Positions 1-64,000 of a DNA stretch of 64,000 nucleotides are shown here, one piece after another; position 1 is the first letter of the stretch; each line of letters opens with the position of its first letter. Below the pieces are notes generated by a model. It had not been told where the DNA came from. It did not search any database and saw only the letters and a list, made by a program, of their open reading frames with translations. The translations under genes and the position numbers were made by a program. Source of the stretch: Chloroflexota bacterium (GTDB lineage Bacteria > Chloroflexota > Anaerolineae > Anaerolineales > Anaerolineaceae). The stretch covers positions 1 to 64,000 of the forward strand of contig JAKQJC010000065.1 of the NCBI GenBank assembly GCA_029561345.1, written 5' to 3'.

Positions 1-140
1 CACATACTTTTGCGACCGAGGACTGAAAAGCATAAAAATGCGGTATCTTGAACTGTGTAGTGCTTGATGAACCGCCGGATGCGGACCCGCATGTCCGGTG
101 GTGTGAGAGGGGGCGGCTAGCCGCCGCCCCCTACTCGATT
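1..140 (+). mobile_element. 3' end of a group II intron (domains V and VI)
   Basis: Positions 70-102 fold as a group II domain V. Nine pairs form between 71-79 (ACCGCCGGA) and 94-102 (TCCGGTGGT, counted around a two-base bulge), then a TGCG/CGCA stem with a GACC-type loop. Domain VI follows as a GC-rich hairpin with arms 109-117 and 123-131, ending in CTACTCGAT, which matches the 3' ends of bacterial group II introns. The reverse transcriptase ORF would lie upstream, outside the window, so mobility cannot be judged. The exact 3' splice position (about 136-140) is inferred. The intron would be inserted just upstream of the promoter at 197. Confidence 0.8.
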
Positions 141-196
141 ACTTGGGGGAAAAGAAAAAGGGTTGTTTGGGAATGGAAAAAATCTGAAAAAAACTC

Positions 197-240
197 TTGA
201 CAAAGGCCTACCTTTTTACTATAATAGAACAAAAGTTCTA
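197..240 (+). promoter_or_regulatory. Consensus sigma-70 promoter with SOS-type palindrome
   Basis: TTGACA (197-202), a 17-bp spacer and TATAAT (220-225) form a perfect consensus promoter. The 16-bp perfect palindrome TAGAACAAAAGTTCTA occupies 225-240, over the predicted start of transcription. Its core GAAC-N4-GTTC is the LexA (DinR) box form known from Firmicutes and Actinobacteria. A strong promoter blocked by an operator at +1 implies tight repression with high induced expression. A near copy of the palindrome sits in the phage-block promoter at 18613-18628. Binding by LexA is an inference; another repressor could use the site. Confidence 0.85.
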
Positions 241-264
241 ATAACAAAAAAAGGCAGGTGAAAT

Positions 265-1077
265 ATGAATGCAACTGAATTGATGAACCGGGCTGAAAAA
301 ACCTACCAGCAAATGATTCCTGGATTGCAGCACTGGCTGCGTCCTGCCGCTGCTGCCGGAAAACGCCTGCCGCAGTTGCACGCTGTGCTGCGCCTGCTGC
401 CTGCCCGCCCTGAGCGCAAGCTGCTGCTGGGGGTTTGCAAGGATGGCGCGCCTTTCCTGCTCGATTTGCTCGAAGCCGACAGCGGATCCCTGCTGATTGC
501 CGGCGAACCGGGCAGCGGTAAAACCGTTCATCTGCGCACCGTGGCTGAATCGGCGCTGCTGCGCTTTGCGCCGCATGAAATTCAGCTGGGTGTGGTCAGC
601 GCCCACCCGCGCGAATGGATGCGACCCTTTTCTGGCAACCTGCGCCGCCGTCACTGCATTGGCCTGCACCACTGGTCTGAGCCAGGGGCGGCTGAAATGG
701 TGCGTATTCTGGCGGATATGGCTGAAAGCCGCCAGCAGAGCCAGACCCCCCACACGCATATCCTGCTGTTGATGGACGATCTATCGCAGCTTTCACACTT
801 TGACCTTAACGCGCAATCGGCGCTCTACCGCCTCATTGAAAACGGCCCGCGCTCAGGCATCTGGCCTATTTGCAGCCTCAACAGCGAAGAAGCGGGCCGC
901 CTGCCTTACTGGCTGGCCGCCTTCCGCACCCGCCTGCTGGGAAAGATGCCTGGCAAGCAATTTGCACCCTTCATGACTGGCAGTGAAACATCCCCCCTTC
1001 CCCAGATGCAGAGCGGTGAATTCAGCGTTCGCATCGGCTGCGACTGGCTCACCTATGATCTGCCGGCAGGAGTTTAA
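265..1077 (+). CDS. FtsK/HerA-like P-loop ATPase
   Basis: A 270-residue protein with a Walker A motif GEPGSGKT (residues 80-87) and a hydrophobic Walker B strand ending LLLMDD (167-172). A following GIWPICSLNSEEA segment and a late Leu-Pro-x-Met-x-Ser-Gly-Glu-Phe motif match the layout of FtsK/SpoIIIE and HerA translocase motor domains. It is much shorter than FtsK, with no membrane segments and no gamma domain, so it is a stand-alone motor or a phage/plasmid-type packaging or transfer ATPase. The start is supported by an AGGCAGGTG ribosome site. It is first in an operon with the 77-residue gene 2 bp downstream and is controlled by the palindromic promoter at 197-240. The substrate is unknown; DNA is inferred from family. 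Confidence 0.7.
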   Translation: MNATELMNRAEKTYQQMIPGLQHWLRPAAAAGKRLPQLHAVLRLLPARPERKLLLGVCKDGAPFLLDLLEADSGSLLIAGEPGSGKTVHLRTVAESALLRFAPHEIQLGVVSAHPREWMRPFSGNLRRRHCIGLHHWSEPGAAEMVRILADMAESRQQSQTPHTHILLLMDDLSQLSHFDLNAQSALYRLIENGPRSGIWPICSLNSEEAGRLPYWLAAFRTRLLGKMPGKQFAPFMTGSETSPLPQMQSGEFSVRIGCDWLTYDLPAGV

Positions 1078-1079
1078 CC

Positions 1080-1313
1080 ATGTTATCTTCGATGACCATC
1101 GGCATGTTGTGGTTTGACAACGATCCCAAAGCCTCGTTGAACGAAAAAATTGCCCGTGCGGTGGAACACTACCAGAAAAAATACGGCCAGCGCCCCAACC
1201 TGTGCTATGTGCACCCGAGCATGCTGCCCGAAGAAAGCCGCGGCGGCCCGGTGGAGGTGAAAACCAACCGCTTTGTGCAGCCCAACCACCTGTGGATCGG
1301 CATTCAATCCTGA
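1080..1313 (+). CDS. Small conserved-looking protein of unknown function
   Basis: A 77-residue acidic/basic mixed protein starting 2 bp after the ATPase stop, with CAGGAG upstream, so it is probably translationally coupled. An alternative in-frame ATG lies at 1092. The sequence reads as a compact soluble domain: an N-terminal strand (MTIGMLWFDND), an amphipathic helix rich in Lys/Glu, then YVHPSM and a Val/Asn strand region. No catalytic motif is recognised. Its pairing with the FtsK-like ATPase under one SOS-type promoter suggests a partner or regulator of that ATPase. Its function is not known to me. Confidence 0.7.
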   Translation: MLSSMTIGMLWFDNDPKASLNEKIARAVEHYQKKYGQRPNLCYVHPSMLPEESRGGPVEVKTNRFVQPNHLWIGIQS

Positions 1314-1398
1314 TTTATTCCCTCCCCTGCCCGTTACCCCGCCAGCACGGATCATCCCCACCCCGGCTCAAACTGATCATCCGTGCTTCACCCGTCCA

Positions 1399-1432
1399 CC
1401 CGGCTGGCCCCCCGCCAGCCGGGGTTTCTTTT
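1399..1432 (+). terminator. Rho-independent terminator after the ATPase operon
   Basis: Perfect 9-bp stem CCCGGCTGG (1399-1407) / CCAGCCGGG (1415-1423) with a 7-nt C-rich loop, followed by GTTTCTTTT. It closes the operon ending at 1313 and separates it from the peptidase operon. Confidence 0.85.
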
Positions 1433-1467
1433 AACCTGCTGCCAGACCCCTTGCCCTGCCCGCCTTC

Positions 1468-1476
1468 TGATATAAT
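1468..1476 (+). promoter_or_regulatory. Extended -10 promoter for the peptidase operon
   Basis: TGATATAAT (TGN-TATAAT) at 1468-1476 is an extended -10 element 80 bp before the start at 1556. TTGCCC at 1451 is only 14 bp away, so a proper -35 is not evident. An extended -10 does not need one. Confidence 0.5.
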
Positions 1477-1555
1477 AGGCCTGAGATAACTGCCCCGCCC
1501 GGGCCGTTATGGCTTGAGTTTCAATCTGCCCGTCCATTTCTAAGGAGAAGAAAAT

Positions 1556-2665
1556 ATGCTCAATCCCCGTGTGGATCGTCTTTTTGCTGCCCTGCAAACC
1601 TCAACCGATTTCCAGGCACTGGTGCTCAATCCTGGTCCGACCCTGTTTTACCTGACCGGGCTCAATTTTCACCTGATGGAGCGCCCTGTGGTGACCATTT
1701 TCACCGCTGCACGCAGCTGCGTGATGATTTTACCTGAACTGGAAGTCTCGCGGGCGCAGAAAGCCGCCCTGCCGGTGCAGTTCTTCCCCTACAACGATAA
1801 TCCCGCCACGTGGGGCGACGCCTTCAAGCGTGCCGCGGCAGCTTTGGCTGCGGACGGCCTGACCCTGGGCGTGGAACCCACCCGCCTGCGCTTCCTCGAA
1901 ATGCGCTTCCTTGAAGAAGCTCTGCCAAAATCGCGCTTCACTTCGGCGCACGGGCTGCTCTCAGGCCTGCGCATTGCCAAAGATGCCGGTGAAATTGCCG
2001 CCATGCGCAAGGCGGTGGATATTGCCCAGCGCGGTCTCGAAGCCACCCTGGCACTCACCCGCGCCGGCATGACCGAGCGCGAAGTGGCATCCGAACTGGT
2101 GCTGCAGCTGCTGCGCGCCGGTTCTGACGCCGAGCTGCCCTTTGGCCCGATTGTGGCCTCGGGCCCCAATGCGGCAGATCCACACGCCACCCCCGGCGAG
2201 CGCCGCCTGCAGAACGGCGACCTGCTGATTGTGGATTGGGGCGCCGCGGCAGATGGCTATGTTTCTGACCTGACCCGCACCTTCGCCATCGGCGAAGTGG
2301 AGCCAGAATTGAAGAAAATCGTTGAAATTGTTCGCCAGGCCAACGAGGCCGGCCGCCTGGCCGGAAAGCCCGGCCTGCCCGCCGGCGCGGTGGATCAGGC
2401 CACCCGCAAGGTGATTGATGATGCCGGTTACGGCGTTTATTTCAACCACCGCACCGGACACGGCCTGGGCCTGGAAGGGCATGAAGAGCCTTACATGTTT
2501 GGCGAGAACAAACTGCTGCTGACCGAAGGCATGACCTACACCGTGGAACCGGGCATCTACTTTGTCGGCCGCGGCGGCTGCCGCATCGAAGACAATGTGG
2601 TGGTGACGGCCTCCGGCGCCGAAACCCTCAGCAGCATGCCCCGCGAACTGCGCCAGATCGGCTGA
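1556..2665 (+). CDS. M24 family Xaa-Pro aminopeptidase/dipeptidase
   Basis: A 369-residue cytosolic metallopeptidase that removes residues next to proline in peptides. It has an N-terminal creatinase/prolidase-type domain (about 1-135) and a C-terminal pita-bread M24 domain. All five dinuclear metal ligands are visible: D227 (VDWGA), D238 (VSDLTRT), H302 (TGHGLG), E331 (TVEPGIY) and E345 (RIEDNV). Length fits PepQ/PepP-like proteins. The start has AAGGAG 8 nt upstream. It heads a three-gene operon with an MFS transporter 5 bp downstream and a metallo-beta-lactamase-fold hydrolase. Whether it acts as aminopeptidase P or prolidase cannot be told from sequence alone. Confidence 0.9.
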   Translation: MLNPRVDRLFAALQTSTDFQALVLNPGPTLFYLTGLNFHLMERPVVTIFTAARSCVMILPELEVSRAQKAALPVQFFPYNDNPATWGDAFKRAAAALAADGLTLGVEPTRLRFLEMRFLEEALPKSRFTSAHGLLSGLRIAKDAGEIAAMRKAVDIAQRGLEATLALTRAGMTEREVASELVLQLLRAGSDAELPFGPIVASGPNAADPHATPGERRLQNGDLLIVDWGAAADGYVSDLTRTFAIGEVEPELKKIVEIVRQANEAGRLAGKPGLPAGAVDQATRKVIDDAGYGVYFNHRTGHGLGLEGHEEPYMFGENKLLLTEGMTYTVEPGIYFVGRGGCRIEDNVVVTASGAETLSSMPRELRQIG

Positions 2666-2670
2666 TTGGC

Positions 2671-3819
2671 ATGAGCCGCGACCTGTTGCTGGTGACCATT
2701 TCGCTGGCCATCTGGGGGCTGGGAGAGGGGATGTTTATCAACTTCCAGCCTCTTTATCTGCAGCAGCTTGGTGCTGACCCGCTGGCGATCGGCGCCATTC
2801 TGGGCATGGCAGGCGCGATGATGACCGTGGCTCAGGTGCCGGCCGGCTATTTGGCCGACCGGGTGGGCCGCAGACCGCTGATGTGGGCATCGTGGATTTT
2901 TGGCGCAGCGGCAGCCTGGGCGATGGCGCTGGCCACCAGCCTGAATGTCTTTGTCATTGGCCTGCTGCTCTACACCCTCACTTCCTTTGTGCTGGCGCCC
3001 ATGAACAGCTATATCACCCATGCCCGCGGCAAGTGGAGCGTGGGGCGCGCGCTGACCTTTGTTTCGGCCATGTACAACGTGGGCGCGGTGGTCGGCCCGC
3101 TGGTGGGCGGCTTCATTGGCCAGCGCTGGGGCATCCAGACCATTTACCTGGTGGCGGCGGTGATTCTGGCCGTTTCCACCGCCATTGTGCTGCTGGTCAG
3201 CCCGCAGCCGCTGGATCAGCATGAAGAGCAGCACGGGCGCACCCATTTGCTGCGCAACACGCGCTTTTTGATGATGCTGGGGGTGACCTTTGTGGCCATG
3301 TTCGCCATGTACCTGCCGCAGCCCTTCACGCCCAATTTCCTGCAGCAGCAGCACAGCCTTTCCATCGAATCCATTGGCCAGCTTGGTTCCATTGGCAGCC
3401 TGGGCAATGCCGGTCTGATGCTGATGCTGGGACACCTGAACGCTCCGCTGGCCTTTTTCATTGGCCAGGCCCTGGTGCTGATTTATTCCTTCCTGCTCTG
3501 GCAGTCGGGCGGGTTTGTCGGGTTTGCCGGGGCCTATTTCGCCCTGGGCGGCTACCGTTTGGCGCGCTCCATGCTGCTGGCCGTGGGCCGCTCGCTGGTG
3601 CAGTATGCCGAGGTGGGGCTGGCTTTCGGGCTGATTGAAACGGTCAACGGCCTGGCGGTGATGCTGGCGCCCATGCTGGCCGGCTGGATCTTTGACCGCT
3701 CACCCGTGCAGGTATACCCGGTCAGCCTGGGGCTTGTGCTCCTCTCAATGCTGATCAGCGGACTTTACCTGCGCAAACACCGCGCCGTGCCCCAGTATAA
3801 GGAGGAAAGTGCGGCCTGA
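2671..3819 (+). CDS. MFS transporter
   Basis: A 382-residue, strongly hydrophobic protein with about 12 predicted membrane helices in two halves. The loop after helix 2 carries the major facilitator motif GYLADRVGRRP. A charged central loop (LDQHEEQHGRTH, about residues 180-195) separates the halves. It begins 5 bp after the peptidase gene and overlaps the next gene by 11 bp, so the three are cotranscribed. Drug/metabolite efflux or sugar uptake are both possible for this family. The peptidase neighbour hints at peptide or amino-acid export, but this is only suggestive. Confidence 0.85.
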   Translation: MSRDLLLVTISLAIWGLGEGMFINFQPLYLQQLGADPLAIGAILGMAGAMMTVAQVPAGYLADRVGRRPLMWASWIFGAAAAWAMALATSLNVFVIGLLLYTLTSFVLAPMNSYITHARGKWSVGRALTFVSAMYNVGAVVGPLVGGFIGQRWGIQTIYLVAAVILAVSTAIVLLVSPQPLDQHEEQHGRTHLLRNTRFLMMLGVTFVAMFAMYLPQPFTPNFLQQQHSLSIESIGQLGSIGSLGNAGLMLMLGHLNAPLAFFIGQALVLIYSFLLWQSGGFVGFAGAYFALGGYRLARSMLLAVGRSLVQYAEVGLAFGLIETVNGLAVMLAPMLAGWIFDRSPVQVYPVSLGLVLLSMLISGLYLRKHRAVPQYKEESAA

Positions 3820-4444
3820 AATTCTCACCTTTGTGCTGGGTCCCCTGGCCAACAACACCTACCTGTTGGCCGATCCACAGAGCGGCGAGGCGGTGGTAAT
3901 TGACCCATCCTTCTCGCCGCACGCAGTGCTGGAAGCGGCCGCCGAACGCGGCTGGCAGGTGAAGCAGATCTGGCTGACGCATGCCCATTTCGACCATATC
4001 GCCGGGGTGGGCTGCCTGGCTGCCAGCGCCATCCCTTTCCTGCCGGTGGGCCTGCACCCGGATGATCTCGACCTGTATGACCGGCGCGGCGAGGCGGATA
4101 CCTTCGGCGTGCCGATGGATGATCTGCCGCGTCCAACCCTGCTGTTTAAAGACGGCCAGCGTCTGAAAGTGGGGCAGGTTGAGGTTGAGGTGCGCCACGC
4201 CCCCGGACACACCCGCGGGCATGTGCTGTTTTATGCGCCGGCTGCGGAAGCCCTGCTGTGCGGAGATGTGATCTTTGCGGGCAGCGTTGGCCGCACCGAT
4301 TTACCCGGCGGCAGCCATGCGCAGCTTCTCGACAGCATCCGCCGCCAGGTGCTCAGCCTGCCGCCTCAAACCGTGCTGCTGGCGGGGCACGGAGAACCTT
4401 CCAGCGTGGGCCAGGAAGCAGAAGATAATCCGTTCCTCTCCTGA
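3809..4444 (+). CDS. Metallo-beta-lactamase-fold hydrolase (glyoxalase II-like)
   Basis: A 211-residue protein with the binuclear-zinc motif THAHFDH (residues 57-63), a second histidine in APGHTRGH, the bridging aspartate in LCGDVIF and a last histidine in AGHGEP. This set matches the YcbL/glyoxalase II branch of the fold, which hydrolyses thioesters. The start is GTG, with AAGGAGG six bases upstream (3799-3805). It overlaps the MFS gene by 11 bp. The substrate cannot be assigned. Confidence 0.88.
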   Translation: MRPEILTFVLGPLANNTYLLADPQSGEAVVIDPSFSPHAVLEAAAERGWQVKQIWLTHAHFDHIAGVGCLAASAIPFLPVGLHPDDLDLYDRRGEADTFGVPMDDLPRPTLLFKDGQRLKVGQVEVEVRHAPGHTRGHVLFYAPAAEALLCGDVIFAGSVGRTDLPGGSHAQLLDSIRRQVLSLPPQTVLLAGHGEPSSVGQEAEDNPFLS

Positions 4445-4474
4445 GCAGTTCAAGTCAATCAAGAATCATGGACT

Positions 4475-4516
4475 AAAAATCCGTCTGCACTTGAAAGAAG
4501 CAGACGGATTTTTTGA
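4475..4516. terminator. Bidirectional rho-independent terminator
   Basis: 14-bp stem AAAAATCCGTCTGC (4475-4488) / GCAGACGGATTTTT (4500-4513), flanked by A-run and T-run. It therefore ends both the rightward operon (stop 4444) and the leftward metal-ATPase operon (stop 4548). Confidence 0.9.
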
Positions 4517-4547
4517 CTTGCCTGAACAGTGGGGTGAATGAATAAAT

Positions 4548-6476
4548 TCAGGCTTTGACCCGTAAAGCGCGCAGTCCATTGGTGGTGACCGCCAGAGAAA
4601 CGCCCATATCGGCCACCACGGCCATCCACATGCTGGTGACCCCCAGCAGGGCCAGCCCCAGGAAAAGGAACTTGACTCCCAGGCTGATGGCGATGTTTTC
4701 GCGCAGCAGGCGGTGGGTGAAGCGCGAGAGGCGCAGGGTGAAGGGCAGCAGGTGCAGGTTGTCGCCCATCAGCACAATATCGGCGGTTTCCATGGCCTGG
4801 GCACTGCTGGAGCCGCCCAGGGCGATGCCCAGCGAAGCGGCTGCCAGGGCCGGCGTATCATTGATGCCGTCGCCAACCATGGCCACGGCGCCGTGTCGGG
4901 CTTTCAGTGCCTCCACAGCGCTCACCTTGTCCTGCGGCAGCAGGCCGGCATGAATTTCATCAATGCCCAGCCGGGCGCCCACCGCCTGAGCCACCGCCTC
5001 ATTATCGCCGGTGAGAATGGCGGTCTGGCAGCCGGCTTCGCGCAGTTCGCGCACGGCATCCTGGCTGTCGGGGCGCAGTTCGTCTGCCACGGCAATCATG
5101 CCGCGCACGCCGTCGCCATCGCAAAGCAGCATGGCCGTCTGGCCGTTTTGTTCGGCTGCTTCCACCTGGCGGCAGACCGCCTTCTGGTGAGGATGATCAG
5201 CTTCAAACAGGCGGTGAGAACCCACCGTCACAGTCTTGCCGTTCACCGCGCCCTGCAGGCCCATGCCGGCCATCACGGTCACAGCCTCGGCCGGAGCATA
5301 GCGGCCATCCAGACCGCGGTTTTCCGCGGCGCTCACCACGGCCCGCGCCAGCGGGTGGGTGCTCTGGCGTTCCACCGAGCAGGCCAGGGCCAGCACGTCG
5401 TAACAATCGTCACAATCCTGGCATTGGCCGCAATCGGCGCCGCCAAACGCGGTGACGGCAGGCTGGCCGCGGGTGAGGGTGCCGGTTTTGTCGAAAGCAA
5501 AAAGGCGGATGGCCTGCAGGCTTTCAAGGTGCACCCCGCCTTTCACCAGCACACCCTGGCGGGCGGCGGCTGAAATGGCGCTGAGCATGGTCACCGGCGT
5601 GCTGATCACCAGGGCGCAGGGGCAGCCGATCACCAGCAGCGACAGTGCCCGGTAGAGCCAGCCGTGCCCCTCAACCGGATTCAGGAAGGGCTGTCCGAAA
5701 AACAGCGGGGGAATGACCGCCACCAGCGCAGCCAGGACAATGATAGCAGGGGTATAGACCTCGGCAAAGCGGTCGATGAAGCGCTGGATGGGCGCGCGGC
5801 GGTTCTGGGCTTCTTCCACCATGTGAACAATGCGCGTCAGGGTGTTATCCTGCACCAGGCGGCTGACCTGAATGTGCAGCGCGCCGCTGCCGTTGAGGGT
5901 GCCGGCGAAAACTTCGGCGCCGGTGGTCTTATAGACCGGCATGCTTTCGCCGGTGATGGGCGCCTGGTTGATTTCGCTGCCGCCCTGTTCAATGACGCCG
6001 TCCATGGGAATGCGTTCGCCGGGACGAATGAGCAGCTTATCGCCAATTTCAAGCTGTTCAACCCCCACCCATTCCTCGCCGCCTGCGCCCAGGCGCAGCG
6101 CACGCGCCGGGATCATTTCAACCAGGCCGGAGATGACGCCGTGAGCCCGTTCAGCGGTAAATCCTTCAAGGGCTTCAGCGACCGCGAAGAGCACCACCAG
6201 CGAGGCGCCTTCAGGCGTTTCGCCGATGATCACAGCGCCCACCGCGGCCACAGTCATCAAAAGATTAATGGAAAAACGCCGTTCTTTAAAGAGCGTGGTC
6301 AGCCCGGAGCGCGCCACCGGCCAGCCGGCCACTGCCAGCGCCGCGAGCTGCAGGGCCAGGCCCGGCCAGCCGCTGAATAAACCGGAAATCAGCAGCAAAA
6401 CGCCGCCCACCAGGGCCAGGCGGGTCTCATTGGAGGCCAGCAAAAAACGCCAGAAACCTTTAATAAAAGAGATCAT
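4548..6476 (-). CDS. P1B-type heavy-metal ATPase (Zn/Cd/Pb efflux, ZntA/CadA type)
   Basis: A 642-residue inner-membrane pump. Motifs in order: TGES (175-178, actuator), the metal-binding CPC in IGCPCALV (285-287), DKTGTLT with phosphorylated D329, HP at 374-375 and GDGINDTPAL near the C-terminus. CPC with these flanks fits the divalent Zn/Cd/Pb class. It lacks the usual N-terminal HMA domain. Instead a Cys cluster C-x2-C-x2-C-x2-C (C349, C352, C355, C358) sits in the nucleotide-binding domain just after the phosphorylation loop. It overlaps the ArsR regulator by 4 bp (ATGA), so it is coupled and induced by metal. Exact metal specificity is inferred. Confidence 0.92.
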   Translation of the reverse strand: MISFIKGFWRFLLASNETRLALVGGVLLLISGLFSGWPGLALQLAALAVAGWPVARSGLTTLFKERRFSINLLMTVAAVGAVIIGETPEGASLVVLFAVAEALEGFTAERAHGVISGLVEMIPARALRLGAGGEEWVGVEQLEIGDKLLIRPGERIPMDGVIEQGGSEINQAPITGESMPVYKTTGAEVFAGTLNGSGALHIQVSRLVQDNTLTRIVHMVEEAQNRRAPIQRFIDRFAEVYTPAIIVLAALVAVIPPLFFGQPFLNPVEGHGWLYRALSLLVIGCPCALVISTPVTMLSAISAAARQGVLVKGGVHLESLQAIRLFAFDKTGTLTRGQPAVTAFGGADCGQCQDCDDCYDVLALACSVERQSTHPLARAVVSAAENRGLDGRYAPAEAVTVMAGMGLQGAVNGKTVTVGSHRLFEADHPHQKAVCRQVEAAEQNGQTAMLLCDGDGVRGMIAVADELRPDSQDAVRELREAGCQTAILTGDNEAVAQAVGARLGIDEIHAGLLPQDKVSAVEALKARHGAVAMVGDGINDTPALAAASLGIALGGSSSAQAMETADIVLMGDNLHLLPFTLRLSRFTHRLLRENIAISLGVKFLFLGLALLGVTSMWMAVVADMGVSLAVTTNGLRALRVKA

Positions 6477-6838
6477 GCCTCCTCCTCAGTGTGGCTGATG
6501 TGTTCCAGGCCGCGCTGCAGCAGGTCGCGGACATGGGCGTCGTCGAGAGTGTAATAGACAATGCGCCCTTCCTTGCGGTGGCGCACAATGTGCAGGCTGC
6601 GCAGCAGGCGCAGCTGGTGTGAAACCGCGCTCTGGGTCATGCCCAGCACGGCGGCCAGATCGCAAACGCATAGTTCGGTTTCGAGCAGGGCTGAGATCAG
6701 GCGCAAACGGGTGGGGTCAGCCAGCGCCTGAAAAGTATCGGCCAGGCGGGTGGCAGTGAAACCGTCGAGCAGGGTATCCTGACCGGCTTTGACACGGTCA
6801 GGGTGGATGATATTTTCTTCACAGCGGGTCTGATTCAT
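6473..6838 (-). CDS. ArsR/SmtB-family metal-sensing repressor (CadC-like)
   Basis: A 121-residue winged-helix repressor. It carries the alpha-3 metal motif ELCVCDL together with an N-terminal cysteine (RCEENIIHP), as in CadC. It also has an alpha-5 site, DDAHVRDLLQRGLEH followed by a terminal His/Glu cluster, as in SmtB/ZiaR. The recognition helix is TQSAVSHQLRLLR. Both sensor types appear present, predicting response to Cd/Pb and Zn. It is first in the operon with the efflux ATPase. A palindromic operator lies between its promoter and start codon, so it is autoregulated. The AAGGTGA ribosome site supports the start. Confidence 0.92.
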   Translation of the reverse strand: MNQTRCEENIIHPDRVKAGQDTLLDGFTATRLADTFQALADPTRLRLISALLETELCVCDLAAVLGMTQSAVSHQLRLLRSLHIVRHRKEGRIVYYTLDDAHVRDLLQRGLEHISHTEEEA

Positions 6839-6859
6839 GGTTCACCTTGATATGAATAT

Positions 6860-6905
6860 ATGAGCAACTATTCATAAATATAGCACTATAAATCCACCCT
6901 GTCAA
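6860..6905 (-). promoter_or_regulatory. Promoter and SmtB/CadC-type operator of the metal-efflux operon
   Basis: On the minus strand TTGACA (6905-6900), a 17-bp spacer and TATATT (6882-6877) form a strong promoter. Directly downstream, 6860-6875 reads ATGAGCAACTATTCAT on the plus strand, an imperfect dyad with ATGA/TCAT ends closely resembling the TGAACA-N2-TATTCA operators of SmtB-type repressors. Repressor bound there would block the transcription start and be released by metal. Confidence 0.8.
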
Positions 6906-7005
6906 GAAGAAAGGCAGGGTTTTAAAACGGCCTGATGACCGCGCTGCTGCAAGGGCGGACCCGGCAGCCAGCCTGATCCATTCAGGATGCCCCGCGGCTG
7001 CAATT

Positions 7006-7079
7006 TTGAGAATTTCTTTTATCTGGTACAATTGACTCCGATGGAAGATAAATGGCATTTTCCACCGGCTCTTTTTTGA
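7006..7079 (+). promoter_or_regulatory. Promoter and 12-codon leader ORF of the membrane-protein gene
   Basis: TTGAGA (7006) and an extended -10 TGGTACAAT (7024-7032) precede an ATG at 7041 by 8 nt. That ATG opens a 12-codon frame (MEDKWHFPPALF) that stops at 7079 and overlaps the possible gene start at 7052. The predicted transcript would begin at or next to this ATG. The 15-bp spacer is short, so the -35 is weak evidence. Confidence 0.35.
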
Positions 7080-8602
7080 TCTCTCTGAGCAGCCGCGATT
7101 TTTGTCATCTATTGGGTGTGTTTATGAAACCTGACCGATCAAAATGGCTTTTTCCTCTCGGATTGGCGGCACTGGCCCTGCTGGGCGCTGCATTGGTGCT
7201 GTACAACACCGTCTGGGGCGCATATCTGAGCGACGACTCGTTCTGGTATATTTATCCGGCGCGCCAGGCCCTGGCGGGCTTCCCCTTTGACCCCTCGCGC
7301 ATGTTTGCTCCCCTGCTGCCGGCTTTGCTGTGGCTGGCGGGGCTGGCCGGGGCCGACCCACTGGCGAGCCTGCGCTGGCTGAATGCCCTGTTTTTCGGCC
7401 TCAATCTGGTCTTTTGCGGGCTGATCGTCCGGGGGGCCGGAGCCAGCCGCGGCTGGGCGCTGGCAGCGGCGGCGCTGGCTCTGGTTTCAGATGTGGTGGT
7501 GGAACTGCACGGCTGGGGCATGAGTGAAGCCCTCTGCCTGACGGCCACCCTGCTGGCGGTGTGGGCTTACCAGCTTTACTCGCAGCGCGGCGGCTGGCGC
7601 TGGCTGGCCCTGGCAGCCCTGGGAGCAGCCCTGGCCTGCCTGGCGCGCTATGCGGCTCTGCCGCTGGTGGGCGCCCTGGCCCTCGATTTGCTGCTCTTTT
7701 CAAAGGGCGGCTGGCGCAAACGCCTGGGGCTGGCCGCCGGCTTTGGCGCAGCGGCGGCCCTGCCGCTGGGGCTCTACCTGCTGCGCAACCAGCTCCTCAC
7801 CGGGCAGGCCACCAATTACCCGGCCTTTCACTGGACCTGGCCCACGCTCGATAACCTGACCTGGTTTTGCTACAGCACCCTGAGCTGGTTTGTGCCGGGG
7901 CGCTTCCTCAAGGAGCGCGAGCTGCTTTTCGGCGCGGCGGCCGCGGTGGTGATTCTGGCGGCACTGGCCGGGCTGGCCCTGGCCGGACGGCGCAAGGCCG
8001 GCCTTTGGGGACGGGTTTTCCCGGCCGGGCTGCGCGTGCTGTGGGTGAACGGCCTTTTGATTGTGGTGATGCTGGTCGTTTCCAACGGCCTGGCCAACCT
8101 GGTGGCCTTTAATGAGCGTTACCTGGTGCAGCTCTTGTTGGTGCTGCTGGTCAGCCTGGCATATTGGGCTGGACTGGCCTGGCAGAAGGCCGGGCTGCCG
8201 CTGCGGGCGGCGCTGGTGGTGGTTTTCGTGGCCTTTGGCGTCTATTATGCCGGGCGCACGGCCAGCGATGCGCGGGACCTGCATGCCAACGGGCGCGGTT
8301 ATGCCCGCGCCGAAGCTGCCGCGGCTGAAACCGTGCGTTTTTTGAGCGCCCATGCGGATCGGCCGTTTTTTGCCACCGGTCCCGAAGGGTATTACTTCTG
8401 GCTGGGCGTGTACCGTGACGAGGTGCACCGCGCGGCCGGAGATGAAGCCCTGCTGGCACAGTGGGTTTGCCAGCAGGGGGCTTACCTGGTGATTCACAAC
8501 GGCATGCCGGCTGAAATGTACGGCCTGCAGGAAGACCTGCTGGCTCAGCAGCTCAGGCTCGATTACACCTTCTCAGACGGACGGGTTTACAGCTGCCCGT
8601 AA
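7052..8602 (+). CDS. Polytopic membrane glycosyltransferase-like protein (GT-C fold)
   Basis: Up to 516 residues, with many Leu/Ala-rich membrane helices, a DD motif in the first periplasmic loop (YLSDDSFWYIYPA), and a soluble C-terminal segment containing the FFATGPEGYYF strand. This layout resembles ArnT/PMT-type GT-C transferases, which move sugars from lipid carriers. Family assignment is by overall architecture only. Two starts are possible: 7052 (GGAAG upstream) or 7124, which gives MKPDRSKW followed directly by helix 1 and is the more natural N-terminus but has no clear ribosome site. It is monocistronic, with a terminator 28 bp downstream. Confidence 0.7.
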   Translation: MAFSTGSFLISLSSRDFCHLLGVFMKPDRSKWLFPLGLAALALLGAALVLYNTVWGAYLSDDSFWYIYPARQALAGFPFDPSRMFAPLLPALLWLAGLAGADPLASLRWLNALFFGLNLVFCGLIVRGAGASRGWALAAAALALVSDVVVELHGWGMSEALCLTATLLAVWAYQLYSQRGGWRWLALAALGAALACLARYAALPLVGALALDLLLFSKGGWRKRLGLAAGFGAAAALPLGLYLLRNQLLTGQATNYPAFHWTWPTLDNLTWFCYSTLSWFVPGRFLKERELLFGAAAAVVILAALAGLALAGRRKAGLWGRVFPAGLRVLWVNGLLIVVMLVVSNGLANLVAFNERYLVQLLLVLLVSLAYWAGLAWQKAGLPLRAALVVVFVAFGVYYAGRTASDARDLHANGRGYARAEAAAAETVRFLSAHADRPFFATGPEGYYFWLGVYRDEVHRAAGDEALLAQWVCQQGAYLVIHNGMPAEMYGLQEDLLAQQLRLDYTFSDGRVYSCP

Positions 8603-8630
8603 ATGGGGCTGGATGCTCCCGGTTAATCTG

Positions 8631-8670
8631 CACCGCGCCTGGCAAAACCAGCCAGGCGCGGTGCTTTTAT
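8631..8670. terminator. Strong terminator between host gene and phage block
   Basis: 13-bp perfect stem CACCGCGCCTGGC (8631-8643) / GCCAGGCGCGGTG (8651-8663) followed by CTTTTAT on the plus strand. It ends the gene stopping at 8602. The last phage-block gene (stop at 8667, minus strand) runs right up to the same hairpin, so it may also end leftward transcription, although the minus-strand side lacks a T-run. Confidence 0.9.
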
Positions 8671-9080
8671 GCTTCCCAGACGGTCCATGGTGGGACCGCC
8701 GCACTGTGCAGGCGGGCAAGACGCTGCGTTTCACTTGATGGCAGGGCGCGCGCCAGCAAAGCCCGGAAGGCGCTCAGCTGCGCGGCGGACCAATCTTCCC
8801 CGGCCGGCGGTTGCTCCAGGCCGGAAAGCCGGGTGCTGCGGCCCGCGGCAGCAAAACCAGCCGCGCCCACCAGCAGCAGGCTGGCATGGTGAGCCGGTAG
8901 GGTGGTGAGAGATGCTCCATCCAGCCCGGCAAGGGCGGCCGGCTGCGGCGCGCTCAGGTTGTATTCGCCGAGGGCCAGGCGCAGGGCAGCTTCCAGCTCA
9001 TCCATGCTCCAGGTCAGGTGGGCTTCATCCTGCAGCAGCAGGCCGAGCTGGGTCTGAAATCCATTGAGGGTCAATTCCAT
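8667..9080 (-). CDS. Phage-block protein, 137 residues, unknown (possible head-completion/adaptor)
   Basis: The last gene of the phage-like block. The N-terminal third (LNGFQTQLGLLL, then LEAALRLALGEYN) looks like helical head-tail connector proteins that begin by counting positions along a segment. The remainder is Ala/Leu-rich and helical with no recognised motif. It starts with GAAGGTG-type sequence upstream and follows the 323-residue gene by 84 bp. Adaptor function is a guess from size and position; I do not recognise the family with certainty. Confidence 0.6.
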   Translation of the reverse strand: MELTLNGFQTQLGLLLQDEAHLTWSMDELEAALRLALGEYNLSAPQPAALAGLDGASLTTLPAHHASLLLVGAAGFAAAGRSTRLSGLEQPPAGEDWSAAQLSAFRALLARALPSSETQRLARLHSAAVPPWTVWEA

Positions 9081-9164
9081 ATCAACACCTTCCTTCAGAC
9101 CGGCGCAGAAATGCCGCCGGTCTCTTTTCGTCTTTTGTTTCAGGCAGAAGGTGCGCCTGGCCGG

Positions 9165-10136
9165 TCATGCTTTCCATTCCCAGTGCTCCACCCAGGCCTG
9201 GGCCTGCCAGGGCAGCCCCAGCGGCTTCAGCCATTGGCCGTGCGGCGGCAGAAGGGTGGGCTGGCCCTGGGCGTCATAAATTTGCCCGGCGGCATCCACC
9301 GCCCAATCGGCCTCGCCAGCCAGCGGCGCGGCAAACAGGCGCGCCTGGCGCCCCGGCAGCACCCCGGCCAGCAGCCGCCGCCCGGCCGCGTCGCCGGAAC
9401 ACAGCAGGCGCTCCGCCTCCACCTGGGCGCTGACCTCGCCGCTGCGGCCCGGCTGGGACCACACCCCGCTGGCATGCTCAACCCACGTCTCCGTGAAAAA
9501 AGCGCCGCAGGCGGCGAGAATATCCTGCGCCTGGGCGCTGGTCTCGCGGGCCGGTCCTTCCGCGCAGGCATAGAGCCGCCAGTCGAGGGTGCGCCACCAG
9601 CCGCAGCATTCCAACTCGGCGCAGACGTCTGATGCGCTTCCCAGCAGCGCCAGGCGCGGCGCCGCTGAAAGTTCGCGCAGGGCAGCGGTGCGGCGGGCTT
9701 CAGCCTGGGCCGGGGTGGCGGTTTCAAGGCTGATCAGCTTCTCCTTGCGGCCGTATTCTGCCTCCTGCAGGGCCTGGACTGCCCAATCGGTCTGTTTGCG
9801 CAGCCCGCCGTGCAGACCGGCCGCCGGCGGGGTGTGATAAAGCACCGCTACGCGGCTGGCCGAGGTTTCGAGGCTGGCGCCGAGGGACAGGCGGCCCTCT
9901 TTAACGGTGACAGCCGAGAGATAACCCCACCAGAGCGGGCTCAGGGCGCTGTCGCTGATGGTCACGCCGCAGCGCAGCCAGCCCAGCAGGTCCTGAAGAT
10001 CGGCGGGGCGGCCCCAGGCGCGCAGCCAGGCCCGCGCCGGGCCGCCCAGGGCAGACCAGCGCAGTTTTTCAACGCGCACCTCAACAGGCGGCGCGGCGAT
10101 GGGGGTGAGCTGGCGGGAATGCCAGGTGATGTGCAT
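9165..10136 (-). CDS. Phage-block structural protein of unknown role
   Basis: 323 residues from an ATG with AAGGAGG 7 nt upstream; longer readings into the previous gene have no such signal. The N-terminus has short strands and a WWGYLSAVTV motif of the kind seen in tail-associated or adsorption proteins, where a local value is set against a reference segment (ALGGPARAWLRAWGRPADL). The C-terminal end is Trp-rich (QAWVEHWEW). There are no catalytic residues or transmembrane segments. The 20-bp gap to the upstream 403-residue gene indicates one transcript. A virion role is inferred from position only. Confidence 0.65.
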   Translation of the reverse strand: MHITWHSRQLTPIAAPPVEVRVEKLRWSALGGPARAWLRAWGRPADLQDLLGWLRCGVTISDSALSPLWWGYLSAVTVKEGRLSLGASLETSASRVAVLYHTPPAAGLHGGLRKQTDWAVQALQEAEYGRKEKLISLETATPAQAEARRTAALRELSAAPRLALLGSASDVCAELECCGWWRTLDWRLYACAEGPARETSAQAQDILAACGAFFTETWVEHASGVWSQPGRSGEVSAQVEAERLLCSGDAAGRRLLAGVLPGRQARLFAAPLAGEADWAVDAAGQIYDAQGQPTLLPPHGQWLKPLGLPWQAQAWVEHWEWKA

Positions 10137-10156
10137 AAAAACCTCCTTGCGCGGGC

Positions 10157-11368
10157 TCAGGGCATGCGCACGCGCGGTGCAGCCCACAGGCGCACCCGCA
10201 GGTGCATGCCTGTCTGCGGCGATCCCGCGGCGTCGTCGAAAAAGAAGGCCATCTGCTGCGCCGATGCCGGCGGCAGAGAAAGCGGCCCGCCCAGGGCGCG
10301 GTAGCCGCCGTAGAGACCCCCGCCGGGGGCGCTTTTCCACAACCCGCCGCCAATGCCGTCATCCACCAGGGTCCAGCCGTTGCCAACGGCGCCCTGCACC
10401 GCCAGCGGCTCGTAAATGCGCAGAGATGCAGCCGGCAGCAGCAGCAGGCCGTCCACATCCGCCTGGCTGCCCGCGCCCTGCTGGCCCAGCAAAACCAGGC
10501 TGCCCGGCCGGAAGGGCGGCAAAACCAGCCGCCCCAGGTCCAGCCAGGCCAGCGCAGACGGTGCAGACGGCCCGCCCTGCCAGGCCAGGGCATCGTAACT
10601 GCCGTCTGATTCGCGGCGCTGCAGGCGCAGGCTGCGCGCGCCCATCAGCGGCAGGCCGAAGCCGGTGCCCAGCAGCAGGGCGCGAAACACCCCCTGCAGG
10701 CTGCCGTCCAGCGCCCAGGTCAGCAGGGGTTCTTCGCCTGCTGGCAGGTTCACCCGCCGGTAAGCCCCGCCGCTGGCCCGCAGATCGCTGAGCAGGGTGC
10801 CGCCAGAAGCCGTTTCAGCTTCCAGCAGCACCGCCGGGCTGCTCCCTGTGCTCACCCACACCCGCCCGGCATCCTGCAGCGGGTCTGTGTTCGGGTTGCT
10901 CATTTCAAGGCGCAGCGCAGGCGGCAGCTCTCCGCCGGCCGTTCCAGCGCTGAGGCTCATGCCTGAGGTCACTTCCACCCCGCCTGAAACCCCCGCCAGC
11001 GGAAGCTCGGCCGCTGGCCCCAGCCAGGCATCGGCGCGCTGCAAGCGCAGGCGCAGCCCCAGCAGGCCGCGCGCCCGCGCTCCGGGCGGGCTGGTTTGCT
11101 CCAGGCAGCCGCCTGCCAGTTTTGAGCGCCATTCCGGCTCGCCTTCCGCCGCCTGCAGGCGCAGCTCTGTGTCCTCGGCAGCCAGCAAGGCTTCCAAAAG
11201 GGCCTGCTGCGCGGCCAGGGAGGCCGGGCTCTGCCCTTCAAAGGTCAGCTCAAGCAGGTCTTCAACCCATCCCTCCGCTTCGCTGGTGCGCGGCCGGTAG
11301 CTGAGGGTGCGGCAGGCTTCCATCAGGCACACTTCGCCGGCGCTTCCGGCCAGGGCCAGGCGGCGCAT
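10157..11368 (-). CDS. Phage-block beta-rich structural protein
   Basis: 403 residues. The start at 11368 is one base past the holin-like gene stop (TGAGATG), which suggests translational re-initiation. The N-terminal 40 residues include a Cys-containing strand (AGEVCLMEACRTLSY). The rest is rich in Gly/Ser/Leu strands and carries a sugar- or receptor-binding style ending (GMHLRVRLWAAPRV). Pseudo-repeats of DGLLLLPAASLRI/LDLGRLVLPPF type suggest a beta-sandwich or propeller particle component. I do not recognise the family. Fibre, spike or minor capsid protein are possible. Confidence 0.6.
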   Translation of the reverse strand: MRRLALAGSAGEVCLMEACRTLSYRPRTSEAEGWVEDLLELTFEGQSPASLAAQQALLEALLAAEDTELRLQAAEGEPEWRSKLAGGCLEQTSPPGARARGLLGLRLRLQRADAWLGPAAELPLAGVSGGVEVTSGMSLSAGTAGGELPPALRLEMSNPNTDPLQDAGRVWVSTGSSPAVLLEAETASGGTLLSDLRASGGAYRRVNLPAGEEPLLTWALDGSLQGVFRALLLGTGFGLPLMGARSLRLQRRESDGSYDALAWQGGPSAPSALAWLDLGRLVLPPFRPGSLVLLGQQGAGSQADVDGLLLLPAASLRIYEPLAVQGAVGNGWTLVDDGIGGGLWKSAPGGGLYGGYRALGGPLSLPPASAQQMAFFFDDAAGSPQTGMHLRVRLWAAPRVRMP

Positions 11369-11369
11369 C

Positions 11370-11561
11370 TCAGGCCCGTCCGGCCGGACGCTGCTCCACC
11401 GCCACGCCCAGAATGTAAGCCGCCAGCAGGGCTGCCAGCGGGGTGAGCTGGCCCTCATCCAGCGGGAAGTTTGGATCGGCGGCGCGGGCGAGGATGACCA
11501 GCAGCCCCAGCAGGGCCGCCCAGAATTTGCGTGAAACCAGAAGTTCCTTCAATTTGTCCAT
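11370..11561 (-). CDS. Holin-like small membrane protein
   Basis: 63 residues with two membrane helices (FWAALLGLLVILARA and TPLAALLAAYILGVAVE), separated by a short acidic turn (PNFPLDEGQ), and charged termini. The SRKFWAALLGL...LAAYILGVAVE pattern matches small proteins annotated near lysis or structural genes in many phages. If it acts as a holin it would permeabilise the membrane for particle release, but no endolysin is encoded in the block. It lies between the capsid and the 403-residue gene and has its own AAGGAGAAA ribosome site. Confidence 0.7.
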   Translation of the reverse strand: MDKLKELLVSRKFWAALLGLLVILARAADPNFPLDEGQLTPLAALLAAYILGVAVEQRPAGRA

Positions 11562-11585
11562 GCGTTTCTCCTTTCAACCCTTTCT

Positions 11586-11618
11586 CTTCGCTCCCCGGAA
11601 ATGCCCCAGGGAGCGAAG
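11586..11618 (-). other. Hairpin between capsid and holin-like genes
   Basis: 10-bp perfect stem CTTCGCTCCC (11586-11595) / GGGAGCGAAG (11609-11618) with a 13-nt loop. No T-run follows on the minus strand, so it is not a standard terminator. It may be a processing or stabilising structure that separates high capsid from low holin expression. Confidence 0.6.
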
Positions 11619-11637
11619 TCTGTGACCAGCCGGGCAG

Positions 11638-13485
11638 TCAGGCCACGTTGTTTTTGTGCAGCGGGCGCCAGTCGTTCACCCACACGGCCATGAAATGGCG
11701 CACCTTCAGACGGTGCTCGTCGTTGCTGAACACAGCCGGAGAGAGTTCATCGCCGGCAATGTAGATCTCAGGCAGCAGGCCAAAGCGCTCGCCAATGAAC
11801 ACGGCCGGCGCCACCTGCGGATCGCAGACGGCCGCCCAGTTGTTGGCGTCGGTCCATTCCGGCACCACCACCGGCACGCCGCTGCCTTTGAGCAGGTTGT
11901 CGTAGAATTTATCGGATTCGACCGCCCAATCGCCCAGCAAAATCTGGCGGGCGGCGCGCTGCAAAGGCCGCGGCACCAGCAGCACGCGCGGGTTGACGGC
12001 CAGGCGCGGGCCGCTGCCGTAATGCCCGGCGGCGTTCTTCACCAGCATCGGCTGCTGGTACACCGCGGCGCAGACCGCGTCCCATTCGGCGGCGTCGAGG
12101 GCGGCGCTGCGCAAATTGGCGTGTCCGCTGATCGTGGTGACGGCGGCCGTATTGAAGAGGGTCCCGCCGTCGGCCATGGTGGGACCCAGACCGCCGTTCT
12201 GGCTGAAGATGGCCGCCACCAGCCCCGAAATTTTGCGCAGGCCCGCTGAGGCCAGTTCGCGGGCATACTGGCGCAGGCGGCGCGTTTCATCGCGGTCAAT
12301 CAGTTCAAGGGTGAGGGGGATATAGCCGCCGTATTTCTTGAACGCGGCGGTTTCAGGGCTGTCGCCCACCGCCAGCTCGGTGTAAGCGGCGCCTTCAGCC
12401 ACCTCAGGCAGGTCGCCCACCGTGCCCACCAGGGTGCCGGTGATTTCGTTGAGCGAGCCGAAATGCTCCACCGTGGTCACTGCGCGCCACCAGTCGTAAC
12501 CGGCGCGGCCCAGTTCATCCCAGGTGTTGGCCACCAGCTTGTTGAGGGCGTTTTTCACCAGCCCGCTGAAATCGGCGGTGGTGGCCAGGCGCGCCCGTTC
12601 GGGATGGTAGCCGCCGTGGAAATGCTCATCGCCGGTGAGGGTCAGGTAGAGCTCGCGAATGCCCGAAAGGCGCTGTGTTTTCAACCCCGCCAGAGCCGGG
12701 TCACGCGGCGCGCCGAAAAGGTCGTCGGTGGCTGCCTGGAGCTGATCGCGGGTGTCGAACATGCCGCTCAGACGCGGCCCCTGCACCACGCCCTGCCCGG
12801 TGAGCTGCGAAAGCAGGCCGCGGGCCTCTGCCAGGCTGCGGGTCAGTTCGGCGGGTTCAAAGCTGCGCCCGGCAAAACGGGCGCGCACCTGCCCGGCCAG
12901 GGGTTCCGGCAGACGTTCAGCTGCCAGGGCTGTCTCCAGCATCCAGCCGCACAGGTCAGGCGCGGGTGCTGCCGCGGAAGTAGGTTCTGTATCACTCATT
13001 GGTTCTTCTCCTTCATTTGTTATTTGTTCCGGCCCAGAGAGGAAGCGCCCGCCCCGGGCCGGTTGAAACACCAGGTCCACGCTGAACACCTGGCAAATCT
13101 GGCGCACCTCGCGCCCTTCCGCATGGAAGAGCAGGTCTGCCGAAAAGCCCACCGCCGCCGAACCCTGGGCCAGGGTCTGCCGGCCCAATTCGGTCAGCAG
13201 TCCTGCGCCTGGCCCCGCCGGCCGCAGGCGCAGGCAAATGCCCTGGCGGGCTGCATCCCAGGCGGGGGCATGGCAGAGCCCGGCCAGGTCGCGCACCGAG
13301 CGCTGTTCCCGGGCATGGTCAATGAAACAGGCCGTGCCGTCCCACAGGCGCAGCGATTCCTGCAGAACCGCTGCGCCAAAATGCCAGCCGTTGCCCTCCC
13401 CGGCGCTGATGGCCAGGATGAGAAAATCGCCGCTGCCGGGCGTTAACGCCCCCGACCCCAAACGCACGCGCTGGTGTTCAGTCAT
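11638..13485 (-). CDS. Prohead protease fused to major capsid protein
   Basis: 615 residues in one frame. Residues 1-150 match the phage prohead (HK97-type/S78-like) maturation protease: NGWHFGAAVL, catalytic His57 in CFIDHARE, Ser115 in AAVGFSADL, then VFSVDLV and PARGGRFL. Residues from 163 on match Mu-gpT-like major capsid proteins (FDTRDQLQAATDD, GGYIPLTLELIDRD, GHYGSGPRLAVNP, VWVNDWRPL). An internal ATG (12999-12997) with a perfect GAAGGAG 8 nt upstream could give free 453-residue capsid protein, so two products are expected. The start at 13485 overlaps the portal stop by 8 bp and has GAGGAAC upstream. Confidence 0.85.
   Translation of the reverse strand: MTEHQRVRLGSGALTPGSGDFLILAISAGEGNGWHFGAAVLQESLRLWDGTACFIDHAREQRSVRDLAGLCHAPAWDAARQGICLRLRPAGPGAGLLTELGRQTLAQGSAAVGFSADLLFHAEGREVRQICQVFSVDLVFQPARGGRFLSGPEQITNEGEEPMSDTEPTSAAAPAPDLCGWMLETALAAERLPEPLAGQVRARFAGRSFEPAELTRSLAEARGLLSQLTGQGVVQGPRLSGMFDTRDQLQAATDDLFGAPRDPALAGLKTQRLSGIRELYLTLTGDEHFHGGYHPERARLATTADFSGLVKNALNKLVANTWDELGRAGYDWWRAVTTVEHFGSLNEITGTLVGTVGDLPEVAEGAAYTELAVGDSPETAAFKKYGGYIPLTLELIDRDETRRLRQYARELASAGLRKISGLVAAIFSQNGGLGPTMADGGTLFNTAAVTTISGHANLRSAALDAAEWDAVCAAVYQQPMLVKNAAGHYGSGPRLAVNPRVLLVPRPLQRAARQILLGDWAVESDKFYDNLLKGSGVPVVVPEWTDANNWAAVCDPQVAPAVFIGERFGLLPEIYIAGDELSPAVFSNDEHRLKVRHFMAVWVNDWRPLHKNNVA
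12997..13014 (-). promoter_or_regulatory. Internal ribosome-binding site and start inside the protease-capsid gene
   Basis: GAAGGAGA (minus strand, 13014-13007) stands 7 nt before an in-frame ATG at 12999-12997, at codon 163 of the fusion, right where capsid homology begins (MSDTEPTSAAAP). It is as good as any start in the block and would yield capsid subunits in excess of protease. Confidence 0.7.
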
Positions 13486-14722
13486 GGGGCAGTTCCTCTC
13501 CGGCCAGGCTGTACACCAGGCGCAGCAGTTCGCCATCCGCCAGCAGACCGCGCTCATGCAGGTTCAGGAACACCGGGGCCGCCGCCGCCAGGGCGCCGGC
13601 CTGGGCCTGGCGGTCGCGCAGCGAAATCTCCTCGCCGCGCAGGCGCAGGGGTGCCGCTGCCTGTACTCGCCCATCCACCAGGGCGCGGCGGCGCAGCACC
13701 GCCCGCAGCAAATCTTCCACCAGCCACAAAAACTGGCGCTGGCGCTGTTCAAAAGCGCGGTAGGCGGGGCCGTTGGCGGCTTCGGCGGTGGTGCGCGTGG
13801 CATCTTCCGGTTCGGCGAGAAAATGCATCGGCACCCCGGCCCCCGCCGCGACCATCTTTTTCAGGGCTTCGCCATCCAGCGCCGCCTCCGCCGATTCGAG
13901 CTGGGGATTGATCACCTGCCAGCTTTCGCTCTCATCGGTGACCAGGATGGCCCCGGGCGAGGGCGGGACGGCGGCCAGGGCTGCCTGGCGCGCGGCGCGT
14001 TCCTCTTCAGAGGCATAGCGCGAGGTGACCACATACATGAAGGTGTTGCGGTAGCGGTTGAGGCGCACCCGGTCTTCCAGCCAGGCGGTGTAGCGCGCCA
14101 GCCAGCGCAGCAGCGGCCCCAGGTCCGATTCGCCCCACTGCGCCCCGGCCGGGCGGTTAACGGCATAATGCAGCACGCAGGGGGTGAAGCCGCCGCCGGG
14201 CAGGCGGGCATCGCGCAGGGGATCATAGGCCGGCCATTCCCCCTCGCGGCCAGTGAAACGCAGGGCCTGTTCCACATCATTGCCGCGTGCTTCGATCTGC
14301 TCGATTTCAGCCGCCGGGATGGCGCGCACGTAGCTCATGCCGCTGGCGTCGGTGCTGAGCAGCACAAAGAGATTGCCCGCGCGCGAAAGCTCGTCGCACC
14401 ACTCGTAGAGGCGCTGCTCCATGCGGTTGAGCGGATGCTCCCAAAATTCGCTCAAAAAAGCGGCAGTTTCAGGGTGATCGCAGGCGAGGGTCAGGCCGCT
14501 GCCCAGCACATGCTGGGTGGTCAGGGCAATGATGCGCCGCGCCAGCGGGTTGCTGCGCCAGGCATCCAGCGCCTGGGCCAGCAGTTCGGCGCGGTCAAAG
14601 GTCAGGCGGTCGCGGCGCTCGGCGGCAGCTTCGTAGAAGCCGTCGTTGATATTGGCGGCAGCCAGGGCTGCCCGCCGCGGGGGTTTGCTGCGCCCCAGCC
14701 ATCGTTCCAGCCAGGTGATCAT
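13478..14722 (-). CDS. Phage portal protein
   Basis: 414 residues. The segment DAWRSNPLARRIIALTTQHVLGSG near the N-terminus, the conserved central GNLFVLLSTDASGMSYVRAIP, a middle region RLNRYRNTFMYVV and the helix-rich C-terminus with GVPMHFLAEPEDATRTT are hallmarks of HK97/Mu-type portals. The portal forms the DNA channel at one capsid vertex and docks the terminase. The start is set by AAGGAGG 8 nt upstream; longer in-frame readings lack this. It overlaps the protease gene by 8 bp, as expected for a coupled head operon. Confidence 0.87.
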   Translation of the reverse strand: MITWLERWLGRSKPPRRAALAAANINDGFYEAAAERRDRLTFDRAELLAQALDAWRSNPLARRIIALTTQHVLGSGLTLACDHPETAAFLSEFWEHPLNRMEQRLYEWCDELSRAGNLFVLLSTDASGMSYVRAIPAAEIEQIEARGNDVEQALRFTGREGEWPAYDPLRDARLPGGGFTPCVLHYAVNRPAGAQWGESDLGPLLRWLARYTAWLEDRVRLNRYRNTFMYVVTSRYASEEERAARQAALAAVPPSPGAILVTDESESWQVINPQLESAEAALDGEALKKMVAAGAGVPMHFLAEPEDATRTTAEAANGPAYRAFEQRQRQFLWLVEDLLRAVLRRRALVDGRVQAAAPLRLRGEEISLRDRQAQAGALAAAAPVFLNLHERGLLADGELLRLVYSLAGEELPHD

Positions 14723-14815
14723 TTTTATTTCCTCCTTATGAAATGGTTCCATCATGGGTGCAGCTTCGGCGGTGCCGCATGGCAGTGCTGTCGAAGTGCT
14801 CCACATTCTTTCCCC

Positions 14816-16498
14816 TCATCTCAACCGCACCAGCCCCAGTTCAGCGGCGGTGAGATTAATATCCGCCGGGTTGGTGTGGCAGGCCAGCAGTTCCAGGAAA
14901 TCGCCGGCCTTCAGCAGGCGCAGCGCTGTGAGCGAAAGGCTCACCGCCGCCGGCGCGGCGGCTGGGCGCAGGTCCTGCGCGCTCAGCGTGCTCCCATTGA
15001 GGCGCAGCGCCAGCCCGCACGCCCCGCCCGTGCCGGGGTCAAAACAGCCCTGCGCGTTGATCAGGTAAAGCCCGCTGTGCAGAACCGTCAGGCGGGTGGA
15101 TTGGTGGGCCGCCCATGCGCCGGTGAAATCAAAATTCAGGGCATTGAATGCCACTGCCGCCCAGGTGCCCGCAGGCAGGGTAAGGCTGGCCGTGCGCGCC
15201 GCCTGAGCGGCGGCAAAAGGCGGGCAGGCCGGTTCAGCCAGCAAAGATCCGCTCCAGGCCGCCAGGCAGGCCGCCTCGTCCTCTTCCAGCGCCCGCCCCA
15301 GAACAAACAGATCATCCAGCAGGCCGTTGGGCTGGCCCGTTCCGCTGCTGCTGCAGCCAATGCTGAAGGCCGCTTCCAAGCCTTCGGGCGGCGTTCCGGC
15401 CGGACCGCTGGCGCACAGCGCGCCGCCGCGGTAAAGGCGCAGCTCGCCCGCCTGGCAGGTCATCAGCAGGCGTTCCTCGCTGGCGGCCCCCAGGGCGGCT
15501 CCGCTGAGCGCCTGGCTGCCCCACTGGCCCCACAGCCGCCCCTGCGCATCCACCCCCAGGCGGATCTGCCCGCTGGCGGCGGCCGCATGGAACAGGTCGC
15601 AGGGCGGAGTGTGCCCCAGCAGGCGCAGACCAATGGAACCGCCCGCCGCTTCCAGCACCCCTGCGCTCTCGCCGCGCAGCACGGCGGCCGCGCGGCTGGA
15701 AGCCGAGGCATGCGCGGCTCCCTGCCAGGCGTGGCCCACCCCCAGCGAACCGTCGCAATAGGGGCTGGCATAAGGCAGCAGTTCCAGCTGCACTGCGTCC
15801 ACCTCCAGGTCATAGCAGCCCGCCCCGCCCAGGCGGAACGAGAGGCGGTAGGCGTCGGCGGCGGGGATCACCCCGCTGCAGGAAAAGCGCCGCCAATCTG
15901 CTCCCGGGCGGCAGGCTGTGCTCAAAGAACGGGTGGAGGCGTCGTTGACCAGGTATACCCGCACCTCAGGCGGGTTGGCGCTGGCGCAGCGCAGGTAAAA
16001 CGAAAAGGTCACCGCCTGCCCGGCCGCCAGAGAAAAAGCACTGGCGCTGTCGAGGCGGATGTGCCAGTTATAGCTGCCGGGCCGGGTGATGCTGATGCGC
16101 GCCGCCCTGCGGCCATAAACTCCGCCGCTGATCATCTGGCGCGAGGCCTGCGCCGGGCTGACCTGAACCAGGTTCCAGCCGTCGGTCACGTTCTGTTCAA
16201 ACGAGGGGTTGGGAATGAGGTTGGCGCCAGCCTGGGCCATCTGCACAGCCTTGCCAGTTCCTTCCGGCCTGAAGATCACCCCGCCCGCGGCGCTCAGCAG
16301 TTGCCCGCCGGCTTCGTCGCGCAGGCTGCCGCTGAAATCCGTCTCAAAGGGGCGCGGCCCGTCAAATGGGCACAGCAGACGGGCCTCCTGCGCCAGGCGG
16401 CTGCCCAAAACCAGCCCCTTCACCCCTCCGCCAAACAGCCCATCCACCCAGCCCAGCACATAAGGGCGCAAACTGCCCTGATCGTCTTCCCATGTCAT
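14816..16498 (-). CDS. Modular fibre-like protein (CBM4/LamG/C1q-like)
   Basis: 560 residues. An N-terminal region is followed by a carbohydrate-binding-like module starting LIPNPSFEQNVTDGWN (about residues 90-230). Next is a concanavalin/LamG-like module (GVLEAAGGSIGLRLLGH to LLDDLFVLGRALEEDE, about 250-400). Last is a C-terminal TNF/C1q-like domain (LNFDFTGAW, HSGLYLINAQG, LELLACHTNPADINL). Such modules occur in receptor-binding fibres and decoration proteins. The start at 16498 has AAGGAGGTG upstream and sits 2 bp after the terminase stop. Placement between large terminase and portal is unusual. Confidence 0.7.
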   Translation of the reverse strand: MTWEDDQGSLRPYVLGWVDGLFGGGVKGLVLGSRLAQEARLLCPFDGPRPFETDFSGSLRDEAGGQLLSAAGGVIFRPEGTGKAVQMAQAGANLIPNPSFEQNVTDGWNLVQVSPAQASRQMISGGVYGRRAARISITRPGSYNWHIRLDSASAFSLAAGQAVTFSFYLRCASANPPEVRVYLVNDASTRSLSTACRPGADWRRFSCSGVIPAADAYRLSFRLGGAGCYDLEVDAVQLELLPYASPYCDGSLGVGHAWQGAAHASASSRAAAVLRGESAGVLEAAGGSIGLRLLGHTPPCDLFHAAAASGQIRLGVDAQGRLWGQWGSQALSGAALGAASEERLLMTCQAGELRLYRGGALCASGPAGTPPEGLEAAFSIGCSSSGTGQPNGLLDDLFVLGRALEEDEAACLAAWSGSLLAEPACPPFAAAQAARTASLTLPAGTWAAVAFNALNFDFTGAWAAHQSTRLTVLHSGLYLINAQGCFDPGTGGACGLALRLNGSTLSAQDLRPAAAPAAVSLSLTALRLLKAGDFLELLACHTNPADINLTAAELGLVRLR

Positions 16499-16500
16499 TT

Positions 16501-17979
16501 TCACACCTCCTTGCTCATGCCCGCCAGCGGATCTGCCGCGGGCGCAGCGCCGGCCCCGCCCGGGGCCGGTCCCCAGGGCTGCTTTTCCAGCACGGCGCAC
16601 AGCGCCGCCGAAAGCAGCAGATCGTCATGCAGCGGTTCCCCGCTGGCCGGGTCGCGGCTGCCATCGGGCACGCCCCAGCGCAGCAGGCGCCCGGGCCCAT
16701 CGGCCACGTTCATCTGGCAGAAGGTCATCTGCTGCCTGAAGAGGGCCTGTTCGGGGCTGCCGTCATCGCGCCAGTCCTTGAAGCGCCCGGTTTCAACCAG
16801 GCTTAGGAAGGCCCAGCCCAGGTCCGATTTGCTCTGCGCGCTGAACACAAAGGGCAGCACCCGCTCGCCGAAGGCGTGCTGTAAGAACGAAGCCAGTCCG
16901 GCGCCAATGCCCGTGGCATCCACCACCACAAAGCGCGGCTGCCACAGGCCCACCTGCGTCTTCACCGCCTCAAACAACGCGGTCTGTGCCAGCCCGGTCC
17001 ACAAACGCCGTTCCACCACGCGGTAAACCGGGCCGCGCAGGGCGGCAAAGCGCGAAAGATCCACCTCCACCACCGTCAGTGCCGAAGCATCGTGATCCTG
17101 GCCGCCCTCGCCGCCCACATCCAGCAGCAGGGCGGTGCGGCTGCCCGGGCGCGGCGCGCGCAGGCGCGGGTGATCTCCCATCATCAGGCCCTGGCGCGCC
17201 GCCGGAAACAGGCCGCTTTCGGCGTCAATTTCTTCGCTGAAAAACTGGCTGCGTACCATCGGGTGCATGCGCCCCAGGCGGGCCACCTGCCCGGCGACAA
17301 AATCGCCGTAAGCCGGCACCTCGCGGGCCACATCGTCCGCCGTCAGCCAGAACACCCGCTGCACCCCGTCGCGGGCTTCAGCCTCGCGGGCAGCGCGCAG
17401 CTCGCGCGCCAGCAGGGTTTGCGCCGTCCAGGCGGTGCCCCAAAAGACGCGGGTGGCATTGGTGCTGGCGGCCATGGGGGCAATGTCTTTATCATATTTG
17501 GCCGCCAGCACGTCCTGGGCCTCATCCACTTCCAGCAAGGTTGAGGCAGTTGCTCCAACGATGTGCGCATGGGGTTCGCCGCTCAAAAAGAGCATCCGCG
17601 CCCGCCCAATCCGGTAGATATAGCCGTTCTCCTTTTCCCAGCCGTCCCGGCAAAGCAGGTTGCGCTCCAAAACACGTTCCAGCCGGCGCATGGCGTTCTG
17701 AGCCTGCGGTTTCCAGGTCGGAGAGATCTTGACGATCTCCGCGTCCCGTTCAGAGAGCAGGCGCAGCAGATACGCCTCGATTTGGGCCTGCAGTTCGTTT
17801 TTACCCGATTGGCGCGGAAAAACCACCACAAAAGTGAGGCCGCGCCGGTGCAGCGCCGAATCGACAATGGCTCGCGCCGCGGCGGTCTGGTAGCGCCGCA
17901 GCCGCACGCCCGAGGCGCCGGCTGCAAAATGCGTCACATCGCGCAGCATCATCCTGATCAGGCTCTGTTCATCGCTCAT
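16501..17979 (-). CDS. Phage terminase large subunit
   Basis: 492 residues. The ATPase half has Walker A PRQSGKN (55-61) and Walker B LLEVDEAQD (148-156). The RNase-H-like nuclease half has acidic strands LLLDVGGEGGQDHD (D287), VVVDATG (D354) and LHDDLLL (D452/D453). All catalytic acids are present, so it should both pump and cut DNA. It starts in a 4-bp ATGA overlap with the coiled-coil gene. Its presence with portal and capsid shows a complete packaging set. Confidence 0.93.
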   Translation of the reverse strand: MSDEQSLIRMMLRDVTHFAAGASGVRLRRYQTAAARAIVDSALHRRGLTFVVVFPRQSGKNELQAQIEAYLLRLLSERDAEIVKISPTWKPQAQNAMRRLERVLERNLLCRDGWEKENGYIYRIGRARMLFLSGEPHAHIVGATASTLLEVDEAQDVLAAKYDKDIAPMAASTNATRVFWGTAWTAQTLLARELRAAREAEARDGVQRVFWLTADDVAREVPAYGDFVAGQVARLGRMHPMVRSQFFSEEIDAESGLFPAARQGLMMGDHPRLRAPRPGSRTALLLDVGGEGGQDHDASALTVVEVDLSRFAALRGPVYRVVERRLWTGLAQTALFEAVKTQVGLWQPRFVVVDATGIGAGLASFLQHAFGERVLPFVFSAQSKSDLGWAFLSLVETGRFKDWRDDGSPEQALFRQQMTFCQMNVADGPGRLLRWGVPDGSRDPASGEPLHDDLLLSAALCAVLEKQPWGPAPGGAGAAPAADPLAGMSKEV

Positions 17980-18239
17980 TTGAACAAAGCCAGGAGAGAA
18001 AGCAAACCCGCGCCGCCGTTGGCCAGCCCCGACACCACCTTGAACTGAGTGATGCCTTCGGTGGCGCTGCGCAGGCGGGTTTCATGGTCGGCGCTCTGGC
18101 CTTCAAGGGCCGCCAGGCGCTGACCGGTCATTTCATAGTGGTGAGCCAGGCGCGCCTCCATGGCGTCCAGCTCGGCGCGCATCAGGTCCAGGGCATGTTT
18201 CATCTGTTCGGCAATCAGGGCTGCCTGGTTATCATCCAT
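17976..18239 (-). CDS. Small coiled-coil protein with hydrophobic C-terminus
   Basis: 87 residues. Residues 5-65 form a heptad-rich helix (MKHALDLMRAELDAMEARL, RLAALEGQSADHETRLR), and the last 20 are hydrophobic (GLANGGAGLLSLLALF). The shape resembles XhlA-like lysis accessory proteins or phage tethers, but between small and large terminase it might instead bridge terminase subunits. It shares an ATGA overlap with the large terminase. Function unknown. Confidence 0.6.
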   Translation of the reverse strand: MDDNQAALIAEQMKHALDLMRAELDAMEARLAHHYEMTGQRLAALEGQSADHETRLRSATEGITQFKVVSGLANGGAGLLSLLALFK

Positions 18240-18255
18240 CGTTCACTCCTTGCCT

Positions 18256-18609
18256 TCAATCGCCCAGCTCACGCAGCACGTCGGCCAGGGCGGCGCTGAG
18301 GGCATCGCCCAGGCTGCTGGACGATTCCGCCAGTTTTTGCTGAATGCGCGCCAGGTTTCCCAGGCGGGCGGCCGCCGCGCTCAGGCGGTCCAGCACCTTC
18401 GACCAGGTATCCAGGTCGGCGTCCTGCTCTGAAGCCAGCTCAAACACGCGCCGCATGGTCACCCGCAGCAGGGCAATTTCATCCTGCAGGCCGCTGCCGG
18501 CCCCCAGCAGGTCGCTGGCCTCGCCCGCGCGGAACTTGCGGCCGTAAAAGCCGCTGCGCGGGGGCTGGCGCTGGCGCGCCGGAGGGGGCGGGGTGGATTC
18601 GCTGGTCAT
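18256..18609 (-). CDS. Putative terminase small subunit
   Basis: 117 residues. A Pro/Arg-rich N-terminus (TPPPPARQRQPPRSGFYGRKF) is followed by a helical core (DEIALLRVTMRRVFELA, LDTWSKVLDRLSAAAARLGNLARI). Position directly before the large terminase and the gene-start promoter fit the DNA-recognition subunit. A longer in-frame reading begins at 18765 but would cross the promoter at 18657-18634, so the ATG at 18609 is chosen. No ribosome site is visible; the 5' leader is predicted to be only about 18 nt. Confidence 0.55.
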   Translation of the reverse strand: MTSESTPPPPARQRQPPRSGFYGRKFRAGEASDLLGAGSGLQDEIALLRVTMRRVFELASEQDADLDTWSKVLDRLSAAAARLGNLARIQQKLAESSSSLGDALSAALADVLRELGD

Positions 18610-18612
18610 AAT

Positions 18613-18662
18613 TAGATCAAAAGTTCTATATACAGCATACCCACCCTGCCGCCGGTTTTCAA
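18613..18662 (-). promoter_or_regulatory. Phage-block promoter with SOS-type operator copy
   Basis: On the minus strand TTGAAA (18662-18657), a 17-bp spacer and TATGCT (18639-18634) form a promoter. Just downstream, 18613-18628 reads TAGATCAAAAGTTCTA on the plus strand, matching the perfect palindrome at 225-240 in 15 of 16 positions, including the central AAAA. As at 225-240, the site covers the predicted transcription start. Confidence 0.7.
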
Positions 18663-18724
18663 TCCGTAAAAGCGGCATACTTTTGCCGTTTTCGGCAGCG
18701 GCTTGATTAACCATTTTGTTCCAC

Positions 18725-18753
18725 TTGACAAAGCCCCTCGGCGTGGTTATAGT
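18725..18753 (+). promoter_or_regulatory. Promoter of the 305-residue gene
   Basis: TTGACA (18725-18730), 17-bp spacer, TATAGT (18748-18753), 43 bp before the ATG at 18796. It is divergent from the phage-block promoter. Confidence 0.8.
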
Positions 18754-18795
18754 GAAATTAAGCAAATCACCTCATCTTCAAGCCAGGAGGGCGCC

Positions 18796-19713
18796 ATGAA
18801 AACTCCCGCCATGCATAAAATCAGCATTGATACGGATCATTATTATGTGCTCAATCCCATTCCCCCCTATGTGGATATCATCCTGCACAATGTCTCCATC
18901 AATGAAAAGGAATTCACCAAAATGGCTGCCCTGAGCAGCAGCTATCAGAATGATCCGCGTCTGGTGGAAATGGTGCGCAAAGCTGGTGACGCCTCGGCCA
19001 AGGTGCCTTATCTGATGGCTGCCGGCGAAACCCCCGCCTCCATTCTGGAAGCCCTGCGCGAGGTGGCCAAACCCCACGTGGACTACCTGTGCGACCTGCC
19101 GGGGCATATGCGTGTCACCATTGAGATGCTGCTGTCCATCAATAAAATTCCCATGGGCTGCGAGGACTGCGGCATTCCGGCTTTGCTGGAAATTGACCGC
19201 ATTCAGGGCGAAATGATCCAGACTCTGCGTGAGATGATGGCCGGGCGCGAATTGCCTGAAACCTTCCGCGCCGCCAACCTGGCCGCCCTCAGCCGCCTGG
19301 ACCAGGACTGGCCGCGCCTGCGCCGCAAGGTGGTGCCGTCGTGGTCCGAACCCCACCCCCTGCCCGAACAGGCCGCCATGCGCTACCAGCCGGTATTTGT
19401 GCGCGGGCGTCTGGCTTACCTGTTTGAAACCTGTGTGATGGTCGATTCACCGTTGGCGCGCGAACTGCTAAAGTTCACCCCGCCAGTGCTGCAGCGCCCC
19501 ATCCCCGAAAATCAGCCGGTGCCGGCCACCGGTTCGGCTGAGTGGCTGATCCGCGACACAGGCAAGATCGGGCGCCATTTCACCCGCGCCCTGCTGAACA
19601 TCATCAAAGACCGGCTGGAAGCGGAAAAAATTTCACTGGATGCCCACAATTACCACCGCATCAACCAGGAGGCGCGCGACGCCCTGCATGATTTTGTCGG
19701 CAAAACTCCCTGA
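18796..19713 (+). CDS. Protein of unknown function, 305 residues
   Basis: Start set by CAGGAGGGCG just upstream; longer frames would include the promoter. A soluble protein without signal or membrane segments. Visible features are a CEDC dicysteine motif (after INKIPMG), many Met residues, a His/Tyr-rich N-terminus (TDHYYVLNPIPPY) and a long amphipathic C-terminal helix (LNIIKDRLEAEKI). I do not recognise the family. It is monocistronic and lies just outside the phage block; whether it belongs to the host or to the element is uncertain. Confidence 0.75.
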   Translation: MKTPAMHKISIDTDHYYVLNPIPPYVDIILHNVSINEKEFTKMAALSSSYQNDPRLVEMVRKAGDASAKVPYLMAAGETPASILEALREVAKPHVDYLCDLPGHMRVTIEMLLSINKIPMGCEDCGIPALLEIDRIQGEMIQTLREMMAGRELPETFRAANLAALSRLDQDWPRLRRKVVPSWSEPHPLPEQAAMRYQPVFVRGRLAYLFETCVMVDSPLARELLKFTPPVLQRPIPENQPVPATGSAEWLIRDTGKIGRHFTRALLNIIKDRLEAEKISLDAHNYHRINQEARDALHDFVGKTP

Positions 19714-19868
19714 CCCAAACGCTGCGCAATCTGGCTGGCGTGTTCAAAGTTAAAAAATGCGCCTGCGGTATGAGCCAGGGACACAACGGCTGAAAATCGG
19801 CAGGAGACTTGCCAGAGCGAGCAATTTCAAGGGTTTATCTTCGCGGCTGCATTTTCCCCTTTATTTTG

Positions 19869-19897
19869 TTGGCTGAAAAGCTGAATCTCACTATAAT
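19869..19897 (+). promoter_or_regulatory. Promoter of the diguanylate cyclase gene
   Basis: TTGGCT (19869-19874), 17-bp spacer, TATAAT (19892-19897). It lies downstream of an in-frame ATG at 19809, which argues that translation starts at 19944. Confidence 0.7.
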
Positions 19898-19943
19898 CTT
19901 AAATATCATCCGGTATTTTTTGACTGTTTTAAGCCCCAGCATC

Positions 19944-21194
19944 ATGATTCTGGATATTCGCACCCTCTCTTTTGTCAATGTGATCGTCGCAATGGTATTG
20001 GGCATTGCGATGATCTTTATTTACACCACCCGTAGAACCTACAGCGGATTCCGCTTGTGGCTGGCTGCCAGCGCCTGCCATGTGTTGGGTTTTTTGCTGC
20101 TCAGTGCGCGTGATTTCATCTCTGATTTTTTGACCATCATTGTGGCCAATCTGCTCATCTACGCTTATTTTCAATTGCTGCTGGTGGGCATCCGGCGTTT
20201 TTGGGATGTGCCGCCGCGAAAAGGGGAAGTGCTGGCAGAATTTCTGGCCATGCTGGTGGTGCTGGTTTACGCCACTTATCTTGCCCCTAATGCCAACCTG
20301 CGCATTGTGCTGGTGTCCATTTTGCTCACCCTGCCTATCGCAAGAACGGCTTTTCTATTATTCACGCGCATCCAGCCCGATTACCGCGCTATCAACACGG
20401 CCCTGGGAATCCTGTTCTCTTCTTTCGCACTGATGATGGCCGGACGCGCGGTCATCACCTTTTTTACCCCCTCGATCACCAATTTTTTCGACCCCAGCCC
20501 CATGCAGGCGGTCACGTTCATCAGCACCTTTGCCGTTACCATTTTGTGGACCATCAGCCTGTTTTCGCTGCACACCAAACGCCTGGAACTGGAAGGAATC
20601 AACACCCAGAAGGAATTGCGCCGCATGGTGGTGACGGACGGCCTGACCGGGGTGTATAACAACCGCTATTTCTATGAGATGGGGCATATGATGGCCCTGC
20701 ATGCCCGGCGTTACAACGAGCCCCTCTCGGTGATCATTTTCGATATCGACTTTTTTAAAGCAATCAACGATACTTACGGCCACCAGGCCGGAGACCGGGT
20801 GTTGATTCAGGTGGCGGCGGTATGCCGCCGGGTGCTGCGCGATGCGGATGTGCTGTGCCGCCTGGGCGGCGACGAATTCGGCATCCTGCTGCCGCAAACC
20901 AGCCTGGAGGGCAGCCAGGCCGTGGCCGAACGGCTGCGCTCTGCCATTGCCATGGAAGATTTTCTGGAGCCGCAAATTCCGCTCTACATCACCATCAGCA
21001 TGGGGGTTTCCATCACCGCGCCTGGCGAAGAAGATGTGGAAGCGGCGATGAAACGGGCCGACACGGCACTTTACGAGGTGAAGCACGGCCCGCGCAACCA
21101 GGTTAAAATTCTGCCGCCGCAGGATATGAAAGCTCTGCCGGTGGATCAAAGCGCCGGAGCCGAAATTAAACCCGAAACCCCCGTCCAGCAGTGA
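19944..21194 (+). CDS. Membrane diguanylate cyclase (GGDEF)
   Basis: 416 residues from the ATG at 19944, chosen because the promoter lies between it and the upstream ATG at 19809. Seven or so membrane helices (residues 5-210) form a sensor region, followed by a short linker helix and a GGDEF domain. The signature GGDEF (308-312) is intact, with the FDIDFFKAINDTYGH substrate/metal loop. An RDAD inhibitory (I) site sits five residues before GGDEF, so it should make cyclic di-GMP and be product-inhibited. The ligand sensed by the membrane part is unknown. Monocistronic, with a terminator overlapping its end. Confidence 0.9.
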   Translation: MILDIRTLSFVNVIVAMVLGIAMIFIYTTRRTYSGFRLWLAASACHVLGFLLLSARDFISDFLTIIVANLLIYAYFQLLLVGIRRFWDVPPRKGEVLAEFLAMLVVLVYATYLAPNANLRIVLVSILLTLPIARTAFLLFTRIQPDYRAINTALGILFSSFALMMAGRAVITFFTPSITNFFDPSPMQAVTFISTFAVTILWTISLFSLHTKRLELEGINTQKELRRMVVTDGLTGVYNNRYFYEMGHMMALHARRYNEPLSVIIFDIDFFKAINDTYGHQAGDRVLIQVAAVCRRVLRDADVLCRLGGDEFGILLPQTSLEGSQAVAERLRSAIAMEDFLEPQIPLYITISMGVSITAPGEEDVEAAMKRADTALYEVKHGPRNQVKILPPQDMKALPVDQSAGAEIKPETPVQQ

Positions 21195-21211
21195 ACCAGA
21201 CGGGGGTTTTT
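21175..21211 (+). terminator. Rho-independent terminator of the GGDEF gene
   Basis: 11-bp stem AAACCCCCGTC (21175-21185) / GACGGGGGTTT (21199-21209) plus T-run. The stop codon lies in the loop. Confidence 0.88.
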
Positions 21212-21236
21212 GATGCGCGGGTTAACCAGGCCGCTT

Positions 21237-21968
21237 TTACCAGCCTTCAGAGAGGCGGTAGGCGTGGCGCACCGGCAGGCCGGCCAGCAAAATGCGCTTT
21301 TGCACCCCGGTCACGTCATAATCCACGCGGTGAAAACAGCAGATGTTCGTTTCGGTGTCAAAAATGGCATAAGCTGCGCGCGGATCGTGGTCGCGCGGCT
21401 GGCCCACCGAACCCGGGTTGATGATGGATTGGGCGTTGAGCTCAATTTTATCGCCGTCAAGGGGAATATCATAGGCCAGCAGCTTGCGGTCGGCATTGTA
21501 CTGGTATATCACCGGCAGGTGGGTGTGACCTACAAAGCAAAACGGGGTGGTGAAATATTCAAAATTGAAACGCGCGATGCGCAGATCCATCACGTATTCC
21601 CATACCGGGTTGCGAGGACTGCCGTGCACCAGGGTCACCAGTTTTTCTTCGGTGGTCATTTCGGGCAAAGCCCTCAGGAAAGCCATGTGGCTGGGGGTCA
21701 GTTCCGAGCGCATCCAGCGCAGCGAGGTGCGCGCCTCCAGGTTGAAGGCGTCGTCGTCAATCTGCCCCAGGGCGGCGGCATCGTGGTTGCCCAGCAAGCA
21801 GGTCAGGTTGGGCAAGGTGCAGATGCGGTCAATGCAGTCGTTGGGGTCCGGGCCGTAGCCCACCAGGTCGCCCAGGCACCAAACCGCTTCAATATCGCCG
21901 GCAGCCTCAATCACCGCTTCCAGAGCGGTGAGATTGGCATGCACATCGGAAATGATCAGAGCTTTCAC
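21237..21968 (-). CDS. Calcineurin-like metallophosphoesterase
   Basis: 243 residues with all metallophosphoesterase blocks: SDVHAN (D-x-H), GDLVGYGPDP (GD), GNHDAA (GNHD), LVHGSPR and GHTHLP (GHTH). The small single-domain form matches the YfcE/Ysh1-type phosphodiesterase family that acts on diverse phosphoesters. It follows the DUF3048 gene on the same strand, with a strong hairpin in the 65-bp gap, so partial read-through is possible. Substrate unknown. Confidence 0.9.
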   Translation of the reverse strand: MKALIISDVHANLTALEAVIEAAGDIEAVWCLGDLVGYGPDPNDCIDRICTLPNLTCLLGNHDAAALGQIDDDAFNLEARTSLRWMRSELTPSHMAFLRALPEMTTEEKLVTLVHGSPRNPVWEYVMDLRIARFNFEYFTTPFCFVGHTHLPVIYQYNADRKLLAYDIPLDGDKIELNAQSIINPGSVGQPRDHDPRAAYAIFDTETNICCFHRVDYDVTGVQKRILLAGLPVRHAYRLSEGW

Positions 21969-21984
21969 GGTCAGGCCGCCTTGT

Positions 21985-22011
21985 GGCCAGCCTCAATGCG
22001 TGAGGCTGGCC
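21985..22011. other. Intergenic hairpin (possible attenuating terminator)
   Basis: 11-bp perfect stem GGCCAGCCTCA (21985-21995) / TGAGGCTGGCC (22001-22011) with a 5-nt loop, after the DUF3048 gene stop. No T-run follows on the minus strand. Confidence 0.6.
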
Positions 22012-22033
22012 GTCAACTCATCAATCAATGGGG

Positions 22034-23296
22034 TTAGGGCAGGGCAAAATCGAGCAGGTAGTTGCCGCCTTCGTGGGTAAAGGGAGAGGCCATGCCGGTG
22101 ATAATCATCCAGGTGTTGCCCGGTTGGAGGGGCAGGGGCTGCCCGTCGGCGGTGATGAACTGCATGGGGTGCTCGGCATCCGAAGCCTTCCACAGGCCTT
22201 CAATGGCTTTGCCGTCGCGGAAGATCACCGCGCGTTGGCCTTTGCGGTTGGCCAGGATGGAAATATCGTGCAGGGTGGGGGCGTATTCAATATACTGGGC
22301 AAAAACCACAATGACATTGGAAAAGGCCAGCTGCTTGTCGGTGTTGCGGTCCACCAGCGGGATCATGCCCTTGAAGGTGAGGGTGGATTCATCCACATCT
22401 TCGATCCAGCGCAGGTATTTGCCGGACGCCGCATCGTATTTCCATTCGCCGTAATTGTTATTGGCCCATTCCACGCGCAGCATGTCGCCTGCTTCGCCGG
22501 CCTGGGGGGCGCGGCTGTCGAAGGCCATGCCGTCGAGGTTGAAGCGGGTATTTTCCACGCCGATATCGGTCAGGTGTTTGGTGAAGGCTGCCGTATCCGC
22601 GAAAACATCCACCACCGTGCCCGGATCATAGCGGCAGACAGCCGGGCAGTTATTGGAGCCTTCCATCACGGCGCGTTTGCCCAGGGTGTCCAGCAGTTTG
22701 GTCAGCACGGGTGCCCAGGCGCTGACAAAGCCCAGCCCGCCCTGGTACATGGGCACCAGCTGCGCATCCACATAGCGGCCAGAGCGCATGGGGCCTACTT
22801 TGCCAGAGTCCTGGCCGTAATAGAGCGCCATCATGCGGTTGGCGCCTTCGCCAATCCAGTATTCAAAGACAATATCTGCAGCCGAAAGTCCGGCATGCGG
22901 GCGGCCCACGCGCGGAAAATTGGCCACTTTGATCATCACCGGGCGGCGGTTGAGGATATCGGGGTTTTCCACCACCAGGCCGGTCAGCGGATTCACATTT
23001 TCGGGGAAATTGCTGGGGCCCACCACAATGGGGGTGGGGGTAGCCGTGGGCGGAGCCGGGGTGGCGGTGGGGGGAATGGGGGTGATGGAAGGTTTGGGCT
23101 GCGGTGTGTTGGTGGCCGGCAGCAGGGGGGTGGCGGTCACCGGTGCGGTGAAGGTGGGCATGGCCGCCAGGGTCTGGGCGGCCAGGGTTTGCGCCTGAGA
23201 AAGGTCAGGGGCAGCGGCAGGGGCGTTGGTGCAGGCAGAAATGACCAGCACGGTTAACACCAGCAGGATAAAAAAGATCAGCAACGAACGACGCAT
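22034..23296 (-). CDS. DUF3048 lipoprotein (YerB-like)
   Basis: 420 residues. A lipoprotein signal ends in a VISAC lipobox (C22). A 60-residue Thr/Pro/Ala-rich linker (TPIPPTATPAPPTATPTP) spans to two DUF3048 lobes (from NPLTGLVVENPDILNRRPVM). Conserved pieces include GRPHAGLSAADIVFEY, PMRSGRYVDAQLVP and SNVIVVFAQY. Family members are cell-surface lipoproteins whose role is unsettled, possibly in wall-related control. The AAAGGAG ribosome site supports the start. Confidence 0.9.
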   Translation of the reverse strand: MRRSLLIFFILLVLTVLVISACTNAPAAAPDLSQAQTLAAQTLAAMPTFTAPVTATPLLPATNTPQPKPSITPIPPTATPAPPTATPTPIVVGPSNFPENVNPLTGLVVENPDILNRRPVMIKVANFPRVGRPHAGLSAADIVFEYWIGEGANRMMALYYGQDSGKVGPMRSGRYVDAQLVPMYQGGLGFVSAWAPVLTKLLDTLGKRAVMEGSNNCPAVCRYDPGTVVDVFADTAAFTKHLTDIGVENTRFNLDGMAFDSRAPQAGEAGDMLRVEWANNNYGEWKYDAASGKYLRWIEDVDESTLTFKGMIPLVDRNTDKQLAFSNVIVVFAQYIEYAPTLHDISILANRKGQRAVIFRDGKAIEGLWKASDAEHPMQFITADGQPLPLQPGNTWMIITGMASPFTHEGGNYLLDFALP

Positions 23297-23521
23297 GCGG
23301 TTTTTACTCCTTTGAAGAGACGATGCTGTGTTTTAAATAAAAGCACCATCCGGGGGAATTTTTGATATTTTATAGACGTTGGTGTGGCATGTTTTGTGCC
23401 AGCTTTTCAGGCCCATTTTTTCAGGCTTCAGCCGCATCTTCAGCAGCCGTTTGTCTGGCCCGGCATTGACAACACAACTTCTATTTTACCCAGAAATGCC
23501 CGGTGGATGGTGCGTGATTTC

Positions 23522-25387
23522 TCAGGACTCTTTTTTGACCGCTTCGATGATTTCAGCCGCCATGTCAAAACGGCTGAAAGGCGGCATCAGGTAGGCGCCC
23601 TGCACAACCCCGCGCATTTGCTGTATCAATTCTATCGCAATTTCGATCCCTGTGCGAGGTGAATTTTCACCGGCTTCTTCAATGCGTTGGCGGATGGCTT
23701 CAGGGATGGAGATGCCGGGTACCTCGTGGTGCAAAAAGGCGGCATGGCGCGGGTTGGCCAGGGGCAAAATGCCAATCAACACAGGCACCTTCAGTGGGCC
23801 CTGCTCCTCTTCGATATACTTCAAGAAATTCAGCGCCCCCGGCACATCGAACACCGGCTGGGTGAGGATGAAATCGGCGCCGGCGCGCAGCTTGCGGCGC
23901 AGGTTTTTCAGCTCATCCGCCGGGGTGGCCGGATAAAGGTTGAGGGCGCAGCCGACAAAGAAAGAGGTGGGCTGGCCGATGGTGGCCCCGGAATGATCAA
24001 TGCCGGCGTTGAAGTTTTGCTTGATCAGCTTGATCAACCCGGAAGGCACCAGGTCGTAATTATCCATCGCGTCAGGATAGTCGCCAATGGCGGTGGGGTC
24101 GCCCATCACCACAAAGACGTTGCGCACATCCAGGGCATGGGCGGCCAGCAGGTCGCCCTGCACGCGCAGCAGGTTGCGCCCGCGGGTGGGAAAATGCAGC
24201 ACAGTTTCAATCTGCACCTTTTTCTGGATCAGGCTGCACACCGCCCAGGGGCTCATGCGCATGCGCGCCATGGGGCTGTCGGCCACATTGATCACGTCGG
24301 CGCCAGCCTCAGCCAGCAGGCTGGCCCCCGCCAGCAGCTTGTGCGCCGAAAGGCCGCGGGGCGGGTCCATTTCTACCGCCATCACAAACTGGCCTTCGGC
24401 CAGCTTCTGCGCCAGCAATGTGGGGGCTTCGGGGGCCTGGGTTTCTTCCACCTCCACGGTGGGAATGCTCAGGCCGTTGGTAAATTCCTGCAGCGGGGTT
24501 TCATCAATGGCCTTGCGCAGGGCGGCGATATGCCCCGGCGTGGTGCCGCAGCAGCCGCCAATCACTTTTGCGCCCACCTCCCAGAAGGGCAGGGCATAGT
24601 GACCGAAATACTCCGGCGCTGCCGGGTACATGATGCGCCCGCCCACCTGTTCCGGCCAGCCGGCGTTGGGCATCACCGAGAAGCGCGCCTCCGGCACGGC
24701 AATGTGCATTTGTTTGAGAATGCGCAAAAGCTGGGTGGGTCCGCCCGAACAGTTGACCCCAATAAGGTCGGCTCCGGCATCATGCAGGCTGCGTGCCACC
24801 TTCTCCGGCGAATCGCCCAGCAGGGTGCGGTCGTCGCGGGTGAAGGTCATGGAAATGATCACCGGCATTTCCGGCGAAACCTGGCGGGCGGCCTTGAGGG
24901 CTTCAATGGCCTCATAGCGGTCGCTGATGGTTTCAATCAGCAGCAGGTCCACCCCGGCGCGCACCAGCGAAGAGATTTGTTCGGCGAACACCTGGCGGGC
25001 CTGTTCGGGCTGCACGCGGCCAAAGGGAGCAATGCGCACCCCCAGCGGACCCACGTCGCCAGCAATCATCACTTGCTTAAATGAAGCCATGATCACCCTG
25101 CGAAGCAGCTCCACCGCCGCCTGATTGATGCGGTCGAGCTGATCTTCCACGCCGTGGCGCGCCAGCTTGAAATGGTTGGCGCCGAATGTGTTGGTTTTGA
25201 TGATTTCAGCCCCGGCGGCAATGTAATCGCGGTGGATTTCGGCCACCAGCGCAGGGTTCTGGATGTTGAGCAGGTCAAAGCACTGCTCAAAGGTCACTCC
25301 TTTGTTGTGCAGCATGGTGCCCATGGCCCCATCGGCCAGCAGCGGGCGCGGACTTTCGTTCAGCAGGCGGGTAAAGGCGGTGGTCAT
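23522..25387 (-). CDS. Bifunctional homocysteine S-methyltransferase / methylenetetrahydrofolate reductase
   Basis: 621 residues, like Bacillus YitJ. The N-terminal half (1-300) is a Hcy-binding domain with DGAMGTML, GVNCSGGP and the zinc-ligand GGCCGTTPGH. The C-terminal half (330-621) is a MetF-type TIM barrel with EMDPPRGL, GDPTAIGDYPD and DFILTQPVFD. It couples methyl-folate supply with methyl transfer to homocysteine in one carbon metabolism. It begins in a 4-bp ATGA overlap with metH, so both are under the SAM-I riboswitch. Confidence 0.93.
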   Translation of the reverse strand: MTTAFTRLLNESPRPLLADGAMGTMLHNKGVTFEQCFDLLNIQNPALVAEIHRDYIAAGAEIIKTNTFGANHFKLARHGVEDQLDRINQAAVELLRRVIMASFKQVMIAGDVGPLGVRIAPFGRVQPEQARQVFAEQISSLVRAGVDLLLIETISDRYEAIEALKAARQVSPEMPVIISMTFTRDDRTLLGDSPEKVARSLHDAGADLIGVNCSGGPTQLLRILKQMHIAVPEARFSVMPNAGWPEQVGGRIMYPAAPEYFGHYALPFWEVGAKVIGGCCGTTPGHIAALRKAIDETPLQEFTNGLSIPTVEVEETQAPEAPTLLAQKLAEGQFVMAVEMDPPRGLSAHKLLAGASLLAEAGADVINVADSPMARMRMSPWAVCSLIQKKVQIETVLHFPTRGRNLLRVQGDLLAAHALDVRNVFVVMGDPTAIGDYPDAMDNYDLVPSGLIKLIKQNFNAGIDHSGATIGQPTSFFVGCALNLYPATPADELKNLRRKLRAGADFILTQPVFDVPGALNFLKYIEEEQGPLKVPVLIGILPLANPRHAAFLHHEVPGISIPEAIRQRIEEAGENSPRTGIEIAIELIQQMRGVVQGAYLMPPFSRFDMAAEIIEAVKKES

Positions 25388-28300
25388 GATGCTGCCTCCG
25401 CTTTGCCAACATTGTAGTATTTGGCTTCGGGATGGTGCACGATGATGGCCGCGGTGGCCTGTTCGGGCACAAGCTGGAAGGCGCTGGTCAGCGACATGCC
25501 CAGAGCGCTTTCCACCGGCAAAAGCTGGAACACCTTGGCATGGTCCGAAAGCTCAGGGATGGCCGGGTAGCCCCAGGAATAGCGCTTGCCCTGGTCTGCC
25601 GGCAGACCCAGCTCGCGGCGCACATGGCGGTGCAGATATTCCGCGGCAGCTTCGGCGGTTTGCACGGCCAGGCCGTGGGCAAAATAGGCTTCGGAATAAC
25701 CGGCGGAATCCTGAAGCGCCTGCACATGCTGTGTGGCTGCCGCCCCCACCGTTACCACGTGGAAGCCGGCCACATCCATGCGCCCGGAATCGCGCGCGGC
25801 AAAATAATCAGCCAGGCACAAGGCCTCGCCGCCGCTCTGGCGGGGGAAGGTGAAACGCAGCAGTTCCTGCGGGTCGCCGGCGCCCAGGCTGCCCGGTTCG
25901 TAGATGATCAAATCATCGCCATCCGACTGCGCCGGCCAGTAACCATACACCCCCTGGGGTTTGAGCCAGCCGTCGCGCAGGGCTTCCTTGCGCATGCGCT
26001 CGAGGCGCGCTTCAAATTCGGCCTGCAGGGCTTCCCAGGCGTCGCCGTGGGTGTTCTTGGCCCCCCACGAAAGGCGGAAAAGTTCATTTTTCGAGAGACA
26101 TTCAAAAACCGTTTCCAGCGGCATCTGGTGCACCACGCGCGGCCCCCAGCCCGGCACAGATGGGATCACCTCAGCCGGTTTCACCGCCGAGCGAACCTGG
26201 CTGCCAGCCGGGCGGGCGGGGCGGCTGCGCCCCAGCTCAAAGTCGGCGTCCTGGCGGGTCTGTTCCAGCAGAACCGGGCGTTTTTCAGCATCCTGCAGGG
26301 CATCCATGGTGGAAAGGCCCTCGAAGGCGTCCTTGCAGTAGAACACACCCGGATCATAATAACTGCCGCCCTCGGTTTGCAAAATGCGCCGGCCAAAGCG
26401 CCTGTTGATGGCTGCGCCGCCGATCAGCACCGGGATCTTCAGTCCGCGCCGTTCCAGCTCGTTGACAATCAGCGGCATCTGCTTGCTGGTGCTCACCAGC
26501 AGGGCGCTCAGGCCAATGGCATCGGCCTGCAGTTCCACCGCCTTATCGATGATGGCGGCGGCGGGAACCTGTTTACCCAGGTCCACCACCTCGTAACCGT
26601 TGTTGGAAAGGATGGTCTTGACCAGGTTTTTGCCAATATCATGCACATCCCCGTAAACGGTGGCCAGCACCACGCGCCCCTTGCTCAGGCCTTCCTTGCG
26701 CGAGAGATACTGCTCAAGGTGGGCCACGGCCTTCTTCATCACTTCAGCCGATTGCAGCACAAAGGGCAGAATCAGCTCGCCGGAGCCGAATTTATCGCCA
26801 ACTTCCTTCATGGCGGGCAGCAGCACGGTGTTCAACACCTCCACGGCGCGGCTTGCGCGGGCCTCGGCCTCGCAGCAGGACAGAATTTCGTCAATATCCG
26901 CGTCCACGCCTTCTTTGTAGCGGTGCACAATGCGCCAGCGCAGACGCGCTTCGGGTCCCAGTCCCTCCAGAGGGTCGGCTGCGGCGGCCTTGCTGCCGGG
27001 GGCGGCGTTCTGAAAATGTTCAATCAGGCGCGGCAGAGCGTCGGGGCGCCGGTTGAAGATCAAATCTTCGGCCAGGCCGCGCTCTGTCTCGCCAATTTCT
27101 GCGTAGGGGGTGATCTGCGCCGGGTTGACAATGGCCATATCCAGCCCGGCCTGCACAGCATGGTAGAGCATCACGCTGTTCAGCACGGCGCGCGCGGCCG
27201 GCGCCAGGCCAAACGAGAGATTGCTGACCCCCAGCGAGGTGAGCACGCCCGGCAGTCCGGCCTTGATGCGCCGGATGCCCTCGAGGGTTTCGACGGCCGA
27301 GCTGGCAAATTCCGGGTCGCCGGTGGCCAGGGTGAAGGTGAGCGCATCGAACACCAGGTCGCCGGGATGCAGGCCAAATTCCTTCACCGCCAGGTCATAA
27401 ATGCGCTGTGCCACCGCCAGCTTGCGTTCGGCGGTGCGGGCCATGCCCTGTTCGTCAATGGTCAGGCAAATCACCGCGGCATTGTAGCGTCGGGCCAGGC
27501 CGAACACGCGCCGCGCCTTGTCGGGACCAGCCTCAAGGTGGGTGGAATTGAGCAGGCTGCGCCCGGGGGCGGTTTGCAGGGCGGTTTCCATCACATCGGG
27601 TTCGGTGGTGTCAATCACCACCGGCGCGCGCACCACTGAAGAAAGCGTTTTGACCAGGCGGCGCATTAAATCGGCTTCATCGGGCCGCTCGGTGACCGCG
27701 GTGGAAAGGTCGAGGCCGTGGGCGCCGCTGTTCACCTGCTGGCGGGCCAGCGAAAGCATGCTTTCGAAATCTTCGGCCAGCAGCAGCTGCTTGAACTTGA
27801 GGCTGCCCTGGGCGTTAAGCCGCTCGCCGATGAGGAAGGGGCGCGGCTCCTGCTGCATGGCCACGGCTGAAATGCCCGAAGCCAGGCGCGGGGCAAAATG
27901 CACGGGCCGCCGGGGGGCAGGGCGGCCGCCCACCTTCTCCACCAGGCGTTTCAAATGCGCCGGGGTGGTGCCGCAGCAGCCGCCCACCACGCCCACGCCA
28001 AATTTTTCCACATATTCGGCCAGGGTCGCGGCAAAGGGTTCGGGCTCCAGCGGATAAACCGCCTGGCCGTCCACGTTCAGCGGCAGGCCGGCGTTGGGAA
28101 TGCATGATACGGGCAGGGGGCTCTGCTCGCCCAAAAAACGCAGCGGTTCGCGCATGTAATCGGGGCCGGTGGAGCAGTTCAGGCCAATGACCTGGACGTT
28201 CAGACCCTGCAAAATGGCCAGCACCGCCGAAATATCCGTTCCCAGCAGCATGCGCCCGCTGGTATCCAGGGTCACCTGGGCCTGAATGGGCACGCGGAAA

Positions 28301-28881
28301 CCCGCTTTGACGAAGGCGCGTTCAATACCGAAGATGGCAGCTTTCACCTCAAGAATATCCTGCGAGGTTTCCACCAGCAGCAAATCCACCCCGCCTTCCA
28401 GCAGACCGCCGGCCTGCTCTTCGAAGATATCGGCCAGCTCGAGGAAAGTGATGTTGGAAAGTTCAGGGTCGTTGGCCGAGGGCAGCTTGCCGGTGGGGCC
28501 AATCGAACCGGCCACAAATCGCGGCTGCGCCGGGGTGCTGAAGGCATCGGCAGCCTTGCGGGCCAGGCGGGCCGCGGCGCGGTTGATCTCAAGAGTCTGA
28601 TCCTGCAGGCCGTATTCGCCCAGGGTCATGCGGTTGGCACGGAAGGTGCAGGTTTCCACCACATCCACCCCGGCTTCCAGAAAGGAGCGATGCACGGCTT
28701 CCACCGCCTGGGGATAGGTGAGCACCAGGTAGTCGTTGCAGCCGTTGGTGCGCTCTCCGCCAAAATGCGCCGCATTGAGCTGCATTTTCTGGAGGCTGGT
28801 GCCCATGGCGCCGTCAAACACCATCACGCGCTGCGCCACGGCGTTGAGATATTGTTGCTTGAATTCCAGATGTTCTTCCAT
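25384..28881 (-). CDS. metH: Cobalamin-dependent methionine synthase
   Basis: About 1165 residues, four-module enzyme that methylates homocysteine from methyl-tetrahydrofolate via B12. The Hcy module (15-330) has DGAMGTSLQ and GGCCGTTPAHL zinc Cys. The pterin module (360-620) has GERLNAQGS and the VVIDTTEPDVM strand. The B12 cap/binding modules (650-890) have DVHDIGKNLV with the base-off His and LSALLVSTSKQM. The activation domain (930-end) has KRYSWGYPAIPEL. The GGAGG ribosome site supports ATG at 28881 over one at 28920. First gene of the methionine operon. Confidence 0.95.
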   Translation of the reverse strand: MEEHLEFKQQYLNAVAQRVMVFDGAMGTSLQKMQLNAAHFGGERTNGCNDYLVLTYPQAVEAVHRSFLEAGVDVVETCTFRANRMTLGEYGLQDQTLEINRAAARLARKAADAFSTPAQPRFVAGSIGPTGKLPSANDPELSNITFLELADIFEEQAGGLLEGGVDLLLVETSQDILEVKAAIFGIERAFVKAGFRVPIQAQVTLDTSGRMLLGTDISAVLAILQGLNVQVIGLNCSTGPDYMREPLRFLGEQSPLPVSCIPNAGLPLNVDGQAVYPLEPEPFAATLAEYVEKFGVGVVGGCCGTTPAHLKRLVEKVGGRPAPRRPVHFAPRLASGISAVAMQQEPRPFLIGERLNAQGSLKFKQLLLAEDFESMLSLARQQVNSGAHGLDLSTAVTERPDEADLMRRLVKTLSSVVRAPVVIDTTEPDVMETALQTAPGRSLLNSTHLEAGPDKARRVFGLARRYNAAVICLTIDEQGMARTAERKLAVAQRIYDLAVKEFGLHPGDLVFDALTFTLATGDPEFASSAVETLEGIRRIKAGLPGVLTSLGVSNLSFGLAPAARAVLNSVMLYHAVQAGLDMAIVNPAQITPYAEIGETERGLAEDLIFNRRPDALPRLIEHFQNAAPGSKAAAADPLEGLGPEARLRWRIVHRYKEGVDADIDEILSCCEAEARASRAVEVLNTVLLPAMKEVGDKFGSGELILPFVLQSAEVMKKAVAHLEQYLSRKEGLSKGRVVLATVYGDVHDIGKNLVKTILSNNGYEVVDLGKQVPAAAIIDKAVELQADAIGLSALLVSTSKQMPLIVNELERRGLKIPVLIGGAAINRRFGRRILQTEGGSYYDPGVFYCKDAFEGLSTMDALQDAEKRPVLLEQTRQDADFELGRSRPARPAGSQVRSAVKPAEVIPSVPGWGPRVVHQMPLETVFECLSKNELFRLSWGAKNTHGDAWEALQAEFEARLERMRKEALRDGWLKPQGVYGYWPAQSDGDDLIIYEPGSLGAGDPQELLRFTFPRQSGGEALCLADYFAARDSGRMDVAGFHVVTVGAAATQHVQALQDSAGYSEAYFAHGLAVQTAEAAAEYLHRHVRRELGLPADQGKRYSWGYPAIPELSDHAKVFQLLPVESALGMSLTSAFQLVPEQATAAIIVHHPEAKYYNVGKAEAAS

Positions 28882-28930
28882 AACAGCCTCCATAATAAAA
28901 TTTAATCGGTTTGCGCTCAAACCAGGGTAA

Positions 28931-29095
<165 letters not shown>

Positions 29096-29116
29096 CGATC
29101 ATCAATTGTTGGCCCA

Positions 29117-29145
29117 AGTTTACCATAATCGCCGTGCTTCGTCAA
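29117..29145 (-). promoter_or_regulatory. Promoter of the methionine operon
   Basis: Minus strand TTGACG (29145-29140), 17-bp spacer, TAAACT (29122-29117), about 22 bp before the S-box aptamer. Confidence 0.75.
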
Positions 29146-29290
29146 ATGTCTGGATCACCCCGCCGGGCAAAAACTGGCTGAAATGCCCTTTTGGGCGTAC
29201 AATCAATGGGTCTCTGTGCTTCCAGAAAAATTGAACCCACCCGGCCGGCAGTTCGCAGGCCGCCGCAGCTTTTTCTTGAAGGAAAATCCA

Positions 29291-30172
29291 ATGAAAACCC
29301 ATTTACGTTTCATTTTTACCACCATCCTGACCCTGACCGTCATTTTAACAACAGGCTGCCAGGCTCCGACCCCGCAGGTCACCCCCATACCGCTGATTTC
29401 AAACACCGCGCCGGCAGCGCCCGCCCAGACCCCCGCCCCGCAGGCGGTCTCCGCCCTTCCCGCCAGCTTCGACTTTGCCCCCTACTTTGAAGGTTATGAT
29501 GGCGCCTTTGTGATTTACAGCCTGAAAACCGGAGAAACCCTCCGCTACCGGCCCGAGCAGTGCGCCAAAGGCTTTTTACCCGCCTCCACTTTCAAGATTT
29601 TGAATTCCCTCATCAGCCTCGAAACCGGCGTCATTGCCGATGAAAACACGGTGATTCCCTGGGACGGCCAGAAACGCGCGGTGGAGGCCTGGAACCAGGA
29701 CCTCACCATGCGCAGCGCCATCCAGGTTTCGGCGGTCTGGTTTTACCAGGAGCTGGCCCGCCGCGTGGGCGCTGAACGCATGCAGGACTATCTCAACCGC
29801 GTGCCGTACGGCAACAGCGATATCTCCGGCCAGATCGATTCCTTCTGGCTGAACGGCGGGCTGCGCATTTCAGCCGATGAGCAAATCATCTTTCTCAACC
29901 GCCTTTACCTGAACAACCTGCCTTTCTCGCAGCGCAGCCTTGATATTGTAAAAGATATCCTGATCCTCGAAAAAACGGATTCGTACATTCTTTCGGGCAA
30001 AACCGGCTCGGCAGTGACCGAATCGCCGGTGGGCTGGTTTGTGGGCTATGTGGAAAAGGGTGACGATGTGCTGTTCTTTGCTGCCAATGTGACCGGCAAG
30101 CCGGATGCCGCCGCCCCTGTTGCCAAAGCTGCCGTTTTGAAGATTCTCAAAGATTTGGGTGTGCTGCCGTAA
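29291..30172 (+). CDS. Class D (OXA-type) beta-lactamase lipoprotein
   Basis: 293 residues. A lipobox LTTGC (C23) and a 35-residue Pro/Thr-rich spacer suggest an extracytoplasmic anchored enzyme. Class D motifs are complete: S99-T-F-K102 after FLPA, the S-x-V element SAV (147-149), YGN (173-175), and KTG (237-239) followed by W in VGWFVGY. The active lysine and serine imply a working penicillin hydrolase, though BlaR/MecR-type sensor domains share these motifs; no membrane sensor part is present here. The start has AAGGAAAA upstream. Transcribed divergently from the methionine operon. Confidence 0.9.
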   Translation: MKTHLRFIFTTILTLTVILTTGCQAPTPQVTPIPLISNTAPAAPAQTPAPQAVSALPASFDFAPYFEGYDGAFVIYSLKTGETLRYRPEQCAKGFLPASTFKILNSLISLETGVIADENTVIPWDGQKRAVEAWNQDLTMRSAIQVSAVWFYQELARRVGAERMQDYLNRVPYGNSDISGQIDSFWLNGGLRISADEQIIFLNRLYLNNLPFSQRSLDIVKDILILEKTDSYILSGKTGSAVTESPVGWFVGYVEKGDDVLFFAANVTGKPDAAAPVAKAAVLKILKDLGVLP

Positions 30173-30201
30173 ACGCTCTGGCGTGGGAAGAGAATGGAAA
30201 G

Positions 30202-31965
30202 CTAGCCCTGGCCGTATTTCTTGCGGGCGAAGGCGCGGGCAAAGGCCACCAGCTCAGACATATCTTCCACTGAGTAGGTGTCCCAGCCAATTTCGCGGGA
30301 GCGCTTCATCTCCGGGTACTCCAGCCAGCCGGCGAACACTTCGAGCACCATGGTGCCGCCCCCGCCGGCTGCCTCCAGCGCCATTTCCGCCACCGTCCAG
30401 CCGCTGTTGCCCAGCTCGTCCTTATCGTACATGGTGGTCACGCCGCTGTCAGAAATAACCAGGATATGGGTGGGGCGGTTGCGCGGCCTGTCGCCCAGGT
30501 AGGTATCGCGCAGCATGTGAATGGGAAAGGCCGTGCCCCCGCCCAGGTAGCCGGTGAGGATGCGCAGAATAGCGTCTTCATCGCGCACAAAGCCCGGGGT
30601 GGTCTGAAATTCGCGGGCGCCGCTCCACAGGGTGGCCTGCACGCGCGCGCCGGAACGCAGGGCTGAAATGGCAATGATGGCCCCGGCCAGCGCCGGATAA
30701 GAGATGTTCTGCTGCGGGTTGGGCATGGAGCCCGAGCAGTCCACATACAGGTCCAGGTCGAGGGGCTGGCGGGCCGGCTGCCCGCCTTCGGCGACGCCCC
30801 AGGTGCGCTGCAGGGTGGTGACGCCGGGGATGATATGCGGGCTGTATGTGACGCTTTCCACCCAATCCACCGCCTCCACCGGCGAACCGATATCCCAGGG
30901 TTCCAGCCCTTCGGGCAGGGGATCGGTGGTTTCGGGCATCACGCGGGTTGGAAAAGGCACCAGGTAAGGCGCGGCGCGCTCGCGGTAATAGCGCACAGCG
31001 ATATCGTGGTCGGTGAGTTTCAGCCCCAGGCTTTTCAAAATGGCGCCGTACTCGAAAGGCTCACGGTATTGCCCCTGGCTTTTTTCGGCGGGGGTGTCTT
31101 TGGGGCGGGCTTTTTCTTTGCCTTCGCCTTCCGTGTCGTCCTCCATCTCCACCCCTGAAAGCTCGGGGTCGAGGGCGGGGTGGATGGCGCCGGTGATTTC
31201 GTCGCCCTCAATTTCGGTCAGGCCGATGGGCATGCCGCCGGCGCCGGCATGCTGCGTATCGCGCCAGCCTTTCAGCCCGGAAAGAGTCTTCACCTGCTGC
31301 TGTTCCATCAGGTAGGGCAGACAGAGAACGGCAAACCGCCCGGCGCCGTCGAGCCAACTGCGGGCGTAGCTGCGGATGAGGCGTGCCCCCAGGTAGGCGT
31401 CGCTATCCATGCGTTCATCTATGGGCCCGGCGGCCAGCTGCCCGCGCGGCAGCTTCCAGAGAATTTCAAGAATGCGCATGAACAGCAGCCACAGCCCGTC
31501 CAGTTTGGCATCCTCGTTCAATTTCTGGTAGATGGCGTCCATGCGCAGGGGGTTTCCGGCGCTCTGGCGCTGCAGCCGGTCGTTGATCAGCAGGTCGGCG
31601 TAAATGTTGGCCAGGGCGTCGGCATGTTCTTCCCGCCCATACAGGGCGCGGCGCATGCGGGCAATCAGGCGGCCCTGGTCGGTCAGGTCGGCCGGGCAGT
31701 AAATGTGATGGCCAATTTCGTGAGCCAGAATTTCGAGAGGGAAATCATCCAGTCCACGTCTGTGCACCTCCTGCAGGTCAATCACCACGGTCTGGTCGGC
31801 CAGGCGGATCATGGCAAAGCTGGCTGAAAGGCCTTCCGCTTCGGCCTGGGCATGGGTGACGCAGAGGGCTGGCAGACGCAGGCGCGTGTAGCGGCTCCAC
31901 AATGCCAGGGCATTTTCCCATTCGGCCGCCCAGGCGATTTTTAAGGCTTCGGCAGCTTTGCTCAC
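30202..31965 (-). CDS. Metalloprotease-VWA fusion protein of a MoxR system
   Basis: 587 residues. An N-terminal zinc-protease-like motif ILAHEIGHHIYCP (HEIGH, 82-86), followed by a conserved ADALANIYADLLIND helix, is followed by an acidic, low-complexity middle (about 270-300). The C-terminal VWA domain starts LDLDLYVDCSGSMP, with an intact MIDAS DCSGS (409-413), TAFPIHML and a VISDSG motif. VWA-MoxR pairs elsewhere load metal cofactors or remodel complexes; adding a HExxH domain makes proteolysis a likely output. Third gene of an operon, 3 bp after the helper gene. Confidence 0.85.
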   Translation of the reverse strand: MSKAAEALKIAWAAEWENALALWSRYTRLRLPALCVTHAQAEAEGLSASFAMIRLADQTVVIDLQEVHRRGLDDFPLEILAHEIGHHIYCPADLTDQGRLIARMRRALYGREEHADALANIYADLLINDRLQRQSAGNPLRMDAIYQKLNEDAKLDGLWLLFMRILEILWKLPRGQLAAGPIDERMDSDAYLGARLIRSYARSWLDGAGRFAVLCLPYLMEQQQVKTLSGLKGWRDTQHAGAGGMPIGLTEIEGDEITGAIHPALDPELSGVEMEDDTEGEGKEKARPKDTPAEKSQGQYREPFEYGAILKSLGLKLTDHDIAVRYYRERAAPYLVPFPTRVMPETTDPLPEGLEPWDIGSPVEAVDWVESVTYSPHIIPGVTTLQRTWGVAEGGQPARQPLDLDLYVDCSGSMPNPQQNISYPALAGAIIAISALRSGARVQATLWSGAREFQTTPGFVRDEDAILRILTGYLGGGTAFPIHMLRDTYLGDRPRNRPTHILVISDSGVTTMYDKDELGNSGWTVAEMALEAAGGGGTMVLEVFAGWLEYPEMKRSREIGWDTYSVEDMSELVAFARAFARKKYGQG

Positions 31966-31968
31966 AGT

Positions 31969-32979
31969 TTACCTTTTAACTGCCACCACCCACAGGGCAT
32001 GGGAAAGGGGCGAGGCCGCCACCAGGGTGTGTTCGCTGGCTGCCCATGAGCTGGCGGCGTTCAATTCGGGGAGGGGCAGGCTCTGGTTTTGCCAGGTGAT
32101 GACGCCGTTCTTCAGGACCGGGCCGGCCTGCGCTGCGGCAGGGTGCGCCGGGGCGGCTTCAGCCGGGGGCAGCCGGCGCAGCACCGCGCCGTAAATATCG
32201 GCAAAGAGCGCCCATTTTTCTTCGCGTTCCTGCACCTGAAAGAAACCATCACCCGCCACCACGCGCGGCGGGGTGAGAAATTCCCCACCAAAGCCGCGGA
32301 AGGCTCCCACGCGGCGTTCCATTTTCAACGCCGGGGCCGGCAGCGGCGGAGCCGCCGGATCCCACCAGGGGTCATTTCGCAGGCGCAGCAGGGCCGCCTT
32401 CAGATCCACGTGTTGCGGCAGCACCAGCAGGCTGCGGGCCAGGCCGGGCTGAAGCTGTTCGCAGGCCTTCAGGGCGCTGCTGCGGTAATGGGCCATGCCG
32501 GCCTGCCAGGCCATCACCTGGCCGGCGCGCAGCAGTTCATCCGGGCTGGCGCAGTAGGGAGCGGCGGCGCGCAGGCGCATCATCCAATCGTCGGGGCGGG
32601 TGCCTTCCACCTGCGCCAGGTTGTACAGTGCGTTGGTGATGGCGCCTGCCAGGCGGCGCGGATCGGTCAGGATGAAGCGCCCCAGCTCAGGCAGCAGGCT
32701 CTGCCAGCCGCGCATCACCGCTGGATAGCGCGGGTCGGGGCCCAGCAGCGAGCGGCAGGTGAGTTCCAGCGTCAGGTCGTAAAGCGGTTCCACCACCTGG
32801 GCGGCCGCGGCGCGGTCAGCGGCTTCAAGGGCCGCCATCAGCGGGGTCAGCACCTCTTCAAGCACAGCCTTGAAGGCCGCGCCTTTCAATTCGGGGTGGG
32901 TGTGGCGCGCCTCCAGAAATTTCTGGTTGAAGCGGCCGCGCTCTGAGGCCAGCACCTGGTGCAGAACACTGCTGCTCAC
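31969..32979 (-). CDS. Helper protein of the MoxR/VWA operon, unknown function
   Basis: 336 residues, soluble, mostly helical (LKGAAFKAVLEEVLTPLMAA, RLAGAITNALYNLAQ, MAWQAGMAHYRSSALKA). Near the C-terminus an aromatic strand region FADIYGAVLRRL precedes a 60-residue Ala/Pro-rich tail. It overlaps the MoxR ATPase by 4 bp (ATGA) and precedes the VWA gene by 3 bp, so the three are made together and probably act together. I do not recognise the family. Confidence 0.75.
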   Translation of the reverse strand: MSSSVLHQVLASERGRFNQKFLEARHTHPELKGAAFKAVLEEVLTPLMAALEAADRAAAAQVVEPLYDLTLELTCRSLLGPDPRYPAVMRGWQSLLPELGRFILTDPRRLAGAITNALYNLAQVEGTRPDDWMMRLRAAAPYCASPDELLRAGQVMAWQAGMAHYRSSALKACEQLQPGLARSLLVLPQHVDLKAALLRLRNDPWWDPAAPPLPAPALKMERRVGAFRGFGGEFLTPPRVVAGDGFFQVQEREEKWALFADIYGAVLRRLPPAEAAPAHPAAAQAGPVLKNGVITWQNQSLPLPELNAASSWAASEHTLVAASPLSHALWVVAVKR

Positions 32980-34571
32980 GGCCTGCTCCCGCTGGTTTGC
33001 AGCCAGGCCAGGTAATTGGTGTAGCGCTGGTGCAGGTATTTAAGCTTGAGGATATCTTCGGCCAGGCTGCCGTAGAGTTTGCGTCCCTTGCTCCATTCGC
33101 CCAGCAGGCGTTCGATTTTCACCAGGCGGGCGCGCACGGCGGCTTCGTTCAGCCCGCTGAGGCCCAGGGCAAATTCGCTTTCCAGCTCTGTCAGCGGATC
33201 GGCGTTATCCATATCCAGGCGGTCATATTCGGCGCAGGCCAGGTCAAACAGGCGGCGGATCCAGCCGATGCGGTCAATGCGGTAAAGGCCCTGTCCGGGG
33301 GCTTCGAAGAATGGCGCATCGGGGTCGGGGGTCAGCTTGTCGTGCAGCACAAAGGGGATGATCTGACGCAGGTCTTCGAGGCTGACGCTGCCGTTGCCGC
33401 GGAAATAGGCCAGGGCCTTGGCAAAAACCATCACGGTCATCAGCGAGCGCACCGAGAGGCCGTTTTGCGTCTGCACGCCAATATCCTTGAGGCGGTCGCG
33501 CCCGCTTTCACCGGCGGTCACCTGGTGATAGGGCTGGCCGGAGAGCTTGAGGGTATCTTTGGATTGGTATTCCATCAGCTCGGCAGCCGGTTCGCAGAAT
33601 TCAAACTGCGCGGCAAAGAATTCCAGGCGGCGGCGCACCGCCACGGGCAGTTCAAGGGTCAGAATTTCGCGGTTCAGGCGTTCCAGCTCGGCCACGGTGA
33701 AGATGATGTGCGCCGGCACCACCTCTTCGGGGCGCACGCCGGTTTCAATGCGTTCCAGCAGGTCGTTGAGGAAGCGGGTGTTGAAGGGCAGGGCCTTGAC
33801 TACAATGTCGATGCGGTCGCGCAGGGCTTCAATGACCGGGTAGGTGCCGCCGCCGGCGTCGTCGTTGGCGGTCAGGTACCAGGCAGCTTCCGGGCATTCG
33901 TAGACATGGTCAAGAATTTCAGCGTAATTATCGCCCATGACGGTCAGTAGGGCCGACTGGGTGCGGGTGGGAATGCGGTTGTATTCGTCGATGATTTTGA
34001 CGCGCATGCCCAGCCATTTGCGCCACGAAATGCGGATATCTTCCATCTTCTGGGCGTTCACCAGGTCTGCCGGAAGGGGGTTGCCCAGCAGGTCTGAGAT
34101 GGTCATTTGGGGCTGGCCGTGCTGCATGCCGCGGCGCACCTCTTTGAGCGAATAACCGGCCAGCAGGCCCATGAGGACGGCGCTGGAGGTTTTGCCGCGC
34201 CCGGGACCGCCCACCAGCAGGCAGCGCCGCCGCACGGCAAAGTTCAGCAGAGGCATCAGCACAAAGCTCGAATAGCTTTGCGCAGAGGGCAGGCGCACCT
34301 GGGTTTTGCTGTCGCCAAAGGTGAAGCTGGCAAAAGGCCCGTTGTGATACTCGATATCATAGTGCGGGCTGATGACGGCATGGTTAACGATCCAGAAATA
34401 GGCCTGGCGCAGCTTTTCATCGAGGGCGGTTTCATCTTCGGGGCGGGTTTCCACGTTGGCCACCGGCCCTTCGTAAAGGCTGGCAACATCAAAATCCACC
34501 CGGTTCTGCTGGCGCAGCGGGTTGGTGGGGCTGGCCGAGATGTGCTGGTAGGGAATTTTATCGGGGGTCAT
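32976..34571 (-). CDS. MoxR-family AAA+ ATPase
   Basis: 531 residues. The Walker A is GGPGRGKT (121-128). The MoxR-type Walker B is IIDEYNRIPTRTQSALL (DEYNR 195-199). Sensor 1 lies in LTANDDAGGGTYP, and the arginine finger region is EALRDRID. The 110-residue N-terminal part (SLYEGPVANVETRPEDE) is unlike short MoxR proteins and may bind partners. AAGGAGAAGC sets the ATG at 34571; an upstream in-frame ATG at 34625 lacks a site. First gene of the three-gene operon. Confidence 0.88.
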   Translation of the reverse strand: MTPDKIPYQHISASPTNPLRQQNRVDFDVASLYEGPVANVETRPEDETALDEKLRQAYFWIVNHAVISPHYDIEYHNGPFASFTFGDSKTQVRLPSAQSYSSFVLMPLLNFAVRRRCLLVGGPGRGKTSSAVLMGLLAGYSLKEVRRGMQHGQPQMTISDLLGNPLPADLVNAQKMEDIRISWRKWLGMRVKIIDEYNRIPTRTQSALLTVMGDNYAEILDHVYECPEAAWYLTANDDAGGGTYPVIEALRDRIDIVVKALPFNTRFLNDLLERIETGVRPEEVVPAHIIFTVAELERLNREILTLELPVAVRRRLEFFAAQFEFCEPAAELMEYQSKDTLKLSGQPYHQVTAGESGRDRLKDIGVQTQNGLSVRSLMTVMVFAKALAYFRGNGSVSLEDLRQIIPFVLHDKLTPDPDAPFFEAPGQGLYRIDRIGWIRRLFDLACAEYDRLDMDNADPLTELESEFALGLSGLNEAAVRARLVKIERLLGEWSKGRKLYGSLAEDILKLKYLHQRYTNYLAWLQTSGSRP

Positions 34572-34789
34572 GCTTCTCCTTTGACCGGATGGCTTTGGGG
34601 GCAAAGAACGCCAAGAAACAGCCAAAGAGATTGACCGCTTCTTCTCTGCTTCTTTTTCTTCCTTCGCGTTCTTAGCGGTTTAAAAAATGACGTGACTGAG
34701 CAGAGCCTTTTCTCGCTGCGGCAGTTACCCTAATTTTACATCCATATCGCGTTTTGTGGAAAATTGCCTGAGTGGGGCGGGCTGATGGG

Positions 34790-34818
34790 TTGGCATCTTC
34801 GGCCCGTCTCTATATAAT
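34790..34818 (+). promoter_or_regulatory. Upstream promoter P1 of the DHOD-like gene
   Basis: TTGGCA (34790-34795), 17-bp spacer, TATAAT (34813-34818), giving a leader of about 175 nt. Confidence 0.65.
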
Positions 34819-34907
34819 AAGAGAGGCACGCTCCGCATTTTCTGTAGATGATGTTGGGCTGCGGTTCAAAAATTCGGATAAATTTTATCGCAATTCTAAC
34901 AATTGCG

Positions 34908-34916
34908 TGCTATACT
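34908..34916 (+). promoter_or_regulatory. Extended -10 promoter P2 of the DHOD-like gene
   Basis: TGCTATACT (TGN-TATACT) at 34908-34916, 84 bp before the ATG. Confidence 0.5.
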
Positions 34917-34999
34917 GTTAACATCAATCAATTATCACAGGGTCTGCGGCGGAAAATCCGCCCGCCCTGGTTCCAGAAAAATCATGAAAAGGAGTTGAC

Positions 35000-36001
35000 A
35001 TGGCTGACCTGAGCACCTCATACCTGGGCCTGTTCCTGAAAAATCCCGTGGTGGCTGCTGCCTCCCCGCTGTCAAAATCACTGGATGGACTGCGCCGCCT
35101 TGAAGACGGCGGCGTTTCTGCCGTTGTGCTGTATTCGCTTTTTGAAGAACAAATCACGCATGAAAGCAATGCGCTCAATCATTTTCTCACCTACGGCACC
35201 GACAGTTTCGCGGAAGCCCTGTCCTATTTCCCCGATCTGGGCAAGTATAATATCGGTCCCGAAGCCTACCTGGAGCTGATCCAGAAGGGACACGAAACCC
35301 TGAAAATCCCCATCATCGGCAGTTTGAACGGTATTTCAGCGGGCGGCTGGGTGGATTACGCCAAAAAGATCCAGGAGGCGGGCGCAGATGCCCTGGAATT
35401 GAACATGTACTACGTGCCGACGGATATCAACCTCAACGCCGGCGAACTGGAGAAGACTTATGTGGAATTGGTGCGCGAGGTGACCGGCCGGGTGAGCATT
35501 CCGGTGGCGGTGAAGCTCAGCCCCTATTTCTCGGCTCTGCCCAATTTTGCCCGGCGCCTGGTGGATGCCGGGGCGAGCGGTCTGGTGATGTTCAACCGCT
35601 TTGTGCAGCCTGATCTGGATATCGAGACGCTGGACATTAAACCGGCGATGGCATTGAGCACCTCCAGCGAGCTGCTTCTGCCGCTGCGCTGGACCGCCAT
35701 CCTTTACCGCCGCCTGAACGCCGACCTGGCCGTGACGGGTGGGGTGCACACGGCGCCGGATGTGGTGAAGGCAGTGATGGCCGGGGCTGCGGTGACGCAG
35801 CTGGCCTCCGAACTGATTTCCGGCGGCGCCGGGCGCGCCGGGGCGATTGCCGCGGAGCTTTCAGACTGGATGGACCGCTTTGAATATAAATCAATCCAGC
35901 AGATGCGCGGCAGCATGAGCCAGAAGGCTGTGGCCGAGCCGGCGGCTTATGAACGCGCCAATTACATGAGGGCGCTCACCAGCTACGACAACCGGCATTA
36001 G
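35000..36001 (+). CDS. Dihydroorotate dehydrogenase-like flavoprotein
   Basis: 333 residues, TIM-barrel of the PyrD class 1 family: NPVVAAASPLSKS, PIIGSLNGIS, GADALELNMYY, VPVAVKLSPY-type strand, and a C-terminal phosphate-binding TGGVHTAPDVVKAVMAGA. In true class 1 enzymes the ELN strand is followed by SCPN with a catalytic Cys. Here it reads YYVPTD, so orotate synthesis is unlikely. Such paralogues are usually annotated DHOD-like and often sit near pyruvate:ferredoxin oxidoreductase, which is not here. AAAAGGAG supports the start. Confidence 0.85.
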   Translation: MADLSTSYLGLFLKNPVVAAASPLSKSLDGLRRLEDGGVSAVVLYSLFEEQITHESNALNHFLTYGTDSFAEALSYFPDLGKYNIGPEAYLELIQKGHETLKIPIIGSLNGISAGGWVDYAKKIQEAGADALELNMYYVPTDINLNAGELEKTYVELVREVTGRVSIPVAVKLSPYFSALPNFARRLVDAGASGLVMFNRFVQPDLDIETLDIKPAMALSTSSELLLPLRWTAILYRRLNADLAVTGGVHTAPDVVKAVMAGAAVTQLASELISGGAGRAGAIAAELSDWMDRFEYKSIQQMRGSMSQKAVAEPAAYERANYMRALTSYDNRH

Positions 36002-36014
36002 AAATTTAAAATAA

Positions 36015-36054
36015 AACACCACCCCGTGGCAATTGTCCACCGGGTGGTGTTTTT
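36015..36054. terminator. Terminator between DHOD-like and mrr genes
   Basis: Stem AACACCACCCCGTGG (36015-36029) / CCACCGGGTGGTGTT (36037-36051) with T-run on the plus strand and an A-rich flank on the other, so probably bidirectional. Confidence 0.85.
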
Positions 36055-36061
36055 AATCCCA

Positions 36062-36982
36062 TCACTGATTATTAAAATAATCCGAATCAATGCGCTTCAA
36101 TTTATAGGTCATCACCTGTGTGACGCCAATATCATAATCCACCATCAACTCTGCCAGACGTTTCCCATCAATAAGAATGATCTTATAGTCAATTTGGGAA
36201 ACAAAGCCAATGGCATCGTTGGAAAAATAGGATGTGGTGATGAAGACGCCTTTTTTAGCCTTCTTGCCCATTAAAGCGCCGACAAATTTCTGTATCTCCG
36301 GGCGGCCGACCACGCCATCCCAACGTTTGGCTTGAATATAGATATTATCCAACCCCAGGCGGTCCTCATCAATGATCCCATCAATACCGCCGTCGCCTGT
36401 TTGTCCAACAGCCCGTCCGGCTTCTTTTCTGGAGCCGCCGTAGCCCATATTTACCAACAGATCCACCACCAGTCGTTCGAAGAAGGATGGGGGACAGTTC
36501 TTAATATGGGTCAATAAATCTTCGTAGAGGTCATCACGAATTTCCTGATAGGCATCTTCCAGAGTTTCCTCAGGGGTTTTCACATTGATAATTTCAGATT
36601 CCGGTGTTGGATTTGGTAGCGGAGCGGTATTTTTAGGCCTGCGAGTTCTAAACTCAACAAATTCCTCAAATTGTAGAAGGTAATCGTTATCAATCTTGGA
36701 AAGGTTCTTTTTCAGGGTTTCCTTGCCTCGCTCAGTAATTTGACTATATGATCGGCGTGTTCTTTTAATTAAACTGGCTTTGGCAAGGAAAGTGCTCGCC
36801 CATTGAATACGATTAGTAAAAACGGTTTGTTTTCCGCTGGGAAGCAGTTCATCAAGATCTTGCTGAGTTAGACTATACTCTTTTGCCAATACCTCAAAAA
36901 TTTCATGAATGGAATGTTCCTTACCATCTTTGAGTACTTGCAATATGGGTAGCATGAAAGTTTGGAATTGTGGAATGGGCAT
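36062..36982 (-). CDS. mrr: Mrr-type restriction endonuclease
   Basis: 306 residues. An N-terminal Mrr_N winged-helix DNA-binding region (1-95) is followed by a C-terminal Mrr catalytic domain: FFERLVVDLLVNMGYGG (E169), TGDGGIDG (D197/D201) and IYIQAKRW (Q217, K219). All PD-(D/E)XK residues are present. Mrr cuts methylated DNA as a type IV enzyme. It is an orphan with no methylase nearby, AT-richer than its neighbours, and isolated between a terminator and its own start, consistent with horizontal gain. CAGGAGA supports the start. Confidence 0.93.
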   Translation of the reverse strand: MPIPQFQTFMLPILQVLKDGKEHSIHEIFEVLAKEYSLTQQDLDELLPSGKQTVFTNRIQWASTFLAKASLIKRTRRSYSQITERGKETLKKNLSKIDNDYLLQFEEFVEFRTRRPKNTAPLPNPTPESEIINVKTPEETLEDAYQEIRDDLYEDLLTHIKNCPPSFFERLVVDLLVNMGYGGSRKEAGRAVGQTGDGGIDGIIDEDRLGLDNIYIQAKRWDGVVGRPEIQKFVGALMGKKAKKGVFITTSYFSNDAIGFVSQIDYKIILIDGKRLAELMVDYDIGVTQVMTYKLKRIDSDYFNNQ

Positions 36983-37074
36983 AGAGGTTCTCCTGAGGAA
37001 GATTTACATTACCCATTATAGGACCAGTCAGTTATTCGCACAAGCATGCCCCTCTCAAACCATCTCTCTAAACT

Positions 37075-37103
37075 TTGCAAAATTTGATGTGATCGTCTAT
37101 AAT
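37075..37103 (+). promoter_or_regulatory. Promoter of tupA
   Basis: TTGCAA (37075-37080), 17-bp spacer, TATAAT (37098-37103), 44 bp before the ATG. Confidence 0.7.
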
Positions 37104-37146
37104 GCATTTATACGGTTACAAACATACAGTTTGAATGGAGAAAAGG

Positions 37147-38019
37147 ATGAAAAAGCTGCTTTACCTGTTGATCATATCAACCCTTTTGCTTTCGGCCTGC
37201 ACGGCTCCCACGGCTGCCCCCACGGCCTCGCCAACCATGGCGCCCACCGAAGCCCCAAAACCGGCCAATGTTGAGCTGATTTTGGCCACCACCACCTCCA
37301 CCCGCGATTCCGGCCTGCTGGATGTGCTGCTGCCGCTGTTCCAGGAAAAAACCGGCTACAACGTCAAGATGGTGGCTGTGGGCAGCGGTCAGGCGCTGAA
37401 GATGGGCGAGGAAGGCAATGCGGATGTGCTGCTGGTGCATTCCCCGGCTGCCGAAAAGACCCTGATGGACAACGGTTTTGGCAAGGAGCGCCTGCTGGTG
37501 ATGCACAACGATTTTATTATTGTCGGCCCCAAGGATGACCCTGCCAAAATTAAAGGCAGCGCCACGGCTGTTGAAGCCTTCAAGAAGATTGCCGACGCCA
37601 AAGCCACCTTTGTTTCGCGCGCGGATGATTCTGGCACCCACAAAATGGAATTGAGCCTGTGGAAATCGGCCGGCATTGAACCCGCGGGCGATTGGTATCT
37701 GCAGTCGGGGCAGGGCATGGGCGAAACCCTGCGCATTACAACGGAAAAAGCCGGTTATACCCTTTCAGACCGGGCCACTTACCTGGCCCAGAGCAGCACG
37801 CTTCAGCTTGAGGTGCTGGTGGAAGGCGACAAGGCCCTCCTGAACATTTACCATGTCATCACGGTCAACCCCGATAAATGGCCCAAGGTGAACGATGCCG
37901 GGGCCAAAGCTTTTGCCGATTTTCTGGTTTCGCCTGAAATTCAAAAGGTGATTGAAGCCTTTGGCAAAGACAAATACGGGCAATCGCTGTTCTTCCCGGA
38001 TGCCGGCAAGCCGGAATAA
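37147..38019 (+). CDS. tupA: Tungstate ABC transporter substrate-binding lipoprotein
   Basis: 290 residues. Lipobox LLLSAC (C18), then a mature protein with the TupA signature ILATTTSTRDSGLLDVLLP, GSGQALKMGEEG, DDSGTHKMELSLW and GMGETLRIT. TTTST loops bind tungstate or molybdate oxyanions; TupA is highly tungstate-selective. Tungsten would serve aldehyde:ferredoxin-type enzymes. GGAGAAAAGG sets the start at 37147. A terminator after it separates it from tupBC. Confidence 0.92.
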   Translation: MKKLLYLLIISTLLLSACTAPTAAPTASPTMAPTEAPKPANVELILATTTSTRDSGLLDVLLPLFQEKTGYNVKMVAVGSGQALKMGEEGNADVLLVHSPAAEKTLMDNGFGKERLLVMHNDFIIVGPKDDPAKIKGSATAVEAFKKIADAKATFVSRADDSGTHKMELSLWKSAGIEPAGDWYLQSGQGMGETLRITTEKAGYTLSDRATYLAQSSTLQLEVLVEGDKALLNIYHVITVNPDKWPKVNDAGAKAFADFLVSPEIQKVIEAFGKDKYGQSLFFPDAGKPE

Positions 38020-38037
38020 ACCTGCCTGAGCCAGACC

Positions 38038-38070
38038 AGCCAGCCGGCATCACAACCGGCTGGCTTTTTT
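38038..38070 (+). terminator. Terminator between tupA and tupB
   Basis: 9-bp stem GCCAGCCGG (38039-38047) / CCGGCTGGC (38056-38064) with T6 after it. It allows more binding protein than permease. Confidence 0.85.
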
Positions 38071-38124
38071 GTCATGGGATATGGCGCCTTCTGCTGTATA
38101 ATTGCCTCACGAGGTACCACGATC

Positions 38125-38823
38125 ATGCAGCTTGTTTGGGATGGATTTGTTAAAGCGTTGCAGCTGTTGTGTTCAGGCGACCCTGAAGTGCTGGGGGTGA
38201 CCCTGCTTTCGCTGCAAATTTCCGGCCTGGCCACCGGCATCAGCCTGCTTATTGGCCTGCCTTTGGGCACCCTGCTGGCCCTGCATGAATTTAAAACCCG
38301 CCGTTTCTGGATCAGCCTGATCAACACCGGCATGGCTTTGCCGCCGGTGGTGGTGGGGCTGGGGGTATCCATTTTCCTCTGGCGCAGCGGTCCCCTGGGC
38401 GACCTGCGCCTGATGTACACTCCCATCGCCATCATCATTGCCCAGACGGTCATTGCTGCTCCGGTGGTTACGGGCCTGACCCTGGCCGCCCTGCAGCAGC
38501 TTAACCCGCGCCTTCAGCTTCAGCTTTTGGGGCTGGGGGCCTCGCGCTGGCAAATGATCTGGCTGCTGTGGCGCGAGGCGCGCTTGCCCCTGCTGGCCGC
38601 CCTGATGGCCGGTTTTGGCAGCGTCATTTCAGAGGTGGGCGCTTCGATGATGGTAGGCGGCAACCTGCGCGGGCAAACCCGCGTGCTCACCACCGCCATT
38701 GTCCTCGAAACCAGCAAGGGCGAATTTGCTGCCGCGCTGGCCCTCAGCATGCTGCTGCTGCTGCTGGCTTACCTGGTGAACCTCTTTCTCACCTGGGTGC
38801 AGCAGCGCCAGAGCAAAGGTTAG
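38125..38823 (+). CDS. tupB: Tungstate ABC transporter permease
   Basis: 232 residues with five to six membrane helices and the coupling-loop motif GLGASRWQMIWLLWREARLP, which contacts the ATPase. The strand FGSVISEVGASMMVGGNL is typical of the ModB/TupB permease. ATG 38125 follows CACGAGGT; an upstream in-frame ATG at 38074 lies inside the leader. It is followed by tupC after 3 bp. Confidence 0.9.
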   Translation: MQLVWDGFVKALQLLCSGDPEVLGVTLLSLQISGLATGISLLIGLPLGTLLALHEFKTRRFWISLINTGMALPPVVVGLGVSIFLWRSGPLGDLRLMYTPIAIIIAQTVIAAPVVTGLTLAALQQLNPRLQLQLLGLGASRWQMIWLLWREARLPLLAALMAGFGSVISEVGASMMVGGNLRGQTRVLTTAIVLETSKGEFAAALALSMLLLLLAYLVNLFLTWVQQRQSKG

Positions 38824-38826
38824 ATC

Positions 38827-39903
38827 ATGGCTTTGCTGGAACTGCAAGACCTCATTTTAAATCGCGGCCGCCAGCCGGTGCTGCATGTGCCGCAGTTGAC
38901 CATTGAAGAAGGCGAAGTGCTGGCTGTCATTGGTCCCAACGGCGCTGGAAAAAGCACCCTGCTGCTGGCGCTGGCCAACCTGCTGCCGCCGGCCGGCGGC
39001 CTCCTGCGGTTTCGCGGCCGCCCGCTGTTGAAAAAAGATGACCTGGATTACCGCCGGCAGATTGGCCTGGTGATGCAGGATCCAATGCTGCTGGATGGCA
39101 GCGTGGCCTATAATGTGGAGACGGGCCTGCGTTTCAGGAAGCTGCCGGCGGCGGAACGCGAGCGCCGCGCCGCCTTCTGGATGGCGCGCCTGGGCATCAC
39201 GGCCCTGGCGGCCCGTCCGGCGGGCAAAATTTCAGGGGGCGAAGCGCAGCGCGCCAGCCTGGCGCGCGCCCTGGCCCTGCAGCCCGCCCTGCTGCTGCTG
39301 GATGAGCCTTTCAGCGCCCTCGATGCCCCCACCCGCTCGGCCCTGCTGGATGATGTGCATACCATTTTCAGCGAACAGCGCCAGACCGCCGTTTTTGTGA
39401 CCCACGATATGCAGGAAGCCCTGGCTTTGGGCAGCCGGGTGGCAGTGCTTCTTAATGGCGGTTTGTGCCAGGTGGGGAAGCCCACCGAGGTGTTCAACAT
39501 GCCCGCCAGCACCGAGGTGGCGGCTTTTGTGGGCATCGAAACCATCCTTCCGGGGCGGGTTCTGGCGGTTGAAGATGGCCTGGCGCGCATTCAGGTGAAC
39601 GGCTGCACTTTTGAGGCCGTGGGCGAGGTAAAGCCCGGCCAGGCGGTTTATATGTGCCTGCGCCCTGAAGATTTTACCCTCCATCCTTCTGATGGAACGG
39701 CGCTTTCAAGCGCCCGCAACCGCCTCAAGGGCCAGATCACCCGTCTGGCGCCTCAGGGACCGCTGGTGCGCGTCAGCGTGGACTGCGGTTTTCCGGTGGT
39801 GGCGCTGATCACCCTGCATTCATCGCGGGAGATGGGCTTGCAGACCGGACAGACCGTCAATCTGAGTTTTAAGGCCAGCGCCGCTCACCTGGTGGCGCAT
39901 TGA
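38827..39903 (+). CDS. tupC: Tungstate ABC transporter ATPase
   Basis: 358 residues. Walker A GPNGAGKS, Q-loop VMQDPML, signature ISGGEAQR, Walker B LLLLDEPFSALD and switch His in VTHDM. A C-terminal 130-residue TOBE-like module (ETILPGRVLAVEDG, AVYMCLRPEDFTL) may bind oxyanion for feedback control, as in ModC. Cotranscribed with tupB. Confidence 0.92.
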   Translation: MALLELQDLILNRGRQPVLHVPQLTIEEGEVLAVIGPNGAGKSTLLLALANLLPPAGGLLRFRGRPLLKKDDLDYRRQIGLVMQDPMLLDGSVAYNVETGLRFRKLPAAERERRAAFWMARLGITALAARPAGKISGGEAQRASLARALALQPALLLLDEPFSALDAPTRSALLDDVHTIFSEQRQTAVFVTHDMQEALALGSRVAVLLNGGLCQVGKPTEVFNMPASTEVAAFVGIETILPGRVLAVEDGLARIQVNGCTFEAVGEVKPGQAVYMCLRPEDFTLHPSDGTALSSARNRLKGQITRLAPQGPLVRVSVDCGFPVVALITLHSSREMGLQTGQTVNLSFKASAAHLVAH

Positions 39904-39926
39904 GATGGATGACGAATGGAGAAAAA

Positions 39927-40160
39927 ATGAGAATTCTGGATAAATCTGGAAGAACCTTAAATTCTATTCTTCTGATGCTGACGCCAGAAGAAGCCGAGGA
40001 ATTAATCGGCAGCCTCGAATCACTGGATCCGTCTCAGGGCAATCATTCACACATAAATGACATCAACTATACCCGGGAAATCACCGTGGCCATCTATACG
40101 CCTGACAATTTGAAGTTCTTTTCTCAGGACGTTCGCAAGGCGATCGAGACGGAATATTGA
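39927..40160 (+). CDS. Small protein of unknown function
   Basis: 77 residues, from an ATG with GGAG upstream (an earlier in-frame ATG at 39900 overlaps the tupC stop). The sequence has an N-terminal strand (MRILDKSGRTLNSIL), a helix with EEAEELIGSLESLD and a C-terminal strand (REITVAIYTPDNLKFF). It looks like a small alpha/beta protein with acidic patches. Unknown family. It precedes the 359-residue gene and may form a pair with it. Confidence 0.6.
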   Translation: MRILDKSGRTLNSILLMLTPEEAEELIGSLESLDPSQGNHSHINDINYTREITVAIYTPDNLKFFSQDVRKAIETEY

Positions 40161-40223
40161 AATTAAAACCGCAGGACCATTGCCAGGTTGGCGGCCTTTT
40201 GATTATGGAACAGGAGCCATCAA

Positions 40224-41303
40224 ATGATCAGCCTCACTTATGATGCCAGCGCCCTGACTGCCTGGAAAGATGACCTCACCATTCCCACCCTGGGAGCCGA
40301 TCTGGTGAGAGATACCCTGTTTAAATGCCCGGTCCGCTTCAGGGTGGACGAAGTGGACCTTTTTGAAATTCCTGAAGGCCGGGCAGCCATCATCACTGAA
40401 GCCCTCTCCCTGCCGGAAGGGACCCGCGGCGATGGCTGGCTGGTGCTGCCCCTTATCCTTTTTGCCGATACTGGTTTAGAAACGGCAAAGAAATTATGGC
40501 GCAGCCGTGAAACGAAATATCCGTACATTGTATACAAAAGAGTGCCGTCCAGCAAAACGGAATATCTGCGTCTGGGGCGCACCCGCGCTCACCTCCGTTT
40601 TTCGCCCGTCGATGAAATGGTGGAGGTCTTTTCTAGTATTAACGGATATTCGGTCACAGTTGGCAAGCTGGAATTATTTGATACTTTTCGGGATTTTATC
40701 ATCCGGGTCAGGGCAGATTTGACCCGCGAGGTGCCGCTGCTGATGGAGCATGGGAAATGGGGATACTGGCTGAAAATCATTGAGCCTGAGAGAATGGAAC
40801 CTGAATTGATGTCCAAACCTGAATTGATTCCCCCAAAAGTTGTGGTTAAAAGCCCGGCCGGGGGATCAATCAACCCTAATGACCTGATTCCTGAATTAAA
40901 CGAATGGAATGAGGGGCAGGGGGTTGATATAAAAGATTGGATCAATATGCTAGGAAGCTACCAGCACGCCATTGCTTACAGCTTTTTATTATGGCCGGAT
41001 TTTGTGGAGTTCAATGATTGCGTTTTTCTGGCTTCAAAATTTGACATGGACTATGTCTGGGATTTGCTTTTGGAGCGGCGTGGAAAACCGTCAGATGTGG
41101 AAACGTGGGTCAATGAAATTGATTTTGGTGACAATATTTTCCCAAATGATAAAGAAGCCACTCAAGAGCAGGTGTTATATCTGGCCAGAAAATTGAGGGA
41201 TATCTGGACCTACCGGCTGCAGCATGATTTTCCCGAACGCAAGTTTGTGGTTGAGCTGGATGAACCTTCCCTGGTGCTGACCTTTTACCAGCCGCGGGAG
41301 TGA
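40224..41303 (+). CDS. Protein of unknown function, 359 residues
   Basis: A soluble protein. Visible are a mixed alpha/beta N-terminus (SLTYDASALTAWKDDL), a Pro/Glu linker near 200-220 (EPERMEPELMSKPELIPPK), and a C-terminal half with YSFLLWPDFVEFNDCVFLA and a DYVWDLLLERRGKP helix, of a kind found in many uncharacterised bacterial proteins. Its composition is a little more AT-rich than the neighbours. No catalytic motif is recognised, so I do not assign function. CAGGAGCC is upstream of the start. Confidence 0.65.
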   Translation: MISLTYDASALTAWKDDLTIPTLGADLVRDTLFKCPVRFRVDEVDLFEIPEGRAAIITEALSLPEGTRGDGWLVLPLILFADTGLETAKKLWRSRETKYPYIVYKRVPSSKTEYLRLGRTRAHLRFSPVDEMVEVFSSINGYSVTVGKLELFDTFRDFIIRVRADLTREVPLLMEHGKWGYWLKIIEPERMEPELMSKPELIPPKVVVKSPAGGSINPNDLIPELNEWNEGQGVDIKDWINMLGSYQHAIAYSFLLWPDFVEFNDCVFLASKFDMDYVWDLLLERRGKPSDVETWVNEIDFGDNIFPNDKEATQEQVLYLARKLRDIWTYRLQHDFPERKFVVELDEPSLVLTFYQPRE

Positions 41304-41462
41304 CTTTACTTTTTCCGTGAAAACCCCGCACGGCTTCTTTTGATCGGGAAGGATGTGACGAAATTCCTTATAAAAATCTCCCCTATTTTTAATGCACTTA
41401 TGATAAACTGAAATAGAATCGTGCATGACTGGGAAAGTCTCAGTTATTAGGAGGATTGTTTT

Positions 41463-41828
41463 ATGACAAAGCTGCTGGTCGCTGATGACGACGTGGATGT
41501 GCGTGACTTTCTGAAGGAAGAACTCAGCAAGGCCGGTTTCACGGTGGTGGTGGTGGGCAACGGCGCCGACGCGGTGGTGGCGGTGGCTGAACAGGCGATC
41601 GATCTGATCGTTCTGGATATGCTGATGCCTGGCCTGGATGGCATCCAGGTGATTCGCGTGCTGCGGAAAATCACGCCCAACATCCCCATTATTGGCCTGA
41701 CCGGCTACGTGGGGCGCGGTTTCATGTCTCAGGCGCTTGAACTGGGCGTGCATATTCTGGGAAAACCTGTGGTGATCCCAGAACTGATTAAAGAAATCAA
41801 TCAGGCTCTTGCAAACAAGAAGAACTGA
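41463..41828 (+). CDS. Stand-alone response-regulator receiver protein
   Basis: 121 residues, receiver domain only. Acidic pocket DDD (8-10), phospho-acceptor D52 in LIVLDMLMPGLDG, Thr/Ser in IIGLTGY and conserved Lys in ILGKPV are all present, so it should accept phosphate. There is no output domain. First of three single-receiver genes before a GAF/cyclase gene; TAGGAGG supports the start. Confidence 0.9.
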   Translation: MTKLLVADDDVDVRDFLKEELSKAGFTVVVVGNGADAVVAVAEQAIDLIVLDMLMPGLDGIQVIRVLRKITPNIPIIGLTGYVGRGFMSQALELGVHILGKPVVIPELIKEINQALANKKN

Positions 41829-41842
41829 TCTGGAGGACTGTT

Positions 41843-42211
41843 ATGGCGACCATCTTAGTAGTGGATGATGAACCCGATGTGGTGGATTATATTTGCGATG
41901 AACTGGAGTTGAGCGGCTACAATGTCGCCAAGGCTTATGACGGCGTGGAAGCCGTGATGAAGGTGATGGATGGCGGCGTTCAGGCTATTTTAATGGATAT
42001 TCGCATGCCCACCCTCGACGGCATCAATGCGCTTAAAATCATCCGCCGTTCGGCCCCGCAGATCCCGGTGATCATGTTTACCGGGCAGGCCGGCCAGGGC
42101 GATATGCTGGCCACCAACCGTTTGGGCGCGTATACCTGCCTGCCCAAACCCATGACCAGTGAAAAGATCATCGCCACGCTCAGTAAAATTGTTCCCCCCA
42201 GCAAAGAATGA
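41843..42211 (+). CDS. Stand-alone response-regulator receiver protein
   Basis: 122 residues, receiver only. DDE pocket, phospho-acceptor D52 in ILMDIRMPTLDG, T in IMFTGQ and K in CLPKPM are intact. It follows the first receiver by 14 bp and overlaps the third by 4 bp. Confidence 0.9.
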   Translation: MATILVVDDEPDVVDYICDELELSGYNVAKAYDGVEAVMKVMDGGVQAILMDIRMPTLDGINALKIIRRSAPQIPVIMFTGQAGQGDMLATNRLGAYTCLPKPMTSEKIIATLSKIVPPSKE

Positions 42212-42579
42212 CGCCACGCCGGTTATTAATTACCGATGACGAATCGGATGTGAGAGATCTGCTGCAGCAGGAGCTGACCAGCGCCGGCTTTATTGTCAAC
42301 ACGGCCAGCAACGGCGCCGACGCCGTGGTGGAAGCGGTCGAAGGACAGTATGACCTGCTGATCATGGATATGCACATGGTCGGCATGGACGGCATTGAGG
42401 CCATCCGCGTGCTGCATTCCATCCGTCCCAATCTGCCCATTTTGGGCCTCAGCGGCTATGCCAGCCGCGGGTTTAATGTCGAAGCCCGCAAGTTAAACAT
42501 CAAGCTGCTCGGTAAACCCATCGATATTGACGACCTCGTAAAAGAAATCAATTTGCTTTTGCCTCCCCCTGCCGCCTGA
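42208..42579 (+). CDS. Stand-alone response-regulator receiver protein
   Basis: 123 residues. TDDES pocket, D54 in LIMDMHMVGMDG, ILGLSGY and LLGKPI are present. It is closest to the first receiver in sequence (shared GADAVV and GKP regions), suggesting a local duplication. ATGA overlap with the second receiver gene shows coupled translation. Confidence 0.9.
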   Translation: MTPRRLLITDDESDVRDLLQQELTSAGFIVNTASNGADAVVEAVEGQYDLLIMDMHMVGMDGIEAIRVLHSIRPNLPILGLSGYASRGFNVEARKLNIKLLGKPIDIDDLVKEINLLLPPPAA

Positions 42580-42611
42580 ACCCTGGCCGGCTGACTGGAA
42601 AACCCCAACCC

Positions 42612-44195
42612 ATGTCTCTGCAAACCCAGCTTAACCTCATCTTTCGCCTGGACCGCCTGATTGACCATCTGGTGGACGAAAACAGCCTGCTGCTGGATAT
42701 TCTTTCGGAATTGAGCGGAGCGCTGAGAGCCGATTTTGGCATGGTGGCCCTGCCGGATGAACGAATGGCTTCCCGCGAGATCAAGGCGGTGATGGACCGC
42801 CAGGGCGTGCTGGCCGAACTGGGTGAAGATCAGGTGCAGGCGGTGCTTCAGGGGGTGCAGGCTGCCAGCGGCAACCTTTATACAAAGAAAATTGACCTGA
42901 ACGGACACAGTTATTATGCCGCCGGGCTTTCGCTGCAGCGCAGCGATGCCGCCCCAGGGCTGCTGGCGCTGGTGCGCCGCGGCCGGCCATTTGCCGAGGC
43001 CGACCTGGAGCTGCTGCGCGTGGGCAGCACCCAGATTGACAATGCCCTGCGCTACCTGCTTTCGCAGCGCCGCCTGCAGGAAGAAACCCGCGTGCTGCGC
43101 ACGGTGCTCAAAATTGACCGCATTCGCGATACCAGCCGCAACCTGGATGAATTATTGGACCGCTGCCTGAGCGAAGTCTGCCAGGCTGCCAACGCCCTGG
43201 TGGGCTTTGTCATGCTGTATGACCAGCACGGCAACCGTCTTGAACTGCGCGCCAGCACCGACCGCAACGTGCAGGCGGATGGCGAATCGATGGCGCGCAT
43301 CTCGAAGGCTGCCGATGAGGCGGTGAGCAGCGGCAGCCTGGTGCACCGCGCCTACCCTGACGGCGCCCTGCATTCCCTGCTGGGCATGCCCCTCATTTTG
43401 AATGACCGGGTGATCGGCGTGCTGGGGGTGTTCAACTGCCGCAGCGGCGATGATTTTCACCAGATTGATGAGCGCCTGCTGCAGGCCATCTCTTCGCAGA
43501 TGGACACTGCCATTTTTGAAAACCTGCAAACCCAGCAAATGCGCCTGGCTTTTGGCCGGCGGGTGGGCCCGCATGTGATGGAACGCCTCCTGCTGCAGGC
43601 AGATGACCAGAGTTTTCTCAAGGGCGACCGCGTGATCATTGCCGCCCTGTTTTCCGATATCCGCGGCTTTACCGCTGCCTCTGAAAAGCTCGATCCGCGC
43701 GTCACCGAGCGCATGATCAACACCCACCTGCAGGCCATGGTTGAGGTGATTCTCAGCAATGAGGGCACCCTCGATAAATTCATGGGCGACGGCGTGATGG
43801 CCCTCTTCAATGTGCCGGGCCGCCAGGACGATTTCGCCCTGCGGGCGGTCAAGACGGCGTTGGAAATGCAGGAAGCCCACCTGGGGGTGATGGAAAAATG
43901 GCGCCAGGAAGGTGTGGATCCGCGCCCAATTGGCATTGGTCTGGCCGTGGGCGAAGCCATCACCGGCAATTTCGGCAGCCTGGAGCGGGCGGAATATACG
44001 GCCATTGGCAACTGCGTGAACCTGGCGGCGCGGCTGTGTTCGGTGGCCCGCGGCGGGCAGGTGCTGCTGGATGAGCGCATTTACCACCGGGTGGCGGATC
44101 AGGTGCAGGCGCGGGCGCTGCGCCCGGTGCGCCTGAAGGGCTTCAGCGAGCCCGTGCCAAACTGGTCGGTCAGCCGTTTGACCCACCCCGATTAA
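42612..44195 (+). CDS. GAF-domain class III adenylate/guanylate cyclase
   Basis: 527 residues. A helical N-terminus and a GAF region (about 140-310, GFVMLYDQHGNRLELRAS, LLGMPLILNDRVIGVL) precede a class III cyclase domain. The two metal aspartates are in FSDIRGFT and KFMGDGVMAL, with the transition-state residues in CVNLAARL. The specificity lysine is in TLDKFMGD; at the second position IGNCVN has Asn where many adenylyl cyclases have Asp/Thr, so purine choice is unclear. It is not membrane bound. Last gene of the receiver operon, so likely the output target. Confidence 0.9.
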   Translation: MSLQTQLNLIFRLDRLIDHLVDENSLLLDILSELSGALRADFGMVALPDERMASREIKAVMDRQGVLAELGEDQVQAVLQGVQAASGNLYTKKIDLNGHSYYAAGLSLQRSDAAPGLLALVRRGRPFAEADLELLRVGSTQIDNALRYLLSQRRLQEETRVLRTVLKIDRIRDTSRNLDELLDRCLSEVCQAANALVGFVMLYDQHGNRLELRASTDRNVQADGESMARISKAADEAVSSGSLVHRAYPDGALHSLLGMPLILNDRVIGVLGVFNCRSGDDFHQIDERLLQAISSQMDTAIFENLQTQQMRLAFGRRVGPHVMERLLLQADDQSFLKGDRVIIAALFSDIRGFTAASEKLDPRVTERMINTHLQAMVEVILSNEGTLDKFMGDGVMALFNVPGRQDDFALRAVKTALEMQEAHLGVMEKWRQEGVDPRPIGIGLAVGEAITGNFGSLERAEYTAIGNCVNLAARLCSVARGGQVLLDERIYHRVADQVQARALRPVRLKGFSEPVPNWSVSRLTHPD

Positions 44196-44230
44196 ACAGA
44201 TTTCCCCGCCGGCTGGCGGGGAAAATGGTG

Positions 44231-44485
44231 TTATTGGGCTTTCGGTTTCTTTTTGTCCAGATTCTCCAAAAAGGGGTCAAAAGCGGGGTTGGTGCCTGCC
44301 CAAACACAGGCGGCCTGGTCCGAAAGGCTGCACAGGTAACCCTGGTCGCAGCGGTGCGCCCCCAGGCGGGGCGGCTGATCGGGCAGGACTTCAGCCGGAA
44401 AAACGGCTTCAGCCTGAAGATCAACCGCTTCGTTGACATGATCGCAATAACGGGTTTTAATTTTGATCCATTCTTTATCAGCCAT
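44231..44485 (-). CDS. Small Cys-rich protein of unknown function
   Basis: 84 residues. Four Cys occur as TRYCDHVN, HRCDQGYLC (C-x5-C) and AACVW, a spacing that would suit a zinc or Fe-S site. A GGAGG ribosome site sets the start at 44485, not 44497. The Lys-rich C-terminus (DKKKPKAQ) is basic. It faces the cyclase gene and shares a GC-rich hairpin region at 44204-44225 with it. Function unknown. Confidence 0.7.
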   Translation of the reverse strand: MADKEWIKIKTRYCDHVNEAVDLQAEAVFPAEVLPDQPPRLGAHRCDQGYLCSLSDQAACVWAGTNPAFDPFLENLDKKKPKAQ

Positions 44486-44560
44486 GCAATCCTCCATTCA
44501 TGCAATTACCATTAAACGGCTGCGGCAAAAGCAACAGATACAGGAGTATTATAACCCAAA

Positions 44561-45031
44561 ATGGATGAAATAACCGTTGTCAAATGCAATCACCTGGGAA
44601 AAGAGACCTGGCGTTACACCGGCAGCGTGCTCAAGCAGAGTGCCAACGCCGTGCTGCTGCAGGCGTATTTCAACCGCCCCGATTTACCTTTTCACGGCCT
44701 GGTGCTGGGGCAGGGTGACCGCTTTGTGGAATTGTTTTACAACGACCGCTGGTACAACCTTTTTGAGATTCACGACCGCGCCACGGACGCGTTGAAGGGC
44801 TGGTATTGCAACGTCACCCGCCCGGCACAAATTGCGCCCGGACGGGTGACATATGAAGACCTGGCTTTAGACCTGCTGGTCTATGCCAGCGGCGGGCAGC
44901 TGGTGCTGGATGAGGATGAATTTACCGCCCTGCGCCTCCCGCCGGATGATCAGCAGCAGGCCCTGGCCGCGCTGGCTGAACTGCGCCGCCTGGCCGATGG
45001 AGGGCTGCCGCTGTTGGAAAGCCTTATATAA
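44561..45031 (+). CDS. DUF402 family protein (possible nucleoside-tri/diphosphatase)
   Basis: 156 residues. Family hallmarks are GWYCNVTRPA, YEDLALDLLVY and VLDEDEF, which in DUF402 proteins such as FomD/Ntdp carry the metal-binding acids and act on nucleotide phosphates. Its start lies 5-8 nt after a TATTATAAC stretch, so the leader may be very short; CAGGAG lies too far upstream to serve well. The 3' end overlaps the convergent 62-residue gene by 8 bp. Confidence 0.8.
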   Translation: MDEITVVKCNHLGKETWRYTGSVLKQSANAVLLQAYFNRPDLPFHGLVLGQGDRFVELFYNDRWYNLFEIHDRATDALKGWYCNVTRPAQIAPGRVTYEDLALDLLVYASGGQLVLDEDEFTALRLPPDDQQQALAALAELRRLADGGLPLLESLI

Positions 45032-45212
45032 ACAGGCCGGAGATGGACGAAATGATGCCCTGATCTCTGAGGGTCTGCATCAGCGGATCAAAACCGAAAT
45101 AGGCGGCGACCAGGCAGCAGCAGCAGAGCAGCAGCACAACGGCCACGACAATGATGATGATCAGGGTGGTGTTATTTTTTTTAGGGGCGGGTTGTTGGTA
45201 GCTGGTATCCAT
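45024..45212 (-). CDS. Small membrane protein with a Cys4 run
   Basis: 62 residues, with one membrane helix (TLIIIIVVAVVLLLCCCCLVAAYFGF) that ends in four adjacent cysteines and a polar N-terminus (SYQQPAPKKNN). Topology of this type is common in small unannotated membrane proteins. It follows the DUF4190-like gene by 33 bp on the same strand. Function unknown. Confidence 0.6.
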   Translation of the reverse strand: MDTSYQQPAPKKNNTTLIIIIVVAVVLLLCCCCLVAAYFGFDPLMQTLRDQGIISSISGLFI

Positions 45213-45245
45213 CGTGTTTTATCCTTTCAAAATAATGGCGTGAAA

Positions 45246-45563
45246 TTACTGAAAGCTGGAGGGATCCATAAAGGGGATCAGGCAGACGGGCAGAGCCACG
45301 GCGCCGGTGACCACCAAAATGGCCAGGCAGATGCCAATCAATGACAGGGCGATGTTGATATAGCCCAGCACCAGGCCGGCCGTGGCCAGGCCGCCCCCGG
45401 TGAGATAGCCGCGGCTGTTGTTGATTTCAGACTTGGCCATGTGCCCCAGAATGACGGCGATGATGGCGCCCAGGGTGGGTAAAAAGGTCCAGCCCAGCAG
45501 GCCGAAAATGAGGCTGGCAGTGGCCAGGCCGCTGGTGCGGGCATAGGGATATTGATCAGACAT
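45246..45563 (-). CDS. DUF4190-like membrane protein
   Basis: 105 residues with a Tyr-rich N-terminus (MSDQYPYARTSG), then two to three membrane helices with the motif ATASLIFGLLGWTFLPTLG and GHMAKSEINNSRG, the usual features of DUF4190. The start is ATG 45563, with GGAGG upstream. First of a two-gene unit with the 62-residue membrane gene. Confidence 0.75.
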   Translation of the reverse strand: MSDQYPYARTSGLATASLIFGLLGWTFLPTLGAIIAVILGHMAKSEINNSRGYLTGGGLATAGLVLGYINIALSLIGICLAILVVTGAVALPVCLIPFMDPSSFQ

Positions 45564-45593
45564 AAGCAACCTCCATCAATAATGATGAGATAA

Positions 45594-46424
45594 TCATAGC
45601 ACAAAACCGCCCCAGGTATGTGTCAAAAGGAAGCGGAAAAAGTCAAAAAGACCGATCTGGGTGAGGGCCACGCAAAAGGCGCCCACCAGGAAAGGCCGCA
45701 CCTGCCCCAGGGTTTGAAAGGTGTTATCGCGCCGGAAGATCATGATCAAAATGACGGCATAGACCAGGGTGAGCAGCCCCAGCACGCTGAGGGCGCTGAG
45801 GAAGGCCAGCGGCAGGGTGAAAGCCGGCCAGCCGGTCAGCACCAGGGCGTCGAGCAGTGCGGCCAGCAGGGCCAGCGCGCCCAGGGTGCGCCACTGGCGG
45901 AAGAAGGATTCCGGCAGCCAATCGGGCCAGAGGGTTTGCTGCAGCGCCGGCATGAACACCGCGGCGATGCCCAGGCCCATGCCTGTGCCGGTGAGCAGGC
46001 GCAGGATGTTATTGGGTTCGTAGAGATGGGGCGTAAAGGGCAGCAGGCGCGAAAAACTGTTCACCCCGTCCACGCCAAAGGCCACCGCCAGCAGTCCCAA
46101 CACCAGCAGCACCCGCCGCGGCGGCAGCCCGCCCAGGCGGTTGGGGCGCACGACCTGAAAGATCAGTCCCAGCAGGGCGCCGAGAAACATGCCCGTGCAG
46201 CGCGCGCAAAGGGGAAACTGCCAGCCGGCCACGCTGAAAGAACGTTCTTCGATGCGGTGACAGACGGCATAGCCGATGGCTTCGGCCTTGCCGGTGAGGC
46301 CGTCAGGCGTGTGCAGCCACCAGAAAATCAGCAGTCCCAGGGCCAGGCCCCAGAGAATGACTTCGCGGCGCGAAGGGCGCGGCCAGGCCGTTGCGGGAGG
46401 AGGGGAGGGGGGAATTAATTCCAT
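45594..46424 (-). CDS. DUF2085 membrane protein
   Basis: 276 residues from ATG 46424 with seven or so helices. The motifs YAVCHRIEERSFSV and FPLCARCTGMF are the Cys/His signature of DUF2085, possibly metal-binding. The -10 box TATAAT lies just 7 nt before this ATG, so the transcript should start at the ATG itself and the longer reading at 46460 cannot be right. Function of the family is not settled. Confidence 0.85.
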   Translation of the reverse strand: MELIPPSPPPATAWPRPSRREVILWGLALGLLIFWWLHTPDGLTGKAEAIGYAVCHRIEERSFSVAGWQFPLCARCTGMFLGALLGLIFQVVRPNRLGGLPPRRVLLVLGLLAVAFGVDGVNSFSRLLPFTPHLYEPNNILRLLTGTGMGLGIAAVFMPALQQTLWPDWLPESFFRQWRTLGALALLAALLDALVLTGWPAFTLPLAFLSALSVLGLLTLVYAVILIMIFRRDNTFQTLGQVRPFLVGAFCVALTQIGLFDFFRFLLTHTWGGFVL

Positions 46425-46478
46425 AGGGATGATTATATAAGAAGAAAGAAGGCTGCGCAAGGCGGTTGCGCCTCTTTA
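46418..46478. repeat. 61-bp repeat copy A (contains DUF2085 promoter)
   Basis: Nearly identical (about 58/61) to 46954-47014. It contains the minus-strand promoter TTGCGC-17-TATAAT (46460-46432) and the start codon of the DUF2085 gene, so a promoter is duplicated at the second copy. Confidence 0.85.
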
Positions 46479-46563
46479 CACGGCTGCAACAAGAATGACC
46501 CGGGTGGTGAGGTTTTTGGGCAAAACGCGTAGAGGCGAGGCTCGCCTTCGCCCGAAAAAGCAT

Positions 46564-46623
46564 GTGGAAAGATGACCGGGCATGATCAGGCCCTTGCTTC
46601 GCAGGCAGGCGGGTCACGGGGGA
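46564..46623. repeat. 60-bp repeat copy B
   Basis: Matches 46888-46946 in all but a few bases (starts TGGAAAGATGACCGGGC, ends GGGTCACGGGGGAG). Together with A/A' this points to past duplication or insertion in this spacer. Confidence 0.85.
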
Positions 46624-46887
46624 GCAGGGTTGGCGCGGCAGGGGTGTGGTGTGAAAGGCAGCTTCCGTTGCTCGCAAATAAGGACCCGCCCCTACATCAA
46701 CCACCTTCCGGCGGGCCTTCGCGCAGAGGTTGTGAATATTTTTGTCACAAGGGAAGGGATTTTTTCCGGGTGTAGGGGCTGCTCCTTTTCATCTGGCGAG
46801 GAAGAGGCGCATTTAGCTGGCTTTTCAGGCTGAGACAGATGGCCTTTCCGTGACCAGCCCGTCATGGCCATCACCCATCATCCCTGG

Positions 46888-46946
46888 TGGAAAGATGACT
46901 GGGCATGATCAGGCCTTTGCTTCGCAGGCAGGCGGGTCACGGAGGA
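46888..46946. repeat. 59-bp repeat copy B'
   Basis: Second copy of the unit at 46564-46623, directly followed by A'. Confidence 0.85.
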
Positions 46947-46953
46947 GGCATTG

Positions 46954-47014
46954 ATTCCAAAGGGATGATTATATAAGAAGAAAGAAGGCCGTGCAAGGCG
47001 GTTGCGCCTCTTTA
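46954..47014. repeat. 61-bp repeat copy A'
   Basis: Second copy of the unit at 46418-46478, ending just before the -35 of the EF-G-like gene. Its duplicated minus-strand promoter has no gene to serve here. Confidence 0.85.
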
Positions 47015-47018
47015 ACCT

Positions 47019-47048
47019 TTGACAAGAATCACATCAAGCAATTATAAT
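47019..47048 (+). promoter_or_regulatory. Promoter of the EF-G-like gene
   Basis: TTGACA (47019-47024), 18-bp spacer, TATAAT (47043-47048), 39 bp before the ATG. Confidence 0.85.
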
Positions 47049-47087
47049 AGGACATCTCGAATCATATACCGAAGGAAGGTTTGTTCC

Positions 47088-49166
47088 ATGAAAGAGTACA
47101 CAACCGAGTCCATCCGTAATATTGCTCTGGCCTCACACAGCAGTTCGGGCAAGACGATTCTGACGGAAGCATTTTTACATTTTACGGGGGTCACCACCCG
47201 CATGGGTAAGATTGAAGACGGCACGACCGTGTCGGACTTCGACGAGGAAGAAATTCGCCGCGGCATTTCCCTCTACACCAGCGTGATCCCGGTGGAATAT
47301 AAAAGCCACAAGATCAACTTTTTAGATACCCCCGGTTACACCGATTTCGTTGGCGAAGTGATTTCCGCCTTGAGCGTTTCGGACGGGGTGATTATCCTGG
47401 TTGATTCTGTCTCTGGCCTCGAAGTGGGTACTGAAATCGCCTGGCAGCACGCCGACCAGTTCAAACTGCCGCGCTTCATGGTGATCAACAAAATGGAACG
47501 CGAAAACGCCAATTTTGCCAAGGCGCTGGCCTCGGTGCAGGAATACACCGAAACCCGCCTGATTCCCGTGCAGCTTCCGTGGGGCGAAAAAGCCGCCTTC
47601 CAGGGCGTGATTGACCTGCTGACCATGAAAGCCTATAAGGGCGACGGCAAAACCGCGGTGGAAATTCCCGCTGATTTGCTCGCCGAAGCCAAAGAACGCC
47701 GCACTGCCCTGGTGGAAGTGGCCGCTGAGAGCGAAGACGCCCTGATGGAAAAATATTTTGAGACCGGCGAACTGAGCAATGAAGAAGTGAGCCGCGGCCT
47801 CAAAGCCTCATTCCGCGCTGGCAATTTTGTGCCGGTGCTCGTTTCTTCGGGCCAGCAGAGCATTGGCCTGGGCCTTCTGCTCGATGCCATCATCGACCTG
47901 ATGCCCTCTCCTGCCGAAGCCCCTGCCAAGATCGCCAAGACCAAGGACGGCGAGGAAACCATCACCGTTTCTTCCTCCGGCCCGCTGGCCGCCTATGTTT
48001 GGAAGACCACCGCTGATCCCTTCGTGGGCAAGCAGACCTTCTTCCGTGTTTATTCCGGCGTGATGAACGCCGACACCCGCGCCTGGAACCAGACCAAGGG
48101 CATTGAAGAACGCATGGCTTCCCTGTCCATTGCCCGCGGCAAGGAAACCATTCCCGCCAAGATTTTGTACGCCGGCGATATCGGCCTGGTGGCCAAACTC
48201 ACCGAAACCGTCACCGGCAACACCTTCTGCGACAAGGCTCACCCCCTGACCCTGCCGATTCCGGTGTACCCCAATGCCCTTTACCAGGTGGCCATTGCCC
48301 CGCGCACCCAGGCTGATTCCACCAAGATCAGCACCGTGCTCACCCGCCTGTGCGAAGAAGATATGACCCTCACCTGGCACAACGAAGCCTCCACTCTCCA
48401 GACCATCCTGCAGGGCATGGGCGACCAGCACATCGATTCTGCCATCCGCCGCGCTGAAGCCAAATTCCAGGTGGGTCTGGTGACCGATGAACCCAAGGTG
48501 CCCTACACCGAAACCATCACCAAGAAGGCCCAGGCCATGCACCGCCACAAGAAACAGACCGGCGGTTCCGGCCAGTTTGGCGAAGTTCATCTGCGCATTG
48601 AACCCCTGCCCGATGGCGACTTTGAATTCGTCAACGACGTGTTCGGCGGCGCTGTTTCTTCCTCTTACATGCCCGCGATTGAAAAAGGCATCCGCAGCGT
48701 CCTCAAGGAAGGCGTCATTGCCGGTTACCCGGTCAAGAGCGTCAAAGTGTCTGTCTTCGATGGCAAGGAACACCCCGTGGATTCCAAACCAATCGCCTTT
48801 GAAATCGCTGGCCGCGAAGCCTTCCGCCTGGCCTTCCGCGATGCCGGTCCTGTGCTTTACGAACCGATCATGGACGTGAAGGTTGTGGTGCCCGAAGCGA
48901 ACATGGGCGACATTCTGGGCGACATGAACACCCGCCGCGCTCGCGTGCAGGGCATGGACACCGAAAAAGGCCGCTCCACCATCTCAGCCCAGGTTCCCCT
49001 GGCCGAAATGCTGCGCTACACCACCCAGCTGCGCTCCATGACCGGCGGCCGCGGCGTGTTCACCATGGAATTCGCCCGCTACGAAGTGGTGCCTTCGCAC
49101 ATTGCGGCCGAAATTGTGGCTGCCCGCGCCAAAGAACTGGCTAACCACAAGAAAGACGAAGAATAG
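47088..49166 (+). CDS. Elongation factor G-like GTPase
   Basis: 692 residues, five-domain EF-G architecture: G domain, domains II-III, IV and V (ending AEMLRYTTQLRSMTGGRG). Switch motif FLDTPGYTDF and NKME are intact. The P-loop is SHSSSGKT (16-23), differing from HIDAGKT-like loops of canonical EF-G, and fits the EF-G paralogue group (EF-G2-like). The start is ATG 47088 with GAAGGAAGG; a longer frame from 47019 overlaps the promoter. It may act in ribosome recycling or stress translation. Monocistronic, with a terminator. Confidence 0.9.
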   Translation: MKEYTTESIRNIALASHSSSGKTILTEAFLHFTGVTTRMGKIEDGTTVSDFDEEEIRRGISLYTSVIPVEYKSHKINFLDTPGYTDFVGEVISALSVSDGVIILVDSVSGLEVGTEIAWQHADQFKLPRFMVINKMERENANFAKALASVQEYTETRLIPVQLPWGEKAAFQGVIDLLTMKAYKGDGKTAVEIPADLLAEAKERRTALVEVAAESEDALMEKYFETGELSNEEVSRGLKASFRAGNFVPVLVSSGQQSIGLGLLLDAIIDLMPSPAEAPAKIAKTKDGEETITVSSSGPLAAYVWKTTADPFVGKQTFFRVYSGVMNADTRAWNQTKGIEERMASLSIARGKETIPAKILYAGDIGLVAKLTETVTGNTFCDKAHPLTLPIPVYPNALYQVAIAPRTQADSTKISTVLTRLCEEDMTLTWHNEASTLQTILQGMGDQHIDSAIRRAEAKFQVGLVTDEPKVPYTETITKKAQAMHRHKKQTGGSGQFGEVHLRIEPLPDGDFEFVNDVFGGAVSSSYMPAIEKGIRSVLKEGVIAGYPVKSVKVSVFDGKEHPVDSKPIAFEIAGREAFRLAFRDAGPVLYEPIMDVKVVVPEANMGDILGDMNTRRARVQGMDTEKGRSTISAQVPLAEMLRYTTQLRSMTGGRGVFTMEFARYEVVPSHIAAEIVAARAKELANHKKDEE

Positions 49167-49188
49167 GGTTAATCGAGAACAAACCTTT

Positions 49189-49221
49189 TGCCCCCTGCCC
49201 CAGGCAGGGGGCAGTTTTTTT
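49189..49221 (+). terminator. Terminator of the EF-G-like gene
   Basis: 10-bp stem TGCCCCCTGC (49189-49198) / GCAGGGGGCA (49204-49213), then GT7. Confidence 0.9.
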
Positions 49222-49461
49222 ACCGCGACAGAGGCAACAATTGCGGGTAAAACCCCACCTTGCCTGTTTTAGAAGATATCTTTTCTGTTCGGCGTTTGCG
49301 AAGGGGCGTTAAATCACCCGGCCTCTCTGAAGCGGGGAGAGGCCGGGGATAAGGGAGGAGAGGATTCTTAGCTTTGCGCCAGAAGATCGTCTGTTGTTAT
49401 CTGTTTTCAGTATAACCAATTAAGATGACAGGAAAATGAAAAAGACCATATTGGGCCGGAT
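49222..49461. other. Intergenic stretch, no gene seen
   Basis: Holds a further hairpin (CCGGCCTCTC near 49318 / GAGAGGCCGG near 49337) but no frame or promoter that I can support. With the two terminators on either side it makes up the 353-bp gap between 49166 and 49520. Confidence 0.6.
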
Positions 49462-49493
49462 AAAAAACATCCGCAGCGCGCGGCTGCGGATGT
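49462..49493 (-). terminator. Terminator of the PP2C-like membrane gene
   Basis: 11-bp stem ACATCCGCAGC (49467-49477) / GCTGCGGATGT (49483-49493); T-run on the minus strand side (A6 at 49462-49467). Confidence 0.88.
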
Positions 49494-49519
49494 GAATAAA
49501 CGGGATAATCTGACTGGCT

Positions 49520-52039
49520 TCAGGGCAGGTAGGCGTAATAGACCTTGTTGTTGAAGGCGTAAAAGAGGGTGCGGTTGGCATCCATGTGGAAGGCGGTCAC
49601 ATCGGGGGTGGGCTGACCGTTGTTGAAGTCGGTCTGCGGGCGGTAGAGCGACTGCAATTCCAGGCTGTTGATGCTGAAGCGGTAGAGCGTGGCCGAGATG
49701 GAATCCAACAGGTAAATGGAGGGGTCGGGTGGGGGAACATAGCCCACGCGGGTGAAGCTGGTGCCGGGGAACACGCTGGTTTTGGGTTGGTAACCTGCCC
49801 GGCGGTCTGAAAATTCCACCGGAATGGCGCAGCGCGAGGGGGTAGTTTCGATGAGGCTGACCAGGCAGCGCGCCACCAGGCCGTCGCTTTGCAGCAGATA
49901 GACATCCTGCTGGTTGACCGCCATATAGGTGATGTTTTTCAGGCGCGAATTTGAGGGCGGCAGCAGCAGGTAGGGCGTCTGAGGGTACATCATGGACTGC
50001 TGCTCGGGGGCCAGCTTCATTTTTTCTTCATTGGTGAGGGTGTTGGCATAGAGCCAGACCAGAATATTTTCGGGGTTGCTCACATCCAGCACATAGAGCG
50101 CATCGTTTTCATAAACAAACATGCCCACTTTGCCAATGGCGCTGCTTTGCGGGGCCATCAGCGATTCTGCCTTCATGCCCCGGTCTGTGAAGCAGAACAC
50201 CAGGTTGGCATGCGCATCCATGCCCATGATGACAGCGCCTTTTTTGTTGTTGGCCGGCAGGGCGGTGATGCCAACCAGCTTGTCCACAATAATGTTATCC
50301 ACGGTGCCGGGACCGCACTGGAAGGCCTGGTCGATCGAATAGGGATTGGCCTTGACCGCGCGCACCACCGAACCGGAGGTGGCATCGAGCATGTAGAGGT
50401 TGCCGTTTTGCGTCACCATCTGGGTGATGACCGCGCCTTCGGCCAGGTCGGTGGTGATGGCAGCCTTGAATGAAAGTCGCTGCACATTATCCAGCTTGTC
50501 GAGCTCGCCGTTGGCCTGATCTTTCAGGCGGGCTGATTCGGCCGTTTTGTAGTATGAATCGGCTTTTTCCAGGTACAGCAGGGTTTCTTTCCAGGCGGTG
50601 CGCTTGTTGGCCGGGTCGTTATCCAGCAGGGTTTTGTTGGCGGCGGCCTGGGCCTGGCTGTAATAGAAGTTGTACTGTTCAACCAGCCCGCGCTGGTAAT
50701 AGACGGTCCAGGTGATGGCGACAATCACCAGCGGCACGGCAATGGCGATGGTGATCATCCAGAAGGGCGAGAGATTGAAGAAGCCGCCCAGGCCCGCGAG
50801 GCGGTTGCGCAGGCCCAGCCAGAACGAGGCGGCCTGGCGCGCGGTATCGGTTTTGCGCGGGCGCGCCGCAGCGGCCGGTTTGACGTTCGCGGGTGCGGGC
50901 TGACGGGGCGGGGTTTGAGGCTGGGCCTGGGGTTGGGCTGGTCTGACGCCCGCAGGCGCGGGCGCGGTTTGAGTCTGGCGGATGGGCGCGGGCTGCGCAG
51001 GGGCTGCTGCCGCTGGAGCGGGCACAGCCTCATCTTCATCTTCGTCCACAACCTCGCCGTCTTCAGGAAAATCTGCCCCATCCACAAATTCGGCTTCGGG
51101 TTCAAACGAAAGGTCAACCACCGGAGTGGGGATAGAGACGGGGGCCGGGGCGGCTGGCGGCGTTTCCAGCGCGGGGGCCGGAGGGGTGCTTTCCACGGGC
51201 TGCGGAAGGTTGACGGGCGCCGGGGCAGGGCTGGGAGCAGGGGCGGGTGGGGTTTCTGCGGCCTGAACCGCGGCCGGGGCGGCTGGCACAGGAGCCGGCT
51301 GGGGGAGGACCGTCTGGGTGGGGGCGGGGCGCGACGAGCCGCGCACCACCAGGCGCAGGGTGTGGATCTGACCTTTGCCGCCGGGCTGGAACTGCACTGC
51401 CACGGCCGAAAGGTTGGGCATGGGTTGGCCCAGCAGGCGGCGGCGCAGGTTTTCGGGTGAAAGGGCGGCGGGGCTGGTGAGGGTGGCGGCGTTCCACAAG
51501 GCCGGCGGGTCGGCGCAAACCACCAGGAAAGAGCCGCTGCCCGGCTCGGCATGGAAATAGCGCAGGCTGGCCGCCTGGGTGAGGCCCAGGCCGCGGCCTT
51601 CCGCCGGGGGCATATCGGTGAAATGTTCCAGCGCGCCCGGGCTGACCAGGTAGGCATGGGTCAGGCCGGCCTGCGCCAGGTAAAGATGCTCTTCATGCAC
51701 GGCGGCCAGGTTCAACAGGCCGCTGACCTGCTGGCCGGTGCCGCTGTGCTTGCGGTTTTGTTCCAGCAGACTCTGGTTCAGGCTTTCGGCAGCCTGGCGC
51801 AGCGCGGCCGTCACCGGCCCGGCGGTTTTGAAATAGGCCTCAGACATTTTCTGGTAAGCTGTTTGCATCTCGCCGGCATCGGGCAGGCGGCGTCCCTGGA
51901 AGGTGAGGAAGCAGAACAGCAGCTCGCCGGCCCGTCCGCGGGCAGCGCGGCGCGGGGCGGCCGTGCTGAACACGCCCGGTTGCTCGGGCAGTTCCTGGTT
52001 ATCGACAAAATAGAGGGGAATCAGGTTCAGATCAAACAC
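49520..52039 (-). CDS. Single-pass membrane protein with degenerate PP2C-like N-domain and C-terminal beta-propeller-like region
   Basis: 839 residues. Residues 1-220 resemble the PP2C phosphatase core (LYLAQAGLTHAYLV, SGSFLVVCADP), but the GDSR and DG metal acids are not visible, so catalysis is unlikely. A 190-residue Ala/Pro/Glu-rich linker (220-410), with an acidic DEDEDEAV patch, leads to a membrane helix (WMITIAIAVPLVIVAITWTVYY) and a helical stalk. It ends in a repeat-type extracellular region (YMLDATSGSVVRAV, LYVLDVSNPENI, YLLDSISATLYRF). It may sense signals across the membrane. Monocistronic. Confidence 0.75.
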   Translation of the reverse strand: MFDLNLIPLYFVDNQELPEQPGVFSTAAPRRAARGRAGELLFCFLTFQGRRLPDAGEMQTAYQKMSEAYFKTAGPVTAALRQAAESLNQSLLEQNRKHSGTGQQVSGLLNLAAVHEEHLYLAQAGLTHAYLVSPGALEHFTDMPPAEGRGLGLTQAASLRYFHAEPGSGSFLVVCADPPALWNAATLTSPAALSPENLRRRLLGQPMPNLSAVAVQFQPGGKGQIHTLRLVVRGSSRPAPTQTVLPQPAPVPAAPAAVQAAETPPAPAPSPAPAPVNLPQPVESTPPAPALETPPAAPAPVSIPTPVVDLSFEPEAEFVDGADFPEDGEVVDEDEDEAVPAPAAAAPAQPAPIRQTQTAPAPAGVRPAQPQAQPQTPPRQPAPANVKPAAAARPRKTDTARQAASFWLGLRNRLAGLGGFFNLSPFWMITIAIAVPLVIVAITWTVYYQRGLVEQYNFYYSQAQAAANKTLLDNDPANKRTAWKETLLYLEKADSYYKTAESARLKDQANGELDKLDNVQRLSFKAAITTDLAEGAVITQMVTQNGNLYMLDATSGSVVRAVKANPYSIDQAFQCGPGTVDNIIVDKLVGITALPANNKKGAVIMGMDAHANLVFCFTDRGMKAESLMAPQSSAIGKVGMFVYENDALYVLDVSNPENILVWLYANTLTNEEKMKLAPEQQSMMYPQTPYLLLPPSNSRLKNITYMAVNQQDVYLLQSDGLVARCLVSLIETTPSRCAIPVEFSDRRAGYQPKTSVFPGTSFTRVGYVPPPDPSIYLLDSISATLYRFSINSLELQSLYRPQTDFNNGQPTPDVTAFHMDANRTLFYAFNNKVYYAYLP

Positions 52040-52225
52040 GGTTTTTCCTTATCCACTTGGTGACCGGAGCAGTCAAAATCACAGTTCAGACCCGGATCAA
52101 AAAATCAATTGTTCCGCCTTGCTTCCCGCGGGCAGGCCAGCATTTAAACGCGGCCGAGCCGGTTCTGGCAGAGCAATTACAAACGATTATAATGGCAAAT
52201 TCCAAATCACGGTATAATCAGGGCT

Positions 52226-53272
52226 ATGGACTTTCAACTGATCACAACCTTTGATGAAATGGATTTGCTGGCAGGCGAATGGAATGCCCTGCTGGATGAG
52301 TGTGCAAGTCACGTGCCATTTCTGCGCCATGAATATCAGCGCGCCTGGTGGCAAACCCTGGGCGGCGGTGAATGGCATGACGCAGAACTGCGCGTGGTGA
52401 CGGCCCGCGTGGATGGAAAACTGGCGGGGGTGGCCCCGCTTTTTCTCAGCCGCGAGCGCGAAGGCGGCCCGACCCTGTTCTTGATTGGCAGCATTGAGGT
52501 TTCCGATTACCTGGATGTGCTGGCTGCGCCAGAGCAGACGCCCGCCTTCATCGAGGGGCTGCTCGATTTTCTGGCTGCCCGCACAGACTGGCAGATTCTG
52601 GATCTTTACAACCTGCTGGACAGCTCGCCCACCCTGCCCCTGCTGGAAAGTGCCGCCCTGGCGCGCGGCTGGCGCTTTGAACGCAGCCGCCTGCAGCATT
52701 CCCCCTATATCCCCCTGCCAGGCGACTGGGAAGCCTACCTTGAAACGGTGGATAAAAAGCAGCGCCACGAAATCAAGCGCAAAATGCGCCGCCTGGAAGA
52801 ATCGGGCGAGGCTTTCCGCTGGTACACCACCACAGACGAAGCCGCCCTGGAACAGGATATTCAGGATTTCATGCGCCTGATGGCCAACGACCCGCAGAAA
52901 GAGGCTTTTCTGACCCCGCCCATGCGCGCGCACATGGCCAATGTGATGCGCTGCGCCTTTAAAGCACAGTGCCTGCATCTGGCCTTCCTCGAAATCAACG
53001 GCAGCAAGGCGGCTGCTTACCTGAGCTTCGATTACCTGCAGCGGCTGTGGGTGTATAACTCGGGGCTGGACCGCAATTACAACGCCTTTTCGCCGGGATG
53101 GGTGCTGCTGGGCCACCTGCTCAGGTGGGCCAACGAGCAGGGTTACCGCGAGTTCGATTTCATGCGCGGCGATGAGGAGTATAAATACCGCTTCGGAGCG
53201 GTGGACCGCTTTGTGGAGCGCGCCACCCTGTGGAGAGATAAATCTGTTTCTTCGGCCAACCCCACTCCATAA
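52226..53272 (+). CDS. GNAT/BioF2-like acetyltransferase (CelD type)
   Basis: 348 residues. Two tandem GNAT-like halves typical of the CelD/FemAB-related family: FLRHEYQRAWWQTLG and DYLDVLAAPEQ in the first, KKQRHEIKRKMRRLEE, HLAFLEINGSKAAAYLSFDY and EFDFMRGDEEYKYRFG in the second. Such proteins acylate polysaccharide or peptide substrates. A TATAAT (52213-52218) ends exactly 7 nt before the ATG, predicting a leaderless transcript; no ribosome site is seen. The weak -35 is not recognisable. Confidence 0.85.
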   Translation: MDFQLITTFDEMDLLAGEWNALLDECASHVPFLRHEYQRAWWQTLGGGEWHDAELRVVTARVDGKLAGVAPLFLSREREGGPTLFLIGSIEVSDYLDVLAAPEQTPAFIEGLLDFLAARTDWQILDLYNLLDSSPTLPLLESAALARGWRFERSRLQHSPYIPLPGDWEAYLETVDKKQRHEIKRKMRRLEESGEAFRWYTTTDEAALEQDIQDFMRLMANDPQKEAFLTPPMRAHMANVMRCAFKAQCLHLAFLEINGSKAAAYLSFDYLQRLWVYNSGLDRNYNAFSPGWVLLGHLLRWANEQGYREFDFMRGDEEYKYRFGAVDRFVERATLWRDKSVSSANPTP

Positions 53273-53312
53273 CCGTTTTTCCAAAATAACCTCCCCTTAC
53301 CTTGTATGAAGA

Positions 53313-53365
53313 AACCCGCCTCCTGATATCTGCCCCAGGCTGCCAGTGCGGGTTATTTCTTTTCT
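53313..53365 (+). terminator. Possible terminator after the acetyltransferase
   Basis: AACCCGC (53313-53319) / GCGGGTT (53348-53354) with a 28-nt loop and TATTTCTTTT after. The stem is short, so this is tentative. Confidence 0.4.
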
Positions 53366-53375
53366 CCAAACCCTC

Positions 53376-53423
53376 TTGACAAATCTAGTAACTCGTATTA
53401 TATTTTGCATATAAATTAGTAAC
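53376..53423 (+). promoter_or_regulatory. Promoter of the padR operon with paired TAGTAAC sites
   Basis: TTGACA (53376-53381), 17-bp spacer, TATATT (53399-53404). Direct repeats of TAGTAAC at 53386-53392 and 53417-53423 start 31 bp apart, three helical turns, on either side of the -10. They are candidate PadR half-sites for autoregulation. Confidence 0.6.
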
Positions 53424-53439
53424 ATGTAGAATAATTATT

Positions 53440-54021
53440 ATGACTGTCAGAAACGCCCTTCTTGGACTACTTGCGAAGCACCCCAATCACGGCTACGAGC
53501 TGCATGCGGCTTTTGTGGCCATGGCGGGGGGCAAAGAAAACTGGGATGTGAAACCAGCCCAGGTGTATACCACTCTGGCGCGCCTGCAGGAAGCCGGCCT
53601 GGTGGAAATCAGCGGCACCGAGCAGGACGGCGGACCGGAAAAGCGCATCTATGCCATCACGCCGGCCGGCCTGACCGAGCTGAAGGCCTGGTTCGCAACC
53701 CCGGTGGTGGATCAGCACCAGCGCGATGAATTCTTTCTCAAGCTGATGACCTGCCTGGCCTCCGGCGAGGCTGACCCTTACCGCGTCATTCAGACGCAGC
53801 GCGCCAGCCTCTACCAGCAGCTCCACCAGACCACCACCCTGCGCGGCACGGTGGATCAGCACGCCGAACTGGCTTACCTGCTGCTGCTGGACCAGACGGT
53901 GATGCACCTGGAAGCTGACCTGCGCTGGCTGGATATGGTGGAAGCCCGCCTTGACGATATCCGCCGCCAGCCGCTGCCCCAGCCTGAATTAAAAAAACGC
54001 GGCCGCCCCCGCAGCCGCTGA
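53440..54021 (+). CDS. PadR-family transcriptional regulator
   Basis: 193 residues. Winged helix in residues 1-90 with the PadR signature NALLGLLAKHPNHGYEL, VYTTLARLQEAGLV and PEKRIYAITPAGLTELK, then a long C-terminal dimer helix. PadR proteins repress adjacent efflux genes and are relieved by ligand. It is followed by a MacB-type ABC system, so it probably regulates that. Its leader lacks a clear ribosome site. Confidence 0.9.
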   Translation: MTVRNALLGLLAKHPNHGYELHAAFVAMAGGKENWDVKPAQVYTTLARLQEAGLVEISGTEQDGGPEKRIYAITPAGLTELKAWFATPVVDQHQRDEFFLKLMTCLASGEADPYRVIQTQRASLYQQLHQTTTLRGTVDQHAELAYLLLLDQTVMHLEADLRWLDMVEARLDDIRRQPLPQPELKKRGRPRSR

Positions 54022-54057
54022 CCTGATTGTATCGGTAGATAATGAAAGAGGTTAACT

Positions 54058-54798
54058 ATGAACATCATCCAGACTCAAAAACTCACCAAAATTTACGGCA
54101 CCGGTGACGCCGCCATTACGGCGCTCAAAGATATCAACCTCACGGTTGAATCCGGTTCCTTTGTGGCGGTGATGGGTCCCAGCGGCTGCGGCAAATCCAC
54201 TTTACTGCACCTGATTGGCGGTTTGGACCGTCCCACCAGCGGCACCGTGCTGCTCGACGGCCAGGATATTTACGCACTCAACGATGACCGCCTGACCGAG
54301 CTGCGGCGCCAGCGCATCGGTTTCATCTTTCAGTTCTTTAACCTCCTTCCGGTGCTGAATGTGCGCGAGAACGCTGCCCTGCCCCTGGTGCTGGATGGCA
54401 TCAACCGCAGCAAGGCCTCTGAACAGGCCCTGCAGTGGCTCGAGCGGGTTGGCCTGGCTGACCGCCTGACCCACCGCCCGGATCAACTTTCGGGCGGGCA
54501 GCAGCAGCGCGTGGCCATTGCGCGTGCCCTGGCTTCTGAACCGGCGCTGATTCTGGCCGACGAACCCACCGGCAACCTCGATTCCCGCGCTTCGGACGAA
54601 ATTGCCGCCCTGCTGCGCCAGGTTTGTGATGAGTGGAAACAGTCCATTCTGATGGTCACCCATGATCCGCGCATTGCCGCCTACGCCGACCGTATCATTT
54701 TTCTCAAGGATGGCCTGGTGGTGGATGACGCACGCCTTAACGGCGGCAGCGGCGCTGCCCAAACCGCCCTGGTGCGCGAGAAAGTTGAGGCGCTATGA
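54058..54798 (+). CDS. ABC transporter ATPase (LolD/MacB type)
   Basis: 246 residues. Walker [10 protein letters not shown]-loop [10 protein letters not shown], signature LSGGQQQR, Walker [13 protein letters not shown] and switch His VTHDPR. The DEPTGNLDS form is typical of the MacB/LolD/FtsE exporters. Its stop overlaps the permease start by 4 bp. Confidence 0.92.
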
Positions 54799-57332
54799 AC
54801 CTCTATTTTAATATTGCCTGGCGCTACCTGGCCGGGCGCAAAACCCGCACATTTTTAACCACCCTGGCGATTGTCTTTGGCGTGATGGTGATTTTTGGCC
54901 TGAACGGCATCATTCCGCCAATGCTGGATGCTTTCCGCCGCAGCATGATGACGGCTGCCAGCGCCGTGGATATCACGGTATCGCAGGAGAGCGGCGGCAT
55001 GCTGCCCGCTTCCACCCTGGCCACGGTGCAATCGCAAGAAGGGGTGGCGGCAGCCGCCGGGCTTTTCCGCCGCAATGTCATTCTGCCCACTGAAGCGAAA
55101 GGCGCCGCCAGCCTGAAATCGGCTCCGGCTCTGACCGTGACGATCCAGGGTGTGGATCCGGTCTCCTTCCAGGAGGTGCGCAATTTGCAGGTGGGTGAGG
55201 GCCGCTTTATTGAACCGGGCGATCAGCAGACAGCCGTCATCAGCAGCAACCTGGCGAAAGCCAAAGGACTGAAGCTGGGCGACCTGCTGACCATGCCTTC
55301 AGCCGCTGGCAAAACCGCTTACACGGTGGTGGGCATTCTGGCTGACCGCCCGCTGCCCAGCGAAGAAGTGTATATGCCGCTGGCAGACGCCCAGGCCATG
55401 TTTGACCGGGCCGGCAAGATCACCACGGTGGAGGCGCGCTGCACCGGTGGTTATGATCGCAAAACCGTACAGGATAACCTGGCCGCGCGCCTTGAAAGCG
55501 GGGTTGTGCTCGAAGAGCCGGAATACGGCGCGGAAATTTTCGCAGCGGTGTCGCTGGGTGAAGTGATCATGAATGCCTTTGGTGTGATTGCCCTGATCAT
55601 GGGCGGGTTCATTATCTTCAATACTTTCCGCACCGTGGTGGCAGAGCGGCGGCGCGATATCGGCATGCTGCGCGCCCTGGGGGCTTCGCGCCGCTACATC
55701 ATCAATATGGTGCTGGTGGAGGGTCTGATTCAGGGCGTGATGGGCACAGCGGTGGGCATGCTGATGGGCTACCTGATGGCTCTGCTGCTGGTAAAAATGA
55801 TCAACCCGGCGCTCCAATCTTTTGTGCGTTTTGAAATTGGCAACCCCACCTTCAGCCTGGCCACCATTGCGCTGACCATTGGCCTGGGGCTGGGTGTGAC
55901 CCTGGTGAGCGGGCTGGCTCCGGCCGTGGCTGCCAGCCGCATCACCCCGCTGGAAGCGCTGCGCCCGGTGATGACCAGCATTCGCCGCGTGACCTTCAGC
56001 AAGGGGGTGCTGGCGGGCATCATCCTGATGGGCCTGGCTGTTCTCACCTTCCTGGCAGGCGATTTCAAGGCCTCGCTGCTGGGCGCGTTCATCTTCCTGG
56101 TTTCACTGGTGCTGGTTTCGCCGGCGCTGGTGGCGCCGCTGGCCAATGTGTTTGGCCGGTTGATGTCGCTGGCTTTTGCCCGCGAAGGACAGATTGCCGA
56201 GGGCAACCTCTCGCGCCAGCCACACCAGGCGGCCACCACGGCAGCCACGGTGATGATCGGCATGTGCATCTTGCTGGCCATGGCGGGCATGTCCACCTCA
56301 TTGACGGACGGCATGTCCACCTACATCAGCAAGAGCATGGGCGCCGATTTCATGGCCCTGCCGCAGTCGCTGGTGCTGGGCGGCGGCAACATGGGCGCTG
56401 GTTCGGAACTGCTGGCGCGCATCCGTGCCATTGACGGCATCGCGGCAGCCACCTCCATCCGCCAGGTGGCCACCCAGGCCAACGGCACAGCCATGCAGAT
56501 GATTGGCATTGATCCTGAAATGTACCCCAAACTGGCCAACCTGTCTTTCAGCGATGGCGATGAAAAGACCGCTTTTGCCGAGCTGGCTGCCGGGCGCAAT
56601 GTGATGGTGACCGGGCTGTTTGCCACCCAGAACAACATCAAGCGCGGCGACACGCTGAAGGTGAAAACCCTGCACGGCGAAGAGACCTATTATGTGATTG
56701 GCGTGGCAACGGATTACCTCAACGTCAAGCTGGCGACGGGTTTCATCTCGCAGGAAAACCTGAAGAACGACTTTGACAGCGAAATGGACCTGATGCTGAT
56801 GGCCAACCTGAAACCGGGGGCTGACCGCGCCGCGGTTGAAGCCCAAATCAGGGCGCTGATTGACGAATACCCGGCCTTCACCCTGTTTTCGTCGAGTGAA
56901 TGGCGCAGTTCGCAGCTTGGCATGATCCAGGCGGCGATGGGCCTGCTCTATGTGCTGATGATTGGCCTGGCGGCGCCTTCGCTGCTGGCGCTGATGAACA
57001 CCCTGGCGATCAATGTGATCGAACGCACGCGCGAAATTGGCATGCTGCGGGCGGTGGGGGCGCTGCGCAAGCAGATCAGCCGCATGGTGCTTTCGGAAAG
57101 CCTGCTGCTGGCGGCCATTGGCACGGCCTTTGGCATTCTTTCGGGCATCTGGCTGGGCTATGCCCTGGTGCAGGCCATGGATGTGACCGGCTTCAAGATG
57201 ACCTACTTCTTCCCCTATGCCGGCATCCTGATCACCCTGGCGGTGGGCTTGATCTTTGGCGCGGTGGCGGCGTTCTTCCCGGCTCGCCGGGCGGCGCGCA
57301 TGGAGATTGTGGACGCACTGCGTTATGAATGA
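54795..57332 (+). CDS. MacB/FtsX-type ABC transporter permease
   Basis: 845 residues with duplicated halves. The N-terminal helix is NIAWRYLAGRKTRTFLTT. There are two periplasmic MacB_PCD domains and two FtsX 3-helix cores with the motifs VVAERRRDIGMLRALGASRR and VIERTREIGMLRAVGALRKQ. Eight or more membrane helices are expected. It probably works as a mechanotransmission exporter of peptides, lipoproteins or drugs. It forms an operon with the PadR regulator and ATPase. Confidence 0.92.
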   Translation: MNLYFNIAWRYLAGRKTRTFLTTLAIVFGVMVIFGLNGIIPPMLDAFRRSMMTAASAVDITVSQESGGMLPASTLATVQSQEGVAAAAGLFRRNVILPTEAKGAASLKSAPALTVTIQGVDPVSFQEVRNLQVGEGRFIEPGDQQTAVISSNLAKAKGLKLGDLLTMPSAAGKTAYTVVGILADRPLPSEEVYMPLADAQAMFDRAGKITTVEARCTGGYDRKTVQDNLAARLESGVVLEEPEYGAEIFAAVSLGEVIMNAFGVIALIMGGFIIFNTFRTVVAERRRDIGMLRALGASRRYIINMVLVEGLIQGVMGTAVGMLMGYLMALLLVKMINPALQSFVRFEIGNPTFSLATIALTIGLGLGVTLVSGLAPAVAASRITPLEALRPVMTSIRRVTFSKGVLAGIILMGLAVLTFLAGDFKASLLGAFIFLVSLVLVSPALVAPLANVFGRLMSLAFAREGQIAEGNLSRQPHQAATTAATVMIGMCILLAMAGMSTSLTDGMSTYISKSMGADFMALPQSLVLGGGNMGAGSELLARIRAIDGIAAATSIRQVATQANGTAMQMIGIDPEMYPKLANLSFSDGDEKTAFAELAAGRNVMVTGLFATQNNIKRGDTLKVKTLHGEETYYVIGVATDYLNVKLATGFISQENLKNDFDSEMDLMLMANLKPGADRAAVEAQIRALIDEYPAFTLFSSSEWRSSQLGMIQAAMGLLYVLMIGLAAPSLLALMNTLAINVIERTREIGMLRAVGALRKQISRMVLSESLLLAAIGTAFGILSGIWLGYALVQAMDVTGFKMTYFFPYAGILITLAVGLIFGAVAAFFPARRAARMEIVDALRYE

Positions 57333-57355
57333 AATAGAATTAAGTTGAACCATCT

Positions 57356-57393
57356 AAAACCGGCTTCTGCATATGAGTGCGGAAGCCGGTTTT
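57356..57393. terminator. Bidirectional terminator between permease and prmC
   Basis: 12-bp stem AAAACCGGCTTC (57356-57367) / GAAGCCGGTTTT (57382-57393) with A- and T-rich flanks. Confidence 0.9.
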
Positions 57394-57395
57394 AT

Positions 57396-58298
57396 TTATC
57401 TCTGCTTTTGTATCGGGGAAAACATTCTTCCTGGCGTGAATGATCTGCCTGTGGGAAATTCAATTTTCAAAAGGCGGCTGAGCCCGGCCAGATCAGGCAA
57501 AACGCAGGCGGCCGCCTGGGGGAGGGCCATTCGGGCAGCGGCGAGGGCGCTCTGACCCTGCCCGGCCTCAATTTCAAACAGGGCCAGGCCGCCGGGAGCC
57601 AGGCGCGAGGCAAGCTGGGCCAGCAGGCGCCGGATCAAATCCAACCCGTCCGCGCCGCCATCCAGCGCCAGGCGCGGCTCAAAGCGCGTCACCGGCAGGC
57701 CGTCCACCGTCTGACTGGGAATATAAGGCAGGTTGGCGCACACCAGGTCCAGCGGGCCGGCAGCGGCGGCCAGCAGATCGCCCTGGAAGAAAGCCACGCG
57801 CTGGGCCACGCCGTGCTGGCAGGCATTTTGCTGGGCCACAGCCAGCGCCGCCGCAGAGCGGTCCACCGCCGCCAATCTGAGATCCGCGCAGTGCAGCGCC
57901 AGGGTGATGGCGATGCAGCCGGAGCCGCTGCCCACATCGGCGGCGCGCCGCCGGCCGGGATGGGCCTGCAGCCAGGCCAGCGCGGTTTCAACCAGCAGTT
58001 CGGTTTCAGGGCGGGGAATCAAAACCGCCGGGGTTACGGTGAAGGTGTTCCCGTAAAACTCCCAGCGGCCAATCAGGTAGGGCAGGGGCTCGCCAGCCAG
58101 GCGGCGGGCGGCAAGTGCGTTTAAATGTGCGCTTTGGGCGGCGCTCAGTTCTGTTTCAGGGTGCGCCAGCAGCCGGGTGCGGCTGCAATCGAGCACATGG
58201 GCCAGCAGCACCTGAGCCTCCAGGCTGGGGGTGCCGGTGAGCGGCGCCAGGCGGCGGGTGAGGTCGGCCAGCAGGCTGGCGCTGTTATTCGTCGTCAT
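57396..58298 (-). CDS. prmC: Release factor glutamine methyltransferase
   Basis: 300 residues. N-terminal helical substrate region, then a SAM-binding core: PRPETELLVETA, ADVGSGSGCIAITLAL (motif I) and the N-x-P-Y catalytic motif as CANLPYIP. It methylates the GGQ glutamine of RF1/RF2. ATG 58298 overlaps the prfA stop by 14 bp; earlier starts would lie deep inside prfA. Confidence 0.92.
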   Translation of the reverse strand: MTTNNSASLLADLTRRLAPLTGTPSLEAQVLLAHVLDCSRTRLLAHPETELSAAQSAHLNALAARRLAGEPLPYLIGRWEFYGNTFTVTPAVLIPRPETELLVETALAWLQAHPGRRRAADVGSGSGCIAITLALHCADLRLAAVDRSAAALAVAQQNACQHGVAQRVAFFQGDLLAAAAGPLDLVCANLPYIPSQTVDGLPVTRFEPRLALDGGADGLDLIRRLLAQLASRLAPGGLALFEIEAGQGQSALAAARMALPQAAACVLPDLAGLSRLLKIEFPTGRSFTPGRMFSPIQKQR

Positions 58299-59358
58299 CC
58301 TCCGCGCCGCTTGAGAGCCGTTCCGCCTCGTTGCGCAGAGCCAGTTCGTCAATGAAAAGGTCAATTTCACCGTCCATGACGGCAGGCAGATTGAAGGATG
58401 AAACGCCAATGCGGTGGTCGGTGACGCGCGATTGCGGATAATTGTAAGTGCGGATCTTTTCGGAGCGTTCGCCGGTGCCCACCTGCGAGCGGCGGGTTTC
58501 TTCCAGTTCGTTCTGGCGTTTGAGCTGCTCAATTTCATAGAGACGGGCGCGCAGAATGGCCATGGCGCGCAGGCGGTTCTGAAGCTGCGATCGCTCGTCC
58601 TGGCAGGCCACCACAATGCCGGTGGGCAGGTGGGTGAGGCGCACCGCGGTGGAGTTTTTCTGCACATTTTGGCCGCCGGCGCCAGCCGAGCGGTACACAT
58701 CCACGGTGATGTCTGATTCGGGAACGTGAATTTCCACGTCGTCCACTTCAGCCAGCACGGCCACGGTGATGGTGGAGGTGTGGATGCGCCCCTGGGCTTC
58801 GGTGGCGGGAACGCGCTGCACGCGGTGCACGCCGGATTCATATTTCAGGCGCGAATAGGCTCCGCGCCCTTTGATCATGAAGATGATTTCCTTGTAACCG
58901 CCAATGCCGGTTTCGCTTTCAGACATGATTTCAATTTTCCAGTTGCGGCGCTCGGTATAGCGGCTGTACATGCGGAACAGATCGGCGGCAAACAGGGCGG
59001 CTTCTTCACCGCCGGTGCCGGCGCGAATTTCCACAATGACGTTGCGATCGTCCCGCGGGTCTTTGGGGACCAGCAGGGTCTTAATCTCTGTTTCAAGCTG
59101 GTTCACCAGGGGCTCCAGTTCTTCCAGTTCGACCTGAGCCAGCAGGCGCATTTCTTCATCATCCCCGTTCAGCAGTTCGCGCGCTTCTTCAATGCGCTTG
59201 AGGGTTTGCCGGTAGGCACGGGATTTTTCAACCACATCTTCAATTTCGGCGCGTTCTTTGGCCAGTTCGGCGGCGCGCTGATAATCTTCACCCACTTCGG
59301 TGAGCAGACGGTTGATTTCTTCGTAACGGTTTTCAATTCCAGCTAATTTTTCGAGCAT
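58285..59358 (-). CDS. prfA: Peptide chain release factor 1
   Basis: 357 residues, full length. It carries the GGQ motif in GAGGQNVQKNSTAVRLTHLP. The codon-recognition site is PAT in RVPATEAQGRIHTS, marking RF1, which reads UAA/UAG. It forms an operon with prmC, which modifies it. Confidence 0.95.
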   Translation of the reverse strand: MLEKLAGIENRYEEINRLLTEVGEDYQRAAELAKERAEIEDVVEKSRAYRQTLKRIEEARELLNGDDEEMRLLAQVELEELEPLVNQLETEIKTLLVPKDPRDDRNVIVEIRAGTGGEEAALFAADLFRMYSRYTERRNWKIEIMSESETGIGGYKEIIFMIKGRGAYSRLKYESGVHRVQRVPATEAQGRIHTSTITVAVLAEVDDVEIHVPESDITVDVYRSAGAGGQNVQKNSTAVRLTHLPTGIVVACQDERSQLQNRLRAMAILRARLYEIEQLKRQNELEETRRSQVGTGERSEKIRTYNYPQSRVTDHRIGVSSFNLPAVMDGEIDLFIDELALRNEAERLSSGAEDDDE

Positions 59359-59393
59359 AAGATCATTTTCCAGGTTGAATTTTGAGCAGGCGA

Positions 59394-59402
59394 ATTATAA
59401 CA
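59394..59402 (-). promoter_or_regulatory. Extended -10 promoter of prfA-prmC
   Basis: TGTTATAAT (minus strand 59402-59394), TGN form, 36 bp before the prfA start. Confidence 0.55.
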
Positions 59403-59434
59403 CGATTCAAAGACGCTTTTAGAGGCGCGGGCGC

Positions 59435-59468
59435 AAAAAACACGCCCGTCCGGCAAGGGACGGGCGTG
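59435..59468 (-). terminator. Terminator of pnp
   Basis: 11-bp stem CACGCCCGTCC (59441-59451) / GGACGGGCGTG (59458-59468); T6 follows on the minus strand. Confidence 0.92.
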
Positions 59469-59478
59469 GAAACTGCGC

Positions 59479-61731
59479 TTAGTGTCCGCGGGGACCACCA
59501 CCGCTGCCGCGGCGGTCATTGCCACCGCGCCGGTCATTGCCGCCGCGGCGATCACGGTCGCCGCCACCCGGGCGGCCGCCGGAACGTCCACCGCCGCCGG
59601 GCCGGCCCTTCTGGTCGGCTTCGCGGGCTTCTTCAGCCGTCCAGCCTTCGAGGATGGCCTGGCGGGAGAGGCGGATTTTGCCGGTTGGGTCAATGTCGAT
59701 CACCATGACGGTGATTTCATCGCCCATCTGCACCACATCTTCGACCTTTTCAACGCGGCCGGTGTCGAGCTGGGAAATGTGCACCAGGCCGTCGGTGCCG
59801 GGCAGAATTTCGACGAAAGCGCCGAAATCGGCCACCCGCACCACTTTGCCGGTGTAAATTTTGCCGATTTCAGGGGTTTCGGTGATGGCCGAGATGCGTT
59901 CGCGGGCGATTTCGAAGCCAACGCCGTCCACGGCAGCGATATAGACGGAACCATCATCATCGATGTCGATCTTGGTGTTGGTTTCTTCCTGCAGGGCGCG
60001 AATGTTCTTGCCGCCAGGGCCGATGATGGCGCCGATTTTATCCACGGGCACCTTGATGATGACGATGCGCGGGGCATGCGGCTTGAGATCGGCATGGGGC
60101 GCCGGGATGACGGCCAGAATCTTCTGCATGATTTCAGCGCGAGCCACGCGGGCCTGTTCCAGCGCTTCGGACATGATCTGGGAGGTGAGGCCCTTGATCT
60201 TGATATCCATCTGCAGGGCGGTGATGCCCTTGGCGGTGCCGGCCACCTTGAAATCCATGTCGCCGAGATGATCTTCAGCGCCCTGGATATCGGTCAGGAT
60301 GGCGTATTTTTCTTCTTCCTTCACCAGGCCCATGGCCACGCCGGTGACCGGGGCTTTGATCGGCACGCCGGTGTCCATCAGGGCGAGGGTGGAGCCGCAC
60401 ACAGAGGCCATGGACGAAGAGCCGTTGGATGAGAGCACTTCGGAGACCAGGCGCAGGGTGTAGGGGAAGTCTTTTTCGTCGGGAATGACGGGCACGAGGG
60501 CACGTTCAGCCAGGGCGCCGTGGCCAATTTCGCGGCGCGATGAGCCGCGCAGCATTTTGGTTTCGCCGGTGGAGTAGGGCGGGAAGTTGTAGTGGTGAAT
60601 GTAGCGCTTGGTGTCGCCAGGGGTCAGGGAATCCAGTTCCTGGGCTTCTTTTGGGGTGCCGAGGGTGGCCAGGGTGAGCACCTGGGTTTCGCCGCGGGTG
60701 AAGAGGCCTGAGCCGTGGGCGCGCGGGCTGGTGCCCACTTCGCACCAGATGGGGCGAATTTCAGTCAGTTTGCGGCCGTCGGGGCGTTTGCCGTCATTGA
60801 TGATGCGGCTGCGAACCACCGTCTTGAGGGCTTCTTCGAAGCCGGCGGCGATGCTTTCGGCTTTGGTGGGGTCTTCGGCGCTCATTTCGGCCACGGTTTC
60901 AACTTTCAGGGCTTCCACGGCTTCGTTCATTTCAGTCTTGGTGTGGGGGGCGTCGAGGATTTCATTGAGGCGGGCGGCCACGCGGGCGTAAACCGTTTCT
61001 TTGACGGTCGGGTCGAGGCTGAAGAGCGGCACTTCGCGTTTGGGTTTGCCAACCTCGGCGGCCATGCGCAGCTGCAGGTCAATGATGGGCTGCAGAGATT
61101 GGTGGCCGAATTCGAGGGCCTGGACCATCACATTTTCAGGAATTTCCTGGGCGCCGCATTCCACCATCAGGATGGCGTCGCGGGTGCCGGCAATGCGCAG
61201 ATCGAGCTCAGAAGCGGCGATCTGTTCAAAGGTGGGGTTGACGATGAATTTGCCGTCAATGCGGCCAATGCGCACGGCGCCAACCGGTCCGGCCCAGGGG
61301 ATGTCGGAGATCATCAGTGCGCCAGAGGCGGCGTTGACCGCCAGGATATCGAGGGGGTTCTCGCCGTCAGCCGACATGGAGAACATGATGACCTGCACTT
61401 CGTTGCGGATGTCCTTATTGAACAGGGGGCGCAGCGGGCGGTCGGTGAGGCGGGCGGTGAGGATGGCTTCTTCGGTGGGGCGGCCTTCACGGCGGAAGAA
61501 CGACCCGGGAATGCGTCCGCCGGCGTACATGCGTTCTTCGTATTCAACGGTCAGCGGGAAGAAATCCTGGGCTTCGTTGGTTTTGTGCGACATGGTGGCG
61601 GCGGCAAAGACGATGCTGTCGTTGAGATGAATGGTGACGGCGCCGCCAGCCTGTCCGGCCAGTTTGCCGGTTTCATAGGAAATTTCTTTTTCACCGACCA
61701 CGGTGGTGAAACGTTTTGCTTCAGGTTGCAT
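59479..61731 (-). CDS. pnp: Polynucleotide phosphorylase
   Basis: 750 residues: two RNase PH domains (first TTVVGEKEISYETGKL; second GTSPRAHGSGLFTRGETQVL with phosphate-binding site), a KH domain (KIGAIIGPGGKNIRALQEE), an S1 domain (GKIYTGKVVRVADFGAFVEI) and a 40-residue Arg/Gly-rich tail (GGDRDRRGGNDRRGG). The tail is longer and more RGG-like than usual. The enzyme degrades and tails RNA in the cell. It is downstream of rpsO, as in most bacteria. Confidence 0.96.
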   Translation of the reverse strand: MQPEAKRFTTVVGEKEISYETGKLAGQAGGAVTIHLNDSIVFAAATMSHKTNEAQDFFPLTVEYEERMYAGGRIPGSFFRREGRPTEEAILTARLTDRPLRPLFNKDIRNEVQVIMFSMSADGENPLDILAVNAASGALMISDIPWAGPVGAVRIGRIDGKFIVNPTFEQIAASELDLRIAGTRDAILMVECGAQEIPENVMVQALEFGHQSLQPIIDLQLRMAAEVGKPKREVPLFSLDPTVKETVYARVAARLNEILDAPHTKTEMNEAVEALKVETVAEMSAEDPTKAESIAAGFEEALKTVVRSRIINDGKRPDGRKLTEIRPIWCEVGTSPRAHGSGLFTRGETQVLTLATLGTPKEAQELDSLTPGDTKRYIHHYNFPPYSTGETKMLRGSSRREIGHGALAERALVPVIPDEKDFPYTLRLVSEVLSSNGSSSMASVCGSTLALMDTGVPIKAPVTGVAMGLVKEEEKYAILTDIQGAEDHLGDMDFKVAGTAKGITALQMDIKIKGLTSQIMSEALEQARVARAEIMQKILAVIPAPHADLKPHAPRIVIIKVPVDKIGAIIGPGGKNIRALQEETNTKIDIDDDGSVYIAAVDGVGFEIARERISAITETPEIGKIYTGKVVRVADFGAFVEILPGTDGLVHISQLDTGRVEKVEDVVQMGDEITVMVIDIDPTGKIRLSRQAILEGWTAEEAREADQKGRPGGGGRSGGRPGGGDRDRRGGNDRRGGNDRRGSGGGPRGH

Positions 61732-61860
61732 ATTCAGTTTCCTCTTTAGTTGAGTGGTCGGGGACTGAAAACCGGCGAGGATGGGCCATCCTCAACACTT
61801 TTCAATTCCCGACCTGACGTGTGATTAAGTCCCGCCGGGGGCGGGTGGATTAAACGATAA

Positions 61861-61896
61861 TACGAGTAGATCGTGTTTTCACACGATCTACTCGTA
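61861..61896 (-). other. Perfect hairpin between rpsO and pnp
   Basis: 15-bp perfect stem TACGAGTAGATCGTG (61861-61875) / CACGATCTACTCGTA (61882-61896) with a 6-nt loop. The position and size match the rpsO-pnp hairpin that RNase III cuts in other bacteria; no T-run follows, so it is not a normal terminator. Confidence 0.7.
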
Positions 61897-61906
61897 GATG
61901 AGACGC

Positions 61907-62179
61907 TTATTTCTGGCGGAGGCTCAGTTTTTCGGTGAGGGCCAGGTAACGCTCGTAGCTGGTGCGGCGCAGGTACGCCAGAAGGCGGCGGCGCTGGCCA
62001 ACCAGTTTCAGCAGGCCGCGGCGTGAGCTTTCATCGTGCTTGTTGGCGCGCAGGTGATCGGTGAGTTGGCCGATGCGCTTGCTCAGAATGGCGATCTGAA
62101 CTTCGGGGGAACCGGAATCGCCTTCGTGGCGGCCGAATGTGGCCATCAAATTGGACTTGATTTCTTTGTCGAGGGACAT
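61907..62179 (-). CDS. rpsO: 30S ribosomal protein S15
   Basis: 90 residues, full length, with the S15 core ([48 protein letters not shown]). It binds 16S rRNA early in 30S assembly. AAGGAG lies upstream of ATG. First gene of the rpsO-pnp unit. Confidence 0.96.
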
Positions 62180-62264
62180 GACGTTTGCTTCTCCTTAAAA
62201 AATTTCTGATTGCAGGTCTCCAGGTGGGCAGCAGCGCCGCCCAACGGACCAGTCATTGGCAGCA

Positions 62265-62273
62265 ATTATACCA
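62265..62273 (-). promoter_or_regulatory. Extended -10 promoter of rpsO
   Basis: TGGTATAAT (minus strand 62273-62265), TGN form, giving a leader of about 75 nt with GC-rich self-complementary stretches. Confidence 0.55.
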
Positions 62274-62433
62274 GAGCCTTGCCGTGGCGAGAAGGTATGT
62301 TTTGTAAAATGACTCTGCCCGGCAGATCGGGCGGAGGCCAGTGGGGGATGATTTTGACCTGCCGCTGTCAAAGCCAAGCCGCAGCTTTTTCTCCACTGCA
62401 GCGTCTTCGCCCATTTACCCTCTATGAACTATT

Positions 62434-63093
62434 TTAACTGTGCTTTGCCAGCCGCCGGTCGGGGCGGCCTTTGCGCCAGATAAAGAAAGCAGCGCCTGCA
62501 CTGCCTGCCAGAAGCACAAAACCCAGAATGGCTGCGGGCGTCTGGCCCAGCCAGGCCAGGGTGAGCACTTCCATCTCCATATCCAGGGCCACCAGCGGCA
62601 CCCGTTCATCATTGAGATCGGGTTTCAAGTACAGCCAGACCTGCCCGGCGGCAGGTCCGCCGGTGCTGGCCGCGCCGGTCCAGGTGAAACGGACCGGTCC
62701 CGCGCTGACCAGGGGGGCGGTGATGTCGCCGGAAGGCAGCAGATCCATGCCAGCCAGATCCATACGGGCTTCAGCCAGGGGATGGCGCCTGCCGGCTTCA
62801 TCGGGGCAGTTCTTCACCGTCAGGGTCATGGCAAATGCAGCTGTCTCGCCCAGGCGCATGCGCTCAGGGCGGGTCAGTTCAAGGGTGTCGGGCAGGCAGG
62901 GCTGATTGGGGTCCAGCAAAGCCGATTGGAGAGCCAGCGAGGTGGTGGTTTCGCCGTAGGGCCACAAGGCCCAGGCCAGCATCCACAAACCGGCCAGGGC
63001 CAATGCGCCCAACAGCGGATAAATGAAAAGGGGGCGAGCCCGGCTCGCCCCTTTTGTGCTGGCTGGTTTGCGGCTAGAGGGTGATTTCGCCAC
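62434..63093 (-). CDS. Membrane-anchored protein of unknown function
   Basis: 219 residues. A basic N-terminus (SPSSRKPASTKGASRAR) is followed by a helix (PLLGALALAGLWMLAWALWPY), a 130-residue external beta-rich domain (LELTRPERMRLGETAAFAM, VKNCPDEAG), a second helix (AAILGFVLLAGSAGAAFFIW) and a basic tail. Two conserved Cys (CLPD and NCPD) may form a disulfide. It overlaps the upstream FTCD gene by 20 bp. Function unknown. Confidence 0.75.
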   Translation of the reverse strand: MAKSPSSRKPASTKGASRARPLFIYPLLGALALAGLWMLAWALWPYGETTTSLALQSALLDPNQPCLPDTLELTRPERMRLGETAAFAMTLTVKNCPDEAGRRHPLAEARMDLAGMDLLPSGDITAPLVSAGPVRFTWTGAASTGGPAAGQVWLYLKPDLNDERVPLVALDMEMEVLTLAWLGQTPAAILGFVLLAGSAGAAFFIWRKGRPDRRLAKHS

Positions 63094-64000
63094 GTTCCTG
63101 AAGCACTTTCTTCAGTTCGGCCTGCAGGGCGGCGGCGCGGGTTTCGAGGGCGCGCAGCTCTTCCACCAGGCGGGCGGCTTCGGGGTGATCCATGCCCTTC
63201 AGGTTGATGCGCACGTTCAGGCCGGCGCCGGTGAGGGCGGCCTGCGAGAGCGCGCCGCCAGAGCCGGCATCAGAAATGGCATTGAGGTTGCCGATGCTGG
63301 CAATTTGCAGGGCCAAATCCATCACCTCAACGGCGCGGCTGGCCACACTGAGGGGCACGCGGGCGGCCTGAAGGGTGGCGGTTTCGATGGCGGCGGCGCG
63401 GGCTTCCTGCTGGGCGGGGGTGTCTTTGGGCAGGCGCATGGCTTCCATCACGCCTTCAAAGGCGGCAGCGTCTTCATCCACAGCCGCGGTGAGCGATTTG
63501 CGCAGAGCTTCCGATTTTTCAAGAATGGGCCACACCTGGGCTTCCACAGCGGCGTATTTTTTCTTGCCGGCGGTCAGGCGGCAGACCATGGATACCAGGC
63601 CGGCAGCCGCCGCGGCGGTGTAGGCCGAGGCGCTGCCGCCGCCCGGGGCGGGGGTGCCGGCGGCAAGCTGATCGAGGAAAGTGGGCGCGGCGGGGGTGCT
63701 GCCTGCAGCAGCCGCGGCCGGTTCTTCAGACATGGCGCTGTAAAGGCGCGATTCGAGGATCTGCTTGGGTTCGAAGGCGTCGAGCTGGGTGTACCAGACG
63801 GCGGCGTCAATGAGGGCTTCCTGGGGAATGAGGCCCACCAGCTCGGAATGATGCACGGCCACGCCGTAGCGCTGAGCTTCGCGGCGCACCATTTCGACCA
63901 CACGGGCAATGGGGGTCTGGCGGTAGTTGGTGAGGTTCATGGACACCTGGGCGCGGCCTTCCACCATCACGCCCATGCCTTTGACAAAGCGCAGGCCGCC
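63074..64000 (-). CDS. Formiminotransferase-cyclodeaminase, 5' part cut off by window end
   Basis: Over 300 residues visible, in frame to the window edge. The first part (VMVEGRAQVSMNLTNY, HHSELVGLIPQEAL) is the C-terminal portion of the formiminotransferase domain. The second (TPAPGGGSAS, LQIASIGNLNAISDAG) is the cyclodeaminase domain. Together they recycle the formimino group of histidine or purine breakdown into folate. The true start is upstream of 64000. Confidence 0.9.
   Translation of the reverse strand, partial: GGLRFVKGMGVMVEGRAQVSMNLTNYRQTPIARVVEMVRREAQRYGVAVHHSELVGLIPQEALIDAAVWYTQLDAFEPKQILESRLYSAMSEEPAAAAAGSTPAAPTFLDQLAAGTPAPGGGSASAYTAAAAAGLVSMVCRLTAGKKKYAAVEAQVWPILEKSEALRKSLTAAVDEDAAAFEGVMEAMRLPKDTPAQQEARAAAIETATLQAARVPLSVASRAVEVMDLALQIASIGNLNAISDAGSGGALSQAALTGAGLNVRINLKGMDHPEAARLVEELRALETRAAALQAELKKVLQERGEITL

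Follow-up and report, generated by a model that had tools for sequence, protein, structure and literature searches.

Phage-like structural genes that stand among ordinary bacterial genes raise the question of whether they are what is left of a virus or a particle-forming system kept by the host. Such a block occupies positions 8667 to 18609 of the DNA analysed here, a 64,000-nucleotide stretch from a bacterium of the Anaerolineaceae (Chloroflexota), hereafter called the window. The initial annotation offered three readings of the block, namely a gene-transfer agent (GTA), a capsid-forming satellite or a domesticated capsid. Comparative data favour a GTA-like or domesticated-capsid reading, based on prevalence, synteny, dN/dS and the missing integrase, whereas the satellite finds no support for the chromosomal copies, with which no mobility genes were found. 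On balance, the block is probably the morphogenesis-lysis module of a group of small, undescribed temperate tailed phages that became fixed in Anaerolineaceae and is kept by selection as a GTA-like particle factory.

Gene calling with a codon model placed ten close-packed genes that tile 9.9 kb of the minus strand from 18609 down to 8667, in agreement with the compact, one-direction arrangement described before. A 1262-aa antisense ORF across the block was not counted, being regarded as a shadow of GC-rich coding. The features are, in the direction of reading:

18256..18609, minus strand: g1, 117-aa protein resembling a small terminase, which opens the conserved block
17976..18239, minus strand: g2, probable coiled coil, 87 aa, with a hydrophobic C-terminus (nature read from the sequence)
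16501..17979, minus strand: TerL, large terminase, 492 aa (Terminase_6C 8e-6, above cut-off; phrog_5909 2e-6)
14816..16498, minus strand: g4, fibre with a GTA_spike_fiber domain, a LamG domain and a phage-fibre C-terminus
13478..14722, minus strand: portal, lambda-type, 414 aa (phrog_10963 3e-29; 18 copies aligned)
11638..13485, minus strand: fusion of prohead protease and major capsid protein, 615 aa (Phage_capsid_4 2e-29; phrog_29592)
11370..11561, minus strand: g7, holin-like protein, 63 aa (phrog_9987 8e-4)
10157..11368, minus strand: g8, predicted Dit fold with a CBM6/35-like insert at residues ~176-313 (AlphaFold2 model, Foldseek, VIA-align)
9165..10136, minus strand: g9, predicted gp27-type baseplate hub, 323 aa (AlphaFold2 model, VIA-align)
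8667..9080, minus strand: g10, probable head-tail connector, 137 aa (conserved block position)
8631..8663, minus strand: perfect 13-bp inverted repeat directly after the g10 stop (read from the sequence)

A role of the inverted repeat as terminator is unsure because no T run follows it. The block is flanked by ordinary host genes (GGDEF, phosphoesterase, DUF3048, homocysteine methyltransferase/MTHFR, ArsR and P-type ATPase); the right-hand neighbour, at 18796-19713, is a 305-aa gene without Pfam match. Across 62 loci, the GC content of the block exceeds that of its flanks by a mean of 6.7 points and tracks it with r 0.83.

The head and packaging genes carry the clearest family matches, and their key motifs are conserved. 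In TerL, the motif FPRQSGKN, the DE of the Walker-B-like motif and the nuclease Asp residues are all invariant among 18 aligned copies, and so are His57, Ser115 and Asp137 of the protease part among 20. The terminase and protease residues noted earlier as intact are invariant motifs of catalytic appearance, and they would have the corresponding catalytic roles. The protease part itself is a putative assignment from the conserved His/Ser/Asp and the fusion families matched; the fusion also matches NCBIfam NF045541 at 5e-27, yet under the cut-off of that model. The small-terminase role of g1 is suggested by its position near TerL in the block: g1 has no Pfam or PHROG match (searched with a longer 169-aa ORF) and none in NCBIfam, and these three collections revealed no DNA-binding domain, although a divergent one could be missed. 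Its neighbour g2 has no family match above chance in the same collections, and many copies retain it, flanked by g1 and TerL. Between TerL and portal, the window copy has the fibre g4, which matches Laminin_G_3 and, with 36.5 bits against a cut-off of 36, the head-spike-fibre-type model NF048003 (GTA_spike_fiber) known from the GTA of Rhodobacter capsulatus (RcGTA). Many other copies carry a GH25 or M23 endolysin there, an enzyme present at 46 of the 62 loci in which TerL, portal and capsid are all seen; none is recognisable in the window copy. The closest deposited phages are Microcystis phage Mae-JY22 for the capsid and Bacillus phage vB_BboS-125 for TerL, ordinary phages of 41 and 59 kb with only 31% identity.

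The initial annotation had described the block as devoid of tail genes. In the window copy, g8 and g9 gave no useful family matches, and a sequence search of solved structures returned nothing convincing for g8, g9, g10 or the capsid. Predicted structures revise that description. The AlphaFold2 model of g8 (mean pLDDT 85, alignment of 33 relatives) superimposes on the Dit proteins of phage p2 (Z 13.4, rmsd 4.3 over 230) and SPP1 (Z 13.1, rmsd 4.1 over 216), and that of g9 (pLDDT 93, alignment of 30 relatives) on hubs of the gp27/VgrG/Mu gp44 type (Z 14-15, rmsd ~3.3 over ~215). The folds are those of the p2, SPP1, Mu (gp44) and T4 (gp27) baseplates; among the relatives of g9, 10 of 30 members match phrog_877, a family of unknown function. 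The connector role of g10 is probable from its position, and a PHROG match exists for only one of its 38 relatives (phrog_399, structural protein). The claim that a tape-measure gene is missing withstood the analysis: the ten genes fill the block, no tube, terminator or tape measure is recognisable among them with Pfam, PHROGs and NCBIfam, and PF10145 is absent from this genome. In siphophages, the Dit-Tal/hub assembly sits at the end of a tube whose length is measured by the tape-measure protein, whereas no such genes are recognised here.

The block is widespread in the family. The window capsid protein as query found matches in 24 of 61 relatives, and a profile of 20 capsids was positive in 80 of 110 family genomes (50 of the 64 of high quality), including the cultured genera Anaerolinea, Leptolinea, Levilinea, Ornatilinea, Bellilinea and Longilinea. 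Class-wide, 57 of 397 genomes match this profile, many of them in other families and with lower scores. Named loci belong almost entirely to Anaerolineaceae; three (L092, L104, L121), carried by short contigs from MAGs assigned to Syntrophobacterales, Ignavibacteriales and Deltaproteobacteria, probably owe these other-phylum labels to misbinning. In family carriers, the capsid gene is nearly always single-copy and open. Two copies each were seen in three genomes of the genus labelled g8 (G007, G134, G138), one of the G138 copies with an internal TAG.

The 80 named genome loci are, for the most part, near-identical in gene order. An HMM scan gives the main order as g1, g2, TerL, optional endolysin, portal, capsid, optional F17, holin, optional F28 or F22, g10 and a tail-tip module; the window copy is a variant in which g10 comes last. 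A gene set whose order recurs in this way in dozens of genomes is far from chance. The tail-tip module consists of either g8-g9 (38 of the 80 genome loci) or F8-F9 (25), with neither found at 17, partly owing to contig ends, and profile comparison revealed no relation between the two modules. TadE/G-like pilus genes lie directly upstream of g1 at 10 of the 80 loci (L070, L073, L076, L091, L097, L100, L101, L117, L122 and L141, the last by nearest gene only). Since both modules occur within this set, the tail-tip module was probably exchanged at one locus. Two further arrangements were seen: in G013 (L038/L039), TerL, g2 and g1 lie on the opposite strand, ~11 kb from the capsid gene, with all genes open, and in G049, from another family of the order (L060/L061), a compact block with a 35% identical capsid has the order capsid, g1, TerL, portal and host genes on both sides.

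The initial annotation had proposed a search for the block at the same locus in related Anaerolineae, and closely related carriers do share its surroundings with one another. At a capsid identity of at least 80%, a flanking gene is common to 38 of 41 comparable sides, and sharing declines to 106/186 at 70-80%, 126/424 at 60-70% and 100/2713 below 60%; the pairs are non-independent and these counts descriptive. Ten hand-chosen genomes that lack the capsid gene were re-examined, and parts of the block turned up in six of them: contig ends truncate it in G031, G073 and G081, whereas G016, G068 and G116 have internal deletions; TerL was not found in the remaining G024, G030, G065 and G070. As read from the sequences, G068 retains the right-hand neighbours of G010, a GH1-like and a DegV-like gene. 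Prevalence, the synteny gradient and deletion remnants are thus signs of vertical inheritance among close relatives only. At depth, agreement between block and host trees is weak: the Mantel correlation is r 0.32 (p 0.035) for the family alone and r 0.26 (p 0.115) once the outgroup is included, so that transfer or recombination occurred or the signal was lost; this comparison was judged too weak as proof of vertical descent, and flank synteny was used instead. For the window copy, vertical descent would rest on its relatives, because no clear ortholog of the gene to its right exists among the 110 family genomes, the one match, in G112, being weak (E 1e-4).

The internally deleted copies and the weak deep congruence are also what repeated insertions of a small temperate phage could leave behind, if these had lost their integrase and replication genes and were decaying as defective prophages of no benefit to the host. 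The common locus in close relatives speaks against such an origin, and so does selection. NG86 dN/dS was computed for 14 hand-picked species pairs, the majority drawn from those whose capsids are most alike; in several of them dS approaches saturation, and saturated pairs were excluded from the medians. Medians across 11 block gene families range from 0.08 to 0.16 (TerL 0.086, portal 0.099, capsid 0.083, holin 0.084, endolysin 0.113, g1 0.13, g8 0.124, g9 0.145, g10 0.157, F8 0.105 and F9 0.106), which shows every gene tested, including the three for which this measurement had been suggested, to be under purifying selection in the relatives from which the values come, the window copy having no relative close enough for dN/dS. 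Excluding copies cut by contig ends, full-length ORFs were found for 56 of 57 TerL, 71 of 72 portal and all 76 capsid genes. The earlier view that the block is no plain decayed remnant agrees with these values.

Mobility functions were sought around the block. As had been stated before, neither integrase nor replication genes were found with it, and the prospect that an integrase lies nearby but outside the window did not materialise on the 81.7-kb contig that carries it. Among 14 carriers, the nearest above-cut-off match to the integrase family PF00589 is separated from the block by 90 kb or more, or lies on a different contig; G075 has one below-cut-off match 54 kb from the block. The tape-measure family PF10145 occurs in 4 of 29 carriers, and in G062 and G089 its copies lie at most 8 kb from an integrase and far from the block, so that these genomes hold ordinary prophages unlike the block; PF10145 is a single family, and a divergent tape-measure or tube gene elsewhere is possible. 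Sampled phage accessory proteins are missing around all 80 chromosomal loci, a further point against defective prophages.

Mobile relatives nevertheless exist, and they argue in favour of defective prophages. IMG/VR holds 144 relatives, of which 80 were fetched. An integrase is present in 4 of the 25 records searched, and integrase and replication genes, which set an ordinary temperate prophage apart from the block, occur in L160, L161, L184 and L223; records also contain replication-type, ParA, D12 methylase, primase-like and family-B polymerase genes. One record of 19.5 kb (L309, G508) has inexactly similar ends, compared by eye, and a block that spans both of them, and may therefore be a near-complete circularly permuted genome. 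No terminal repeats were found on records with a full block; a 6549-base record (L212) that holds only portal to g10 has a 46-base direct terminal repeat. In six records that were read, scans of selected proteins recognised no tube or tape-measure gene. A further relative, L314 (G510), encodes a Dit (phrog_33) together with a hub of the Gp37 type; in it, a family-B DNA polymerase adjoins the structural genes. A capsid tree (FastTree) contains one purely viral clade of 25 rows, whereas L161, L171 and L223 are interspersed with chromosomal copies, which allows several domestications or re-acquisition. Weighed together, the evidence makes decaying insertions an unlikely account of the chromosomal copies.

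The incomplete tail, next to head and packaging genes of its own, also brings to mind a satellite dependent on helper phages for tube and tape measure. Capsid-forming phage-inducible chromosomal islands encode their own capsid, portal and terminase together with an integrase and regulatory genes, and rely on the tails of helpers. The block resembles them in encoding these three components itself while its tail is incomplete; it differs in that integrase, regulatory and replication genes were not found with the chromosomal copies, that Dit and hub are encoded, and that genomes usually carry a single copy, at a locus common to close relatives. A satellite is accordingly a very improbable explanation.

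As a GTA-like particle factory, the block would work as follows. The protease-capsid fusion would form an HK97-type head on the portal, TerL and a small terminase without detected DNA-binding domain would move DNA into it, and g10 would close the neck. The Dit ring of g8 and the gp27-type hub of g9 could then dock directly, or almost so, on the neck as a stub tail, the lectin domains of fibre and Dit could bind sugars of recipient cells, and the holin, with an endolysin in most copies, would release the particles. Assembly of such particles, packaging of host rather than own DNA and delivery to recipients are predictions from gene content, and the window copy presumably behaves like its relatives. 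The conserved lysis genes and sugar-binding domains would equally suit a domesticated capsid with another job, such as a lysis-coupled killer, a sugar-targeted particle or a DNA store without gene transfer, and this fits with the lack of a recognisable tube for DNA passage. Conservation of the TerL motifs and the portal, however, equals that of the capsid; this argues for selection on DNA packaging and leaves such a function rather improbable, more so than decaying prophages. The block may be a tamed virus that moves host DNA between cells.

GTAs are known from few lineages. None from Chloroflexi, Chloroflexota or Anaerolineae is named in the titles and abstract openings covered by a partial review of the open-access literature. 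With a conserved candidate in cultured genera, the GTA question becomes directly testable. More specifically, the block could represent a family-wide Chloroflexota GTA whose tail tip sits on the neck without tube or tape measure, and which derives from undescribed temperate phages of ~20 kb that likewise lack both; this fuller proposal is tentative and rather doubtful as a whole. If true, this arrangement, with Dit and hub but neither tube nor tape measure recognisable, would mean that tail tips can function near the head. RcGTA has a stopper, a terminator, five tube rings and a tape measure (PMC7296036), none of which is recognisable in the block. Furthermore, protease and capsid are fused here, the phylum is different, and packaging and transfer by the block are predicted. 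RcGTA also carries a low-carbon amino-acid signature relative to viral homologues (PMC7360931); a simple test, uncorrected for phylogeny, found no such signature against the viral clade, with no difference for TerL and a slightly opposite one for portal and capsid. GTA particles contain mostly non-self (random host) DNA, 4-14 kb each (PMC11841831), and the terminase features of GTAs (PMC11841831; PMC7947584) include a small terminase without detectable DNA-binding domain (PMC11841831), with which g1 tentatively agrees, the comparison covering the window copy. The block shares with RcGTA a chromosomal, phage-derived head-tail cluster, a hub, a Dit with a sugar-binding insertion domain, the head-spike-fibre-type domain and a small terminase lacking a detected DNA-binding domain. 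Finally, it agrees with GTAs in having no integration or replication genes with the cluster and, in its relatives, structural genes under purifying selection.
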